A DNA stretch of 57,382 nt from Chitinophagaceae bacterium (GTDB lineage: Bacteria > Bacteroidota > Bacteroidia > Chitinophagales > Chitinophagaceae): contig JACCYQ010000039.1 in NCBI GenBank assembly GCA_013696395.1, positions 1 to 57,382 of the forward strand. The letters are read 5' to 3'. Position numbers and translations under genes: made by a program. The notes beneath the pieces were generated by a model, which did not search any database, was not told where the DNA came from, and saw only the letters and a list, made by a program, of their open reading frames with translations. Position 1 is the stretch's first letter. Every line of letters begins with the position of its first letter. Below, in pieces: positions 1 to 57,382 of the stretch.

Positions 1-416
1 ATTCACCGGGCGGCAGTGTGTACGCAGGCCTTGGATTATATGATACCATGCAATACGTATCGCCTGATGTAGCAACTATTTGTATTGGTATGGCAGCCTC
101 CATGGCATCCGTATTACTTGCAGCCGGTACAAACGGTAAACGTGCTGCGCTTAAGCATGCCCGTATCATGATGCATCAGCCCAGTGGCGCCATTGGCGGA
201 CAAGCCAGCGATATTGAAATAACAGTGAACGAAATACGAAAACTCAAAAGAGAATTGTATGATATAGTAAATCATCACTCAGGTAAAAGTATCGCTGTTA
301 TTGAAAAAGATTTCGAGCGTGATCATTGGCTTACAGCACCTGAAGCGAAAGAATATGGCCTTGTTGATGAAGTCTTACTTACAAATCCTAAAAAAGATAA
401 AAAGGAATTATTATAG
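1..416 (+). CDS. clpP: ATP-dependent Clp protease proteolytic subunit, paralogue 1 (5'-truncated by window)
   Basis: This is the C-terminal part of a ClpP serine peptidase. It forms the proteolytic chamber that degrades substrates unfolded by ClpX. The reading frame is open from the first full codon at base 3, giving SPGGSV, so the gene starts outside the window. The catalytic triad is visible: Ser in GMAASMAS, His in MMHQP and Asp in FERDHW. The tail ends in a lysine-rich stretch (NPKKDKKELL). A second clpP follows 48 bases downstream and clpX follows that, all on the same strand. Family assignment is certain. Whether this copy or the next is the main peptidase cannot be told from sequence alone. 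Confidence 0.96.
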   Translation, partial: SPGGSVYAGLGLYDTMQYVSPDVATICIGMAASMASVLLAAGTNGKRAALKHARIMMHQPSGAIGGQASDIEITVNEIRKLKRELYDIVNHHSGKSIAVIEKDFERDHWLTAPEAKEYGLVDEVLLTNPKKDKKELL

Positions 417-464
417 ATTTTGAGTTATAATCAAATCTTTATTTAAAAAAATAAATTAGCAGTT

Positions 465-1097
465 ATGTCTCCAAAACATTTTTTATATAACGGTTGGATC
501 AATGAAGAGCCCGCAGAAGAAAAAGAGGAAAGGCCTGACTCAGATCTCAGGATGTTCAACAAACGTTTAGAGAAATATTTTTTTGAAAAAAGACAGGTTC
601 ATCTATGGGGCATTGTGGATGATAAATCGGCCCGTGATGTTGTAGCTAAAATGCTTTTGCTGGATGCAGATAAACCTGGAGAAGAAATTAAATTTTATAT
701 CAATAGTCCTGGTGGCGTTGTGACCAGTGGAATGGTAATATATGATACAATGCAAATGATGTCTTCACCTGTTAGTACCATTTGCATGGGACTGGCCGCA
801 TCCATGGGCAGTATTTTATTAAGTGGTGGCAAAAAAGGTCAACGCTACATATATCCACATGGCGAAGTGATGATCCATCAGCCAAGCCTGGGTGGCTATA
901 TTCAAGGTGTAAGCAGCGACCTTGAAATACAGGCTGTGCAGACAATAAAAGTAAAAGAATTAGGAGCCCGTATTTTAGCGGAAAATTGTAATAAAACTTT
1001 TGACCAGATCCTGAAGGATTTTGACAGGGATTACTGGATGAATGCAGATGAAGCTATAGCGTATGGAATTGCAGATAAACTGGTATCAAAGCTTTAA
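465..1097 (+). CDS. clpP: ATP-dependent Clp protease proteolytic subunit, paralogue 2
   Basis: A full-length 210-residue ClpP. The N-terminus is unusual and acidic (INEEPAEEKEERPDSD), unlike a typical propeptide. The core keeps INSPGG, Ser in GLAASMGS, His in VMIHQP and Asp in FDRDYW, so the triad is intact and the enzyme should be active. The tail is short (IADKLVSKL). It is clearly diverged from the upstream copy, so the pair is not a recent duplication. The two could form mixed heptameric rings, as two-ClpP systems do in some bacteria; this is inference. A terminator-like hairpin separates it from clpX. Confidence 0.95.
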   Translation: MSPKHFLYNGWINEEPAEEKEERPDSDLRMFNKRLEKYFFEKRQVHLWGIVDDKSARDVVAKMLLLDADKPGEEIKFYINSPGGVVTSGMVIYDTMQMMSSPVSTICMGLAASMGSILLSGGKKGQRYIYPHGEVMIHQPSLGGYIQGVSSDLEIQAVQTIKVKELGARILAENCNKTFDQILKDFDRDYWMNADEAIAYGIADKLVSKL

Positions 1098-1136
1098 CAG
1101 GTTAAGAGCCATACCGTTAACATATTAAATACAAAT

Positions 1137-1163
1137 AAAACCGCCATTACCCGGCGGTTTTTA
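1137..1163 (+). terminator. Intrinsic terminator between clpP2 and clpX
   Basis: AACCGCC pairs with GGCGGTT around a 7-base loop, with A-run and T-run flanks. It would end the clpP transcript and leave clpX to a promoter of its own, for which a TAnnTTTG element directly follows. Confidence 0.75.
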
Positions 1164-1171
1164 TAATTTTG
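1164..1171 (+). promoter_or_regulatory. Bacteroidota -7-like element (TAATTTTG) before clpX
   Basis: TAATTTTG matches the Bacteroidota TAnnTTTG -7 element and is followed by CA. It lies 34 bases before the clpX start and directly after the terminator hairpin. No clear TTTG -33 box is visible, because the hairpin occupies that position. Confidence 0.4.
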
Positions 1172-1205
1172 CAAAAGCTTTAAAAAGCTACTTTAAAAAG
1201 TTCTA

Positions 1206-2447
1206 ATGGCAAAAACACCCTTACATTGTTCTTTCTGCGGTCGAAGCCGTGATGAGGTTAAAATCCTTATTGCCGGACAAGAAGGACATATTTGTGAAAA
1301 CTGCGTTGAGCATGCACGTGAAATTATTGAGCAGGAATTAGTAGTTAAAGATGAAAATTCAACGAATGCTTTTAAACTCCAGGTTAAAAAACCAATGGAG
1401 ATGAAAAAGTTTCTGGATGAATATGTTATTGGCCAGGAAGATGCTAAAAAAGTTTTATCAGTAGCGGTTTATAATCACTATAAACGCTTACAGCAAAAAC
1501 AGGTTGATACCCCACAAAATGATGTTGAAATTGAAAAAAGCAATATTATAATGGTGGGCGAAACTGGCACAGGTAAAACCTTACTGGCTAAAACCATTGC
1601 CCGTTTATTGAATGTTCCTTTCGCAATTGTAGATGCCACTGTTTTTACCGAGTCAGGTTATGTTGGTGAAGATGTAGAAAGCATTCTTACCCGTTTGTTA
1701 CAGGTTTGCAATTATGACGTAACAGCCGCTGAACGTGGTATCGTTTATATTGATGAAATTGATAAGATTGCCCGTAAAGGAGACAATCCATCCATTACCC
1801 GTGATGTAAGTGGCGAAGGTGTGCAACAAGGCATGTTGAAATTGTTAGAAGGGACCGATGTTCTGGTGCCACCACAGGGAGGTCGTAAACATCCTGAACA
1901 AAAACTGATTAAAATTAATACGCAGAATATATTATTCATTTGCGGAGGTGCCTTTGACGGTATTGATCGGGTAATTGCCCGTCGCGTACAAACCAATACC
2001 ATCGGTTTTAATGTTGATAAGGAATTGCAGGAAGATATGAAGAAGAACCTGCTTCGTTACATTAATGCAACTGATTTGAAATCGTTTGGTTTGATCCCGG
2101 AATTATTGGGTCGTTTGCCGGTTGTTACACACCTGGATCCTTTGGATGCTCCTACTCTAAGAGCTATCCTGACAGAACCAAGGAATGCCCTCATCAAACA
2201 ATATAAAAAGTTATTTGAGCTGGAAGGTATTGCATTGACTATTGAAGATGATGTACTTGATTTTATGGTTGAAAAAGCGGTGGAATATAAACTGGGTGCA
2301 AGAGGTTTGCGCAGCATCTGCGAAGGTATTTTGACCGATGCCATGTATGAACTTCCTTCTTCAAAAGAAAAAGTATTCCATCTTGATATGAAATACGCTC
2401 AGCGTAAATTTGAGAAAAGCAAACTCAGTTTGCTTAAGGTTGCTTAA
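1206..2447 (+). CDS. clpX: ATP-dependent Clp protease ATP-binding subunit ClpX
   Basis: AAA+ unfoldase of 413 residues that recognises, unfolds and feeds substrates into ClpP. Visible features in order are the C4 zinc-binding domain near the N-terminus (CSFCG then CENCV), Walker A GETGTGKT, the pore loop GYVG, Walker B IVYIDEID, the RKH-type loop (GGRKHPEQ) and the IGF tripeptide (NTIGFN) that docks onto ClpP. Length matches the family. It follows two clpP genes and is separated from them by a terminator and a possible promoter, so it may be expressed partly independently of them. Confidence 0.98.
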
Positions 2448-2489
2448 TTATAAAATCAACTTAACATTTCGTCATTAAAAATTTACAAC

Positions 2490-2639
2490 ATGGATGAATT
2501 AATAGACAGGTTAAAATCAGAAGCCGGATTGACAGAAGAGCAAGCTGAAAAAGCACTGGAAACAATCAAGAACTTTGTAGTTGAAAAATTCCCGATGATG
2601 GAAGGAATGGTGGGGAATTTATTAGGCGGGAAAGAATAA
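2490..2639 (+). CDS. Small conserved-looking protein of 49 residues
   Basis: An ATG-started frame of 49 codons ends with TAA at 2637-2639, 42 bases after clpX on the same strand and just before a strong terminator. The product begins MDELIDRLKSEAGLTEEQ and ends with a glycine-rich NLLGGKE. The LTEEQAEKALETIKNF segment looks like an amphipathic helix preceded by a helix cap. It loosely resembles DUF2267-type repeats, in which a 'glt.eqA..al' motif recurs; this is only an impression. Position, regular codon use and the terminator directly behind it support a real gene. Function is unknown. Confidence 0.6.
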   Translation: MDELIDRLKSEAGLTEEQAEKALETIKNFVVEKFPMMEGMVGNLLGGKE

Positions 2640-2660
2640 CATTCGTCAAAAAAATCTATA

Positions 2661-2698
2661 AAAGAAAAAACCATCCTTTGCGGGATGGTTTTTCTTTT
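2661..2698. terminator. Bidirectional terminator between the small ORF and nrdJ
   Basis: CCATCC (2671-2676) pairs with GGATGG (2683-2688), extended on both sides by AAAGAAAAAA and TTTTTCTTTT. It serves the plus-strand clpX/small-ORF unit and the minus-strand nrdJ, which ends at 2720. Confidence 0.85.
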
Positions 2699-2719
2699 AT
2701 ACTTACTTCAGTTAACACA

Positions 2720-5700
2720 TTAACTGCAACCCATACTGTTTCCACAGTTAAGACATTTATAGCAAGTTCCGCTGCGTACGGTTATATGTCCGCATGTATT
2801 GCAAGCCGGTGCATCACTTTGCATGGATTGCGCCGCCCGGTTTACGGATTCCATACCAGACTCTTGTTTTACAGCAGTTCTTTTTGCAGGTGAAGTACTA
2901 CCCGATACAATTCGCAAACTTGATAATTCAGGAGATCCCGGTTTTGCCTGGTCCAGGTTTGCAACTGGTTCATCCCATGCATCTTCACCGGTATTCATTA
3001 CTTCTGGTTTATCCAACACATGGACAAGATCGGTACGTCCCAGGTATTCATAACCTAACACACGGAATATAAAGTCAACGATCGAAGTGGTTGATTTGAT
3101 ATTCGGGTGTTCAACAAATCCAGCCGGATCAAATTTGGTAAAGGCAAACTTGTCAACAAATTCTTCTAATGGAACACCATACTGTAAACCAATAGAAATT
3201 GAAATAGCAAAGCAGTTCATCATGCTACGCATGGTGGCTCCTTCTTTTGCCATATCGATAAAGATCTCTCCCAAAGTTCCATCTGCATATTCCCCGGTTC
3301 TTACAAAAACTGCCTGTCCATTGATCTTGGCTTTTTGTGTAAAGCCCCTGCGCTTGGCCGGTAGTGCTCTTCTTTCAACAATGGACGCCAGTTTACGTTT
3401 CAATTTTGTATCGGCACTTGTCTGCACCCTGCGGTTTACTTCTTCCAGCAATTCTTCCACCGTCAGCTGGCTCATATCCACAATATTGCTTTTAGTTACC
3501 GGGATTGGTAATTCTTCTTTTTCTTCTTCAGCCTCTCCCTGCTTTTTCTTCTTATCGCTCTTGTTGCTTAATGGCTGTGAGAGTTTTGATCCATCGCGAT
3601 ATAATGCGCATGCCTTTAATCCAAGTTGCCAGCTTAACAGGTACGAATCAGCGATTTCCTCTACTATTGCTTCATTTGGTAAGTTGATGGTTTTACTGAT
3701 AGCACCGCTGATAAATGGTTGCGTGGCTGCCATCATACGGATATGCCCATGCGCATGAATAAATCTTTGACCTTTTTTACCACATTTATTGGCACAATCA
3801 AAAACAGAAAGATGTTCGTCTTTTAAGAAAGGTGCACCTTCAACAGTCATGGTTCCACATATATAATCATTGGCAGCATCCACTTCATCATCACTGAAAC
3901 CTAATGCATCGAGCAGGCTCCATTCAAAATTGAAATATTGTTCCGGTGTAAATCCAAGTCTTTGCAAACATTCTTCGCCCAAAGCATACACATTAAATAC
4001 AAACCCGATTTCAAATGCAGCAGCTACCGCAGCATCCAGTTTTTTAATTTCTGCTGCAATGAAACCTTTTTCACTCAGTGTCTGGTGATTGATGTAAGGT
4101 GCCCCATTAAATGTTCCATGACCCACTGCATATTTAATAATGGCGTCTACTTGCTTCGCATCGTATTTTAAATTCTTTAAAGCTTGCGGAACAGATTGGT
4201 TAATGATCTTGAAATATCCGCCTCCGCTCAATTTTTTAAATTTCACCAAAGCAAAATCAGGTTCTACACCCGTAGTATCGCAATCCATTACTAAACCTAT
4301 GGTACCTGTGGGTGCAATTACAGTAGTCTGTGCATTGCGGTAACCGAATTTTTCTCCCATCTCCACGGCTTCATCCCATACATTACAGGCAACTTTTAAT
4401 AAATAATCCGGGCAATATTTTGCTTTGATGCCCTGGGGTTTAACACTTAAACCTTCATATTCATCTGCTTCGTATGCAGCCAGTCGATGATTGCGCATAA
4501 CCCGCATCATGTCGTCTTTATTATCCTGGTAACGAGGAAAAGCACCCAGGTGTTCAGCCATTTCTGCGGATGTCCGATAAGATGTACCAGTCATGATAGC
4601 TGTGATAGCACCAGCAATAGCTCTGGCTTCTTCACTGTCATATGCTATACCGCTTAACATCAATACAGAACCCAGGTTGGCAAAGCCTAAACCAAGTGTA
4701 CGGTATTCGTAACTTAATTGTGCTACTTCTTTACTGGGAAACTGCGCCATTAATACAGAGATTTCCAATACGGTTGTCCATAACCGGCAGGTGTACTGAA
4801 AACCTTCCACATCAAAATGATTATTCTCGGTATCAAAAAATTTCATCAGATTGGCTGATGCCAGGTTACACGCGGTATTATCTAAAAACATGTACTCTGA
4901 ACAAGGATTAGAGGCCCTGATCTCCCCACCCTGCGGACAGGTATGCCATTCATTGATGGTCGTATTATATTGAGTTCCCGGATCAGCACAGCGCCATGCT
5001 GCATAGGAGATCTGGTTCCATAAACTTTTTGCAGGAATTTTTTTCATCACCCTGCCATCACTCCTGGCTGTTAATTCCCAATCTTCATTATTCTGTAATT
5101 TTTCGAAAAACGAATTGGGAATGCGAACCGAGTTATTGGAGTTTTGACCAGAAACCGTGCGATAAGCTTCACCTTCATAATCACTGGCATAACCAGATGA
5201 TATCAGTGCGGCAACTTTTTTCTCTTCTTCAACTTTCCAGTTAATGAAAGTTTCTATTTCAGGGTGATCTAAGTCGAGGCAAACCATTTTGGCGGCTCTG
5301 CGTGTAGTTCCACCACTTTTAATTGCACCCGCTGCACGATCGCCAATTTTTAAAAAACTCATCAACCCTGAAGAAGTACCCCCGCCACTTAATTTTTCAC
5401 CTTCACCACGTATAGAAGAAAAGTTGGTTCCAACACCAGAACCATATTTAAATATCCTGGCTTCCCTTACCCACAGATCCATGATGCCGCCATCATTCAC
5501 CAGGTCATCATTTACACTTAATATAAAACAGGCATGTGGCTGTGGTCGCTCATAAGCTGAGGAAGATTGTTTCAATTCTCCATCATTGGCATCAACATAA
5601 TAGTGACCCTGAGGTTTACCGGTAATGCCATAACTCTCATGCAAACCGGTGTTAAACCATTGTGGTGAGTTGGGAACACACATCTGGTTCAAAATAGAAT

Positions 5701-6073
5701 AAACCAATTCTTCATAAAAAATTTGTGCGTCTTCTTCGGTAGCAAAGTAATTATAACGTTCGCCCCAAACACGCCAGCAATTGGCCATGCGGTGTGCAAC
5801 CTGTTTAGCTGATGTTTCGCGACCAAGGCTTCCGTCTGGTTGTGGTACTCCTGCTTTTCGAAAATATTTTTGTGCAAGAATGTCAGTAGCAATCTGGCTC
5901 CATTGTTTAGGTACTTCTACATTTTTCATTTCAAATACGATCTCACCTGAAGGGTTGCGGATCACCGATGTACGGTAATCATATTCAAACAAATCAAAAA
6001 CCGGAACACCTTCTTTGGTGAAGCGACGGGAGAACCGCAAACCGCCCGAAGCGGAAGTATTTTTATGAGCCAT
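2720..6073 (-). CDS. nrdJ: Vitamin B12-dependent (class II) ribonucleotide reductase
   Basis: Adenosylcobalamin-dependent ribonucleotide reductase of 1117 residues. It makes deoxyribonucleotides for DNA synthesis without needing oxygen or an iron radical subunit. NPCSE at about residues 389-393 carries the thiyl-radical Cys and its Glu. HAC near residue 182 and the Cys in NTACNLAS near 402 fit the redox pair. APTGTIG near 588-594 is the phosphate-binding loop. A charged low-complexity linker (KSDKKKKQGEAEEEKEE) lies around residue 840. The C-terminus carries a Cys-rich tail (CNTCG, then CYKCLNCG, then GCS) that could bind zinc or act as the swinging dithiol that re-reduces the active site. 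It is a single-gene unit. Confidence 0.96.
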   Translation of the reverse strand: MAHKNTSASGGLRFSRRFTKEGVPVFDLFEYDYRTSVIRNPSGEIVFEMKNVEVPKQWSQIATDILAQKYFRKAGVPQPDGSLGRETSAKQVAHRMANCWRVWGERYNYFATEEDAQIFYEELVYSILNQMCVPNSPQWFNTGLHESYGITGKPQGHYYVDANDGELKQSSSAYERPQPHACFILSVNDDLVNDGGIMDLWVREARIFKYGSGVGTNFSSIRGEGEKLSGGGTSSGLMSFLKIGDRAAGAIKSGGTTRRAAKMVCLDLDHPEIETFINWKVEEEKKVAALISSGYASDYEGEAYRTVSGQNSNNSVRIPNSFFEKLQNNEDWELTARSDGRVMKKIPAKSLWNQISYAAWRCADPGTQYNTTINEWHTCPQGGEIRASNPCSEYMFLDNTACNLASANLMKFFDTENNHFDVEGFQYTCRLWTTVLEISVLMAQFPSKEVAQLSYEYRTLGLGFANLGSVLMLSGIAYDSEEARAIAGAITAIMTGTSYRTSAEMAEHLGAFPRYQDNKDDMMRVMRNHRLAAYEADEYEGLSVKPQGIKAKYCPDYLLKVACNVWDEAVEMGEKFGYRNAQTTVIAPTGTIGLVMDCDTTGVEPDFALVKFKKLSGGGYFKIINQSVPQALKNLKYDAKQVDAIIKYAVGHGTFNGAPYINHQTLSEKGFIAAEIKKLDAAVAAAFEIGFVFNVYALGEECLQRLGFTPEQYFNFEWSLLDALGFSDDEVDAANDYICGTMTVEGAPFLKDEHLSVFDCANKCGKKGQRFIHAHGHIRMMAATQPFISGAISKTINLPNEAIVEEIADSYLLSWQLGLKACALYRDGSKLSQPLSNKSDKKKKQGEAEEEKEELPIPVTKSNIVDMSQLTVEELLEEVNRRVQTSADTKLKRKLASIVERRALPAKRRGFTQKAKINGQAVFVRTGEYADGTLGEIFIDMAKEGATMRSMMNCFAISISIGLQYGVPLEEFVDKFAFTKFDPAGFVEHPNIKSTTSIVDFIFRVLGYEYLGRTDLVHVLDKPEVMNTGEDAWDEPVANLDQAKPGSPELSSLRIVSGSTSPAKRTAVKQESGMESVNRAAQSMQSDAPACNTCGHITVRSGTCYKCLNCGNSMGCS

Positions 6074-6364
6074 AACTAAAGAATTTATTAGGAGATGTAA
6101 TTAATTAAGTGGTTAACGAAACTATTTTTTCTCAGTCAAAATTCCTACTTGTAAATATCAACAAGATGTGGAAAAGAGAAGTGGATAAATTGGAAGCTTA
6201 GGATGGATAACAGTTCCCTGCATTGTACACATTTTATTGGTGGTTTTTTTAAATCTTTTTTTGGTGATGATCAGAAATTGATGTAGGCAACCCGTAAATT
6301 CACCATTATTAAGATTCCGGATTAATACGTAATGCATCAGGAATCCTTTTAAATTCCCATCATC
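6074..6364. other. Divergent intergenic region with DnaA-box-like sequences
   Basis: This 291-base region lies between the divergent nrdJ and amidohydrolase genes and has no plausible gene. Three sequences resembling the DnaA box TGTGGATAA lie in the same orientation: 6167-6175 (TGTGGAAAA, one mismatch), 6180-6188 (AGTGGATAA, one mismatch) and 6202-6210 (GATGGATAA, two mismatches). The 6231-6265 stretch is T-rich with two TTGGTG copies. I see no B12 riboswitch fold and no convincing NrdR box. Confidence 0.45.
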
Positions 6365-7546
6365 ATGGCAAAAGAAATTTCAAGTTCAGATAAAGCATTT
6401 ATTTCTTCCTTGCTTCCACGTTTAAAAGCGTTACGTCATCACCTGCATCAATACCCCGAACTATCAGGCCAGGAATATGGTACAGCAGCATATTTAACAT
6501 CCTTTATTCAACCATATAAACCAACGGAAATACTGAAAAATTTGGGAAGCGGGACTGGCATTGTTGCCTATTGGGATAGCGGAAAACCCGGTCCTTTTAT
6601 TTTATTCAGAGCAGAAATTGATGCTTTACCTATTGATGAAGAAGGAAATTTTGACTATTGTTCAAACAATCCTGGTATATCGCATAAATGTGGCCATGAT
6701 GGACATACCGCAATGGTAGCCGGCTTGGCACCATTAATACAAAGAAACCCTCCTGTTGCCGGTAAAGCAGGTCTTTTATTTCAACCGGCAGAAGAAACTG
6801 GCGAAGGTGCATTTGCCATTGTAAAAGACGAAAGGTTCAGGCGATTAAAACCTGATTATATATTTGGACTACACAACCTGCCTGGTTATCCATTGGGTCA
6901 AATTGTTTTACGCAGCGGTACTTTTTGTGCAGCCTCGGGTGGTATGCGCATTATTTTAGTAGGTCGCACATCTCATGCTGCTGAACCTGAAAAAGCGATC
7001 TCCCCAATGGCATGTATGATCAATTTGTTGCAATCACTACCTGCGATAACAAACCAGATACAAACAAAACAAGCCACTCAACTTACGGTTACCCATGCCC
7101 GTTTGGGTGAAGCCAGTTTCGGAATAACACCCGGAACAGCCATCCTTCATGTCACTTTAAGAGCTTATGATAAAAATGATTTTGATGCTTTGATCAAAAA
7201 AGTAGAATCACTTGCAAATGAAGAAGCTCAAAAATCAGGACTAAAAATCCATTTTGAATTTAAAGAAGCATTCCCTCTTACAGCCAACAGTGAAAATATG
7301 ACCAGCCTGATTCAAACCGCATCCGAAAAAAGAGGATTTAATTTTATAAAAAAGAAAGAACCCTTTCGTTGGTCAGAAGATTTTGGTCATTATGCTGAGA
7401 TTGCTCAAACCGGGTTTTTTGGATTAGGCGCGGGCGAAGAAGTACCTAATCTTCATCATCCACAATATGATTTTCCAGATGCTCTGCTTGGTTATGGAAT
7501 CAGGATATTTAAATCATTAATGGAAATATTGGGAAAAAGTAAATAA
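6365..7546 (+). CDS. M20-family amidohydrolase (hippurate/N-acyl-amino acid hydrolase type)
   Basis: Metal-dependent amidohydrolase of 393 residues of the M20D group, which removes acyl groups from amino acids and related amides. Visible motifs are EIDALPIDEE, the metal-binding CGHDGHTAMV and QPAEETGEGA with the catalytic and metal-binding Glu pair. A central lid or dimerisation domain follows (about residues 175-290), then GAGEEVPNLHHPQYDF near the C-terminus with late His residues. There is no signal peptide, so it is cytoplasmic. It stands alone on the plus strand. The natural substrate cannot be told from sequence. Confidence 0.88.
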   Translation: MAKEISSSDKAFISSLLPRLKALRHHLHQYPELSGQEYGTAAYLTSFIQPYKPTEILKNLGSGTGIVAYWDSGKPGPFILFRAEIDALPIDEEGNFDYCSNNPGISHKCGHDGHTAMVAGLAPLIQRNPPVAGKAGLLFQPAEETGEGAFAIVKDERFRRLKPDYIFGLHNLPGYPLGQIVLRSGTFCAASGGMRIILVGRTSHAAEPEKAISPMACMINLLQSLPAITNQIQTKQATQLTVTHARLGEASFGITPGTAILHVTLRAYDKNDFDALIKKVESLANEEAQKSGLKIHFEFKEAFPLTANSENMTSLIQTASEKRGFNFIKKKEPFRWSEDFGHYAEIAQTGFFGLGAGEEVPNLHHPQYDFPDALLGYGIRIFKSLMEILGKSK

Positions 7547-7715
7547 TCAGTCATATAACATATTTATAATCATCCATTTTTTTAATAGAAACCTCAGGAA
7601 ATAGACAAACGGACATCAATACCCGCTATTGAAAGGCTTTTAGTATCCTGCAAATAAGCAGTTAATTCACAAAAACTTTTTGCATTTTTGCATTTAATCA
7701 ACTGTTGCCGAAAAG

Positions 7716-8465
7716 ATGAATATTTACCAGTCATTGGAAAAGCAGAAAAGCCTGGGAAAGAGATCCTTTGCCGTACTTATAGATCCTGATAAAGTCAATG
7801 AACTGATTTTAGACGAATTAATTGATTTATCTACTGCGGCTAAAGTTGATTATTTTTTAGTTGGAGGTAGTTTGGTTATCAGTAACCAATTAGACTATGT
7901 TGTTCAACATATCAAAAAGAATTGCACTATTCCTGTCATATTATTTCCGGGAAGTTCCACACATATATCTAAATATGCGGATGCCTTATTGTATTTATCC
8001 CTGATTTCCGGTCGCAATCCTGAACTACTTATCGGGCAACATGTTGTATCTGCTCCATTTATTAAACAAAGCGGATTGGAAGTTATACCTACCGGTTATA
8101 TGTTAATTGATGGTGGTGCACCGACTACTGTTTCATATATCAGTAATGCTAATCCAATTCCGGCTGATAAAAATGAAATAGCTATGTGTACAGCCATGGC
8201 CGGTGAAATGTTGGGAATGAAATTGATTTATATGGATGCCGGAAGTGGAGCCAAGCGTGCAATTACAGAAAGTATGATTGAAAAAGTTTCTCAAAATATT
8301 TCTGTTCCATTGATCATTGGTGGTGGTATAACTGATCCTGAAAAAGCATATATTAATTGCAAAGCCGGAGCCGACCTGATTGTTATCGGTAATGCTATTG
8401 AAAAAGACAAAAATCTTATCAATGAAATGGCAGCAGCCATTCATGCTGTACCCGTTAATTCCTGA
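7716..8465 (+). CDS. Geranylgeranylglyceryl phosphate synthase family protein (PcrB/GGGPS)
   Basis: TIM-barrel prenyltransferase of 249 residues that joins a polyprenyl diphosphate to sn-glycerol-1-phosphate in an ether bond, as in archaeal lipid synthesis. Visible motifs are AVLIDPDKV at strand 1, VGGSL, ILFPGSS, SLISGRNPELLIGQHV, MLIDGG, YMDAGSGA, LIIGGGI and IVIGNAIEK. The last two are the phosphate-binding glycine loops. Relatives are known in Bacteroidota, where the physiological lipid product is poorly understood. A doubled TTTTTGCA (7677-7692) lies just upstream. The gene ends two bases before the convergent M28 peptidase. Confidence 0.9.
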   Translation: MNIYQSLEKQKSLGKRSFAVLIDPDKVNELILDELIDLSTAAKVDYFLVGGSLVISNQLDYVVQHIKKNCTIPVILFPGSSTHISKYADALLYLSLISGRNPELLIGQHVVSAPFIKQSGLEVIPTGYMLIDGGAPTTVSYISNANPIPADKNEIAMCTAMAGEMLGMKLIYMDAGSGAKRAITESMIEKVSQNISVPLIIGGGITDPEKAYINCKAGADLIVIGNAIEKDKNLINEMAAAIHAVPVNS

Positions 8466-8467
8466 TT

Positions 8468-9715
8468 TTATTCCTTTATTCGAATGCGATTAGGAGTATC
8501 GGTGCCATTCACCAATGACGTAGTGGCTATTATTATTCCCTCCACAGTATTTGCAATATTTTCCATATCTACAATTTCAGTTTCATCACAGACCTGGTGG
8601 TAACATTTGCTTGAATCATCTGCTGTCATTATAGTATGCGCAGGTACACCCATAAGAGCGAAAGGATAATTGTCCGAACGCTTAAAGAGATTTCGATTTT
8701 CATCATAATCCCTAAATACTTTATAGCCACTACCGTTTAAATTCTGGGAAAAAATCTGGAAAAGTTCACTATTTCCGGAACCTGTTAACATGAATCCCTT
8801 CTTTTTATATTGCGAGATACCAACCATATCCATATTTATTTGGGCAATGATATTATCCGTATCTAATTTTTTTACTAAATCTTTTGAGCCAAGGAGACCC
8901 AATTCTTCGCCTGAGAAAGCACAGAAAATGAGTGTTCGTGCATTGTCATTTTTTTCAGCGAAGTACTTTGCTAACATGATAAGTGCAGCTGTACCCGAAG
9001 CATTATCATTGGCTCCATTGTAAATAGAATCACGGCGAGATCTTTTGGGGGGTATATGGTCATAATGAGCGGAATAAAGTATAACCTCCTCCGGATATTT
9101 ATTACCAGGCAATATGCCAACAATATTCATCAATACTTCTTCAGAGGATGGTTGAATGGTAAGTTTAGCACTAATTGGGAGTTCCTGGTTTTTTACTATC
9201 AAAATTGGTTTTCGCGGTTGACCAGGAGGTAAGTTTAAAGATTGTACCCACATTTCTTCATCTGTTTCAAAATTTAGCAACTGGGAAAGGGAATCATTAA
9301 ATAGTAAAAACCAATCTGATTCCGAAGGAAAGAAATTAAATTTTTTGTATTGAAAAGTATCAAAAACCACAAAAAAAGAAGCTGATAATAATTGGTAATG
9401 ATCATTATTAATTTTCTGTTTGTTAATCTCCAGGTCATAAAAAATGGAAGGTTGTAATTTAAAATTAACTGGAATAGCAAAATGATTATAACCAGGTATG
9501 GTTTTAAGGCCGATTGAATCAAAATGCTTCTCAATAAAACCGGCAGCAATCTGTAATTCTGGCTTGTAATTCCCTCTCCCTTTTAAACTATCTGAAGCAA
9601 GAAAAGAAACAATATCACCAGCTAATTTAATGGATTCCTTTTTCCCTGGTAATTGAGCATATGCATAAGGACTAAGCAACCCAAAAAATAAGAAAAATAA
9701 TAACCGACAAATCAT
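8468..9715 (-). CDS. Secreted M28-family zinc peptidase, paralogue A
   Basis: Exported metallopeptidase of 415 residues. It starts with a cleavable signal peptide (MICRLLFFLFFGLLSPYAYAQ). The M28 zinc centre is visible: His in YSAHYDHI, the bridging Asp in NDNASGTAAL, the Glu-Glu pair in SGEELGLLGS, Asp in NMDMVG and a late His in KCYHQVCDE. The family contains aminopeptidases and related enzymes that act on peptides in the periplasm or outside the cell. The N-terminal roughly 190 residues are a less conserved leading region. A second M28 gene lies 27 bases upstream on the same strand. Confidence 0.9.
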   Translation of the reverse strand: MICRLLFFLFFGLLSPYAYAQLPGKKESIKLAGDIVSFLASDSLKGRGNYKPELQIAAGFIEKHFDSIGLKTIPGYNHFAIPVNFKLQPSIFYDLEINKQKINNDHYQLLSASFFVVFDTFQYKKFNFFPSESDWFLLFNDSLSQLLNFETDEEMWVQSLNLPPGQPRKPILIVKNQELPISAKLTIQPSSEEVLMNIVGILPGNKYPEEVILYSAHYDHIPPKRSRRDSIYNGANDNASGTAALIMLAKYFAEKNDNARTLIFCAFSGEELGLLGSKDLVKKLDTDNIIAQINMDMVGISQYKKKGFMLTGSGNSELFQIFSQNLNGSGYKVFRDYDENRNLFKRSDNYPFALMGVPAHTIMTADDSSKCYHQVCDETEIVDMENIANTVEGIIIATTSLVNGTDTPNRIRIKE

Positions 9716-9742
9716 TCAAATTTTTTACCAGATTATTTCCAA

Positions 9743-11029
9743 TTATCGTAGTTCATTTACGTTTACCCGTGATGGTGAGTCTTCCCCACTTACAATACTC
9801 CGGGCACTGAGAATAATACTTTTAATAATAGAAGTCATATTTTTCAAATCCAGTGTTTCAATTTCATCACTGGGTTTATGATAATGGGGTTCGTCTTCCA
9901 TTTTGGCAGTTGAAATAGTATGTGCGGGTACCCCTAATCTTGCAAGCGTCGCATTATCAGAACGATAAAATAATTGTTGATCAGGATAAGGATCGGGGTG
10001 AAATGTGAAGTTGGTACCCCTGAGATTTTTTTCCAATATTTTTCCCATATCCGTTTTGTCATAACCTGTTATAAAAGCTGAATTACGGCCCCACTTAGAC
10101 TCAGTGCCGACCATTTCAATGTTAAACATAGCCGATACTTTTTCGGGATTGATGCGGGTAGAAAAATAACTTGAGCCAAAACCACCCGACTCTTCAGCTG
10201 TAAATGCTACAAACACCAGCGTGCGTTCATTATTATTGCGTTTTTTATAATAATCAGCCAACATGATAACAGCCGTAACACCAGAGGCATCATCGTTTGC
10301 TCCATTATAAATGCTGTCTCCATTTATGGGCTTACCAATGCCAACATGATCATAATGCGCAGAAAAAATAACGAATTCATCATTCTTACTTTTTCCGGGG
10401 AGTATACTCACTATATTGGCCATGGGTAATTCATATATATTATGCTGGGCTTCTACTTCCCAGGTGCTGGCTTCATCATTATGTAGTATAAAAATAACCT
10501 GGTTGGGTGATTTAAATAATTGCCTTTTAAAACCTGTTAAACGGTTAAAAGAAGAAGAAAAGCTTTCATCTACCATTACCAACATATTTTTATTGGCTGC
10601 CATATAGTTGGAAGCTTCTTTGAAAAGATTAGCACCTTCGCTGATCCGCACCTTCAGGTAACCATCTTTATCAGTTGCTTTAATGGAAGGCTGCGATGTA
10701 ATTACAATCACTTTTTTATCATCAAGTTCTGCTCCATTTAAGCTTGCTTTCAAACCCAAAAACCTGGGACTTACCATAACAAACTCCTGGCGAAAATTCT
10801 TTATACCTTCCAGGCTTTGTAACCCAGCTTTTTTAAATTCACCAGCAATAAATGATGCGGCCTTTTCAATACCTGGTGTATTGACCATTCTACCCAACAT
10901 ATCATCTGATGAAAGAATTTTTTGAATACGGGTTACCTCGCTTACGTTAATAATATTTTCAACGTTTGTCTGTGCAACTAATATATAACCCGCAGCAATA
11001 AACGAAAGTAAAATGAGTATTTTTTTCAT
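9743..11029 (-). CDS. Secreted M28-family zinc peptidase, paralogue B
   Basis: Exported M28 metallopeptidase of 428 residues. I chose the ATG at 11029, which gives the standard signal-peptide start MKKILILLSFIAAG. An in-frame ATG six codons earlier (11047) is possible but would place hydrophobic residues ahead of MKK. Zinc ligands are in FSAHYDHVG, NGANDDASG, TAEESGGFG, NIEMVG (Glu where paralogue A has Asp) and PHYHKPSDE. Its similarity to the downstream gene suggests an old tandem duplication. The two probably share a transcript and process peptides in the envelope or outside. Confidence 0.9.
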   Translation of the reverse strand: MKKILILLSFIAAGYILVAQTNVENIINVSEVTRIQKILSSDDMLGRMVNTPGIEKAASFIAGEFKKAGLQSLEGIKNFRQEFVMVSPRFLGLKASLNGAELDDKKVIVITSQPSIKATDKDGYLKVRISEGANLFKEASNYMAANKNMLVMVDESFSSSFNRLTGFKRQLFKSPNQVIFILHNDEASTWEVEAQHNIYELPMANIVSILPGKSKNDEFVIFSAHYDHVGIGKPINGDSIYNGANDDASGVTAVIMLADYYKKRNNNERTLVFVAFTAEESGGFGSSYFSTRINPEKVSAMFNIEMVGTESKWGRNSAFITGYDKTDMGKILEKNLRGTNFTFHPDPYPDQQLFYRSDNATLARLGVPAHTISTAKMEDEPHYHKPSDEIETLDLKNMTSIIKSIILSARSIVSGEDSPSRVNVNELR

Positions 11030-11091
11030 AGAGAATAAAATCAACATCTTTAATAATTAAACCTATTATTCCTGCTACCTGATTTACAGTT

Positions 11092-11823
11092 TTACAGGCT
11101 CATCATTTCTTTAAATTTTACAGTTTGCCGGCGGCTTACTTCAATTTTTTCACCACCCTTTAATTCCAGCAAAAGACCACCATTAAAATATGGTTCAATT
11201 TTATCAATCATTCTAAGGTTCACAATATGTTTCCTGTTTGCCCGGAAAAACATTTTCTCATCCAACCTTTCTTCCAGCGCATTTAAGGATTTCAAAATAA
11301 GTGGCTTATTTCCAGCAAAGAATACTTTGGCATAATTACCTACACTTTCAAACAATCGTATTTCAGTCAATTTTACAAACCAACATCTTTCGCCATCTTT
11401 TACAAAAACCTGATCATGCTCATTTAACATACTTTGATTGAAATTTTCTCCCACCAAATTTTGTTCCTTGGGTACTGATGTCAGTTGAAGCTTATGAATG
11501 GCATCAGCCAGCCTTTTAGGTTCAATAGGTTTTAAAAGGTAATCTAACGCATTAACTTCAAAAGCTTTTAAAGCATATTCATCATATGCAGTGGTAAAAA
11601 TTACCTGGGGTGATTTTTCCAATTCTGATAACATATCGAAACCTGTTTTACCCGGCATCTGGATATCCAGGAAAATCAGGTCTGGTCTTAATAATTCGAT
11701 TTTTTGAATACCTTCCTGTGCATTGGCGGCTTCATCTATGACTTCTACTTCAGGAAAATCCTGTAGCAGTTTTTTAAGTTCAGTACGTGCAAGCCTTTCA
11801 TCATCAATAATGATTGCTCTCAT
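11092..11823 (-). CDS. LytTR-family response regulator
   Basis: Two-component response regulator of 243 residues. The receiver domain (about 1-120) has the acidic pocket IIDDE, the phospho-acceptor Asp53 in FLDIQMPG and Lys98 in YLLKPIEP. The C-terminal LytTR DNA-binding domain (about 140-243) ends in FRANRKHIVNLRMI and SRRQTVKFKEM, characteristic of this fold. It lies 11 bases downstream of its histidine kinase on the same strand, so the two are one operon and almost certainly one signalling pair. Targets are unknown; in Bacteroidota such pairs often control envelope or nutrient genes. Confidence 0.95.
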   Translation of the reverse strand: MRAIIIDDERLARTELKKLLQDFPEVEVIDEAANAQEGIQKIELLRPDLIFLDIQMPGKTGFDMLSELEKSPQVIFTTAYDEYALKAFEVNALDYLLKPIEPKRLADAIHKLQLTSVPKEQNLVGENFNQSMLNEHDQVFVKDGERCWFVKLTEIRLFESVGNYAKVFFAGNKPLILKSLNALEERLDEKMFFRANRKHIVNLRMIDKIEPYFNGGLLLELKGGEKIEVSRRQTVKFKEMMSL

Positions 11824-11834
11824 GTGTGTTAGTT

Positions 11835-12878
11835 TTAAAATGTGTCAACGGGTAATAGTACTTTAGCTTCTACAAGAAAAGGATCTATTTGCCGTATATC
11901 GAAACTGGCCTTTGATCCGTATAATAAATTTAACCTGTTTTGTGTACTGGAAATGCCAAATCCTTCAGATTGTGTATGCCCATTTAAAAAACCGGTATTT
12001 TGAACTGCCAGCTCATGAAAATTATCCTTAAAATCAGAGGTAATCTTAACAACCCCGCCTTTTATTTGTTTACTAATACCATGTTTGATGGCATTCTCCA
12101 CCAGGGTTTGTAACATCATGGGGGGTACAGGCTGATTTAAAGTATCTTCATCTATATCATATTCAACTTGTAAACGATCTTCAAAGCGCATATTTTCTAA
12201 TGCCAGGTAATCCTTTACAATGTTCAATTCTCTTTCAAAGGGAACAGTTTCCATTTTTTCTGTTTGCAAACTGCTGCGAAGTATATTACTGAGTTCTGTG
12301 ATAGCATTTCGGGCTCTTTTAGGATTTTCATCTATCAGGGCTCGGATGCTATTGAGTGCGTTGAATATAAAATGAGGATTTATATGTGCTTTTATAGTGT
12401 TCAGTTCCAAACTTTTTACTAACGCTTCAAGTTGAAGTGTATCCAATTGTTGCTTCCTGCTTTTTTGTACATAGTGATAAATAAAATAGATGCAATTCCA
12501 GATAAAAAGGTAAATAAAAGTATTAAAAGTATTTACCAGTAACTGCCCAAAAAAAGTATAGGTATTTCTTTCACCTTGTAACTGGAGTGCCTGGTATACA
12601 GCCACTTCAATCAATGCCAGGACGATAGAAAACACGAATGTGATGAGTATAAATCCAGGTATCTGAACATTCAGAGGTTTGATGAGTAAGTCAATACGTA
12701 AAATAATCCATCGCATTAAATGGGTAAAAATAATACCCATCAAAAGGAAGATAAGTAAGCGATTAACAAACAGGTTGTTGATCTTATCGAATGTAAGAGC
12801 AAAAAATATGTTTATCAGTGCAAACAATCCCCACCCCACCAGTTGAAACAACCAATACCTTTTATGACCTATTTGCAT
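11835..12878 (-). CDS. LytS/YehU-type sensor histidine kinase
   Basis: Membrane histidine kinase of 347 residues. The N-terminal part has four predicted membrane helices (about 12-30, 40-60, 74-96 and 115-137) with little periplasmic sequence. This suggests it senses something in or near the membrane. The PF06580-type kinase core has HINPHFIFNALNSI (phospho-acceptor His169 in NPHF). The ATP-binding domain has an N-box (LVENAIKHG) and a G-box (GFGISSTQNRL). It is the partner of the LytTR regulator directly downstream. A TAnnTTTG element sits only seven bases before the start codon. Confidence 0.94.
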   Translation of the reverse strand: MQIGHKRYWLFQLVGWGLFALINIFFALTFDKINNLFVNRLLIFLLMGIIFTHLMRWIILRIDLLIKPLNVQIPGFILITFVFSIVLALIEVAVYQALQLQGERNTYTFFGQLLVNTFNTFIYLFIWNCIYFIYHYVQKSRKQQLDTLQLEALVKSLELNTIKAHINPHFIFNALNSIRALIDENPKRARNAITELSNILRSSLQTEKMETVPFERELNIVKDYLALENMRFEDRLQVEYDIDEDTLNQPVPPMMLQTLVENAIKHGISKQIKGGVVKITSDFKDNFHELAVQNTGFLNGHTQSEGFGISSTQNRLNLLYGSKASFDIRQIDPFLVEAKVLLPVDTF

Positions 12879-12885
12879 ATAATTA

Positions 12886-12893
12886 CAAAACTA
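12886..12893 (-). promoter_or_regulatory. -7-like element (TAGTTTTG) abutting the histidine kinase start
   Basis: On the minus strand TAGTTTTG ends seven bases before the kinase ATG. If used, transcription would start at or very near the start codon. No TTTG box at the usual spacing is clear. Confidence 0.4.
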
Positions 12894-13122
12894 AACTATT
12901 CAGATAACGCAATTCTCCTCAAATATACCAGTGGAAAAATAGCGATTACCAGTGGAATGAAAGTCCAAAACACGAGGTAATATTACTAAAAATTAACACG
13001 GGAATTAAAGGTCCTTTAAATTTTTATTAACGATCAGCATTTTGGGCATTCTTGTTAATTACCCCCAGAGAACTCCATTCTATAGAGGGAAAAGATTATT
13101 TTTACAGCTAAACTTCAGCTGA

Positions 13123-15054
13123 ATGGAAATCATTCCCGGCCCTTTATTGAAAGATATTAATTCGCCAGCGGATCTAAAAACAATTCCAAAAGAAAAATTA
13201 CACCAGGTTTGTGATGAATTACGTCAATACATCATTGATGTTGTAAGCGTTCATGGAGGCCATTTTGCAGCCAGCTTAGGCGTCGTTGAACTTACTGTTG
13301 CCCTTCATTACATTTACCATACACCATATGATCAATTAGTTTGGGATGTTGGTCACCAGGCATATGGCCATAAAATTCTTACTGGTCGCCGGGATAATTT
13401 TATGACGAATCGAAAATATAATGGCCTTAGTGGTTTCCCTAAACGTGGCGAAAGTGAATATGATACTTTCGGGGTCGGGCATTCATCCACATCTATTTCT
13501 GCAGCATTAGGAATGGCAATGGCTTCAAAATATAATAAAGAAAATCGCAAAGTAGCTGCTGTAATAGGTGATGGCGCTATGACTGCCGGCCTTGCATTTG
13601 AAGCCCTGAATCATGCTGGAGTAGCGGATACGGATATGCTGGTTGTGTTGAATGATAATTGCATGAGTATTGATCCTAATGTTGGCGCTTTGAAAGAATA
13701 CCTGACGGATATTGTTACCTCTCCAACCTATAATAAAGTAAAAGATGATGTCTGGAAACTATTAGGGAAGTTACCTGTAGGCAAAAATTTTAGTCGTGCC
13801 ATGGCACACAAACTGACTGAAGGTTTAAAGGGTATGCTGAGTAGCAGCGCTAATTTGTTCGAAGCTTTGGGTATGCGGTATTTTGGTCCTATTGATGGAC
13901 ATAATATCACTAAACTGGTAGATACGCTGAAAGATCTTCGTGAAATTCCGGGACCCAAAATATTACATATAGTAACGGTAAAAGGTAAAGGCTATTCATT
14001 GGCTGAAAAAGAACAAACTATTTGGCATGCTCCCGGCTTATTTGATAAAGTAACCGGCGAAATAGTAAAAAAGAACTTTGAAAAACCGCAACCTCCAAAA
14101 TACCAGGATGTTTTTGGATATACTATAATAGAACTGGCTGAGCAAAATGAAAAAATATTTGGCATTACTCCTGCTATGCCAAGTGGTTCTTCATTGAAAT
14201 ATATGATGGCGAAAATGCCTGATCGGGCTTTTGATGTTGGAATTTGCGAACAACATGCTGTAACCTTGAGTGCAGGTATGGCTACACAAGGTATGAGGGT
14301 ATATTGTAACATCTACTCCTCCTTCATGCAAAGAGCCTATGACCAGGTTGTGCATGATGTTGCCATACAAAAATTACCCGTTATATTTTGCCTGGACCGG
14401 GCAGGATTGGTTGGAGAAGATGGGCCCACGCATCATGGTGCATACGACATAGCTTATATGCGTTGTATTCCAAACATGATTGTATCTGCACCCATGAATG
14501 AAAAGGAATTACGCAATATTATGTACACGGCTCAACTGGAAAAAATAAATTCACCTATTGTTATCCGTTATCCCCGTGGGGAAGGTGTAATGACGGATTG
14601 GAAAACACCGTTTGAAGAAATAGAAATTGGCAAAGGAAGAAAGATAAAAGATGGGAAAGAAGTGGCTATTTTATCCTTCGGCCACCCGGGTAATTTCGCA
14701 GGTTCAGCCATCCGCGATGTAAAAGCGGAAGGACTTGACCCTGCACATTATGACATGCGTTTTGCAAAACCTCTGGACGAAGAAATGCTTCACGAGGTTT
14801 TTAGCAAATTCAAAAAGATTATTACGGTTGAAGATGGCACCATAGTAGGAGGTTTTGGATCAGCAGTTCTGGAATTTATGAATGAACATAAATATTCAGC
14901 TGAGATTAAGATGCTGGGTATTCCAGACAGAATCGTTGAACATGGCACATTAAAAGAATTGCACCGTGAATGTGGTTATGATGCTACAGCTATCATAGAA
15001 ACACTAAGGGAAATGATGGATACTTCCGTTTCTGTTAGTGATCTTTTTGGCTGA
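13123..15054 (+). CDS. dxs: 1-deoxy-D-xylulose-5-phosphate synthase
   Basis: Thiamine-diphosphate enzyme of 643 residues. It condenses pyruvate with glyceraldehyde-3-phosphate, the first step of the MEP isoprenoid pathway. Visible motifs are DVGHQAYGHKILTGR, the diphosphate-binding GDGAMTAG to VVLNDN, ICEQHAV with the cofactor-activating Glu, and EDGPTHHGAYD. The C-terminal transketolase domain ends in ITVEDGTIVGGFGSAV. Length is normal. It is a single-gene unit followed by a clear terminator. It supplies precursors for quinones, undecaprenyl phosphate and the GGGP synthase substrate encoded about 5 kb upstream. Confidence 0.98.
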   Translation: MEIIPGPLLKDINSPADLKTIPKEKLHQVCDELRQYIIDVVSVHGGHFAASLGVVELTVALHYIYHTPYDQLVWDVGHQAYGHKILTGRRDNFMTNRKYNGLSGFPKRGESEYDTFGVGHSSTSISAALGMAMASKYNKENRKVAAVIGDGAMTAGLAFEALNHAGVADTDMLVVLNDNCMSIDPNVGALKEYLTDIVTSPTYNKVKDDVWKLLGKLPVGKNFSRAMAHKLTEGLKGMLSSSANLFEALGMRYFGPIDGHNITKLVDTLKDLREIPGPKILHIVTVKGKGYSLAEKEQTIWHAPGLFDKVTGEIVKKNFEKPQPPKYQDVFGYTIIELAEQNEKIFGITPAMPSGSSLKYMMAKMPDRAFDVGICEQHAVTLSAGMATQGMRVYCNIYSSFMQRAYDQVVHDVAIQKLPVIFCLDRAGLVGEDGPTHHGAYDIAYMRCIPNMIVSAPMNEKELRNIMYTAQLEKINSPIVIRYPRGEGVMTDWKTPFEEIEIGKGRKIKDGKEVAILSFGHPGNFAGSAIRDVKAEGLDPAHYDMRFAKPLDEEMLHEVFSKFKKIITVEDGTIVGGFGSAVLEFMNEHKYSAEIKMLGIPDRIVEHGTLKELHRECGYDATAIIETLREMMDTSVSVSDLFG

Positions 15055-15079
15055 TAATAAAGTCTTGTCAAAAAAATAT

Positions 15080-15106
15080 AAGCCAGCACTATGTACTGGC
15101 TTTTTT
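15080..15106 (+). terminator. Intrinsic terminator after dxs
   Basis: AAGCCAG (15080-15086) pairs with CTGGCTT (15096-15102) and is followed by a T-run. Confidence 0.85.
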
Positions 15107-15178
15107 ATTTCATCTGATTAATTTTTAAAGCAACAATAAAGAACCTAACGAATCTTTTGCAAAGATTTTTATTATAGA

Positions 15179-15592
15179 TTATGCCAATGCAGCTTCTATA
15201 CTAATATTAATACTTAAAGCTTTGCTTACCGGGCAACTTTCTTTTGCTTTGTTTGCCAGCTCCTTAAATTTTTCTCCATCTAATCCAGGCACTGTTGCTT
15301 TTACATCCAGGTGACTTTCAGTGATCGAACCATTGTCAAGGGAAATGGTGCATTTTGTTTCAATACTATCTGGTGTAAAGCCAGCTTCACCTAAAACAAA
15401 ACTTAATTTCATAGAAAAACATCCTGCATGGGCAGCTGCTATTAATTCCTCTGGATTAGTACCTGTACCTTCTTCAAATCTACTTTTATAAGAATACTGC
15501 GCATCTGAAAAGGCACCGGTTTGTGAGCTCAACGTACCTGTACCTTCTTTACCTGTTCCAATCCATTTTGCTGTAGCAAATCTTTTTTTCAT
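15179..15592 (-). CDS. OsmC-family peroxiredoxin
   Basis: Thiol peroxidase of 137 residues of the OsmC/Ohr superfamily, which reduces organic or hydrogen peroxides in the cytoplasm. The two reactive cysteines are in HAGCFSM and ESCPVSKAL, and the conserved Glu of NPEEL is present. Length and the N-terminal KKRFATAKWIGTGKEGTG region fit the OsmC rather than the Ohr branch. It lies 22 bases after scpA on the same strand, so the two may be cotranscribed, although no functional link is obvious. Confidence 0.92.
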   Translation of the reverse strand: MKKRFATAKWIGTGKEGTGTLSSQTGAFSDAQYSYKSRFEEGTGTNPEELIAAAHAGCFSMKLSFVLGEAGFTPDSIETKCTISLDNGSITESHLDVKATVPGLDGEKFKELANKAKESCPVSKALSINISIEAALA

Positions 15593-15614
15593 GATCTTTT
15601 ATTTATTGTGGTTA

Positions 15615-16394
15615 TTAAATATCCATTGCTGTTAAAGGCAGCCTGTCTTCAGGTTCTATGTATTCAATTAAAAAATTGTTCTTCCCTTCTCCAATCATTA
15701 TTTTTAAAAACTTTTGTTGTACCAGCTCCAATAAGGAAAGGAAAAGAAAAATCGCATGCACCCTGTTCTCACATGGTTCGAATATTTTTTCGAATGAAAC
15801 ATTTTTTTCTGTACCTGCAACCGAGAGCATATACTCACGGCTTTTTTCCATGCTATAGTTATATTGAACAACCGTGTGCACGGGTATATTGAAACGATCC
15901 TGGTACCGCAACATCACCTTTTCAAAACTTTTCATTAGTTTGAATAAAGTGATATTCTGTATTTCTGTTCCTTCCCCGGCATCTTCGCCAATATTGGAAA
16001 GCTCCTTTTGGATATTTCCTCTTTTAACCATCAGCATACGTACCGCCTCCATATCAGCCATTTTAGCAGAAGCTTCTTTATATTTTTTATATTCCAGGAT
16101 TTTATCAATCAATTCCTGCCGGGGATCAATTTCATTGCCTTGATCATCAATTTCTTTACGCGGTATCAACATTTTTGCTTTTATGCGCATAAGAGTAGAA
16201 ATAAACAAAATAAATTCACTCGAAAGTTCAATATTCAGAGATTCCTGTTTGTGGATATAATCTAAAAAATCATTTATTATCTCCGTAATGGGTATATTAT
16301 AAATATCCAGTTCATCTCTTTCTATAAAAAAAAGTAACAGGTCGAAAGGGCCTTCAAATTGTGGAAGTTTGATCTGGTACTGGGCATTGTTCAC
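15615..16394 (-). CDS. scpA: Segregation and condensation protein A
   Basis: Kleisin subunit of the bacterial SMC-ScpAB condensin, which helps organise and segregate the chromosome. The 259-residue protein opens with FEGPFDLLLFFIERDELDIY, the ScpA N-terminal signature. A middle helical region and a C-terminal winged-helix-like end (about 210-259) follow. The start codon is GTG, chosen because it places the FEGPFDLL motif at the usual distance. No scpB or smc is next to it. It is separated from mscL by a terminator hairpin and lies directly upstream of the OsmC gene. Confidence 0.93.
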   Translation of the reverse strand: MNNAQYQIKLPQFEGPFDLLLFFIERDELDIYNIPITEIINDFLDYIHKQESLNIELSSEFILFISTLMRIKAKMLIPRKEIDDQGNEIDPRQELIDKILEYKKYKEASAKMADMEAVRMLMVKRGNIQKELSNIGEDAGEGTEIQNITLFKLMKSFEKVMLRYQDRFNIPVHTVVQYNYSMEKSREYMLSVAGTEKNVSFEKIFEPCENRVHAIFLFLSLLELVQQKFLKIMIGEGKNNFLIEYIEPEDRLPLTAMDI

Positions 16395-16417
16395 GGTGCT
16401 ATCATTTTAATTAAAAA

Positions 16418-16453
16418 GACATCCTGGAAGATTGTCCACCTTTCCGGGATGTC
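16418..16453 (-). terminator. Intrinsic terminator after mscL
   Basis: A 12-base-pair stem pairs GACATCCTGGAA (16418-16429) with TTCCGGGATGTC (16442-16453), with one G-T pair. Read on the minus strand it is followed by TTTTT, fitting a stop for mscL before scpA. Confidence 0.8.
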
Positions 16454-16534
16454 AAAAGTATATAATTTAACTTGCTAAAGCAGGATACATACTTAAAAAA
16501 ACAAGTCCATTTTCAGGGGTGATCTATCAGATAT

Positions 16535-16969
16535 TTATTTTTTTAGCTGATCCCTGATCTCCATTAACAATTTATCTGTAAGTGAGGGTTCCGGAGCCGC
16601 AGCCACCTCGGCCTCTTGTTTTTTCTTCATGGAATTGATTGCCCTGATAATTAAAAACATCACGAATGCAATAATGATAAAATCTATAACTGCTGTTACA
16701 AATGCACCCCATTTGATAGACACTTCAGTCACTGCTGCACTAATTTCGTTTCCAGATGAATCTATGACAGGTTCAGTTCCTTCTTTTAAAACATACTTTT
16801 TTTCAGCCAGGTCAAAATCACCTAATAACATACCAACCAAAGGCATAACGACACCTTCATTTAAAGATGTTACAACTTTACCGAAAGAAGCACCCATAAC
16901 AAAAGCAACTGCTATATCAACCAGGTTGCCCTTCATAGCAAATTCTTTATATTCTTTGAGCATTCCCAT
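16535..16969 (-). CDS. mscL: Large-conductance mechanosensitive channel
   Basis: Inner-membrane channel of 144 residues that opens under membrane tension to release solutes during osmotic downshock. The N-terminus (LKEYKEFAMKGNLVDIA then VAFVMGASFGKVVTSL) matches the MscL N-helix and first membrane helix. A periplasmic loop with an extra YVLKEGTEPVIDSSGNE segment follows, then the second helix (VIDFIIIAFVMFLIIRAIN) and a charged C-terminal helix (LTDKLLMEIRDQLKK). It is a single-gene unit with its own terminator. Confidence 0.96.
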   Translation of the reverse strand: MGMLKEYKEFAMKGNLVDIAVAFVMGASFGKVVTSLNEGVVMPLVGMLLGDFDLAEKKYVLKEGTEPVIDSSGNEISAAVTEVSIKWGAFVTAVIDFIIIAFVMFLIIRAINSMKKKQEAEVAAAPEPSLTDKLLMEIRDQLKK

Positions 16970-17010
16970 AAATTAATTTTTTAAACTATTTTAATACATT
17001 TTGATAAATC

Positions 17011-17757
17011 TTATTTTTTCATGCCCGGGTATTTCATGTCAAAACTTTGAAGTGTTTCATGGAGCATTACAGCAACCAGATATTCCTTGTACCAATTCTG
17101 GTCGGCAGGAATTATATTCCATGGTATTTCATTACAAATTTCAAATGCATCTTCATATGCATGCATATACTTATCCCAAACTTTAGCTTCTTCAAAATCC
17201 TGTTCGTTATATTTCCATTGTTTGGCAGGATTACTTATTCTCTCGTTTAATCTTTCCTGTTGTTCTTCAGTAGAAACGTGAAGATAAAATTTGAGTATGG
17301 TTGTATTATTATGTTCAGTTAATAATCGTTCAAAATCGTTTATGGCCTTCATCCGCTTCATAGCAGTTTCATCATCACACCAACCTTTGACGCGTGTGAT
17401 CAGTACATCCTCGTAATGAGACCGGTTGAATATCTGGATGATTCCTTTAGGAGGAGAATGCTTATGTATGCGCCATAAAAAATCATGAGAAAGTTCTTCC
17501 TCCGTAGGGCCTTTGAATGATCTAACGCGTACTCCCTGCGGATTCAAATTGCCAAAAACATCACGGATCAAACCATCCTTACCTCCTGCATCCATAGCCT
17601 GTAAAACAACGAGTATGGAATGTTTTCCCTCAGCAAATAAAAGATTTTGCAAGTCATCCAGTTCTTCCAGTATGGTTATGGTTTTTTTCTTAGTCGCTTC
17701 TTTACCAAACTCTTTTGGCGCCCTTGATGAAAGTTCAGATAATTTGATCCTTGACAT
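17011..17757 (-). CDS. Polyphosphate kinase 2 family protein
   Basis: Cytoplasmic kinase of 248 residues of the PPK2 family, which uses polyphosphate to phosphorylate nucleoside mono- or diphosphates, or runs in reverse. Walker A is in AMDAGGKDG, the Walker B/catalytic segment in FNRSHYEDVL, and the lid region contains KQWKYNE with basic residues. Length is that of a single-domain PPK2. Whether it prefers AMP, ADP or GDP (class I, II or III) cannot be settled by eye. It lies next to mscL, but nothing links the two genes by function. Confidence 0.93.
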   Translation of the reverse strand: MSRIKLSELSSRAPKEFGKEATKKKTITILEELDDLQNLLFAEGKHSILVVLQAMDAGGKDGLIRDVFGNLNPQGVRVRSFKGPTEEELSHDFLWRIHKHSPPKGIIQIFNRSHYEDVLITRVKGWCDDETAMKRMKAINDFERLLTEHNNTTILKFYLHVSTEEQQERLNERISNPAKQWKYNEQDFEEAKVWDKYMHAYEDAFEICNEIPWNIIPADQNWYKEYLVAVMLHETLQSFDMKYPGMKK

Positions 17758-17845
17758 ACTTTTTTTTGAAAGCTACTTTATTGAATTCAAAAATTCAAAT
17801 GACTGATCATTATAATTCCCAGACCTTTGCACTCTTTTTTTAACT

Positions 17846-18718
17846 ATGAACAGGCACGACTTAATTAACTGGTCGATTTTTATTTTTCTGGCCCTCATTT
17901 GGGGCAGCTCATTTATTTTGATGAAAATCAGCAGTGAGGGATTAACGGCGGTGGAGATTGCTGCCGTTCGTATATTTTCGGCAGGGCTGGTATTTCTTCC
18001 ATTTTCGATCAACCATTTACATAAGCTACCCAGTAAAAAGATTTCATTGGTTATTTTAACAGGGGTCACAGGTAATCTTATTCCTGCATTTTTCTTTGCT
18101 GAAGCCATAGCAAATAATATTGACAGCGCATTGGCCGCTATCCTGAATTCACTGACGCCGCTTTTCGTAGTAGTCCTGGGCATTTTATTTTTTAAATTAA
18201 AAATTCTTCCAATCAAAATTGCAGGTGTCCTGGTTGGGTTAATGGGATTGGTATTGTTAACACTTTCGCAGAGAAATCTGCATATAGATAACCTGGGATA
18301 TGCTACGTTGGTTTTATTGGCTTCAATTTCCTATGGATTCAATGTAAATCTAGTGAGTCATTTTTTAAAGGATGTAAATCCAATTCATGCAGCTACTGTT
18401 TCACTAGCCTTTATGTGTTTACCGACTGGTTCAATTTTATGGCAACAGGACTTCTTTCAAACCACCTTAATAGATCATACGCTATTTTGGCCTATAATGG
18501 CTTCCGTTTTACTGGGTGTGATGGGCAGTGCAATTGCCACTGCGTTTTTTTATATACTGGTAAAAAGAGCCGGTGGTCTTTTTTCTTCTACGATAACCTA
18601 TGGAATTCCGTTTGTTGCAATGGGCTGGGGTATAATTTATAACGAAGAGGTTACCTGGGTACAAGTTGCCTGCCTAAGTGTAATTTTGGGAGGCGTTTAC
18701 CTTACCAATAAAAAATAA
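17846..18718 (+). CDS. EamA/DMT-family transporter
   Basis: Integral membrane protein of 290 residues with about ten predicted helices in two EamA repeats. The first repeat starts with FLALIWGSSFILMKISSEG, the second with LVLLASISYGFNVNLVS. The drug/metabolite transporter superfamily exports amino acids, nucleotides or other small metabolites, but the substrate cannot be assigned. The tail VTWVQVACLSVILGGVYLTN is the usual final helix. It is a single gene on the plus strand, convergent with frr, whose terminator lies directly after the EamA stop codon. Confidence 0.9.
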   Translation: MNRHDLINWSIFIFLALIWGSSFILMKISSEGLTAVEIAAVRIFSAGLVFLPFSINHLHKLPSKKISLVILTGVTGNLIPAFFFAEAIANNIDSALAAILNSLTPLFVVVLGILFFKLKILPIKIAGVLVGLMGLVLLTLSQRNLHIDNLGYATLVLLASISYGFNVNLVSHFLKDVNPIHAATVSLAFMCLPTGSILWQQDFFQTTLIDHTLFWPIMASVLLGVMGSAIATAFFYILVKRAGGLFSSTITYGIPFVAMGWGIIYNEEVTWVQVACLSVILGGVYLTNKK

Positions 18719-18719
18719 A

Positions 18720-18736
18720 CGCAGCCAAGAGCTGCG
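18720..18736 (-). terminator. Intrinsic terminator after frr
   Basis: CGCAGC pairs with GCTGCG around a CAAGA loop. Read on the minus strand it is followed by TTTATTTTTTATT, which lies inside the end of the EamA gene. Confidence 0.75.
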
Positions 18737-18759
18737 CAAATAAAAGAGATCCTAAACAT

Positions 18760-19323
18760 TTATACCGACATTATCTCCTTTTCCTTAAAAGTCAGATGCT
18801 TTTCAATCTGGCTTATAAATTTATCAGTTAAGGTTTGTACCTCTGCTTCTGCATCTTTGGCAATATCTTCACTTAGCCCATTCTTTTGTAATTTTTTTAC
18901 CTGCTCAATGGCATCCCGACGAATATTACGAATAGTGATCCTGCTATGTTCTGCTTCCGCATGGCACCTCTTAACCAATTCTTTTCTTCTTTCTTCCGTT
19001 AATGGCGGTAAAAACATCCTGATCATTATCCCATCATTCTGAGGATTGATACCCAGATTGGAAGCGATAATTGCTCTTTCGATTGGTTGTAACATATTCT
19101 TTTCCCATGGTTGTATTGTAAGTGTACGTGCATCCAATACATTTACATTTGCAACCTGGCTAAGTGGAGTGGGAGAACCATAATAATCCACTGAAATACC
19201 TTCTAACATCTGAGGATTTGCCTTCCCCGCTCTTATTTTTACCAGTTCAGACTCCATGTGTTGAATGGCTTTATTCATGGTGTCTTCCGCTACGGAATTT
19301 ATGTGTGCTAAATCATCTGACAT
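18760..19323 (-). CDS. frr: Ribosome recycling factor
   Basis: Translation factor of 187 residues that, with EF-G, splits the post-termination ribosome. Visible conserved segments are KIRAGKANPQMLEGISVDYYG, the hinge region TIQPWEKNMLQPIERAI, SNLGINPQNDG and LPPLTEERRKELVKRC. Length is normal. It often neighbours pyrH and tsf, but here it stands alone. A TAnnTTTG element lies 22 bases before the start and a terminator follows. Confidence 0.98.
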   Translation of the reverse strand: MSDDLAHINSVAEDTMNKAIQHMESELVKIRAGKANPQMLEGISVDYYGSPTPLSQVANVNVLDARTLTIQPWEKNMLQPIERAIIASNLGINPQNDGIMIRMFLPPLTEERRKELVKRCHAEAEHSRITIRNIRRDAIEQVKKLQKNGLSEDIAKDAEAEVQTLTDKFISQIEKHLTFKEKEIMSV

Positions 19324-19345
19324 AAATGGATTATTTTATCAACCT

Positions 19346-19353
19346 CAAAACTA
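19346..19353 (-). promoter_or_regulatory. -7-like element (TAGTTTTG) before frr
   Basis: On the minus strand TAGTTTTG ends 22 bases before the frr ATG, a position that would give a short leader. Confidence 0.4.
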
Positions 19354-19412
19354 ACAAAAGAGGATGAATGAAAAAAAACTCCATGACACCTTAATGCAAT
19401 AAATATTATATG

Positions 19413-20561
19413 CTAATCTTCATTGACAACAGCAACAGCTTCCTGCTTCAGGGCAATTACTTTTGAAGTTTGTTTGATTTCATTACTGCCAATGGCTTTG
19501 GAAAGATTATAAGTGGACATAATAACCTTACGCCTGGTTCTGTGGAAATACATGACTCCCAATGCAGTAAATGCTATTAAGAGCATAATCAACATGATAT
19601 AATTAGGGCCTATATGACGCCCGAAATATGCCAATGCAATAAACATTATATTTATGGCTGTGCAACAAAGAGTAACATGTGTATGACTGAAACCTTTATC
19701 CAGTAATAAATGATGAAAATGGTTTCTATCAGGAGTAAATGGTGAACGACCACTAAATATGCGGATACTGAATACCCTCAATGTATCAAACAGGGGCACA
19801 AAAAGAATAGCAAATCCTACAGCAACTGCAGAAACTATAGGAAAAGAAACAGTGGACAATGATGCAAAGTTTATAAATTTTATTACCAGGATAGAATTAA
19901 ACAAACCTACCATCAATGATCCAGAATCACCCATAAATATCTTAGCGGGATTATTATTAAATATGAGAAAAGCAACAAGGCTTCCTGCTAATGAAAAGCT
20001 TAGTAATGTATATGCATGCATATCAATCATAAAAAAATACACCCCAAAAATTACCATAGTAAGTAAACCCAAGGTACCCGCCAACCCATCTACACCATCA
20101 ATCAGGTTAAATGAATTGGTTATAACTATGATTGTAAGATATGTGAGTGCCAGACTGAAAGCTTCAGGAATTTCGTAGATTCCTAATAATCCGTGCATGC
20201 TTTCAATTCTGATTCCACCCAAATGAATTAAAATAGAAGCTGCAATGGCCTGACCAATAAATTTCTTTGTAGCCGTTAAAATCAAAACATCATCCTTTAA
20301 ACCAAGGAAAAAGATCACAAAAGCCGCTGCAAAAAAATACTGAAATTCAGGATTATGTACTATCGGTATAGATAAAAGCGCTGCAAGCAGAAAACCTCCG
20401 AAAATGCCAACACCTCCCAAAGATGGAATAGGTTGTGTGTGAACTTTACGTTCATCAGGCAGATCGTAAAGCTTTTTATACTTTGCAATTTTAATAATAA
20501 CCGGTATAGCCAGAAAGGTAATTATAAACGAAACAGATCCAGTCAAAAAAATATCTAACAT
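19413..20561 (-). CDS. WecA/TagO-type undecaprenyl-phosphate sugar-1-phosphate transferase
   Basis: Polytopic membrane enzyme of 382 residues of the MraY/WecA family. It moves a sugar-1-phosphate (usually GlcNAc) from UDP-sugar to undecaprenyl phosphate, starting O-antigen, capsule or similar glycans. Visible motifs are GGVGIFGGF, the acidic pair in LKDDVL, NSFNLIDGVDGLAG, KIFMGDSGSLMVG and PDRNHFHHLLLDKG, the cytoplasmic HxHH loop typical of WecA. I start it at the ATG at 20561. A TTG eight codons earlier (20585) is in frame but overlaps a promoter-like TACTTTTG. No other glycan gene is adjacent. Confidence 0.9.
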   Translation of the reverse strand: MLDIFLTGSVSFIITFLAIPVIIKIAKYKKLYDLPDERKVHTQPIPSLGGVGIFGGFLLAALLSIPIVHNPEFQYFFAAAFVIFFLGLKDDVLILTATKKFIGQAIAASILIHLGGIRIESMHGLLGIYEIPEAFSLALTYLTIIVITNSFNLIDGVDGLAGTLGLLTMVIFGVYFFMIDMHAYTLLSFSLAGSLVAFLIFNNNPAKIFMGDSGSLMVGLFNSILVIKFINFASLSTVSFPIVSAVAVGFAILFVPLFDTLRVFSIRIFSGRSPFTPDRNHFHHLLLDKGFSHTHVTLCCTAINIMFIALAYFGRHIGPNYIMLIMLLIAFTALGVMYFHRTRRKVIMSTYNLSKAIGSNEIKQTSKVIALKQEAVAVVNED

Positions 20562-20582
20562 CCCTTTTATGGTTTTGGCGTA

Positions 20583-20590
20583 CAAAAGTA
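20583..20590 (-). promoter_or_regulatory. -7-like element (TACTTTTG) before the WecA-type gene
   Basis: On the minus strand TACTTTTG ends 21 bases before the ATG at 20561. It supports that start over the upstream TTG. Confidence 0.4.
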
Positions 20591-20793
20591 GTCTTTACCC
20601 CTTTAATTTTTGCATCTGGTCATAATAATTTCATATAACCATGCCAAAAAATAATACCTGAAGCATTGATAATGAATTTATTGATATATCAGATTTTTAA
20701 TTGTAATAGTGTTCAAAAGATTGCAATTTTGCACACTTAAAGGCAAATTGAAAAGTGAAGCCTCTTACATGTTTAATCATCAATAAAAAATAT

Positions 20794-21627
20794 ATGCCAC
20801 CATTAAATGAAATAGCTTCTCAAATTCGCAGGGATATCTTACGCATGGTGCATGGAGCCAATAGCGGTCATCCCGGTGGTTCTTTAGGATGCACAGATTT
20901 TTTTACCGCGTTGTATTTCCAGATTATGGAACATAACCCGACCTTTTCTATGGATGGCAAAAATGAAGATTTGTTTTTTCTATCAAATGGACATATTTCC
21001 CCGGTATTTTATTCAGCACTGGCCCGATCAGGATATTTTGATATCAGTGAACTTTCCAGCTTTCGAAAAATAAATTCTCGTTTGCAGGGACATCCTACTA
21101 CACATGAGCATTTACCTGGAATACGGGTTGCCTCTGGTTCGCTTGGACAAGGGATGAGTGTAGCCATAGGAGCTGCATTAGCCAAAAAATTAAATAAGGA
21201 TAATCATCTGGTTTTTTCACTGCATGGAGATGGTGAATTACAGGAAGGCCAAAATTGGGAAGCACTCATGTTTGCAGCGCATCATAAAGTGGATAACCTG
21301 ATTTCAACGGTTGACTGGAATTACCAGCAAATAGATGGCACTACAACCAAAGTAATGAACCTGGGTGATATAGGCCAGAAATTTGAAGCATTTGGATGGA
21401 CTGTTTTAAAAATGGATGGAAATAATATTGACGAGGTGGTTACAACACTGGAAAAAGCAAAATCACTAACCGGAAAAGGCAAACCGATTGCTATAATGAT
21501 GAAAACGATTATGAGTAAAGGTGTTGATTTTATGGAAAACGACCATGGCTGGCATGGTGTAGCGCCCAATGATGAACAACTGGAAAAAGCATTAGCTCAA
21601 TTACCGGAAACTATGGGAGATTATTAA
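20794..21627 (+). CDS. Transketolase N-terminal (thiamine diphosphate-binding) subunit
   Basis: The 277-residue N-terminal half of a transketolase, as found in two-subunit enzymes that exchange two-carbon units in the pentose phosphate pathway. Visible motifs are ANSGHPGGSLGCTDF, LSNGHISPV, GSLGQGMSVAIGAALAKK, the cofactor signature HGDGELQEGQNWEALMFA and a C-terminal MMKTIMSKGVDFMEN. I prefer the ATG at 20794. A GTG 13 codons upstream is in frame but adds non-family sequence. The matching C-terminal subunit is normally the next gene, but here the next gene is a convergent LolE-like permease. Confidence 0.92.
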   Translation: MPPLNEIASQIRRDILRMVHGANSGHPGGSLGCTDFFTALYFQIMEHNPTFSMDGKNEDLFFLSNGHISPVFYSALARSGYFDISELSSFRKINSRLQGHPTTHEHLPGIRVASGSLGQGMSVAIGAALAKKLNKDNHLVFSLHGDGELQEGQNWEALMFAAHHKVDNLISTVDWNYQQIDGTTTKVMNLGDIGQKFEAFGWTVLKMDGNNIDEVVTTLEKAKSLTGKGKPIAIMMKTIMSKGVDFMENDHGWHGVAPNDEQLEKALAQLPETMGDY

Positions 21628-21667
21628 TATTTCCGGCAATAGAAAAAAGACAAGTTTTATTTAAGTT

Positions 21668-22894
21668 TTATTCACTCCTTAAGGAAAATGATTGACGGGC
21701 TGCTTTTCTGCTGGGAATCCAGGCAGCCAGAACTGCAATGATGAATACTGTAGTACCTACCAGTAAAAAATCTTTTAATTGGAGTGTAACAGGAAAATAA
21801 TCAATTAAGAAAGATCCGCCCTGCAAGGGTATTAATTTGAATTGAATCTGTAACCAGGCTGCTAAGGCAGCCATTATCATTCCAATTCCCCCGCCGATTA
21901 TAGCAATTAAAATACCCTCGCTCAAAAAAATTTTCTGAATAAAATTCCTGTTCGCTCCTAAAGCATGTAAAACACTTATATCCTTTTCTTTTTCAAGCAC
22001 CAGCATAGTCAATGCCCCTATCATATTAAAAGCGGCAACAATCAGGATTAAACTAAGTATGGCATATATAACCCATTTTTCAGCTCGCATTACGGAGTAA
22101 AGGCTTTGATTTTGTTCATAGCGGGTCTGAACCAGATAGCCCTCATCAAAAATATCAATGATAGCTTGTTTTGTAGCATCCGCTTTCTCCGGATCGTGAA
22201 GAGCAATTTCCAACCCGCTGAATTGGTTAGGCTCCATTCCCAACATCAGTTTTATAAAAGCCAGGTTAGTAATTGCGTATTTGTTATCAAAATCCTGCTG
22301 AATTACAAAAGTGCCGGAAGTATTTATGGTATCTGAACTAATGGCATTCATGGGATCGGCCAGGTTTTGTGCATCCTTACGCGGAAGGTAAACGACCAGT
22401 GGAAAAAGATTACGATCAGACTGTACACCCACGGCACTTTCAATGCCTGCACCTAAAACAAGTGATGGAGAATTTTCATCTCCCAGATCAAAATTACCTT
22501 TTACAACGCTGTTTGCTACACCCGCCACATATTGGTAATTTTCATCAACCCCTTTCAGATAGATTACTGATTGATAATCGCCATTTTGTAATAATGCCTT
22601 TTCTTCTACCACTAACGAAACATTCCTGACTGCGGTTAATGCCCTGATTTTTCTTAATTGCTCCTCACTTACGGGAATAATCTTACCACTGGAAGGCAAT
22701 ACTTTTAAATCTGTGTAAAAAGATGAATAAAGAGATTTTACCAATCCTTCAAACCCATTAAAAACACTTAATACCAATATTAAGACGGCAGTTCCAATAA
22801 TCATAGCCACAATACTGATCCATGAAATAACATTGATAGCATTAGTAGACTTCTTTGCTTTAAAATATCGCCAGGCAAATAAAAAGTGCAACAA
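21668..22894 (-). CDS. LolE/FtsX-type ABC transporter permease
   Basis: Membrane protein of 408 residues related to LolC/LolE, the permeases that pull lipoproteins out of the inner membrane for delivery to the outer membrane. It has one helix near the N-terminus (ISWISIVAMIIGTAVLILVL), a periplasmic MacB-like domain of about 220 residues, then three helices near 272-300, 320-345 and 375-395. The tail RKAARQSFSLRSE is typical. The start is TTG: the codon before it is a stop and no ATG is available, and the product begins with the family-like HFLFAWRYFKAKKS. No ABC ATPase is adjacent. Confidence 0.9.
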   Translation of the reverse strand: MLHFLFAWRYFKAKKSTNAINVISWISIVAMIIGTAVLILVLSVFNGFEGLVKSLYSSFYTDLKVLPSSGKIIPVSEEQLRKIRALTAVRNVSLVVEEKALLQNGDYQSVIYLKGVDENYQYVAGVANSVVKGNFDLGDENSPSLVLGAGIESAVGVQSDRNLFPLVVYLPRKDAQNLADPMNAISSDTINTSGTFVIQQDFDNKYAITNLAFIKLMLGMEPNQFSGLEIALHDPEKADATKQAIIDIFDEGYLVQTRYEQNQSLYSVMRAEKWVIYAILSLILIVAAFNMIGALTMLVLEKEKDISVLHALGANRNFIQKIFLSEGILIAIIGGGIGMIMAALAAWLQIQFKLIPLQGGSFLIDYFPVTLQLKDFLLVGTTVFIIAVLAAWIPSRKAARQSFSLRSE

Positions 22895-22933
22895 TTAATA
22901 TTTAAAAGAATTTAGAATAATAGTTTGGGAGGA

Positions 22934-23323
22934 TTAATTATTCTCGTTTGAATCCTCATCCTTTGTTTGGTCTTTTTCTTTTATTTCATCAAACAGTTTT
23001 TCCATTTTAAATACATGGTCAAGTGTGTCATCATGAAAATATTTTATTTCTGGTATTCTTCTAAGCTGTAGTTTAATTCTTTCCACCAGTTCCTTTTTAA
23101 TTTCCCAACTCCTGTCATCAATCTTATTCATCACATTTTTTACATCTTTGGACTGGAAAATACTCAGGTAAACCCTTGCCTCTAAAAGATCGGGCGTTAT
23201 TTTTACAGAAGAAATAGAAATCATTGCTCCTTCTATCATATTTAAACCTAAACGTTGAAATACCTGGCTTAACTCCTGTTGCAACAGGCCACTGATTTGT
23301 TTTTGACGTTTCCCTTCCTGCAT
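22934..23323 (-). CDS. rbfA: Ribosome-binding factor A
   Basis: KH-like RNA-binding protein of 129 residues needed for late 30S subunit maturation and 16S rRNA 5'-end processing. Visible features are RQKQISGLLQQELSQVF at the N-terminus, ISISSVKITPDLLEARVYLS in the core and RIPEIKYFHDDTLDHVFKME near the end. The C-terminus is acidic and lysine-rich. It lies 39 bases upstream of the LolE-like permease on the same strand and probably shares its transcript, an arrangement I recall from other Bacteroidota but cannot verify here. Confidence 0.95.
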   Translation of the reverse strand: MQEGKRQKQISGLLQQELSQVFQRLGLNMIEGAMISISSVKITPDLLEARVYLSIFQSKDVKNVMNKIDDRSWEIKKELVERIKLQLRRIPEIKYFHDDTLDHVFKMEKLFDEIKEKDQTKDEDSNENN

Positions 23324-23389
23324 AACCGTTCAGTTTATTCGTAGTAAAATTAGTTACTTTGTGGCGGTTTTACTGATCTAAAAACACGA

Positions 23390-25219
23390 ATGAAAAAATA
23401 CGCACGGCTTTTCAAATATTTAAGGTTCTATAAGGGCAATATTGTTTTGTACTTTCTGTTTACGATCCTTTCCATCATTTTTTCTTTAATATCATTAGGA
23501 ACATTACCTTTTTTTTTACGGTTAATATTTTCCCAGGAGGCTCTTATATTAGCACCACCAGATGGGATAAGCAATTCAAACGATCTGATTCAATTTATTA
23601 ATTACCAGATCAGCAATCTTATTGTAATGAATGGCGCAAACGGTGCAATTATCGCATTGGGATATATATGTCTCGTAATAATTATTACCGTTTTTCTGAA
23701 AAATATTTTCCTGTATTTATCATACTATGTCCTGGCCCCTATGAAAAATTCAATCATGACCAGGTTACGGGCAGATCTGTACAATAAATTACTTCAACTA
23801 CCCATAGGTTATTTCACCGATCAACGAAAAGGTGATGTTATGAGCCGGATGACAAATGACATTGGTGAACTGGAAGGTTCTGTGGTAGGTACAATGGAAG
23901 GTTTGATAAAAGATCCACTGAACATATTGATTATCCTAAGCACGCTTGTTTTCTTAAGTCCGCAATTGTCCCTGTTTCTCCTTATATTTTTACCATTAAC
24001 TGCTATACTTATAGGTCGCATTAGCCGCTCTTTAAAAAAGCAATCCAATATTGCTGCCGTTAAGCTAGGCGAAGCCTTATCTGTATTGGACGAAACACTT
24101 GGAGGCCTAAGGGTAATAAAAGCCTTCAATGCTGAAAATATACTACGCAATAAATTCATAACAACCAATGAAGATCTTTTTCATATTCGTAACAAAATGC
24201 AATACAGGAGGGATCTTGCTTCTCCATTAAGTGAATTTTTAGGGGTGATGGTTTTATGTGGCATTCTTTTCTTTGGCGGTCGGCTCGTATTAAGTGGAGG
24301 GTTCGGGTTGGAGCCTGAAGGATTTATTATGTATATCGGGATTTTTACACAGATCATTAACCCTTCAAAATCGCTTTCAACTTCTTTTTATAATATGCAG
24401 CGTGGGAGTGCTGCTATAGCACGGATAGAAGAAATTTTAATGGCTCCGGTAAAAGTAGATGAAAATGAAAATGGTCCCAAAATCACATCATTCAACCATG
24501 CTATAGAATTTAAAAATGTAAACTTTAATTACGAGGATCATGTAATATTAAAAGATATTAACCTTACTATTAAAAAAGGAAAAACTGTTGCTTTAGTAGG
24601 CTCTTCAGGAGCAGGAAAATCAACCCTGGCAGATCTCGTACCGCGTTTTCATGATGTTAGCAGCGGTGAGTTATTGATTGATGGAAAAAATATCCGTGAC
24701 TACTCTTTACATTCTGTAAGAGCTTTGATGAGTATAGTAACCCAGGAAGCAATCCTGTTCAATGATACTATTGAGAATAATATAAAACTTGGAAAAAGTA
24801 ATGCAATTGAAGAAGAAATTGTTGAAGCCGCAAAAGTGGCAAATGCCCATGAATTTATAGTTTATAAAGAAAAAGGATATCAAACCAATATAGGTGATCG
24901 TGGCAGTAAGCTGAGTGGTGGTGAACGTCAACGTATGACAATTGCACGTGCTGTTGTAAAAAACCCTCCCATCCTGATACTGGACGAAGCCACCTCATCT
25001 TTGGATACAGAAAGTGAAAGACTGGTTCAGGATGCCATCAATAATATGATGCAAAATCGGACAAGTATAGTAATAGCACACCGGTTAAGTACCATTCGCC
25101 ATGCTGATGAAATAATAGTTTTACAAAAAGGAGAAATTGTAGAAAGGGGTACACATGTGGAACTTATGCATCAGAATGGATTTTATAGAAAACTGGTTGA
25201 AATGCAGGAAATTAAATAA
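23390..25219 (+). CDS. MsbA-like ABC exporter (fused permease and ATPase)
   Basis: Half-size ABC exporter of 609 residues with six membrane helices followed by a nucleotide-binding domain. The first helix is around 20-48, the others lie between about 85 and 320. The ATPase domain (about 365-609) has Walker A GSSGAGKST, signature LSGGERQR and Walker B ILILDEATSSLD, plus the switch His in IVIAHRLSTIRH. The family flips lipids such as lipid A-core, or exports other hydrophobic compounds, as a homodimer in the inner membrane. MsbA is likely given lpxA in the window, but substrate is not proven by sequence. Confidence 0.93.
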   Translation: MKKYARLFKYLRFYKGNIVLYFLFTILSIIFSLISLGTLPFFLRLIFSQEALILAPPDGISNSNDLIQFINYQISNLIVMNGANGAIIALGYICLVIIITVFLKNIFLYLSYYVLAPMKNSIMTRLRADLYNKLLQLPIGYFTDQRKGDVMSRMTNDIGELEGSVVGTMEGLIKDPLNILIILSTLVFLSPQLSLFLLIFLPLTAILIGRISRSLKKQSNIAAVKLGEALSVLDETLGGLRVIKAFNAENILRNKFITTNEDLFHIRNKMQYRRDLASPLSEFLGVMVLCGILFFGGRLVLSGGFGLEPEGFIMYIGIFTQIINPSKSLSTSFYNMQRGSAAIARIEEILMAPVKVDENENGPKITSFNHAIEFKNVNFNYEDHVILKDINLTIKKGKTVALVGSSGAGKSTLADLVPRFHDVSSGELLIDGKNIRDYSLHSVRALMSIVTQEAILFNDTIENNIKLGKSNAIEEEIVEAAKVANAHEFIVYKEKGYQTNIGDRGSKLSGGERQRMTIARAVVKNPPILILDEATSSLDTESERLVQDAINNMMQNRTSIVIAHRLSTIRHADEIIVLQKGEIVERGTHVELMHQNGFYRKLVEMQEIK

Positions 25220-25249
25220 CCCTTTTTTGCATACAAAATATTTGCAAAC

Positions 25250-26389
25250 CTATTTTAGAACTTCCCTTGATATTACCATTTTTTGAATTTCACTGGTGCC
25301 TTCCCCAATAGTACAAAGTTTTGAATCCCGATAAAATTTCTCCACTGGAAAATCCTTTGTATATCCATAACCACCAAAAATCTGTACTGCATCTGTAGAA
25401 ACTTTTACAGAGACCTCACTAGCATAATATTTCGCCATAGCTGAAATTTTGGTAACATTGCCACCCTTGTTCTTTACATCACAAGCCTGCAATGTTAATA
25501 GATCAGCTGCTTCGATTTCAGTTGCCATATCAGCCAACTTAAATGAAATACCCTGGAAACTGGCTATAGGTTTATCAAATTGCTGACGTTCCTGAGCATA
25601 TTTTAAAGCAGCTTCATAAGCACCTTTGGCTATTCCAAGGGATAAAGATGCAATAGAAATACGTCCTCCATCAAGCACTTGCATCGCTTGTTTAAAACCC
25701 TGGCCCACATTTCCCAACCTGTTTGCATCCGGAATACGACAATTATCGAAAATCATTTCTGAGGTTTCACTGGCACGCATGCCAAGTTTATTTTCTTTCT
25801 TACCTCCGCTAAAACCAGGTGTTCCTCTTTCAATTAAAAAAGCAGTTGAATTATTCTTGCTGCGAGGTTCACCGGTACGGCACATTACTACAGCAAGATC
25901 ACCACTAATACCATGTGTGATCCAGTTTTTGGTTCCATTAATCACCCATTCATCTCCTTCTTTAATAGCTGTTGTTTTCATGTTACCTGCATCACTTCCT
26001 GTATTGGGTTCTGTTAAACCCCATGCACCAATCCATTCAGCCGTTGCTAACTTAGGCAGGTATTTATTTTTTTGTTCATCATTTCCAAAAGCTAAAATAT
26101 GACCGGTGCATAGCGAATTATGCGCAGCCAGGCTAAGACCAATTGATCCACAAACTTTTGAGATTTCCTCAATAACCGCTTTGTATTCAAAATAAGTGAG
26201 ACCAGCTCCACCCCACTTCTCCGGCACCAAAACACCCATCAAACCAAGTTTACCCATTTCTTTAAAAACATGTACTGGGAATTCCTGGCTTTCATCCCAT
26301 TCCATCACATATGGTTTTATGTGTTGATGGGCAAAGTCGCGGGCCATTTGAGTTACCTGGCTGGTAATTTCATTGTGTTCAAAATTCAT
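25250..26389 (-). CDS. Acyl-CoA dehydrogenase
   Basis: FAD enzyme of 379 residues that introduces the 2,3 double bond into acyl-CoA in fatty acid or branched-chain amino acid breakdown. Visible motifs are GAWGLTEPNTGSDAG and the FAD-binding GTKNWITHG. The QIFGGYGYTKDFPVEKFYRD segment and GEGTSEIQ near the C-terminus carry the catalytic Glu at about 363, in the short-chain position. Length is normal. It stands alone, convergent with the exporter. Chain-length preference cannot be read from sequence. Confidence 0.96.
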   Translation of the reverse strand: MNFEHNEITSQVTQMARDFAHQHIKPYVMEWDESQEFPVHVFKEMGKLGLMGVLVPEKWGGAGLTYFEYKAVIEEISKVCGSIGLSLAAHNSLCTGHILAFGNDEQKNKYLPKLATAEWIGAWGLTEPNTGSDAGNMKTTAIKEGDEWVINGTKNWITHGISGDLAVVMCRTGEPRSKNNSTAFLIERGTPGFSGGKKENKLGMRASETSEMIFDNCRIPDANRLGNVGQGFKQAMQVLDGGRISIASLSLGIAKGAYEAALKYAQERQQFDKPIASFQGISFKLADMATEIEAADLLTLQACDVKNKGGNVTKISAMAKYYASEVSVKVSTDAVQIFGGYGYTKDFPVEKFYRDSKLCTIGEGTSEIQKMVISREVLK

Positions 26390-26417
26390 TTTATAGTAAT
26401 TATTTAAAATCTAAAAT

Positions 26418-26456
26418 AAAACCCTTATCAGATATTAATCTGAAAAGGGTTTTTTA
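26418..26456 (-). terminator. Hairpin terminator after the MBL-fold hydrolase gene
   Basis: AAAACCCTT (26418-26426) pairs with AAGGGTTTT (26445-26453), and TCAGAT with ATCTGA inside, around a four-base ATTA loop. T-rich sequence follows on both strands. It fits a stop for the minus-strand hydrolase. Confidence 0.75.
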
Positions 26457-26549
26457 AAATACGACTTATAATCGCATTATGGCAATCGTTAAAGGCCGAA
26501 TGCAAATTAAGAAAGAAATATGAACACTAACACCTGTTCGTTAAAAAAA

Positions 26550-27338
26550 TTATTTTTTTTCTTTAAAATGTAGTTGCAACCCATCGTAAGCCATATGAAT
26601 GCCGGAGGGCAAATCTTGTTCCACTTCCTGGTGACGGCCCAACTGGTGAGAGATATGGGTAAAATATCCTTCAGGAATACCTAATTCATGCACAATATCG
26701 ATGGCTTCACTTAAAGTAAAATGAGAAATATGCGTTTGTTTTCTTAGCGCGTTTAATACAAGTGCCTGGCAACCTTTAACTTTTTCCATTTCCTTTTCAT
26801 CAATCCGCTTAGCATCCGTAATATAGGTAAAATGACCAAACCGAAATCCCAGTACCGGCATTTTGTAATGCCACACTAAAATAGGTATAACCGGAATATC
26901 ACCCACAATAAATGGATCAAGTTCAATATCCTTAAGCCGAATCTCAGGTACACCAGGATATTTGAAATCGCTAAATGCATAAGCAAAATCATTGAGGATG
27001 GCCTTTTGTGTCATTTTATTGGCGAATACATCCATCGCCTTATTATTAAAAAAATTAAATGCTCTAACATCATCCAAACCTGCCAAATGATCCTTATGAG
27101 GGTGAGTGAAAATAACGGCATCTAATTTTTTCACTTTAGCCCTTAACATCTGGCTTCTGAAATCAGGAGGAGTATCAACCACTAAACTGGTTTTCTCACT
27201 TTCAACAAGTATGCTTGTACGAAAACGCTTATCTTTTGTATCCGGAGATGTGCACACATAACAATCACACGCAATCATCGGCACGCCACTACTGGTGCCT
27301 GTACCTAAAAAAGTAATGGTAAGTGGGGGACATGTCAC
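26550..27338 (-). CDS. PhnP-like MBL-fold metallohydrolase
   Basis: Metallo-beta-lactamase-fold phosphodiesterase-like enzyme of 262 residues. The product opens with LTITFLGTGTSSGVP, followed by the Cys-rich ACDCYVCTS, a structural zinc site found in PhnP-type members. The metal site is FTHPHKDHLAG (HxHxDH), later His residues are in VLVWHYK-like and THISHQLGRH segments, and an Asp lies in YITDAKR. The start codon is GTG. Members cleave cyclic or other phosphodiesters, but the substrate here is unknown. It lies 50 bases downstream of a small conserved gene on the same strand. Confidence 0.88.
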   Translation of the reverse strand: MTCPPLTITFLGTGTSSGVPMIACDCYVCTSPDTKDKRFRTSILVESEKTSLVVDTPPDFRSQMLRAKVKKLDAVIFTHPHKDHLAGLDDVRAFNFFNNKAMDVFANKMTQKAILNDFAYAFSDFKYPGVPEIRLKDIELDPFIVGDIPVIPILVWHYKMPVLGFRFGHFTYITDAKRIDEKEMEKVKGCQALVLNALRKQTHISHFTLSEAIDIVHELGIPEGYFTHISHQLGRHQEVEQDLPSGIHMAYDGLQLHFKEKK

Positions 27339-27387
27339 TTAACAAAAATAAGAAGAATGGAATAGTAAAGATTTTTGCTCCACAATT

Positions 27388-27654
27388 TTACTTTTGAAGT
27401 TTGCCCATAATTTCATCAAATATTTTTTTGGAATCCGGTGGCAATTCATTGGGCTGTATTTCCAATTGGGGGATAAGGTCTATTAAAGTGTTTATCCGAC
27501 CTTCAACTGGCAAAAACTTATTCAACACTACAACTTTTCTATCTTCTAAAATACAATAGCCACTTTGAAAAGTACCTTTTTCATAACGAAGTACATATCC
27601 TGAAGATTCCAGGATCTTTTCAACTTTATCAAGTGTAGATTGCGTATACTTCAT
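27388..27654 (-). CDS. Conserved hypothetical small protein
   Basis: A protein of 88 residues. I recall similar small proteins in other Bacteroidota but do not know a function. It begins with a helix (STLDKVEKILESSGYVLRYE), continues with a short sheet region (GYCILEDRKVVVLNKFLP) and ends in a helix (KKIFDEIMGKLQK). No signal peptide, membrane helix or catalytic motif is visible. It is followed by the PhnP-like gene on the same strand. A TAnnTTTG element precedes it by 15 bases, which supports expression from its own promoter. Confidence 0.75.
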   Translation of the reverse strand: MKYTQSTLDKVEKILESSGYVLRYEKGTFQSGYCILEDRKVVVLNKFLPVEGRINTLIDLIPQLEIQPNELPPDSKKIFDEIMGKLQK

Positions 27655-27669
27655 AATTTATTCTTCATT

Positions 27670-27677
27670 CAAAGTTA
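27670..27677 (-). promoter_or_regulatory. -7-like element (TAACTTTG) before the small conserved gene
   Basis: On the minus strand TAACTTTG ends 15 bases before the ATG at 27654. No TTTG box at the usual spacing is clear. Confidence 0.35.
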
Positions 27678-27761
27678 TTTGCACTAAGCAAAAATATCCG
27701 TTGCCTCTAACTAAAAGTATATTGAACCTTCCGAATTTTCCACAATCACTCCCCCAAAGTA

Positions 27762-29318
27762 TTATTTACTCTCCATCCGCACAACCGGAATAATCATTTC
27801 CTCCATGCTGACTCCTCCATGCTGAAATGTGTTTTTATAATAATTCACATAATAGTTATAGTTGTTAGGATAACATAAAAAACCATCTTCTTTGGCAAAT
27901 ATGAACGATGAGTTAATGGTTGGAACAGGTAATCCAACTTCCCGGGGATCACGGAATGCCAGAACATCCTTACTTTCATAATTCAGATTCCGGCCGTGTT
28001 TATAACGAAGATTGGTAGTAGTTTGTTTATCTCCTACTACTTTGTAGGGAGTTTTTACACGGACACTTCCATGATCCGTGGCTAATACAATCCGCACACC
28101 TTTATCGGCAATTTTTTTCAATGCCTGGTGTAGCGGAGAGTGCTCGAACCAGGAAGTGGTCAGACTTCTATAACTAATCTCATCTCCGGCAAGTTCCTTC
28201 AATACTTCCATTTCAGTCCTGGCATGACTTAGCATATCAACAAAATTATAAACCACAACATTCAGATCATTATTCATCAGATTATGAATATTGTTAACCA
28301 GTTCCAGTCCTGCACTATTATTTAAAACTTTAGTATAGGAGAATTTAAAATTTTTATCCGCTACTATATTCAGTTGCCCTTTTAAAAATTCCAGTTCCGA
28401 CTGATTTTTTCCACCCTCATCATTATCATTTTTCCATTCATTTGGAAACTTTTTTTCAATATCTATCGGTAACATGCCAGCGAAAATTGCATTACGTGCA
28501 TATTGTGTTGCAGTAGGTAAAATGCTGTAAAATGAATCTTCTTCCAGTATGCGGAAGCTTTCTGCGAAAATAGGTTGAATAGCTTTCCACTGATCTACCC
28601 GCAGGTTATCAATTAATATAAAAAACAAAGGCTTACCCTTTTCAAGGTGTGGAAGCACCTTAGTTTTTATTAATGTATGGGACATTATTGGGCCACCTGT
28701 ATTTTTCGGATTTAGCCATGAAGCATAATTCCGGGAAATGAATTTAAAAAATTCGGTGTTTGCTTCGCTTTTTTGAGATTGCAGAATTTCCTGCATTTCA
28801 GGGCTATCACTTTTTTCCATTTCCAGCTCCCAATAAACCAGTTTTTTATAAATATCCATCCATTCATTATAATCCGGATTGCTGTTTAAAGCCATAAATA
28901 AATTACGAAACTGTTGCTGGTAAGCGCTAGTTGTGGTTTCAGCAACCAGCCGGCGGTTATCAATAATTTTTTTTAAACTTAACCAAACCTGGTTAGGATT
29001 TACAGGTTTAATAAGATAATCACTAATCTGGTTACCAATAGCTTCATTCATCAGGCCTTCAGTTTCATTTTTGGTAATCAGTATTACAGGTATTTGCGAG
29101 TTCACCTCCTTAATCTTTGCAAGCGTTTCCAGCCCGGTAATACCAGGCATACTTTCATCAATTAAAACAACATCAACCGGATTTTCTTTAACATAATCAA
29201 TGGCGTCAAAACCATTCGTTAGTGTGGTTACTTTGTAGCCTTTACTTTCTAAAAATATTTTTTGTGATTGCAGGCTTTCTATTTCATCATCGATCCAAAT
29301 AATATTTACAACGGCCAT
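27762..29318 (-). CDS. porX: PorX: response regulator with PglZ phosphatase-like domain (type IX secretion control)
   Basis: Two-domain protein of 518 residues. The receiver domain (about 1-120) has IWIDDE, phospho-acceptor Asp54 in VLIDESMPG and Lys104 in YLIKPVNP. A helical linker leads to an alkaline-phosphatase-like PglZ domain (about 200-518). Metal and catalytic residues are visible in FILIDNLRVDQW (Asp237), ILPTATQYARN (Thr near 269-271), DMLSHAR and ATDHGSVRVKTP. PorX works with the kinase PorY to control type IX secretion genes, and its PglZ domain can hydrolyse oligonucleotides. No porY is adjacent. tsaE and alanine dehydrogenase, which I recall as usual porX neighbours, lie about 5.4 kb away. 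Confidence 0.95.
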   Translation of the reverse strand: MAVVNIIWIDDEIESLQSQKIFLESKGYKVTTLTNGFDAIDYVKENPVDVVLIDESMPGITGLETLAKIKEVNSQIPVILITKNETEGLMNEAIGNQISDYLIKPVNPNQVWLSLKKIIDNRRLVAETTTSAYQQQFRNLFMALNSNPDYNEWMDIYKKLVYWELEMEKSDSPEMQEILQSQKSEANTEFFKFISRNYASWLNPKNTGGPIMSHTLIKTKVLPHLEKGKPLFFILIDNLRVDQWKAIQPIFAESFRILEEDSFYSILPTATQYARNAIFAGMLPIDIEKKFPNEWKNDNDEGGKNQSELEFLKGQLNIVADKNFKFSYTKVLNNSAGLELVNNIHNLMNNDLNVVVYNFVDMLSHARTEMEVLKELAGDEISYRSLTTSWFEHSPLHQALKKIADKGVRIVLATDHGSVRVKTPYKVVGDKQTTTNLRYKHGRNLNYESKDVLAFRDPREVGLPVPTINSSFIFAKEDGFLCYPNNYNYYVNYYKNTFQHGGVSMEEMIIPVVRMESK

Positions 29319-29645
29319 TCTTTTTATTTTATTTTTTCAGGTAATTTTGGCATGCAGATAAATTCATATTAAACAATATACCTGTCCAGGTTTTATATTT
29401 TAAACTATTCCACTCATGAAACGAATTACCATAAAAGAAATTTTATAGAATTTCATTCATCCCACATTTTCTGAAGGAGGATAAAGTTATGTTGAATAAT
29501 CGGTTGATTTATTTTCAATAAGTTAAAGCATAAAATTATGCAAGCGGGCAGTAATCTGATCATCGTAATATTGCAGAAATATAGCGAGTAACAGTCAGCA
29601 TAACTAGTTCAATCCGCCTGATCATTATTTTTTAATAGAAGAATT
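29319..29645 (+). other. Intergenic region upstream of hemL with a Shine-Dalgarno-led mini-ORF
   Basis: These 327 bases lie between the divergent porX and hemL genes. A TAATTTTG element is at 29342-29349 (+). A perfect AGGAGG at 29475-29480 stands eight bases before an ATG at 29489 that opens a 10-codon frame ending with TAA at 29519-29521. Such strong ribosome sites are rare in this phylum, so this could be a leader peptide for hemL or chance. I see no tRNA or riboswitch fold. Confidence 0.35.
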
Positions 29646-30926
29646 ATGTACGAAAACAGTAAAAGACTTTTTGAAAGAGCCGGAAAATATATTCCTGGTG
29701 GTGTAAACTCTCCGGTCCGGGCTTTTAAGAGTGTTGGTGGTACCCCAATTTTTATGAAAAAAGCAAAGGGTGCTTATTTATTCGACGTAGATGATAATCG
29801 TTACATTGATTATATAGCCTCATGGGGTCCTATGATTCTTGGTCATGCTTACGATCCCATTATTAAGGCCATCCAGGAGAAAGCAATTGAATCTACTTCA
29901 TTTGGTGCACCTACCGAACTGGAAATTGATATGGCGGAACTTATTATTGGGATGGTTCCGAATGTTGATTTGATAAGAATGGTAAGCAGTGGAACAGAAG
30001 CGTGTATGAGTTCCCTTCGTTTAGCCAGGGGTTTTACACAGAAAAATAAATTTATCAAGTTTGAAGGTTGCTATCATGGACATGCTGATTCCTTCTTAGT
30101 AAAAGCCGGGAGTGGTTTAGCTACTTTTGATATTCAATCTGTTCCAGGTGTTACATCAGGAGTTGCAGCAGACACACTTACCTGTGCTTACAATGACCTG
30201 CACGCAGTTGAAAACCTGGTATCTCATCATAAAAATAAAATTGCCGCAATCATCGTTGAACCGGTTCCCGGTAATATGGGTTGCATTTTACCTAAGGCGG
30301 GTTATTTAGAAGGGTTAAGAAAAATTTGTGATGAAGAAAAAATCGTTTTAATTTTTGATGAAGTAATGACCGGGTTCAGGCTGGCAGCAGGTGGAGTGCA
30401 GGAAAAATATAATATTCAAGCAGATCTTGTTTGTTACGGAAAAGTTATTGGTGGCGGATTGCCTGTGGGTGCTTTTGGGGGCAAACAAAAAATCATGGAA
30501 CACATATCACCACTAGGCAATGTTTACCAGGCAGGCACACTTAGTGGTAATCCCATTGCCATGATTGCAGGGTATACTTTACTCAAAGAATTAAAGGATA
30601 ATCCTTTGATATATTCAGAATTAGAAAAAAAAACGATTTACCTGAAGAATGGTCTTGAACGGGTTTTTAGTGATTGGGGGAACCCATTTGTTATTAACCA
30701 GTCAGGTTCTATGTTGAGTGTTCATTTCAGTGATGGGCCAGTAACAGATTTTGCTTCGGCCACTGCTGCAAATAATGAATTTTACAAAAAATATTTTCAT
30801 GGAATGTTGAAGCAAGGAGTATACTTACCCCCATCCGCCTTTGAAAGTTGGTTCTTAAATAATGCGCTCACTTATGCTGACCTTGATGCCACTATTGAAT
30901 TTACCCGAAAAACATTAGAAACATGA
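29646..30926 (+). CDS. hemL: Glutamate-1-semialdehyde 2,1-aminomutase
   Basis: PLP enzyme of 426 residues that converts glutamate-1-semialdehyde to 5-aminolevulinate, the committed precursor of haem and other tetrapyrroles. Visible motifs are [37 protein letters not shown], the PLP phosphate and ring contacts in [10 protein letters not shown] and FDEVMTGFR, and the Schiff-base Lys266 in [13 protein letters not shown]. Length is normal. The gene stands alone, and no other haem gene is nearby. A terminator follows immediately. Confidence 0.98.
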
Positions 30927-30956
30927 AAAAAGCTGTCAAAAAAAGACAGCCTTTTT
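30926..30956. terminator. Bidirectional terminator between hemL and the DUF4920 gene
   Basis: GCTGTC (30932-30937) pairs with GACAGC (30945-30950) with A- and T-runs on the two sides. It can serve hemL (+) and the convergent minus-strand gene. Confidence 0.85.
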
Positions 30957-30972
30957 AAAAAATTACTTACCC

Positions 30973-31446
30973 TCAGTCTACTACTACAATTCCTTTTGCC
31001 ATTACACTAATTTCCTTTTTAGGTTGTACAATAGCCGCAATTTCTTCAGGTGTTTTCCTGGCATCTTCAGCATAGTGTCGCAGTTCTTCCACCGATGTTG
31101 TTTTTAATTCAATCTTACCATCGAGTACAACTGTTTTTCCAATTGCTGCAACTGGAAGAAAGAATCCATAATCCTTCATTTTCACCATAGCTGTGGTACT
31201 GTCATTTACCTGCAAAGTAACCCAGCAACCTTTTTTAGCGCACACTTCAAGGATCTTGCCTTTTATTTTGGTATCGATAATTGAATTGGTTTCAAGTTTG
31301 GCAGGAATTTCCGCGATGTTTATGGCGCCATCTGCAGTAATCTTTTCACCATACCAATCACCCTTATTTGCTTCCCCAGCAGGTGGTTGAGCCTGCGTTG
31401 CAATGGCAAATGTAATTATCGAAAAAACAAGAAATATTTTTTTCAT
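30973..31446 (-). CDS. DUF4920 domain exported protein
   Basis: A 157-residue exported protein with a signal peptide (MKKIFLVFSIITFAIATQAQ). The mature part matches the DUF4920 pattern: YGEKITADGAI near the start and the conserved CAKKGCWVTLQV in the middle, where two Cys could bind a metal or form a disulfide. It probably folds as a small OB-like beta barrel in the periplasm. Function is unknown. It stands alone, convergent with hemL, and a TAnnTTTG element lies 35 bases before the start. Confidence 0.85.
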   Translation of the reverse strand: MKKIFLVFSIITFAIATQAQPPAGEANKGDWYGEKITADGAINIAEIPAKLETNSIIDTKIKGKILEVCAKKGCWVTLQVNDSTTAMVKMKDYGFFLPVAAIGKTVVLDGKIELKTTSVEELRHYAEDARKTPEEIAAIVQPKKEISVMAKGIVVVD

Positions 31447-31481
31447 TTTATTAATTTGAGATGAATACTTAAATAAGTGAC

Positions 31482-31489
31482 CAAAGATA
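31482..31489 (-). promoter_or_regulatory. -7-like element (TATCTTTG) before the DUF4920 gene
   Basis: On the minus strand TATCTTTG ends 35 bases before the ATG at 31446. Confidence 0.35.
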
Positions 31490-31661
31490 ATTTTTTGCTT
31501 TGAAAGTTCTTTATTCAGGAATCAAAGGTTTGTTAAAGGCCATTTGAAAAGTATTGAATAAAATTTTCCTTGGCATTTTTTCAGTATCAACATAAAATGT
31601 ATGCTTGAATCATCCACCTGAAGAGGAATTAATGCATACTTTTATTAAATAAATAAATATT

Positions 31662-32162
31662 ATGCTAAGTAAACCCATACAAGCGGCCTTAAATAGCCAG
31701 GTTCAAATGGAAGCTGAATCATCACAGGCATATTTAGCCATGGCCTCCTGGGCAGAAATTCAACCAGGATTAGATGGCGTTTCCACTTTTTTCTATCAAC
31801 AATCTGATGAAGAAAGAATTCATATGCTGAAATTAATCCGTTTTGTAAATGAACGGGGTGGCTTTGCACTGATACCTGCGTTAATTCAACCAACAATAAC
31901 ATTTAAATCTGTAAAAAGCGTTTTTGCAGAGTTTTTAAAACATGAGCTTAAAGTAAGTGAAAGTATAAATGACCTTGTACATCTCTCCTTAACGGAAAAA
32001 GATTATGCAACGCATAATTTTCTGCAATGGTATGTAAACGAACAAATTGAAGAAGAAAGAACAGCAAGGGTATTAAATGATAAACTTGAATTAGTAGGTG
32101 ATGACCGGAGTGGTTTATATCTTTTCGACAGGGATATTTTGAATTACAGGGGCAAAAAATAA
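31662..32162 (+). CDS. Ferritin (non-haem, FtnA type)
   Basis: Iron-storage protein of 166 residues that oxidises Fe(II) and stores it as a mineral inside a 24-subunit shell. Ferroxidase ligands are visible: Glu17 in QMEAESSQAY, Glu51 and His54 in DEERIHM, Glu95 in HELKVSE, and Gln128 and Glu131 in NEQIEEE. There is no haem-binding Met typical of bacterioferritin. The stop codon is one base from the stop of a convergent AraC regulator, with no terminator hairpin visible between them. Confidence 0.96.
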   Translation: MLSKPIQAALNSQVQMEAESSQAYLAMASWAEIQPGLDGVSTFFYQQSDEERIHMLKLIRFVNERGGFALIPALIQPTITFKSVKSVFAEFLKHELKVSESINDLVHLSLTEKDYATHNFLQWYVNEQIEEERTARVLNDKLELVGDDRSGLYLFDRDILNYRGKK

Positions 32163-32163
32163 A

Positions 32164-33105
32164 TCATCTTAAAAGTAATTCACAGGGTTTTAATCCAGTA
32201 TGTTTTTTAAATGCTGTTGAGAAATGGGAAATGGAAGAATACCCAAGCATAACTGAAACTTCCGTAACACTTAAGCCTTTTTCATAAAGCAGAAATTTGG
32301 CATGTTCCATCCTTTGGCTTTGGTAAAAGTCAAAGATGGTGCTGCCAAACATTTCCTTAAAACCTTTTTTCAGGTAACACTCATTCATGGCCACCTTCCT
32401 GCTTAATTCCTTAATGGTTATTGGTTCACCAATTTGTTGAATAAGTATTTCTCTCGCTTTATTTATCTTTTCCCGGTCAGCCTCATTGGAAAGGAATTTG
32501 CAATTAATGGTATCGATTTCCTTTTCACCAACCATACAATCCAGGCTATATAAGAGTAACATCTGAATTTGAGCATTGATGAAAATATTTGCCAGGCTAT
32601 CAGAATAGGAATGATTCAATAAACTTTCCAATACATTCCGTGTTTTTCCGCAAAGGGGTAAAATTTTAGTAAATGAAGAATAATGGCTGAATGTCAGAAT
32701 ATTTTCAGTCAGCACATCATTGCCTTTACGAGGTTTTACAAATTGGGAAAGTTGGGCCGGAGAAAAACGAAAACTAACTATATCTACACTTTCTTCTCTT
32801 TCGGGGCAGTTTTTTGATTGACCAAATTTACAGGCATCACATTCTTTATCCTTCTCCGTGCAATAAACATTTCCTGAAATGCAGAACTTTAATTCAAGAA
32901 AATTTTTTGATTTATCTTTTTTTTCAAAATGATAAACCAGTATTCCGGTGTCTTCCATATTCCATTGAATATTACGGCTATAACGTTGTATGGCATATTG
33001 AACTGAACCTGGGATCAACTGTTCTTTTTCCTGTAACAGAATAAGATCATGCTGCATTAAATTCTGCCTGAAAGCTAATTGAAGTATCTCGGGAGGCTGG
33101 TGCAT
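32164..33105 (-). CDS. AraC-family regulator with a Cys4 cluster in its sensor domain
   Basis: Transcription regulator of 313 residues. The C-terminal third (about 212-313) is a normal AraC double helix-turn-helix domain, with ITIKELSRKVAMNECYLKKG and VTEVSVMLGYSSISHFSTAF. The N-terminal sensor domain has a compact cluster at C82, C89, C92 and C100 (CX6CX2CX7C), in a charged stretch, that could bind zinc or an iron-sulfur cluster. A fifth Cys is at 75. The ORF is convergent with ferritin, one base apart. That suggests, without proving, an iron or redox link. A TAnnTTTG element seven bases before the ATG would give a leaderless transcript. Confidence 0.9.
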   Translation of the reverse strand: MHQPPEILQLAFRQNLMQHDLILLQEKEQLIPGSVQYAIQRYSRNIQWNMEDTGILVYHFEKKDKSKNFLELKFCISGNVYCTEKDKECDACKFGQSKNCPEREESVDIVSFRFSPAQLSQFVKPRKGNDVLTENILTFSHYSSFTKILPLCGKTRNVLESLLNHSYSDSLANIFINAQIQMLLLYSLDCMVGEKEIDTINCKFLSNEADREKINKAREILIQQIGEPITIKELSRKVAMNECYLKKGFKEMFGSTIFDFYQSQRMEHAKFLLYEKGLSVTEVSVMLGYSSISHFSTAFKKHTGLKPCELLLR

Positions 33106-33112
33106 TTGGCGG

Positions 33113-33120
33113 CAAATTTA
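33113..33120 (-). promoter_or_regulatory. -7-like element (TAAATTTG) abutting the AraC regulator start
   Basis: On the minus strand TAAATTTG ends seven bases before the ATG at 33105, so transcription would start at or beside the start codon. Confidence 0.4.
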
Positions 33121-33250
33121 CGCTTCAAAACCTAATAAGCTACCTGAGTTTTGTCATATCTGTGTTTTAAAAAAATGGGGATGTGATTCATTTTGAAACA
33201 ATTTTTAACAGCTGTTAGTTAAAAAAACTTCCCTATTCTCCCTGAACAAT

Positions 33251-33258
33251 TAACTTTG
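33251..33258 (+). promoter_or_regulatory. -7-like element (TAACTTTG) before lpxA
   Basis: TAACTTTG followed by CA matches the Bacteroidota -7 element, 43 bases before the lpxA ATG. The predicted transcription start falls at the beginning of a GC-rich hairpin. Confidence 0.4.
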
Positions 33259-33263
33259 CACCT

Positions 33264-33288
33264 CTCCGCCCAGGGGCGGAGGCTTTTT
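33264..33288 (+). terminator. GC-rich terminator-like hairpin in the lpxA leader
   Basis: CTCCGCCC (33264-33271) faces GGGCGGAG (33274-33281), giving about seven G-C-rich pairs around a CAGG-type loop, followed by GCTTTTTAT. Its form is that of an intrinsic terminator, but it sits just after a promoter-like element and 13 bases before the lpxA start. No plus-strand gene ends closer than ferritin, over 1 kb upstream. Confidence 0.7.
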
Positions 33289-33301
33289 ATATTAACCCTG
33301 C

Positions 33302-34108
33302 ATGATTCATCCGCATACATATATTCATCCAAATGCTAAACTGGCCACCAATGTAAAAATTGACCCATTTTCTGTTATTCACCAGGATGTTGAAATTGGT
33401 GAAGGAACATGGATTGGATCAAATGTTACTATTATGGAAGGTGCCAGAATTGGTAAAAATTGCAGGATCTTCCCCGGCGCAGTAATCGCCGCAATTCCCC
33501 AGGATCTCAAATTCCAGGGCGAATACAGTCGAGTGGTTATTGGTGACAATACAACGATCCGTGAATTTGTTACCATCAACCGCGGCACCATGGATCGTGA
33601 ACAAACAACCATTGGCAGTAATTGCCTGATAATGGCTTACTGCCACCTTGCCCATGATTGTTTAGTAGGTGACCATTGTATATTAAGTAACAATACCCAG
33701 GTAGCCGGCCATGTAACGATTGGTGATTTTGCCATTTTGGGTGGTATGTGTGCCATTCATCAATTTGTCCAAATAGGAAGGCATTCCTTTTTAAGTGGTG
33801 GTTCCATGGTAGGAAAAGATGTTATGCCTTACATAAAAGCAGCACGAAACCCTATTTCTTATGCAGGAGTTAACAGTGTTGGTTTAAAGAGAAGAGGATT
33901 TACAGTCGAAAAGATTAATCATATACTGGATATTTACCGGGTGATATATAATAAAGGATTAAATACTACACAGGCCATACAATACCTGGAAGAAGAATTT
34001 GATGCCACTGATGAACGGGATGAAATTGTCATGTTTATCCGTGAATCCCGAAGGGGTATTATCAAACGGTTTTCAAAAAACCATGTTGATGAAGATATTG
34101 CTGACTGA
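33302..34108 (+). CDS. lpxA: Acyl-ACP--UDP-N-acetylglucosamine O-acyltransferase
   Basis: Left-handed beta-helix acyltransferase of 268 residues that transfers a 3-hydroxyacyl chain to UDP-GlcNAc, the first step of lipid A synthesis. Hexapeptide repeats run from about residue 6 to 185. The catalytic His is in CHLAHDCLVG, and HQFVQIGRHSFLSGGSMVGKDV and PYIKAARNPISYAGVNSVGL match the LpxA pattern. The C-terminal helical domain contains RRGFTVEKINHI. In many Bacteroidota lpxA follows lpxD and an lpxC-fabZ fusion, but here it stands without them. It overlaps the downstream ABC ATPase by 20 bases. Confidence 0.95.
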   Translation: MIHPHTYIHPNAKLATNVKIDPFSVIHQDVEIGEGTWIGSNVTIMEGARIGKNCRIFPGAVIAAIPQDLKFQGEYSRVVIGDNTTIREFVTINRGTMDREQTTIGSNCLIMAYCHLAHDCLVGDHCILSNNTQVAGHVTIGDFAILGGMCAIHQFVQIGRHSFLSGGSMVGKDVMPYIKAARNPISYAGVNSVGLKRRGFTVEKINHILDIYRVIYNKGLNTTQAIQYLEEEFDATDERDEIVMFIRESRRGIIKRFSKNHVDEDIAD

Positions 34109-34706
34109 TGCCGGTAAAAGATTTAACCGCGATTGGATATTTCGTCATCTTTCCACTGAATTTATATCAGGTTCTTCATATGCTATCATAGGCCCAAATG
34201 GTTCTGGAAAATCTACCCTGTTACAGGTAATAAGTGGCTCCATGCAACAAAGCGAGGGACAATGCCAATGGAGTTATTCTGATAAAGAAATTTTGCATGA
34301 AGAAGTATATTCATGGGTGTCTATCTGCGCCCCTTACCTTGAAGTGATAGAAGAAATGACGCTGATTGAATTTCTTTTTTTTCATCAAAAATTCAAAACG
34401 CTTATAAAGAATATCAAAATAAACGATATCATAGAAATTATTGGTTTGGAAAAAGCAAAAGAAAAACAAATCCGGAACTTTTCATCGGGAATGAAGCAAC
34501 GGGTAAAACTGGCGCAATGCATTTTTTCTGACACACCTATTGTTTTGTTGGATGAACCATGCACTAACCTGGATTTGGCAGGTATTGATCTTTACCATAA
34601 CCTCATAAAACAGCATTGTGCAAACAGGCTGGTAGTGGTAAGTAGTAATGACGAGATGGAATATGGATTTTGCGATAACAGGATTTTAATCAGCGACTAT
34701 AAATAA
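34089..34706 (+). CDS. ABC transporter ATP-binding protein (lone ATPase)
   Basis: ABC ATPase of 205 residues from the ATG at 34089 (an ATG two codons earlier at 34083 is equally possible). It overlaps the end of lpxA by 20 bases in another frame, suggesting translational coupling. Visible motifs are Walker A GPNGSGKSTLLQ, the signature NFSSGMKQRVKLA and Walker B PIVLLDEPCTNLD. The form is that of an ABC-2 or CcmA-like single-domain ATPase. No permease gene is adjacent, so its membrane partner is encoded elsewhere. An envelope-related role is suggested only by the coupling to lpxA. Confidence 0.85.
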   Translation: MKILLTDAGKRFNRDWIFRHLSTEFISGSSYAIIGPNGSGKSTLLQVISGSMQQSEGQCQWSYSDKEILHEEVYSWVSICAPYLEVIEEMTLIEFLFFHQKFKTLIKNIKINDIIEIIGLEKAKEKQIRNFSSGMKQRVKLAQCIFSDTPIVLLDEPCTNLDLAGIDLYHNLIKQHCANRLVVVSSNDEMEYGFCDNRILISDYK

Positions 34707-34721
34707 GGAAAGGTTGGATTT

Positions 34722-35936
34722 TTATCGCTGACTGGCGATTAGCAAGTTCAGATCGGTATATTTAAGATCAAATCTTTCACTCAGGTAAAAATTGGTAAGT
34801 GCCCCTTTGAACATATAAATGCCACTACGCAAGTGAACTTTATGCCAAAGGAGTTTTTCAAAACCACCTTCTTCGCCGGCTTCCATCAGTAAAGGCATCA
34901 GAACATTACTGATAGCCTGTGATGCCGTACGGGCAAACCCTGATGGAATATTTGGTACACAATAATGTATAACACCATATTTTATAAAAACCGGGTGTTC
35001 ATGAGAAGTAATTTCTGAAGTTTCAAAGCAACCGCCACGATCAATACTTACATCGAGTATCACACTTCCTGTTCGCATATTACTGACCATTTCTTCTGTA
35101 ACAACCATCGGAGTACGACCACCTGCTGAATTTAAGGCCCCTACCGCAACTTCGCATGTTTTTAATTGTTTTGCTAAAATGCGTGGTTCTATAACGGATG
35201 TCCATAACCGATGCCCAATATTTGTTTGTAATCTTTTTAACCGGTAAACACTGTTATCAAAAACTTTTACTGAAGCACCAAGTGCCAATGCTGCACGGGC
35301 TGCATATTCACCCACAATACCTGCTCCCAGAATAATAACTTTTGTTGGAGGGATGCCGGAAATACCACCCAATAAAACTCCCTTTCCATGATTTGCAGAA
35401 CCCAGGTAATGAGCTGCCAACAACATAACTGCGCTACCGGCAATCTCACTCATGCTGCGAACAATGGGATAAGTACCGCTATCATCTTTCAGATTTTCAA
35501 ATGAGATAGCGGTAATTCTTTTATCCATCATTTTTTGCAGCAGCTCCGATTTCAATACACTGAGATGGATAGGCGAAATTATTACCTGGTTCAATTGCAA
35601 AAAAGGGATATCTTCTTCAATAACCGGTGCACTTTTTACAAGTATGGGTGACCGATACACTTCAGCCTTTTCATATACTATTCTGGCACCGGCTTCACTA
35701 TAATCCCGGTCTCCAAAATGGGCTGCTTCGCCGGCATTGTGTTCTATTATAACCTGGTGGCCATTACTTACCAATACGCTCACGGCTTCGGGCGTTAAGG
35801 CAATCCTGTTTTCCTGGAAAGCGGTTTCTTTTGGAATTCCAATATTAAGCTGGGCTCCCTGTGGTTTAATATCCAGTGTTTCTTCAAGTGTTTCGTAGCT
35901 GAAAGAAGTGCTGATGTAAGGTTTTTGCTGGGCCAT
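34722..35936 (-). CDS. ald: Alanine dehydrogenase
   Basis: NAD-dependent alanine dehydrogenase/transhydrogenase-like enzyme of 404 residues, reversibly converting L-alanine to pyruvate and ammonia. Visible features are the N-terminal GIPKETAFQENRIALTPEAV, the substrate-binding stretch with IISPIHLS, the Rossmann motif ILGAGIVGEYAARAALALGA, the Asp after it (VFDNSVYRL) and IDRGGCFETSE. I prefer the ATG at 35936. A GTG 11 codons upstream (35969) is in frame but less likely. It lies downstream of tsaE on the same strand, the gene order I recall next to porX in other Bacteroidota. Confidence 0.92.
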   Translation of the reverse strand: MAQQKPYISTSFSYETLEETLDIKPQGAQLNIGIPKETAFQENRIALTPEAVSVLVSNGHQVIIEHNAGEAAHFGDRDYSEAGARIVYEKAEVYRSPILVKSAPVIEEDIPFLQLNQVIISPIHLSVLKSELLQKMMDKRITAISFENLKDDSGTYPIVRSMSEIAGSAVMLLAAHYLGSANHGKGVLLGGISGIPPTKVIILGAGIVGEYAARAALALGASVKVFDNSVYRLKRLQTNIGHRLWTSVIEPRILAKQLKTCEVAVGALNSAGGRTPMVVTEEMVSNMRTGSVILDVSIDRGGCFETSEITSHEHPVFIKYGVIHYCVPNIPSGFARTASQAISNVLMPLLMEAGEEGGFEKLLWHKVHLRSGIYMFKGALTNFYLSERFDLKYTDLNLLIASQR

Positions 35937-36034
35937 TATTTGATGCTCGTTTCTTAATTTGATGTCCACATGGAATAGCGCTCATCATTCATATTTGATT
36001 GTCAGGCAGCACTATTTATGAAATCAAAAATAGG

Positions 36035-36460
36035 CTATTTATCTGCTATTCGGATGCGGCGTGTTTCCGGACCTGTAATCTCTATAAAAGCATGACAGGT
36101 TTCGTCCGGTAACAGGTGAGGTATCTTTTCAGGCCATTCTACCAAACAAATATGTTTGCTGAAAAGGCAATCTTCAATGCCTGCCTGCACTGCTTCCTCT
36201 TCCGTTTTTACCCGGTAAAGATCCATATGATAGATTATTTTTTCTTCCTCACCATCAACATACCGGTATTCATTGATCAATGAAAAAGTAGGGCTGCTAA
36301 AAGCATCTTTAATTTTTTTATGAGCACATAAAGCATGAATAAATGTTGTTTTGCCAGCACCCATTTCACCATGAAATACAAAAACACGGTATTTTTTTAA
36401 TGCTTCCCAAAATAAAGCTGCAGTCTTTTCCAGGTTATCGATCGTAGTTAACCATTCCAT
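36035..36460 (-). CDS. tsaE: tRNA threonylcarbamoyladenosine biosynthesis ATPase
   Basis: P-loop ATPase of 141 residues. It works with TsaB and TsaD to make the t6A modification at position 37 of ANN-decoding tRNAs. Walker A is GEMGAGKTTFIH, followed by AFSSPTFSLINEY and YHMDLYRVKTEEE, then LVEWPEKIPHLLP, all conserved in TsaE. A -7 element four bases before the ATG suggests a leaderless transcript. It lies upstream of alanine dehydrogenase and is divergent from the copper ATPase. Confidence 0.95.
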   Translation of the reverse strand: MEWLTTIDNLEKTAALFWEALKKYRVFVFHGEMGAGKTTFIHALCAHKKIKDAFSSPTFSLINEYRYVDGEEEKIIYHMDLYRVKTEEEAVQAGIEDCLFSKHICLVEWPEKIPHLLPDETCHAFIEITGPETRRIRIADK

Positions 36461-36464
36461 TGCT

Positions 36465-36472
36465 CAAATTTA
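36465..36472 (-). promoter_or_regulatory. -7-like element (TAAATTTG) abutting tsaE
   Basis: On the minus strand TAAATTTG ends four bases before the tsaE ATG, so the first transcribed base would be about the A of the start codon. Confidence 0.45.
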
Positions 36473-36538
36473 ACAGTTGTTTGCAACCATGTAAAAAAGA
36501 TAGTGATTTAAACCAAAGTCCAACCATCAACCATTTGG

Positions 36539-36546
36539 TAATTTTG
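36539..36546 (+). promoter_or_regulatory. -7-like element (TAATTTTG) before the copper ATPase
   Basis: TAATTTTG followed by CA lies 22 bases before the ATG at 36569, back to back with the tsaE element in the 108-base divergent region. I see no clear CueR- or CopY-type operator. Confidence 0.45.
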
Positions 36547-36568
36547 CATACCAGATTTATAAAATAGT

Positions 36569-38680
36569 ATGGAAAAAACACAATGGAAGGTTGAAGGCAT
36601 GACCTGTTCAAATTGCGCACTAACCATTCACCAGTACCTTGAAAAAAAAGGATTACAAAATGTAAAAGTAAATGCGATTGGAGGAGATGTATCATTCGAT
36701 TTAAATGATACAACATCAACCGATCAAATTGCCAAAGGAATAGAAAAACTGGGCTACCAGGTTGTACACGAAGGCATAGCTGTTACAAGGTCTAAACCTT
36801 TTTTATCAACTCATCTTCACCGTTTTTTATTTACTCTCCCATTTACATTGGTATTGATGTTACACATGATACCAGGCTTGCATATTCTTTGGCTGATGAA
36901 TCCATGGGTGCAGTTAGGTCTTGCCCTACCTGTTTACATAGTAGGGATGTTATATTTTGGTCGAAGTGCAATAAACAGTTTGCGCAATGGCGTTCCTAAT
37001 ATGAATGTTTTGATTGCATTAGGTGCAACTGCCGCATTTGTGTATAGTTTGGCCGGACATATTATGGGGCCTGGGGAGGAATATCTTTTTTATGAAACCG
37101 CGGCTACTATCATCACCCTTGTTTTCCTTGGTAATCACCTGGAAGATACCTCTGTTGCATCCACGCAAAAAGCTTTAAAAGACCTGGCTAAGACGCAAAA
37201 AGTAATGGCGAATATGATTGCCTTTGACGATCAGCACAAGGAAATTGTTTTCCCGGTTGAAAGTTCTCAGTTAAGGTCTGGTGATCTTTTATTAATTAAA
37301 ACAGGCGAACAGGTACCGGCAGATTGTAAAATATTTTGGGGTGAAGCAGAAATAAATGAGGCCATTATAACTGGTGAAAGCATTCCTGTTTTTAAAAAAG
37401 CAAAAGACGCCCTGATTGGCGGAAGTGTTGTTGAAAATGGTACGATAAAAGCACAGGTAACTGCGGCAGGAAATGATACTGTATTGGCTAATATTATGCA
37501 ATTGGTGAAACAGGCACAAGGTGAAAAACCACCTGTTCAAAAAATGGCCGATCGCATCAGCGCTATTTTTGTACCGGTGGTAATTGGAATTGCCCTGGTA
37601 ACATTAGGCGTTAACTGGATTATTTTGAATGATTTTACGGATGCGCTTATGCGTAGTATTGCAGTGCTCGTTATTGCCTGTCCTTGTGCTATGGGTTTAG
37701 CAACTCCTGCTGCCATTGCTGTTGGACTTGGTCGCGGAGCCCGTAGTGGGATCCTTTTTCGCAATGCTTCAAGTCTTGAATTATTTAAAGACATTAAACA
37801 AGTTGTTTTTGATAAAACCGGGACAATAACCACCGGCAAATTCAGTATTGAACAATTTGATTCCGGGAGTATGAATGAGGCCGACTTTAAATCACTTGTC
37901 TATTCACTCGAAAAATATTCCAATCATCCACTTGCAAAAAGTATTGCGGCCCAATGGAAAACAAATAATGTTATCCGCTGGAAAAAAATTGAAGAAATCA
38001 AAGGACGTGGTATGCGTGCAGAAGATAAGGAGGGTAACATATACCAGGCGGGTTCTTATGTGGGTGCACTGCAACATACTAAAGAAGAACACCACCAGTT
38101 ATATGTTTTAAAAAATGAAGAACTGGTTGGCTGGGTGGACTTAAAAGATGAAATACGAATTGAATCTCAAACTATAATAAATTACCTCAAATCAAAAAAC
38201 ATAAAAACGATCCTGTTAAGTGGGGATCGGAATGAAAAAACAAGAAAAATAGCTAATGAACTTGGGATTGATGAAGTAATTGCAGAAAAAACCCCGCAAC
38301 AGAAATTGGATATCATTACTGATTTATCCGCCAGGGCCCCTACGGTGATGGTTGGTGACGGGATCAATGATGCACCGGCACTGGCAAGGGCAACGGTTGG
38401 CATCAGTATGAGTGATGCATCCCATGTGGCGATGCAAAGTTCTCAAGTTGTATTGATGAATAATGGATTAAAGAATTTGCCCACAGCGCTTGGCCTTGGC
38501 AAGCATACTTATATCACCATTAAACAAAATCTTTTCTGGGCTTTTAGTTATAACATTATTGCCATACCAGTAGCGGCGCTTGGATTTTTAACACCTACAT
38601 TTGGTGCATTGGTAATGGCATTGAGCGATGTTGTGCTGGCCATTAATTCAGGAAGATTATTTGTAAAAAAAGTGGTTTAA
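36569..38680 (+). CDS. Copper-type heavy-metal P-type ATPase
   Basis: P1B-type ATPase of 703 residues that exports monovalent copper or a similar metal from the cytoplasm. In order: an N-terminal HMA domain with C13xxC16 (GMTCSNCA), membrane helices, TGES (268-271), the C371-P-C373 metal site (ACPCAMG), phosphorylation Asp415 in FDKTGT, SNHPLA and GDGINDAPA. Helix 7 has Y661-N662. In helix 8 the MxxSS copper motif is changed to M683-x-x-S686-D687. That Asp may alter metal choice. No copper chaperone or CopZ is next to it. Confidence 0.93.
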   Translation: MEKTQWKVEGMTCSNCALTIHQYLEKKGLQNVKVNAIGGDVSFDLNDTTSTDQIAKGIEKLGYQVVHEGIAVTRSKPFLSTHLHRFLFTLPFTLVLMLHMIPGLHILWLMNPWVQLGLALPVYIVGMLYFGRSAINSLRNGVPNMNVLIALGATAAFVYSLAGHIMGPGEEYLFYETAATIITLVFLGNHLEDTSVASTQKALKDLAKTQKVMANMIAFDDQHKEIVFPVESSQLRSGDLLLIKTGEQVPADCKIFWGEAEINEAIITGESIPVFKKAKDALIGGSVVENGTIKAQVTAAGNDTVLANIMQLVKQAQGEKPPVQKMADRISAIFVPVVIGIALVTLGVNWIILNDFTDALMRSIAVLVIACPCAMGLATPAAIAVGLGRGARSGILFRNASSLELFKDIKQVVFDKTGTITTGKFSIEQFDSGSMNEADFKSLVYSLEKYSNHPLAKSIAAQWKTNNVIRWKKIEEIKGRGMRAEDKEGNIYQAGSYVGALQHTKEEHHQLYVLKNEELVGWVDLKDEIRIESQTIINYLKSKNIKTILLSGDRNEKTRKIANELGIDEVIAEKTPQQKLDIITDLSARAPTVMVGDGINDAPALARATVGISMSDASHVAMQSSQVVLMNNGLKNLPTALGLGKHTYITIKQNLFWAFSYNIIAIPVAALGFLTPTFGALVMALSDVVLAINSGRLFVKKVV

Positions 38681-38730
38681 TATTTTCCATTTTATTCCTA
38701 CCATCTGATTATTGAATATTAAATAAAAAA

Positions 38731-40638
38731 CTGGATACGCCTATTTCCATATTAAAAAAGTATTGGGGTTTTGATGCCTTCCGCCCATTGCAGGAAGATA
38801 TCATTCAATCCATTTTAAATGGAAATGATACGCTGGCTGTATTACCCACGGGTGGTGGGAAATCTTTCTGCTTCCAGGTTCCGGCATTGATGCAGGGAAA
38901 ACTCTGCCTGGTGATTTCTCCCTTAATAGCATTGATGAAGGACCAGGTTGAAAACCTGCGAAAAAAAGGAATTACAGCATTTGCCTTATATGCTGGCATG
39001 ACACGCAGAGAAGTGATCAACACATTAAAAGTGGCTACCGAAAGTAATTGCCGTTTTTTATATGTATCACCAGAACGATTGGAGACTTCATTGTTCCAGG
39101 AGTACCTGCCAGGTATGGATATTTCTTTAATTGCGGTTGATGAAGCGCATTGTATTTCACAATGGGGTTATGATTTCAGACCACCTTACTTACGTATTGC
39201 TGCTTTAAGAGAACAATTACAGGGTGTGCCCATCATGGCACTAACGGCCTCGGCTACCCCGGAAGTGCAACTGGATATCTGCCAGAAATTATCTTTTAGC
39301 AAGGAGCGTATTTTCAAACATTCATTTGAAAGAAAGAATTTATCCTACAGTGTATTTCAACCAGATTCAAAAATCAACCGGTTGCTTGAAATAATTAATA
39401 AGGTTGAAGGAAGCACGATTGTTTATTGCAAAAGCCGAAAAAGAACACAGGAAATTTGCAGGTTGCTTGAGATGCAGGGAATTACTGCCGATTATTATCA
39501 TGCAGGACTTTCTTTGGAAGAACGAAATAAGAAACAAGAAGATTGGATCACCAACAAGGTTCGGGTAATCGTTTGTACCAATGCTTTTGGGATGGGAATA
39601 GACAAACCTGATGTTCGTTTAGTAATTCATGCAGATGTTCCTGATTGCCTTGAAAATTATTACCAGGAGGCTGGACGGGCAGGAAGGGATGGCAAAAAAA
39701 GTTATGCTGTTCTTTTGTGCAGCCATCATGATCTGCATGAACTGGAAAACCAGGCCGATACCAGGTTTCCTTCTTTACAGGACATAAGAATGGTTTATCA
39801 ATCTCTCGCCAATTACCTGCAGATACCTGTATTGACCGGGCAGGGAATGTATTTTGATTTTGATTTTCCTGATTTCATAAAAAAATTTAAGATCAATAGT
39901 TTCACAGCGCTTTATGCCATTAAAGCATTGGAACAAGATGGGTGGTTAACTTTTAATGAGCAGGTATTTGTTCAATCCACCATTATGTTCATTTCATCAC
40001 GGGAACAGGTAACCGATTTTGAAAATCTGCACCCCAAGATTGATCCACTGATCAAAGCCTTGTTAAGAACTTATGAAGGTATATTCGATTTTCCAGCTTC
40101 CATTTCAGAAAAAATACTGGTTGGTTTAATCAATAAAAACCTGGCATCTGTAAAGAATGAATTGGAAACACTTCACAAGAATGGTATCATTCAATATCAA
40201 CCTCAAAAAGATACACCCCAGATTTTTCTATTACAACCACGTATCAAAGCAGAAGATCTGACGGTTAATATGTCGGAATATAAAAAACGAAAGGAAAAAT
40301 ATATCAGCAGGTTGAATGCAATCATTCAATATGTTAATGATAAAACGCAATGCAGAAGTGTAATCATTGGCAGGTATTTTGGAGATGCTGGCATAACTGA
40401 TTGCGGTATTTGCAATAATTGTTTGGATAGAAAACAAACTGCCATAAATAAACCGGAATTTGAATTAATACACCAAAAAATAAAATTGTTGTTGCATGAA
40501 GGTCCTCTTCATCATAAATTATTCCTGAGCCAATTGAATGATATTAGAAAAGAAAAAGCCTGGGAAGTTATTAATTTTCTCCAGGCTGAAAATAAAATTG
40601 AAATTTTACCCGATGGAAAGATCCAGTGGGTAAAATGA
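38731..40638 (+). CDS. recQ: ATP-dependent DNA helicase RecQ, non-AUG start inferred
   Basis: SF2 DNA helicase of about 635 residues, acting in recombination and replication-fork repair. Visible motifs are YWGFDAFRPLQEDI (motif 0), LPTGGGKSF (motif I), VDEAHCISQWGYDFR (motif II and the aromatic loop), ALTASAT, NAFGMGIDKPDVR and EAGRAGRDG. A late zinc-binding region (CRSVI, CGICNNCLD) starts the RQC part. No HRDC domain is present. The frame is open from a TGA at 38713-38715 but has no ATG, GTG or TTG before motif 0. I chose CTG 38731. The TTG at 38788 would remove motif 0. Confidence 0.9.
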   Translation: MDTPISILKKYWGFDAFRPLQEDIIQSILNGNDTLAVLPTGGGKSFCFQVPALMQGKLCLVISPLIALMKDQVENLRKKGITAFALYAGMTRREVINTLKVATESNCRFLYVSPERLETSLFQEYLPGMDISLIAVDEAHCISQWGYDFRPPYLRIAALREQLQGVPIMALTASATPEVQLDICQKLSFSKERIFKHSFERKNLSYSVFQPDSKINRLLEIINKVEGSTIVYCKSRKRTQEICRLLEMQGITADYYHAGLSLEERNKKQEDWITNKVRVIVCTNAFGMGIDKPDVRLVIHADVPDCLENYYQEAGRAGRDGKKSYAVLLCSHHDLHELENQADTRFPSLQDIRMVYQSLANYLQIPVLTGQGMYFDFDFPDFIKKFKINSFTALYAIKALEQDGWLTFNEQVFVQSTIMFISSREQVTDFENLHPKIDPLIKALLRTYEGIFDFPASISEKILVGLINKNLASVKNELETLHKNGIIQYQPQKDTPQIFLLQPRIKAEDLTVNMSEYKKRKEKYISRLNAIIQYVNDKTQCRSVIIGRYFGDAGITDCGICNNCLDRKQTAINKPEFELIHQKIKLLLHEGPLHHKLFLSQLNDIRKEKAWEVINFLQAENKIEILPDGKIQWVK

Positions 40639-40645
40639 AAAATCT

Positions 40646-42190
40646 TTAAAAAATACTTTTCCTTCTTTTACGGGTTGTTCCACCCAATCCCAATACGCCC
40701 AATAATGAACGGGTGATTATACTCGCTGCGGTACGCCCCACCTGTTTAACTGTAGGATTGTCAAAAAAGCCTTTTTCTGCGGGTGCTTTTCGGGTAGTCT
40801 TTTTACTTTCTTCTACTTCCTTTTCATTACTTGCAGCTAATTCCAGTTTCTCTGTAAGTATTTCATGTGCACTTTTACTGTCAACTTCTTTATTGTATTT
40901 ATCAACCAGTTTAGATCGTTTTATCAATTCATCGATCTCAGATTGTGATAATATATCCATCCTGCTGCGAGGTGCTACCAGCATAGTATGTACCAGTGGC
41001 GTGGGAATCCCTTTTTCATTTAACATGGTCATCATTGCTTCGCCTACACCTAACTGTGTGATCAGATCTTCTGTTTTGTAAAATTCCGTTTCAGGATAAT
41101 TCTCGGCAGTTTGTTTAATGGCTTTACGATCGGCAGCAGTAAACGCTCTTAAAGAATGCTGAATTTTTAATCCCAGTTGTGATAATACCGCTGCAGGAAT
41201 ATCTGTAGGGTTTTGTGTACAAAAGAAAATACCAATCCCTTTTGAACGAATCAATTTTATAATAGTTTCGATTTGTTGTAATAAGGCACTGCTTGCTTCC
41301 TGGAAAATAAGGTGTGCTTCGTCAATGAAAATAACCAGTTTCGGTTTATCCAGGTCACCTTCTTCAGGTGATATGGCATATAACTCAGCCAAAAGTTGCA
41401 GCATAAAAGTGGAGAAAAGCTTGGGCCTGTCCTGCAGGTCTGTAACTCTTACAACAGATACCACTCCCCTCCCATCATTGCTTATGCGCATCAAATCATC
41501 AACATCAAAACTTATCTCGCCAAAAAAAAGATCAGCGCCTTGCTGCTGTAGTTCAATCACTTTGCGTAAAATGGTACCGGTGGAAGATGTTGAAATGCGG
41601 CCATAACTTTTTTCCATCTCTCCTTTCCCTTCATCACTTATAAATTGAAGCACTTTGATAAAATCTTTCAGATCGAGTAAGGGGAGTTTATGATCATCAC
41701 AATATTTAAAGATCATAGATACCAGGCCACCCTGGGTATCGTTAAGCGCAAGAATTTTGGATAATAGTACGGAGCCGAATTCACTAACGGTTGCCCGTAA
41801 ACGCACACCCTTTTCTTCACTTAACGTCAGTAATTCTGTGGGGTAAGCTGCAGGCATATAATTAATGCCTATTTTTTTACTTCTATCAAGAATCTTTTCA
41901 TTGATTTCCCCGGCAGCAGCAATTCCACTCAAGTCGCCCTTAATATCCATGATTAAGACCGGCACACTGGCATCGCTTAAAACTTCGCTCAATATTTGTA
42001 AGGTTTTTGTCTTTCCGGTCCCGGTGGCTCCGGCCACTAAACCATGCCGGTTCATTGTTTTTAAAGGCAGGTTGACCGCCGCACCTTCAATAACTTCGCC
42101 ATCAAGCATTCCTACACCAATTTGCATAGATTCTCCCTTAAATGAATATCCTTTTTCTATAGCCTGGAGAAATGTATTCTTATCTGCCAT
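40646..42190 (-). CDS. HerA-like ATPase (DUF853 family)
   Basis: A 514-residue ATPase of the HerA/FtsK-like DUF853 family. Walker A is in AGATGTGKTKTLQ, the acidic Walker B in LVIFIDEAHLIF, and the C-terminal third has a QxxxD-like TQLGVGEA segment and a charged, KRRK-containing tail. Such proteins are annotated as helicases or DNA-processing ATPases, but direct evidence is limited. It converges with recQ with seven bases between stops. The neighbourhood suggests DNA metabolism, but this is inference. Confidence 0.88.
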   Translation of the reverse strand: MADKNTFLQAIEKGYSFKGESMQIGVGMLDGEVIEGAAVNLPLKTMNRHGLVAGATGTGKTKTLQILSEVLSDASVPVLIMDIKGDLSGIAAAGEINEKILDRSKKIGINYMPAAYPTELLTLSEEKGVRLRATVSEFGSVLLSKILALNDTQGGLVSMIFKYCDDHKLPLLDLKDFIKVLQFISDEGKGEMEKSYGRISTSSTGTILRKVIELQQQGADLFFGEISFDVDDLMRISNDGRGVVSVVRVTDLQDRPKLFSTFMLQLLAELYAISPEEGDLDKPKLVIFIDEAHLIFQEASSALLQQIETIIKLIRSKGIGIFFCTQNPTDIPAAVLSQLGLKIQHSLRAFTAADRKAIKQTAENYPETEFYKTEDLITQLGVGEAMMTMLNEKGIPTPLVHTMLVAPRSRMDILSQSEIDELIKRSKLVDKYNKEVDSKSAHEILTEKLELAASNEKEVEESKKTTRKAPAEKGFFDNPTVKQVGRTAASIITRSLLGVLGLGGTTRKRRKSIF

Positions 42191-42319
42191 GTTTATTAAT
42201 TATGGAATGAAGTTAAGGGATTGAAAGAAATCATAAATATATGTATGGCCGCATTTAATTGAAATATCAATGTCAGAATCTGCGTTGTATCATCTTATTT
42301 TGCATCAAATTAATTTTTC

Positions 42320-43330
42320 ATGGGTAGATTATACTTTATAATGGCGTTGCTATTTTTAATAAGTTGTAAAAATGGTAAGCACATTCCAGATGTTTCACAT
42401 ATTGAAGCCGATATAAATATTGAACGGTTTGAAAAATCTTTTTTTCAGATAGACACAAACCATATAACAACCGGCCTGCAAAAAACCCGCGATGAATTTC
42501 CATTATTCTATAAGGATTTCATGATGGGCATTTTGCAACTTAACCTAAATGACAGCAGTAACGCTACCCAGGAAATTGTGAAATCATTTTTAGGCAGCTA
42601 TTCAAGTCTTAATGATACCCTTCAAATGATGTACAAGGATATGAGCCAGATTGAAAACAAACTGGAAGAAAATTTTCGTTTTGTAAAATATTATTTTCCC
42701 AATTATAAAATTCCAGGTATTATTACATTTATTGGAACACTTGATGCGCCAGGTATCGCCTTAACGAATGATTATATTGCTGTTGGCCTGCATCAGTATG
42801 CAGGAAATAATTTTTCAGGTTATAAATCCATGGAGGCGCAGCAACTATATCCAACTTACATATCCCGGAGATTCGCTCCTGAATATATTCCTGTCAACAG
42901 CATGAAAATTGTATCTGAAGATTTGTTTCCTGAACAAAGCGCCGGACGGCCATTAATTGAACAAATAATAGAAAACGGTAAAAGGTTATTCCTTATTGAT
43001 CATTTTATGCCAGGTACGCCTGACTCTTTAAAAACGGGATATACTAAAAGCCAACAGGAATGGGTAGTTGAAAATGAAGGTTTAATCTGGAATTATATCA
43101 TTCAAAATGAAAACCTTTATTCCATTGACCCAATAGTTATTCAAACTTATATTGGTGAATCTCCTTTTACACAAAACATGCCGCAGGCTTCACCTGGAAA
43201 CATTGGTCAATGGGTTGGTTGGCAGATCATCAGAAAATATGCAGAGAACCATTCAGAAAAATCAATTGCAGAAATCATGAAAACATCGCCCCGCACAATT
43301 TTGGATGAAGCGAAATATAAGCCTAAATAA
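42320..43330 (+). CDS. gldB: Gliding motility lipoprotein GldB
   Basis: Outer-membrane or periplasmic lipoprotein of 336 residues required for gliding in Flavobacterium-type bacteria. A signal sequence ends in a lipobox (MALLFLISC, with lipidated Cys16). The body has ERFEKSFFQID, DEFPLFYKDFM and, near the end, SPGNIGQWVGWQII and SPRTILDEAKYKP, the GldB family end. Gliding in this group depends on the type IX secretion machinery, of which porX, gldM and gldN are also in this window. It stands alone on the plus strand, between the HerA-like ATPase and the desaturase. Confidence 0.9.
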   Translation: MGRLYFIMALLFLISCKNGKHIPDVSHIEADINIERFEKSFFQIDTNHITTGLQKTRDEFPLFYKDFMMGILQLNLNDSSNATQEIVKSFLGSYSSLNDTLQMMYKDMSQIENKLEENFRFVKYYFPNYKIPGIITFIGTLDAPGIALTNDYIAVGLHQYAGNNFSGYKSMEAQQLYPTYISRRFAPEYIPVNSMKIVSEDLFPEQSAGRPLIEQIIENGKRLFLIDHFMPGTPDSLKTGYTKSQQEWVVENEGLIWNYIIQNENLYSIDPIVIQTYIGESPFTQNMPQASPGNIGQWVGWQIIRKYAENHSEKSIAEIMKTSPRTILDEAKYKPK

Positions 43331-43337
43331 TCCCTGT

Positions 43338-44432
43338 TCAGGCGGCTACTGATGAACTGATTTCAGGTTTACGACCAAGATCCTTCATCATTTTAAAGTG
43401 CGATTGGATGGCCTGCCACATAGTTGGGAATTGATTGTACATGATATTATGTTCAAGACAAACTTTTTTAACCAAAGGACTAATGGCAGGATAATGGACA
43501 TGGCTTATTCTTGGAAAAAGATGGTGCTCTATCTGAAAATTCAGCCCACCAACATACCAGTTAACCAATAGATTGTTTGGAGCAAAATTAGCCGTTGTTA
43601 ATACCTGGTGAATAGCCCACTCATTCTCAATTTTTTTAGGATCATCTGTTGCTACTTCAAAATTCGCATGTTCAACCACGTGAGCCAATTGAAAAACTAG
43701 TGCAAGACTTAAACCCAATGCTATATGCATTACTGCAAAACCTATAATCCAGGCCTGCCATCCTACTAATATAACAGGAATAACTACATAAAATAAAATA
43801 TATAAAAATTTGCTAACCCAGAATATTACGTGATCGCTTCTTTTCATTTTCTGTAATGGTGTAGTAAATACTTTTTTAGAAAAATATTTATTGAAGTCCA
43901 TCATGGAAACCCATGCAAATGAAGAAATGGCATAAACCAAAACCACGTAAAAATGTTGAAACTTATGTGCCGGAACCCATTTTTGAGTAGAACATTGACG
44001 CATTAGCGGACTTTTTGCAATATCATCATCAATACCATCAACATTTGTATATGTATGATGAATGATATTATGCTTAAACTTCCAGATAAAAGAATTTCCT
44101 CCCAGTGCATTAAGGCTGTACCCCAGTAAAGTATTAATCCATTTTTTACTGGAATAACTGCCATGATTGGCATCATGCATTACGTTAAAACCTATACTAG
44201 CCAATATAAGACCTAGAAGTGCACTTAATAAAATTCCTGTAAACAATCCAACAGAAACCTTCAATAAAACCAAATAAATTGTAATAGCAGATACACCTAA
44301 TACAATTGCCTTTGTAAATAACAGCCAATTCCCCGTCTTTTTAATATTTTTCGTTTTAAAATATTGGTCTACTTCTTTTTTTAGTGCAGCGTAAAAAACA
44401 GTATTACTGTTATCAAATGTTACTTTATACAT
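43338..44432 (-). CDS. Fatty acid desaturase (front-end, acyl-lipid/linoleoyl type)
   Basis: Membrane di-iron desaturase of 364 residues that puts a double bond into fatty acyl chains. The three histidine boxes are HDANHG, HNIIHH and QIEHH. A Gln in place of the first His of box 3 is typical of front-end (delta-5/6) desaturases. Hydrophobic helices lie around 45-85 and 215-245. It lacks an N-terminal cytochrome b5 domain. It ends seven bases from the convergent gldB. It probably tunes membrane fluidity, but its electron donor is not encoded nearby. Confidence 0.92.
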   Translation of the reverse strand: MYKVTFDNSNTVFYAALKKEVDQYFKTKNIKKTGNWLLFTKAIVLGVSAITIYLVLLKVSVGLFTGILLSALLGLILASIGFNVMHDANHGSYSSKKWINTLLGYSLNALGGNSFIWKFKHNIIHHTYTNVDGIDDDIAKSPLMRQCSTQKWVPAHKFQHFYVVLVYAISSFAWVSMMDFNKYFSKKVFTTPLQKMKRSDHVIFWVSKFLYILFYVVIPVILVGWQAWIIGFAVMHIALGLSLALVFQLAHVVEHANFEVATDDPKKIENEWAIHQVLTTANFAPNNLLVNWYVGGLNFQIEHHLFPRISHVHYPAISPLVKKVCLEHNIMYNQFPTMWQAIQSHFKMMKDLGRKPEISSSVAA

Positions 44433-44575
44433 AATTTTTTGTAATGGAAGAACTTAATTATGGATGATTGAAGATCACAGTAGGAGGAAGGTATAATTGT
44501 AAATATAATTAAAATGCATCTACGCCAAGCCACATTAACAATATTAAAATAAAACCCAGATAAATTAAAGATTTA

Positions 44576-44962
44576 CTAATTATTTTTAAAAGGAACTATT
44601 AATTGAAAAGACGGTATGTTAACCTTGAATAATTTTTTAGATGAAAGGTTTTCCATTTCGTAAGTTCCACTCATTTTACCCATTTCAGTCTTTAAATTGC
44701 ATCCGCTCACATACTGGTACTTTTCTCCAACTGTAATTACCGGCTGCAATCCAATTACACCCTCTCCTTCAACTTCCCGAAAACTACTATTACTATCAAA
44801 AATGTTCCAATGACGCCGAAGTAATTTAACGGCAAAACTATTATGATTTTCAATAGTTATCCTGTAAGCAAACATAAATTCGTAGTTGACAGGATTAGAA
44901 TAGTCAGGTTGATAGAAGGTTTCTACACTCACCTCAACCCCTTCTGATATAATACTGTTCAT
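44576..44962 (-). CDS. apaG: ApaG (Co2+/Mg2+ efflux-associated protein)
   Basis: Small protein of 128 residues with an immunoglobulin-like beta-sandwich fold. Visible family features are VEVSVETFYQPDYSNP, FAYRITIENHNSFAVKLL, RRHWNIFDSN and GEGVIGLQPVI, followed by a region with YVSGCNLKTEMGKMSGTYEM. ApaG has been linked to cobalt resistance, magnesium efflux and nucleotide binding, but its mechanism is unresolved. It stands alone, with 143 bases before the desaturase and 147 after it. Confidence 0.93.
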   Translation of the reverse strand: MNSIISEGVEVSVETFYQPDYSNPVNYEFMFAYRITIENHNSFAVKLLRRHWNIFDSNSSFREVEGEGVIGLQPVITVGEKYQYVSGCNLKTEMGKMSGTYEMENLSSKKLFKVNIPSFQLIVPFKNN

Positions 44963-45035
44963 AAACCTCTTTTTGTAAAATTATCAAAGACAACCGGCTT
45001 TCAACACAAAATATTTTAAATTCCATGCCATCAGT

Positions 45036-45043
45036 TAATTTTG
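45036..45043 (+). promoter_or_regulatory. -7-like element (TAATTTTG) upstream of isocitrate dehydrogenase
   Basis: TAATTTTG followed by CA lies 66 bases before the ATG at 45110. Confidence 0.4.
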
Positions 45044-45109
45044 CAACCCTAAAGCACATCGCTAATATATAAATTATATCAAACACCTACTATTAAAAGA
45101 CAATTTAAT

Positions 45110-46561
45110 ATGAAAATTGCTGTAGCTAAAGGAGATGGAATAGGGCCTGAAATTATGCAAGCTGTATTATTGATATTTGAGGCAAATCAAGTGCCATTGG
45201 AATATGAAATGGTAGAAATGGGGAAATGGGTGTTTGATAAAGGTTTTTCAAATGGCATGACTAAAGAAGCCCAAATTACAATTGAAAATTTAGGAATTCT
45301 TTTTAAAGGCCCAATGGAAACCCCTAAAGGCAAAGGTGTAAAAAGCGTTAATGTAACTGCACGTAAAACATGGAACACGTACGCTAATAAAAGAGTATTT
45401 CAAACACTACATGGTGTTGACACGGTGTTTTCAAAGGCCAACATACCAATCGACCTCACCATAGTCAGAGAGAATATAGAGGATACTTATGGTGGTATTG
45501 AACATATGCTAACCCATGATGTAGCGCTAAGTCGGCGTTTTATTACCCGTCCTGGAAGTTTGCAGGTTATTAAATATGCATTTGAAATGGCCAAAAAGAA
45601 AGGAACTAAACGAATTACATGCGGACATAAGGCCAACATTATGAAACTGACAGATGGTTTGTTCCTTGAATGTTTTTATGAAGTTGCCAAAGAATATCCT
45701 GAATTAAAAGCCGATGATGTTATAGTGGATGACCTTTGTATGAAGTTGGTAACAAGACCAGATCTCTTTGATGTGGTGGTTTTAACCAATTTACAAGGAG
45801 ATATCGTTTCAGATCTTTGTGCCGGGCTGATTGGTGGATTAGGATTTGCACCATCCGCAAATATTGGGGATCATATTTCAATTTTTGAAGCAGTACATGG
45901 CACTGCACCAGATATTGCGGGCAAGAATATTGCTAATCCAACAGCGCTCTTGTTAAGTGGAATAAGCATGCTAAGACATCTTGGATTAATGGAAAATGCC
46001 GCTATTATTGAAAATGCATTATTATATACACTGGAGAGCGGTGTACATACCGGCGATTTTGGTAATAAATCAATACCAGCATTAAATACAAGTCAATTTT
46101 CTGAAACCATAATAGCCAATTTTGGAAAGATCCCAAAGGTGAATGCAAAAAAAATTCTTCCAAATATGCCTAAAACAAATACTCTTTTCCGGTTAGAAAA
46201 AAATGCCATGATGATCTCTAAAGAAATGGAAGAAGAGCAGATTGTTGGGGTAGATATGTTTATAGAAAGCGCCGAACAGCCGAATGTTATTGCTCAAAAA
46301 TGCGAACGACACGGAGGTTTAAAATTTAAATTAATAAATATCAGTAACAGGGGTACCCAGGTTTGGCCTACCGGTTCTGTGTACACGAACCTTGTTAACC
46401 AATACAATGTTCGTTTTGAAAGCCTTGATGGTACCCCTTTGAATCAACAAGATATATCAGGCTTATATGTTAGTCTGAGTGGGGACTTTAAAATTTGCTC
46501 AACCGAATTACTAAATACCTGGGGAAATCAACGTGCTTATAGCCTGGCACAGGGTCAATAA
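45110..46561 (+). CDS. Isocitrate dehydrogenase with C-terminal extension (Thermus type)
   Basis: Isocitrate/isopropylmalate-dehydrogenase family enzyme of 483 residues, oxidising isocitrate to 2-oxoglutarate in the TCA cycle, probably with NADP. Visible motifs are AKGDGIGPEIM, GVKSVNVTARKTWNTYANKR, IVRENIEDTYGGIEH, the metal-binding VDDLCMKLVT and NLQGDIVSDLCAGLIGG, and EAVHGTAPDIAGKNIANPTA. The last roughly 140 residues, including RTQVWPTGS-like sequence, form the C-terminal domain known from Thermus thermophilus IDH and not from the E. coli enzyme. Cofactor choice is inference. It is a single-gene unit. Confidence 0.92.
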   Translation: MKIAVAKGDGIGPEIMQAVLLIFEANQVPLEYEMVEMGKWVFDKGFSNGMTKEAQITIENLGILFKGPMETPKGKGVKSVNVTARKTWNTYANKRVFQTLHGVDTVFSKANIPIDLTIVRENIEDTYGGIEHMLTHDVALSRRFITRPGSLQVIKYAFEMAKKKGTKRITCGHKANIMKLTDGLFLECFYEVAKEYPELKADDVIVDDLCMKLVTRPDLFDVVVLTNLQGDIVSDLCAGLIGGLGFAPSANIGDHISIFEAVHGTAPDIAGKNIANPTALLLSGISMLRHLGLMENAAIIENALLYTLESGVHTGDFGNKSIPALNTSQFSETIIANFGKIPKVNAKKILPNMPKTNTLFRLEKNAMMISKEMEEEQIVGVDMFIESAEQPNVIAQKCERHGGLKFKLINISNRGTQVWPTGSVYTNLVNQYNVRFESLDGTPLNQQDISGLYVSLSGDFKICSTELLNTWGNQRAYSLAQGQ

Positions 46562-46581
46562 TATTTGAATTACTTCTTCGA

Positions 46582-46755
46582 TTATTTGATCAGTTGCATA
46601 GAAACTGCCGCGCCATATGTTAGCAAAACAATTCCCATAATAATTACTAAAATAGAAGGCATAATTGACCGGTCTTTTTCATACATATTTTTAAAAAATA
46701 AATACAGTCCTGTACAACAAAATAAAATTCCGGTGCCATAATAAATCCAAACCAT
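46582..46755 (-). CDS. Small membrane protein of 57 residues
   Basis: An ATG-started frame with 57 codons, two bases after the stop of the SUI1-like gene and in the same direction, so probably the last gene of the nadC unit. The product has two hydrophobic helices: YYGTGILFCCTGLYLFF (about 5-21) and ILVIIMGIVLLTYGA (about 35-49). They are separated by a charged loop (KNMYEKDRS). The first helix holds a CC pair. No family is recognised. It is a small hairpin-type inner-membrane protein with unknown role. Confidence 0.6.
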   Translation of the reverse strand: MVWIYYGTGILFCCTGLYLFFKNMYEKDRSIMPSILVIIMGIVLLTYGAAVSMQLIK

Positions 46756-46757
46756 AG

Positions 46758-47099
46758 TTAAATTTTCTTAGAAGATGTGTAGCCATTTTTATGTAACCAA
46801 CTTAGAACTTTATCCCGTTGATCTCCCTGAATTAAAATTTCAAAATTTTTTACAGAACCTCCGGTACCACAGAAAGTTTTGATTTTTTTCCCAAGATCTT
46901 CAAGGTCTTCATCAGTTCCTGAAAATCCGTATATAAGCGTAACTGATTTTCCTGCCCTCTGTTTTCGGTCTAACAGTATGTGCAATTTTTGTTTTGCTGC
47001 AGGTAAGGTTTCTGATAATAATTTCTTTTGGCCGGGTAGTTGAAAATTAGGATCAGTAGAATAAACTATGCCGCCCTTACCAGATTTATTTTTACTCAT
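46758..47099 (-). CDS. SUI1/eIF1-like translation initiation factor (YciH family)
   Basis: A 113-residue protein with a C-terminal SUI1 domain, seen as GKSVTLIYGF, LGKKIKTFCGTGGSVKN and ILIQGDQRDKVLSWL. The family resembles eukaryotic eIF1. In E. coli the YciH relative affects initiation fidelity. The N-terminus is short and basic (SKNKSGKGG). It lies 16 bases after nadC and two bases before the small membrane protein, in one operon. Confidence 0.9.
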   Translation of the reverse strand: MSKNKSGKGGIVYSTDPNFQLPGQKKLLSETLPAAKQKLHILLDRKQRAGKSVTLIYGFSGTDEDLEDLGKKIKTFCGTGGSVKNFEILIQGDQRDKVLSWLHKNGYTSSKKI

Positions 47100-47115
47100 T
47101 TATTTTACCTTTTAA

Positions 47116-47979
47116 TTATGCAAGAATCGCTTTCAAACTCAGGTCTTTACTGGTTGCCTGGTGAATAAGCGCTCCTACACTAATAAAATCTACTCCAGTT
47201 TGCGCATAGTCATCCAGGTTGTCCAAATTGATACCCCCACTAGCTTCAGTTTCAAAAGTTCCATTTATCAGTTCTAATGCATATTGTAATTGAGACGGGG
47301 TGAAATTGTCAAGCATCACTCTAAAGACTTTACCTTTTGCCATGGATAATACTTTTTTTACATCTTCAATGGACCGGGTTTCTACTTCAATCTTTATATT
47401 TTTTTCAAGATCCTGGGAATATGTCCATGCCCGGTCAATTGCTTTTTCAATACCTCCGCAGTAATCGATATGGTTATCCTTTAACATGATCATATCAAAA
47501 AGACCATATCGATGATTAATTCCTCCACCGATCCTGACTGCTTCTTTTTCCAGCAACCTGAAATTCGGAGTTGTTTTACGGGTATCTAAAATTCTTGTTT
47601 TATAATTGGATAAACGCTTTACATATATATTGGTCAAAGTGGAGATGCCACTCATGCGTTGCATACAATTCAATACCAACCTTTCACATTTTAAAATAGT
47701 ATGTATATGTGCACTAACCTCGAAAGCTGTTTCGCCATTTTTCATTACTGCCCCATCTTTCTTATGAGCAAGAAATTGTGTACCTGGTTCCAGGTATTGA
47801 AAAATTTTTTCAGCTACGACCACGCCGGCCAAAATGCCTTCATTTTTAATCTTTAATACAGCCTTGCCCTTAGCTCCCGCATCAATACAGGAAAGAGTAG
47901 AATGATCTCCATCGCCAATATCTTCATTCAATGCAGCTTCAATAAGAAAGTCCAAATGTTCATCAAAATTCATGTTCAT
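47116..47979 (-). CDS. nadC: Nicotinate-nucleotide pyrophosphorylase (quinolinate phosphoribosyltransferase)
   Basis: De novo NAD enzyme of 287 residues that turns quinolinate and PRPP into nicotinate mononucleotide. Visible motifs are EDIGDGDHSTLSC, NEGILAGV, LNCMQRMSGIST, ILDTRKTTPNFRLLEK, HRYGLFDMIMLKDNHID, IEVETRS and EASGGINLDN. I chose the ATG at 47979, because the upstream ATG at 48015 lies in the T-run of the preceding terminator. A TAGATTTG element five bases before 47979 supports this start and suggests a leaderless message. ATG 47973 is an alternative. It begins an operon with the SUI1-like gene and the small membrane protein. Confidence 0.95.
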   Translation of the reverse strand: MNMNFDEHLDFLIEAALNEDIGDGDHSTLSCIDAGAKGKAVLKIKNEGILAGVVVAEKIFQYLEPGTQFLAHKKDGAVMKNGETAFEVSAHIHTILKCERLVLNCMQRMSGISTLTNIYVKRLSNYKTRILDTRKTTPNFRLLEKEAVRIGGGINHRYGLFDMIMLKDNHIDYCGGIEKAIDRAWTYSQDLEKNIKIEVETRSIEDVKKVLSMAKGKVFRVMLDNFTPSQLQYALELINGTFETEASGGINLDNLDDYAQTGVDFISVGALIHQATSKDLSLKAILA

Positions 47980-47984
47980 AGCTG

Positions 47985-47992
47985 CAAATCTA
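47985..47992 (-). promoter_or_regulatory. -7-like element (TAGATTTG) abutting nadC
   Basis: On the minus strand TAGATTTG ends five bases before the chosen nadC ATG at 47979, pointing to a leaderless start. It supports that start over 48015. Confidence 0.45.
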
Positions 47993-48017
47993 TAAAAGGA
48001 TTGAATGGTCCACATAA

Positions 48018-48040
48018 AAAAGCCCCGCAGTGCAGGGCTT
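48018..48040 (-). terminator. Intrinsic terminator between the DUF4783 gene and nadC
   Basis: AAGCCC (48020-48025) pairs with GGGCTT (48035-48040), extended inward by GC/GC with one mismatch. On the minus strand it is followed by six T. Confidence 0.8.
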
Positions 48041-48057
48041 CCAAAATAAAGAATTAT

Positions 48058-48450
48058 TTAGTTCAGTGGCTGAAAACGAATTTCACCCATAACCTGTTTA
48101 TCAGCTTTTGGTTTCATAAAAACCGTGGTGCGATAGCTACCAGTTTTTGTATGCAATGTTCCAATACAGAATTGGCGCCCACCCTGGTCACCTTTATGTT
48201 TAAGCTCAAAGCTTTTAATACTATTATTATTAAAAAAATCTTTTAAAATAATGCCTGCCTGTGCCTTACTATAATTGTCACTTTTATCCGGAAGGGAAAT
48301 CTCCACGTTTTCGTCAATATAGCGGGAAATGCCAGAAGCATTACCTGAACGCAACGCATTGATGATGTCATCAATACCACTTTGAGATGTAGAAAAAGAG
48401 GCAAAAATGAAACTTACGGTAAAAAGTAAAAGAGTAAAAAGTGATTTCAT
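48058..48450 (-). CDS. DUF4783 exported protein
   Basis: A 130-residue exported protein with a signal peptide (MKSLFTLLLFTVSFIFASFS) followed by a DUF4783/NTF2-like cone domain. Visible family-like segments are GIDDIINALRSGNASGISRY, ENVEISLPDKSDNYSKAQ and LKDFFNNN, then GTLHTKTGSYRTTVFMKP. The fold suggests a small ligand-binding periplasmic protein, but function is unknown. I recall such genes next to nadC in several Bacteroidota; that memory is not checked here. The terminator after it separates it from nadC. Confidence 0.85.
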   Translation of the reverse strand: MKSLFTLLLFTVSFIFASFSTSQSGIDDIINALRSGNASGISRYIDENVEISLPDKSDNYSKAQAGIILKDFFNNNSIKSFELKHKGDQGGRQFCIGTLHTKTGSYRTTVFMKPKADKQVMGEIRFQPLN

Positions 48451-48643
48451 AAAAATTTAGTTTTCTGCGGGATATTTGTCGAAAAGTATGCCATTGTTCC
48501 GGAAAGTTCTTCAGACCTACTAAAGTAATAAAAACCAACCTGTTTTTATAGCTTTTCTGCTTTTTCGCTAAATGAAAGTAGTTTTACAAGGATAAAAAAT
48601 CAATCTTATCATATAAATTCCTGAAAAACAGCTTTTTACTAAT

Positions 48644-50182
48644 ATGCCTCAAAAAAAGATAATTCTCGTTATCATGGATGGTTGGGGACTGGGGAAAGTT
48701 GCATCTGCAGATGCAATTTTACAAGCCAGAACTCCTTTTGTAGACACCTTATATACCAAGTTTCCTAATACGACGCTTACAACCTGTGGAGAAGCTGTTG
48801 GTTTACCAGATGGTCAGATGGGAAATTCTGAAGTTGGCCACCTTAATTTGGGGGCGGGCCGCATAGTTTACCAGGAACTTCAACGGATTAATGTGGCAAT
48901 AAGAGAGGGAGAATTGGAACAAAATGCCGTATTTAAAAATGCTATTGAATATGCCCTCATGAAAAACAAGCCTTTACACATTATGGGGTTAGTAAGTGAA
49001 GGTGGCGTGCATTCTCATATTGAACACCTGAAAGCCATTACTTCTCTTTGTGCAAAAAATAAAATAGAACAGGTTTATATCCACGTTTTTACTGATGGTC
49101 GTGATACCGACCCTAAAAGCGGGGTGCATTTTATCACTCAGTTACAACAACATTTAGAAGTTACTACAGGAACGATTGCCAGCATCTGTGGTCGTTATTA
49201 TGCAATGGATAGAGATAAAAGATGGGAACGTGTAAAACTTGCATACGATGTACTTGTTAATGGCGAAGGTGAAAAATCTACCAATGCTTTAGAAGCTGTA
49301 AAAAATTCGTACGCAAATAATATTACGGATGAATTTTTAAAACCAACGAATATTATAGATGCTCATGGAAAACCATTAGCCTTAATACAACCAGGTGATG
49401 CGGTAATTTGCTTCAATTTCAGAACTGATCGGTGTAGAGAAATAACACAGGTTTTAACGCAGATGGATATGCCAGAATATAACATGCATACATTGCTTTT
49501 ACATTATACTACCATGACTGAATACGATAAAACATATAAGGATGTTCATGTAATTTTTGAGAGTGATAATTTAAGTAACACTTTAGGCGCTATTCTGGAA
49601 AAATACAACTGTAAACAAATAAGGATTGCAGAAACGGAAAAATATCCGCATGTATCGTTTTTCTTTAGTGGTGGAAGAGAAACTCCATTTGAAGGAGAGA
49701 AAAGAATCATGATTCCATCGCCTAAAATTGCTACCTATGATTTACAACCTGAAATGAGTGCTTATGAAGTTACTGCTGCCATTTTACTTGAAATTGATAA
49801 AAGGGAAGCTGATTTTATTTGCCTGAATTTTGCGAATACCGATATGGTTGGGCATACAGGTGTTTGGGAAGCCGTTATCAAAGCGGCTGAAACTGTAAAT
49901 GCTTGTGTTGAAAAAATAGTTACTTCGGCTATAAAAAACAGTTATACCGTTTTTCTTACTGCAGATCATGGGAATGCTGATTTTATGATTAATGAAGATG
50001 GTACACCCAATACAGCACATTCCTTAAATCCTGTTCCTTTTTTTATAATAGACAGTGATTGGCGAGGCCCAGTACAGGCAGGCAAACTGGGCGACCTGGC
50101 TCCAACCATTCTCTATATGATGGGTATCCCAATACCTGATGAAATGACTGGTGAAATATTAATTAATACAACTCACTCCTAA
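48644..50182 (+). CDS. gpmI: 2,3-bisphosphoglycerate-independent phosphoglycerate mutase
   Basis: Metal-dependent glycolytic enzyme of 512 residues that interconverts 3- and 2-phosphoglycerate. The alkaline-phosphatase-like domain opens with VIMDGWGLGK. The phospho-Ser is in GNSEVGHLNLGAGR. HIEHLKAI, FTDGRDTDPKSG, GRYYAMDRDKRWERV and the late metal ligands in NFANTDMVGHTG and TADHGNAD are all present. Length is normal. The haem-binding protein gene follows nine bases downstream, so the two are probably cotranscribed. Confidence 0.97.
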   Translation: MPQKKIILVIMDGWGLGKVASADAILQARTPFVDTLYTKFPNTTLTTCGEAVGLPDGQMGNSEVGHLNLGAGRIVYQELQRINVAIREGELEQNAVFKNAIEYALMKNKPLHIMGLVSEGGVHSHIEHLKAITSLCAKNKIEQVYIHVFTDGRDTDPKSGVHFITQLQQHLEVTTGTIASICGRYYAMDRDKRWERVKLAYDVLVNGEGEKSTNALEAVKNSYANNITDEFLKPTNIIDAHGKPLALIQPGDAVICFNFRTDRCREITQVLTQMDMPEYNMHTLLLHYTTMTEYDKTYKDVHVIFESDNLSNTLGAILEKYNCKQIRIAETEKYPHVSFFFSGGRETPFEGEKRIMIPSPKIATYDLQPEMSAYEVTAAILLEIDKREADFICLNFANTDMVGHTGVWEAVIKAAETVNACVEKIVTSAIKNSYTVFLTADHGNADFMINEDGTPNTAHSLNPVPFFIIDSDWRGPVQAGKLGDLAPTILYMMGIPIPDEMTGEILINTTHS

Positions 50183-50191
50183 ATTAAAACA

Positions 50192-50683
50192 ATGCTAAAG
50201 AAAATTCTAATGGCTGTACTTATAATATTTGTTCTTATACAATTTATAAGACCGGAAAAAAATGAAGCCGGCAATGTTCTTCAAGCCAACGCCATACAAA
50301 ATGAATTTACAGTACCCTCAGAAATTGAAAATATTTTTGAAACATCCTGTAACAATTGCCATAGTAATCATACCAATTATCCCTGGTATAGCAATATTCA
50401 ACCGGTGGCGTGGTGGTTGGATTCGCATATTAAGGATGGCAAGAAAGATTTTAATATGGATGAATTTCTAAGTTATGATCAAAAAAAACAAGATCACAAA
50501 ATGGAAGAAGTAATTGAAATGATAGAAAAAAAGGAAATGCCTCTAAATTCATATACATGGTTACATAGGGAAGCTGACATTACAGATGAACAAAGAGCAG
50601 CATTGATAAGCTGGGCAAAAGATGTTAGGAGACAAATAAATTATAAACCTTTTACTGCTATAAATAACCCTTTATATAAATAA
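50192..50683 (+). CDS. Haem-binding domain protein (cytochrome c-like CXXCH)
   Basis: Membrane-anchored periplasmic protein of 163 residues. One N-terminal helix (ILMAVLIIFVLIQFI, about 5-19) acts as an uncleaved anchor or signal. A haem c motif C53-N-N-C56-H57 follows, and SNHTNYPWYSNIQPVAWW is typical of the Bacteroidota Haem_bd family. Late Met and His residues (KKEMPLNSYTWLH) could supply the second haem ligand. Electron-transfer partner and role are unknown. It lies nine bases after gpmI. Confidence 0.85.
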   Translation: MLKKILMAVLIIFVLIQFIRPEKNEAGNVLQANAIQNEFTVPSEIENIFETSCNNCHSNHTNYPWYSNIQPVAWWLDSHIKDGKKDFNMDEFLSYDQKKQDHKMEEVIEMIEKKEMPLNSYTWLHREADITDEQRAALISWAKDVRRQINYKPFTAINNPLYK

Positions 50684-50978
50684 ATAATGATCTCATTTAA
50701 TTCTGTTGTTGAAGAAATATAACAATTAAGCATGCATGTTCACTGAAGGAAAGTTTTTAAAAAAAATTGAAGTCAGTGTAGTTTAAAAAAAATTGTTGAA
50801 AGAAAAGAATATGGCTCATAAATATTGAATCAAATAAAAACCCATGTTATTGATTTTACTATTCTTATAATATAGGATGGGGCTTTTTCAATGCGTTGAT
50901 TTTTAGGAAATATTTTGTGGGTTGATGCAGCATTCATTAATGAAAATTGTCTAAATTACAGGCAACCCAAGGAATTAT

Positions 50979-51563
50979 ATGACCGAGGAAGCCATTTTAA
51001 AAGGTTGTTTGGAAAATGATGCAGCAGCACAAAGGGAACTTTATAATAAGTTCAGCCCTAAAATGCTGTCAGTTTGTTATCGTTTTGCCCATAACCGGGA
51101 AGATGCGGAAGACATGCTACAGGAAGGATTTATAAAGGTTTTCACCCAGATTCATTCATTTGAAAGTCGTGGAGCCTTAGAGGGTTGGATCAGGCGGATT
51201 ATTGTTCACACCTGCATTAACAGTTTAAAAAAGAATAAAAAGTTTAATGAAAGTGTTGATATAATTCATGCCACGGGTTTACAAGTAAGAGAAGAAACAG
51301 TGCCTTCAGTTATTCAGGCAAAGCAAGTAGTGGAATGCATTAGGATGCTGCCCATTGGATACCGTACCGTATTAAACTTATATGCAATTGAAGGTTATTC
51401 ACACAGGGAAATTGCGGGTATGTTAACTATTGAAGAAAGTACCAGCAGATCCCAATATACCAGGGCAAAAGCAATGTTGGAAGATATACTTGTGAGAAAG
51501 AAAATTTTGCAAAGTCCTAAACAAAATGTGTCAATGATTGGAGGAATGGCTCGAAAAATGTAA
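50979..51563 (+). CDS. ECF-type RNA polymerase sigma factor
   Basis: Alternative sigma factor of 194 residues. Region 2 (about 15-85) contains YRFAHNREDAEDMLQEGFIK and GWIRRIIVHTCINSLKK. Region 4 (about 120-175) has LPIGYRTVLNLYAIEGYSH and a helix-turn-helix ending in RSQYTRAKAMLEDIL. It reads as a stand-alone ECF factor controlled by a membrane partner. The next gene starts 24 bases after it and encodes a protein with a cytoplasmic N-terminus and one membrane helix, the expected form of such a partner. Its target promoters are unknown. It could be autoregulated. Confidence 0.93.
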   Translation: MTEEAILKGCLENDAAAQRELYNKFSPKMLSVCYRFAHNREDAEDMLQEGFIKVFTQIHSFESRGALEGWIRRIIVHTCINSLKKNKKFNESVDIIHATGLQVREETVPSVIQAKQVVECIRMLPIGYRTVLNLYAIEGYSHREIAGMLTIEESTSRSQYTRAKAMLEDILVRKKILQSPKQNVSMIGGMARKM

Positions 51564-51587
51564 TCTGCCCCAAAATGATAACTGCTC

Positions 51588-52922
51588 ATGGAGAGAAATA
51601 ATAAAGATGTGAATTTTGAAGATTTCATAAAAAAAACTGCCGATCAATATCGCATGTACCCATCCGAGGATGTTTGGAACGGTGTACACAAAACTTTGCA
51701 TCCCCGCAAAAAGTGGTTTGGCTTCGGTTTAAGTTTGTTACTGGTAGGTTCCGGCTTATCAGTAATGTTATTGGTGAACACCAAAAAAACAAATCTGAAA
51801 GAAATTACCGATTCAGGTGAAAAGGTTCAAACAGAACAAACTTTGACACAATTTGAAAAGGAAAAAGATATTGCGTTTTCACCTAAAATAAATAGGTCAC
51901 AAAAAGCTCTTACACAGCCCCTGTCACAAACAAATACTGATTTATTTATAAACCAATTAACGGTTTCACCTTTTATCAGCGAAAAACAGCCTGACCAGGC
52001 CGGTTTACGAACCGAAATAAATATATCTGATATAAAACTATCAGATGCAGCTACGGACCAGGATGAATATTATACTGGTTTAAGTAATAACAAACCTGCT
52101 GAAGATGTTATTAAAGATGAGGCAATTTCAGAAACCCTGCTTTTTAGTCCTTTAACCATTGAAAGTGTTCTGAATACTTACAGCAGAAATAAAAGAAAAA
52201 ACAAATTACTCTTCCAGGTTTTCTTTACTCCAACTGTTAGTTATAGGAAGCTCGCTGAAAACAAATCATTTTTACAATCAACACCTGCCAATTTACCACC
52301 ATCTTACTCACCATTATACGATATTAATAATGTAGTTACACATAAACCTGATATGGGCCTTGAATTAGGATTTAATTTGAAGTACCCAGTTACCCGAACT
52401 ATCAAAGCAAAGGCTGGTCTGCAATTTAACATGACCCGTTATGAAATAAAAGCCTTTAATAATCCAACAGAAATTGCAACGATTTCATTAAATAATGGCC
52501 GACGTGTTGAATCACTGAATACAGTTAGCAATTACCGCAACTTTAATGGCGGAAAAGCCGATTGGTTAAAGAATTTTTATTTCCAGGCTTCCCTGCCTGT
52601 TGGAGCAGAAGTGAGTCTCATAAAAGATGAAAAGATTGCTTTTGGTATAGGCAGCACAATTCAGCCTACTTATGTCTTAGGAGACAGGGCATATCTGATT
52701 TCAAGCGATTATAAAAACTATTCTGAAGTTCCCTGGTTAATTCGCCGGTGGAATGTGAATACAAGTATTGAAACTTTTGTAGCCTATTCTACCGGTAAGT
52801 TGAACTGGCAGGTAGGTCCGCAAGTCAGGTATCAATTATTATCAAGTTTTGTAGACAAATACCCTGTTAAAGAAAATCTTTTTGATTTTGGTTTAAAAGT
52901 GGGTATAGGTTTAAATGAGTAG
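51588..52922 (+). CDS. Membrane-anchored protein with sigma-partner N-terminus and barrel-like C-terminal region
   Basis: A 444-residue protein. The N-terminal 40 residues (FEDFIKKTADQYRMYPSEDV, then WNGVHKTLHPRK) are a cytoplasmic segment that I recall at the start of many Chitinophagaceae proteins encoded beside ECF sigma genes. One membrane helix follows (FGLSLLLVGSGLSVMLLV, about 46-63). A low-complexity periplasmic linker with many Thr, Asn and Ser runs to about 190. The last 250 residues have alternating patterns (KPDMGLELGFNLKYP, AKAGLQFNMTRYEIKAF, LNWQVGPQVRYQLLSSF) like an outer-membrane beta barrel. An anti-sigma role is inference. Confidence 0.75.
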   Translation: MERNNKDVNFEDFIKKTADQYRMYPSEDVWNGVHKTLHPRKKWFGFGLSLLLVGSGLSVMLLVNTKKTNLKEITDSGEKVQTEQTLTQFEKEKDIAFSPKINRSQKALTQPLSQTNTDLFINQLTVSPFISEKQPDQAGLRTEINISDIKLSDAATDQDEYYTGLSNNKPAEDVIKDEAISETLLFSPLTIESVLNTYSRNKRKNKLLFQVFFTPTVSYRKLAENKSFLQSTPANLPPSYSPLYDINNVVTHKPDMGLELGFNLKYPVTRTIKAKAGLQFNMTRYEIKAFNNPTEIATISLNNGRRVESLNTVSNYRNFNGGKADWLKNFYFQASLPVGAEVSLIKDEKIAFGIGSTIQPTYVLGDRAYLISSDYKNYSEVPWLIRRWNVNTSIETFVAYSTGKLNWQVGPQVRYQLLSSFVDKYPVKENLFDFGLKVGIGLNE

Positions 52923-52945
52923 CCAATACTATCTGCTTTGTTAAG

Positions 52946-52974
52946 GCCCCACATATTATTGTGGGGCTTTTTTT
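52946..52974 (+). terminator. Intrinsic terminator after the sigma-associated gene
   Basis: GCCCCACA pairs with TGTGGGGC around a short TATTAT loop and is followed by seven T. Confidence 0.9.
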
Positions 52975-53074
52975 ATTAAAATGGTTTTAAGTTATTTTTA
53001 CAAATAAAGTAATCTGGAATGGTTTTCCATCCCCTATTTTGTCAAATCTGTAGAGTAAAATGAAACACAAGTAA

Positions 53075-53635
53075 ATGAAAAAATGTTTTTTGTTCATAAT
53101 TCCTGCGCTTTTTTTGTTTATAACCTGTAAAACTGATAATAATGAATCAGAACAGTATTTCCCGGTCATTTCTTTTTTAAATAGCCAGGTTGCCCATGTA
53201 GATACTTCTGTTTACGCTATAAAAAGAATAACCATCCGGGATTCTTTATCAGATACCGTTTTTATTCCGAGAGAAGAATTCAGGCAGTTAGCTAATGACT
53301 TTCTACAAGCCCCGGATCTTACACAGAAAAAATTCCGGGAAAAATATACAGAATCGGAATACTATGATGATATGTTGCAGAAAATAATCATTACCTATAT
53401 TCCGATCGAAAAGGATCAGGAATTGCAAAGGCAAGAAATACATATAACTCCCAATACAGGAGATGGCGACAAGATCAGTACTATTATTTTAAATCGTTAT
53501 CAGGCTAATAAAGACAGCACTATACAAAGAAGATTATTGTGGCAGGTTGATGAAAGGTTCCAGGTTGTAACTACTATTCAAAAACCAGGTATTCCGGAAG
53601 AAACAACAACCATGAAAGTGATTTGGAATAACTAA
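53075..53635 (+). CDS. Predicted lipoprotein, function unknown
   Basis: A 186-residue protein with an N-terminal signal ending in FLFITC, so Cys18 is probably lipidated, although the lipobox is not ideal. The mature part has DTVFIPREEFRQLANDFLQA, a helix-rich stretch around 70-100 and a beta-rich end (RRLLWQVDERFQVVTTIQKPG). No known domain is recognised. It lies 16 bases before uvrC on the same strand and may be cotranscribed, but nothing else links them. Confidence 0.8.
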   Translation: MKKCFLFIIPALFLFITCKTDNNESEQYFPVISFLNSQVAHVDTSVYAIKRITIRDSLSDTVFIPREEFRQLANDFLQAPDLTQKKFREKYTESEYYDDMLQKIIITYIPIEKDQELQRQEIHITPNTGDGDKISTIILNRYQANKDSTIQRRLLWQVDERFQVVTTIQKPGIPEETTTMKVIWNN

Positions 53636-53651
53636 TAAAACAATTGTGTGA

Positions 53652-55445
53652 ATGACGTTAGCGGAGTTTCAATTAATTGCTAAAAGCCTGCCCCATTACC
53701 CGGGTATTTATAAATATTTTGACGTTGCAAATGAATTGATTTATGTAGGAAAAGCAAAAAATCTTCGAAAAAGAATTTCTTCATATTTCAATAAAACCTT
53801 AGCCAGTTACAAAACACATGAACTTGTAAATCGTATCCGGAAAATTGAATTTACCATTGTAGATTCAGAACAGGATGCTTTTTTACTGGAAAATTCTCTG
53901 ATCAAACAATTTCAACCCAGGTTCAATATCAATTTAAAAGATGATAAAAGCTATCCTTTTATTGTAATCAGAAACGAACCTTTTCCACGTATATATCTTA
54001 CAAGGAGATTGCTGGAAGATGGGTCTGAATACCTGGGACCCTTTACATCCATAAAAAAATTGCGTGATCTGCTTGAATTCATCAAATACAATATTCCCCT
54101 AAGAACTTGCACTTTAAATCTCTCCCAAAAAAATATTGAAAAAGGAAAATTTAAAGTTTGTCTCGAATACCATTTAGGTAATTGTAAAGGTCCTTGTGAA
54201 AATCTGCAATCAATTGAAGAATACCAGGCTGGTTTACAGCAGGTAAAAAATTTATTGAAAGGAAATCTTTCACCCGTTATCCAACAGTTCAAACATCAAA
54301 TGAAAGAGTATGTACAACTTTTGGAGTTTGAAAAGGCGGCCCGGATAAAGAAAAAAATTGAGTACCTGGAAAATTATAAGGCCCGCTCAGTTGTGGTGAG
54401 CAACAGGCTTGATGATATCGATGTGTTTTCAATCATTAAACAAAATGATATCGCTTATGTAAATTTCCTGATGGTTACCAATGGTACAATTTCTCAAACA
54501 AAAACAATTAAGGTTGAAACGCACCTGGATGAAACTGCAGAAGAAATCCTTTCATTCACCATAGCACAACTTCGTTCAACATTTAAGAGTGAATCAAAAG
54601 AAATTATTGTTCCATTTACCATTGATTATCCGGCAGCAGACACATTACTTACCATTCCTAAAGCAGGAGAAAAAAAGAAATTGCTTGATCTGAGTGAAAA
54701 AAATGTAAACTATTTTATAGAAGAACAAAAACAAAAAGAAGATAAAAGTAGTAAGCATCTCCAAACTCTGGAGCAATTAAGAACGGATTTACAACTATCA
54801 GAAATACCTGTTCGAATTGAATGCTTCGATAATTCAAATTTTCAGGGAAGTTATCCAGTTTCAGCAATGGTTAGTTTTTTAAACGGTGAACCCGATAAAT
54901 CTAATTACCGTCATTTTAACGTAAAAACGGTTGAAGGAATCAACGATTTTGCATCCATGAAAGAAGCTGTTTACAGGCGTTATAAACGTTTGCAGGAAGA
55001 AGAAACTCCTTTCCCTAATTTGGTAATCATCGATGGTGGAAAAGGGCAGTTAAATGCAGCTATAGAAGCTCTAAAGGAACTAGAAGTATTAGGGAAAACG
55101 ACGGTTATTGGTTTAGCAAAAAATGAAGAAGAAATATTTTTTTCTGGTGATAAAGAATCGCTGAAACTGCCTTATCAATCAGCTGGATTACAAATGATCC
55201 GGAGGATACGGGATGAAGTCCATCGTTTTGGAATTAATTTTCATCGGAACAAAAGAAGTAAAGGCACTTTTAAAAATGAGATTGAAGATATCAAAGGCAT
55301 TGGGAAAGCCACGGCTGAAAGTTTATTAAAACATTTCAGGTCAATAAAAAATATAAAGGATAAATCGATAGAAGAACTGGCTGAGGTGGTAGGACTATCA
55401 AAAGCCAGGGTAATAAAAGATCATTTTCAAGAGAAAAATGATTAA
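53652..55445 (+). CDS. uvrC: Excinuclease ABC subunit C
   Basis: Nucleotide excision repair endonuclease of 597 residues. It cuts both sides of a lesion after UvrAB loading. The N-terminal GIY-YIG nuclease is visible (PGIYKYFD, LIYVGKAKNLRKRISSYF). A Cys-containing segment follows (CLEYHLGNCKGPCE), then a UVR domain near 205-235, the RNase H-like 3' nuclease core (RIECFDNSNFQG, IIDGGKGQLNAA) and helix-hairpin-helix repeats at the end (IKGIGKATAESLLKHF). Length is normal. A terminator follows. Confidence 0.97.
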   Translation: MTLAEFQLIAKSLPHYPGIYKYFDVANELIYVGKAKNLRKRISSYFNKTLASYKTHELVNRIRKIEFTIVDSEQDAFLLENSLIKQFQPRFNINLKDDKSYPFIVIRNEPFPRIYLTRRLLEDGSEYLGPFTSIKKLRDLLEFIKYNIPLRTCTLNLSQKNIEKGKFKVCLEYHLGNCKGPCENLQSIEEYQAGLQQVKNLLKGNLSPVIQQFKHQMKEYVQLLEFEKAARIKKKIEYLENYKARSVVVSNRLDDIDVFSIIKQNDIAYVNFLMVTNGTISQTKTIKVETHLDETAEEILSFTIAQLRSTFKSESKEIIVPFTIDYPAADTLLTIPKAGEKKKLLDLSEKNVNYFIEEQKQKEDKSSKHLQTLEQLRTDLQLSEIPVRIECFDNSNFQGSYPVSAMVSFLNGEPDKSNYRHFNVKTVEGINDFASMKEAVYRRYKRLQEEETPFPNLVIIDGGKGQLNAAIEALKELEVLGKTTVIGLAKNEEEIFFSGDKESLKLPYQSAGLQMIRRIRDEVHRFGINFHRNKRSKGTFKNEIEDIKGIGKATAESLLKHFRSIKNIKDKSIEELAEVVGLSKARVIKDHFQEKND

Positions 55446-55460
55446 TCATGAATGGTTATA

Positions 55461-55500
55461 AAAAAAATGGGGCCCGGATAGAAATCCAGCCCCGTTTTTA
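55461..55500 (+). terminator. Intrinsic terminator after uvrC
   Basis: GGGGC (55469-55473) pairs with GCCCC (55489-55493), with GGAT/ATCC inside, followed by GTTTTT. Confidence 0.8.
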
Positions 55501-55597
55501 AAATCCAATATCCTATGAAAAACCGAGATAAAAATACAACAATATTTCACATTTCCTATATAACTAACAAGTATTTTTATAATATTTTTTCAGATGC

Positions 55598-55626
55598 AAA
55601 AAAAAACCTCCGTAACCGGAGGTTTT
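55598..55626 (-). terminator. Intrinsic terminator after gldN
   Basis: AAAACCTCCG (55603-55612) pairs with CGGAGGTTTT (55617-55626) around a TAAC loop. On the minus strand it is followed by a run of T. It ends the gldM-gldN unit. Confidence 0.85.
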
Positions 55627-55646
55627 AAGTTTAATTATTTTGAGGA

Positions 55647-56660
55647 TCAATATGACCAAAGATCTTGTTCGTAATTGAAAATACGTTCTTTAATGTTTTC
55701 CCCTTCTAACAAAGACAAAATCGGATCTTTTACAATCTGACGAATATTGCTGTTTGAAGGATTGTCTAAAGTAGATTTAGTGATATAACTGCTAAACATC
55801 CGGCTTTCGAACAATTCTTCCCAGGTCATACGACCCATACCCATGTTTTTAGGATTGTAAACTTCATATTTAGCCAATATGGGACGCAAGTCAGGATAAT
55901 AAACCCAAAACATTGGAGTACTACCTCTTTCCTGGCCATTAGGGAAATATAAAGTTTTCAAAGGAGCAATGCCCAGTATGCGCACAAAAAGTCGGCTTGC
56001 TTCGCGGTCAAATACCCATTCTTCTTTTATACGTAGTTTCAAAACCGTCTCAGGATCAAAGCTTTGCTGGGTTACAACATATTCCACAATTTTGTTTGGA
56101 TCATCAATGTCCCTAACAGCCACCGTATCCCTGGGACCTCCTGCGGTAATAGCAGTATTTTCTTCTCCACTAAGGGGAGTAGTAAAACGATCATCGGAAA
56201 ATGCAACAACTGCACCACTTTGTACCGCCTTTAATAACATACTTATAAAACGTTGATCACCATTATCATCTTCTGCCTTATAACGGAAAGTCTGATTCAA
56301 TTTTTCACGCAAATCCAGTTCACGCCAAACTTTCTGAGCATAAAGGGCATCATCCCATCTTAAATGTTCATAAGCCAATGGCGTACGGTCTGTAATAAAG
56401 TCTTTATCAAATGCATGATCAGGACGCAATGATTTTTTTATAACAGAATCATTATAACCACCCCCCGAACTGTCTACCCTTATTGGTATATTACCATAAG
56501 CGTTATAAGTAGGTGAAGTGGTATTATTATTTTCCTGTTGTTGTTGTTGTCCCGTAGGCGTTTCTGTTCTCCTTCGAGCCCTGCGTTGAGCAGTAGCATC
56601 TTCGACAATAAAGCCGAAAAGAACCATCAACAAACCAACTTTAATAATACGGCCTTTCAT
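55647..56660 (-). CDS. gldN: Type IX secretion/gliding motility protein GldN (PorN)
   Basis: Periplasmic T9SS core protein of 337 residues. In other species the GldK/GldN (PorK/PorN) ring sits at the outer membrane. The signal peptide is MKGRIIKVGLLMVLFGFIVEDATAQ. A low-complexity basic and Gln-rich stretch follows (RRARRRTE then QQQQQENNN), then the GldN domain from about residue 70. The domain includes HLRWDDALYAQKVWRELDLR, RIKEEWVFDREASRLFVRI, GIAPLKTLY and MGRMTWEELFESRMF. It starts eight bases after gldM on the same strand, the conserved gldM-gldN order. Confidence 0.96.
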   Translation of the reverse strand: MKGRIIKVGLLMVLFGFIVEDATAQRRARRRTETPTGQQQQQENNNTTSPTYNAYGNIPIRVDSSGGGYNDSVIKKSLRPDHAFDKDFITDRTPLAYEHLRWDDALYAQKVWRELDLREKLNQTFRYKAEDDNGDQRFISMLLKAVQSGAVVAFSDDRFTTPLSGEENTAITAGGPRDTVAVRDIDDPNKIVEYVVTQQSFDPETVLKLRIKEEWVFDREASRLFVRILGIAPLKTLYFPNGQERGSTPMFWVYYPDLRPILAKYEVYNPKNMGMGRMTWEELFESRMFSSYITKSTLDNPSNSNIRQIVKDPILSLLEGENIKERIFNYEQDLWSY

Positions 56661-56668
56661 ATTTTCAA

Positions 56669-57382
56669 TTATTTAATGTTATAAAGTAAAGAAGGCAATT
56701 TTCTGGTCCTGCCATCGGGGCCCGTTGCCCTGATATTTTCGATGGTGATCAATGACCCTGGTCTTAAGTTATTGATTAGTGCTCTTGCTTGCGGACTCCA
56801 GGTATTACCTGTACATACTGCTTCAAGAATATCGCCATCAGGTGTATCTCCTACCACACTGAAACTTGTAACCCGATACTGCAGTTCGAAAGGAAAATCT
56901 TTAACATAAGCTCCCACACCAGCCTGGGCTTTGAAAGCACCCGCGGCAACATTTTCACCACTCATATTTCCACCTACCGTAGCAACCGGATCAGGAATGG
57001 TACGAACCCTGAAACTTTGGGCACCTGCCAGTTTTCCATCAACCGAAACTGATATTCGACATTCATCTGTTATTGAGTTAACCCTGGCTACATAATTACC
57101 TCTTGATCCTGAGATGCTGCCACCACCACCGGAAATAGAAACCTGTAGCTGTTCTGCACCACCACTGGCTGCAATGTTTACGGGGTTATCAACACCTATA
57201 TAAAGAACATTCATTTTTGGTAAGGCTATCGAAGCATTTGCCTGTCCAACAGTATACTCAACGGTTTTTTTAATGGTTTGTTGCTTTCCTTCCTGGTCAG
57301 TATAGGTAATACTCACTGGAATAGAGCTAGTACCAATATTATTAACAGTCGTTTTGAAATGTGCTGCACCATCTTCACCAAG
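56669..57382 (-). CDS. gldM: Type IX secretion/gliding motility protein GldM, C-terminal part (runs off window)
   Basis: The last 237 residues of GldM (PorM). GldM with GldL forms the proton-driven inner-membrane motor, and its periplasmic arm reaches the GldK/GldN ring. The frame is open to the window edge, so the start is missing. Visible are ALPKMNVLYIGVDNPVNI at the start of a beta-rich domain, glycine-rich turns (SGGGGSISGSRG), DPVATVGGNMSGENV and the final FELQYRVTSFSVVG domain ending in LPSLLYNIK. It precedes gldN by eight bases on the same strand. Confidence 0.95.
   Translation of the reverse strand, partial: LGEDGAAHFKTTVNNIGTSSIPVSITYTDQEGKQQTIKKTVEYTVGQANASIALPKMNVLYIGVDNPVNIAASGGAEQLQVSISGGGGSISGSRGNYVARVNSITDECRISVSVDGKLAGAQSFRVRTIPDPVATVGGNMSGENVAAGAFKAQAGVGAYVKDFPFELQYRVTSFSVVGDTPDGDILEAVCTGNTWSPQARALINNLRPGSLITIENIRATGPDGRTRKLPSLLYNIK

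Follow-up and report, generated by a model that had tools for sequence, protein, structure and literature searches.

Background

The AraC/XylS-type regulators AraC, BgaR, RhaR and ToxT/Rns share with the regulator described here a C-terminal double helix-turn-helix (HTH) and a direct-repeat site, putative in the present case, upstream of the promoter; the fold of its N-terminal domain (N-domain) matches theirs weakly. Unlike the AraC/XylS activators, however, this regulator has eight conserved cysteines between C75 and C202, no convincing Pfam match for its N-domain and a range of one bacterial family. PchR and YbtA are siderophore-responsive AraC-type regulators not known to have a four-cysteine (Cys4) loop. 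They resemble the present protein in being AraC-type, in controlling iron-receptor genes, a role proposed for it here, and probably in similar HTH wording; the siderophore response and the apparent lack of the loop set them apart.

Ada carries an AraC-type HTH beside a zinc-binding Cys4 domain, and this domain repairs DNA. Like Ada, the regulator pairs cysteines with an AraC-type HTH, but it lacks a match to the Ada domain: the Ada metal-binding/methyltransferase domain was absent from the 22 N-domains searched (Pfam, E up to 1), and the Ada model NF011964 scored 23 bits (cut-off 345). Fur has the kind of iron/heme regulon role proposed here for the cysteine-rich AraC-type protein; however, Fur is built on an unrelated domain (PF01475 has no match in the regulator at E 0.001) and is best known as a repressor. 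To our knowledge, no AraC-family regulator has a sensing cluster of the Fe-S or metal type, and the titles and opening lines of abstracts that searches of the open literature listed mention neither an AraC-type metal-cluster regulator nor iron control in Chitinophagaceae. Within the Bacteroidota, MliR of Bizionia is described as a MerR-like iron activator that affects transcripts for a TonB receptor, an imelysin-like protein, a Rieske protein and cytochrome c (PMC9478572). MliR is comparable in being an activator-type iron regulator of this phylum, but has a MerR fold from which conserved metal-binding sites are absent (PMC9478572).

The regulator is proposed to be a Chitinophagaceae-restricted AraC-type activator of genes for making heme and for taking up heme or iron, with a Cys4 metal or Fe-S sensor, a reading that we consider somewhat more probable than not.

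The regulator gene and its cysteines

The window, that is, the whole stretch of 57,382 nucleotides analysed here, encodes the two-HTH C-terminal domain of the AraC/XylS family within a 313-residue protein (Table 1). Its cysteines lie at residues 75, 82, 89, 92, 100, 152, 190, 202, 243 and 308. The CX6CX2CX7C pattern at residues 82-100, a spacing that the sequence-only reading judged suited to a zinc or iron-sulfur site, is exact in the window protein when cysteine positions are read from the open reading frame (ORF). That reading passed over C75, which is invariant, and C152, C190 and C202, which are conserved.

Table 1. Coordinates of the regulator, its parts and its neighbours in the window
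Feature	Position	Strand	Evidence or remark
PorX-like response regulator with PglZ domain, adjoining hemL	27762-29318	-	
hemL, glutamate-1-semialdehyde aminomutase	29646..30926	+	TIGR00713 above cut-off
DUF4920 protein	30973..31446	-	PF16267
Non-heme ferritin, convergent with the regulator	31662..32162	+	PF00210 E=5.6e-36
AraC-family regulator, 313 aa	32164..33105	-	ORF and HTH_18 match; single match in each of 144/195 family genomes
HTH_18 DNA-binding domain, residues 234-309	32179..32406	-	PF12833 E=2.5e-19; VIA-align Z up to 14.1
C152 and C190 (usually absent together), C202	32500..32652	-	codons 152-202
C75 (in a predicted protein strand) and Cys4 loop C82/C89/C92/C100	32806..32883	-	codons 75-100; loop pLDDT ~50 in both models
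Best motif-like stretch, araC promoter	33147..33173	+	degenerate; score 4.4, within background
GC-rich terminator-like hairpin and T run, araC-lpxA intergenic	33263-33282	+	~20 bases before lpxA start
lpxA, divergent neighbour in the window lineage (elsewhere often gyrB or lpxC-fabZ)	33302..34108	+	
Copper-type (CopA-like) P1B ATPase with HMA domain	36569-38680	+	

Conservation was assessed in 172 distinct sequences, consisting of 171 from 189 loci plus that of the window. C75 is present in all 172, and the loop positions C82, C89, C92 and C100 in 168, 155, 169 and 164, respectively; the figures for C152, C190, C202, C243 and C308 are 156, 154, 168, 171 and 170. An alignment-free count over residues 76-105 found exactly four cysteines in 166 of the 172; of the remaining six sequences, 3 have three and 3 have none. 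The loop spacing is 6-2-7 in 91 sequences, 4-2-7 in 39 and 4-2-6 in 12, other spacings being rarer. The cysteines are thus not there by chance, since they are kept across 172 sequences, and the loop that the sequence-only reading expected to persist in close homologues does so, being missing from some divergent ones (L074, L143, L145, L240 and L242, and probably also L243, L244 and L249). C82, C89, C92 and C100 most likely form the conserved ligand set of a candidate metal site.

AlphaFold models had mean pLDDT values of 78.7 (full length) and 77.4 (N-domain), the Cys loop being of low confidence in both. The full-length model matches AraC-type HTH domains well. For the N-domain, a putative AraC-type sensor, there was no convincing Pfam match (best E 0.0025, in one of the 22 members searched), and its fold resembles AraC-type regulatory domains weakly, with VIA-align Z scores of 6.6 for BgaR (rmsd 5.3, 110 aligned), 4.4 for AraC and 4.1 for RhaR. 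Among the families that Foldseek listed for the N-domain, none was below 0.001 (best E 0.082).

The weak likeness to BgaR, AraC and RhaR would also fit a protein in which the Cys4 hairpin is a structural zinc site, or otherwise plays no part in sensing, and the signal is a small ligand in an AraC-like pocket; heme, a ferric siderophore or a precursor of porphyrins would be examples. Further points in its favour are that the few orthologs without the loop keep the rest of the protein and that AraC-type siderophore regulators, for example PchR and YbtA, are known. On the other hand, the four loop cysteines found in 166 of 172 sequences, together with C75, C152, C190 and C202, exceed the needs of one structural zinc. 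Ligand sensing of this kind is a serious possibility that nevertheless falls well short of probable. In the preferred reading, that of a metal sensor, a hairpin of the AraC-like N-domain would present the four cysteines, backed by C75 and the C152/C190 pair, and would most likely hold an Fe-S cluster or zinc, through which activation would come to depend on the status of iron, heme or redox.

Distribution of the regulator and of Fur

The N-domain search matched 144 of 195 sampled Chitinophagaceae genomes, once in each. The family assignment follows from a sampled genome whose locus is the same as that of Flavisolibacter ginsengisoli, a member of Chitinophagaceae (L213 and L072). A profile of the N-domain matched 17 of 149 genomes sampled at order level, 6 of 295 at class level and 7 of 198 at phylum level, all of them Chitinophagaceae (genomes recur between samples). 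A wider profile matched 24 of the 149 order genomes: 17 strongly (2.4e-38 or better) and one weakly and partially (G031) inside the family, and six outside it, all weak partial matches at 8.2e-9 or worse. Among the 51 family genomes unmatched at first, the wider profile gave a weak match in 11 and none in 40; two of the 11 (L240 and L242) are divergent orthologs of the loop-less kind, and L243, L244 and L249 probably are too. Clear orthologs are therefore restricted, in the samples searched, to Chitinophagaceae, a family of environmental bacteria.

In the order sample, profile A3, built from 12 Fur proteins of sister families, detects Fur in 103 of the 131 genomes outside Chitinophagaceae (4.8e-41 or better, those 12 included) and in none of the 18 within it. 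At 1e-20 it found no Bacteroidota-type Fur in any of the 195 family genomes, 167 of which are at least 90% complete; two matches at about 1e-17 were PerR-like. A weaker FUR-domain protein is kept in many family genomes, and the three that were read look Zur-like. In the window genome, a FUR-like protein with CXXC pairs retained looks Zur-like on reading but matches no NCBIfam model at 1e-10, so that this label is tentative. Genus g32 was considered as a group having Fur instead of the regulator and was discarded, its strong FUR match looking PerR-like and having no CXXC pairs. DtxR-family regulators occur in 127 of 149 order genomes, inside and outside Chitinophagaceae alike, and were rejected as a family-specific replacement for Fur on that ground.

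Chitinophagaceae thus seem to have lost Fur: it is missing from the sample, in which the cysteine-rich AraC-type regulator is present in about three quarters of the genomes. These findings suggest that this regulator replaces Fur. Replacement is suggested rather than shown, because about a quarter of the family lacks both; none of the 51 genomes unmatched in the first search has Fur at 1e-20, so many family members manage without either regulator. The broader proposition, that a Fur-less family runs much of its heme/iron economy through a Cys4 AraC activator sensing iron or Fe-S status, is put forward tentatively and is rather less likely than not; if true, it would make the protein a new type of iron regulator on the AraC fold.

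A direct repeat at araC, hemA and receptor promoters

A count of dyads in araC promoters brought out GTCA-N7-GTCA and related dyads, besides a TAnnTTTG box. GTCA-N7-GT(C/A)A occurs in 68 of 172 araC upstream regions vs 58 of 1394 others; 26 of those 58 are at gyrB, many sharing a divergent region with araC, and 10 are at TonB-receptor clusters. A refined matrix trained on araC promoters only detects the direct repeat, GTCAY-N6-GT(C/A)A, upstream of araC at a score of at least 8.9 in 109 of the 172 orthologs. Scores show a gap between 8.9 and the next value, 7.2, in the same sequences that trained the matrix. The other 63 araC promoters have no site, and that of the window (4.4) is among them. 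Of the loop-less orthologs, L074 and L145 still have araC sites (scores 13.9 and 16.8), and the other six have none.

Outside the araC promoter, sites scoring at least 12 are denser in intergenic DNA (0.217 per kb) than in coding DNA (0.027 per kb), and 34 of 1386 gene-upstream regions have one. Such sites precede hemA in 4 of 4 cases, TonB receptors in 10 of 38 and ferritin in 1 of 13; the L206 hemA site overlaps the annotated start, and a scan of the 200 bp upstream alone misses it, giving 3 of 4. None was found upstream of hemL (0/41), hemB (0/32) or HmuY (0/7), genes that lie mostly inside gene rows. As an independent test of hemA, regions were fetched from 20 genomes, of which 15 (12 genera) contained hemA; L263, L264, L267, L268 and L269 did not and were left out. 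All 15 new hemA upstream regions have a site, scoring 16.6-19.9 and lying at most 60 bp from the hemA start. Only 5 of 3000 shuffles of the hemA regions reach 16 or more, and each of 200 column-permuted matrices matched at most 1 of the 15. The genomes are related, so that the 15 matches are not 15 independent events. A point against the link of motif and regulator is that G017, a family genome without a regulator match, still has 6 sites of at least 15 in 60 stretches totalling 1.06 Mb and holding no hem gene. Its density is 5.6 per Mb; loci with the regulator have 13.5 per Mb when the araC promoter is left aside.

The sites are also ordered relative to the promoter. With distances counted between the last base of the site core and the first of the TAnnTTTG box, all 15 regions have their best hemA site at -31/-32 or -43, in one orientation. 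A box is present for 102 of the 109 araC sites, which group near -21, -32 and -43 when oriented as at hemA and near -28, -38, -48, -59 and -70 when reversed; eleven lie elsewhere, such as at -163, -124 or +3. Tested for a period of 10.5 bp, the araC sites from -80 to 0 give vector strengths of 0.83 in one orientation (54 sites) and 0.84 in the other (38 sites); if each distance is counted once, the values are 0.66 and 0.74. Such steps of about 10.5 bp ahead of the promoter suggest an activator working from one face of the helix. The ten receptor upstream regions that bear sites are mostly without a strict TAnnTTTG box. Five TonB receptors (L017, L033, L138, L163 and L167) have paired sites upstream, in opposite orientations and 37-38 bp apart.

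From these positions we infer DNA binding and activation, just as metal on the cysteines and a signal are inferred above. The C-terminal double HTH would bind the direct repeat, with its GTCA half-sites 11 bp apart, upstream of three kinds of promoter: that of hemA, those of some receptor genes of the TonB-dependent type (for heme or siderophores) and, for most lineages, that of the regulator gene itself. Judged by site distribution, araC itself, hemA and the TonB-dependent receptors are the best-supported candidate targets. In the window, the hemL upstream region has no site and the ferritin one scores -1.6. The lpxA-flanked relatives of the window have sites at a TonB receptor at most 6 kb downstream of araC, with scores of 13.7-17.7 (L008, L017, L024, L033 and L065), and the hemA sites all come from other genomes; a corresponding role for the window's own regulator is thus argued by orthology.

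Because binding is read from promoter position alone and 63 of 172 araC promoters have no site, the GTCA repeat could instead belong to another regulator of araC, hemA and the receptors, the cysteine-rich protein being one more target. The wide occurrence of the DtxR family and the existence in another Bacteroidota of a MerR-type activator of iron genes, MliR (PMC9478572), also speak for this. Yet an 11-bp direct repeat suits the two HTHs of one AraC monomer, the sites are concentrated at hemA, at araC and at part of the receptor genes downstream of it, and DtxR proteins do not distinguish the family from its relatives. A separate regulator is accordingly considered rather doubtful. Under the preferred reading, in which the AraC-type protein itself binds the repeat, the motif, the targets and the site positions are directly testable in Terrimonas, Puia and Flavisolibacter.

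Gene neighbourhood

Gene context was compared in 156 distinct loci, four duplicates having been dropped beforehand, with representative neighbours identified by Pfam and NCBIfam. In 67 of the 156 loci, one of the five genes that follow the regulator is of a kind labelled iron/heme (hem biosynthesis, ferritin, HmuY, PepSY_TM protein or imelysin), and in none is one of the five genes upstream; in loci with a full five-gene flank, the figures are 51 of 98 and 0 of 93. This count is not blind, because the labels were picked from these same neighbourhoods, and the genomes behind it are related. The downstream genes comprise hem genes in 42 loci, ferritin in 13, HmuY in 7, PepSY_TM in 4 and imelysin in 3, and TonB receptors occur within five genes in 28 loci downstream and 1 upstream. 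The hem genes are mostly convergent with araC; receptors, HmuY, PepSY_TM and imelysin genes run in the same direction. The association holds with gyrB (43/81), lpxA or lpxC-fabZ (17/47) and other genes (7/28) as upstream neighbour, and is therefore not merely hitch-hiking with one of them. The link of homologues to iron genes, anticipated from the window alone, is thus upheld.

The same neighbourhoods bear on whether the cysteines form a thiol redox switch, closed by disulfides, rather than a metal site. Of the 172 sequences, 152 have both C152 and C190, 14 have neither and 6 have one of them (counts of sequences, not of events), as would be expected of a disulfide pair or of a shared site. 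However, four constant cysteines with a CX2C core in most spacings are more typical of metal ligands, no peroxide- or HOCl-defence gene was seen among the neighbour clusters read (most rarer neighbours being unnamed), and the RclR equivalog model reaches 22.6 bits against a cut-off of 400, in a match confined to the HTH. A redox switch is thus regarded as unlikely.

Local control of the adjoining ferritin, the role favoured by the sequence-only reading, is very improbable and is rejected as a general function: the two stop codons are indeed one base (32163) apart and 13 of the 156 loci have ferritin among the five genes that follow the regulator, but it is the direct neighbour in just 4, and 12 of the 13 ferritin upstream regions, as well as that of the window, have no motif at score 12.

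A link to copper through the CopA-like ATPase was also dropped, this gene being near the regulator in only 5 of 80 loci (flanks up to 6 kb). The window hemL is perhaps a relic of a hem gene neighbourhood. The hairpin before lpxA is possibly a leader attenuator or a chance occurrence; a search for terminator-like hairpins found two such sites vs 1.7 in shuffles.

Two further genes recur beside the regulator. A gene of about 543 codons, amidohydrolase-like by eye only, is near-downstream in 13 distant relatives (L161, L162, L163, L165, L166, L172, L183, L189, L190, L193, L194, L197 and L199). In L010, L013, L017, L023, L030 and L065, the regulator is directly followed by a small cysteine-rich protein and then a TonB receptor; the small protein is DUF6660 in L010, the one tested.
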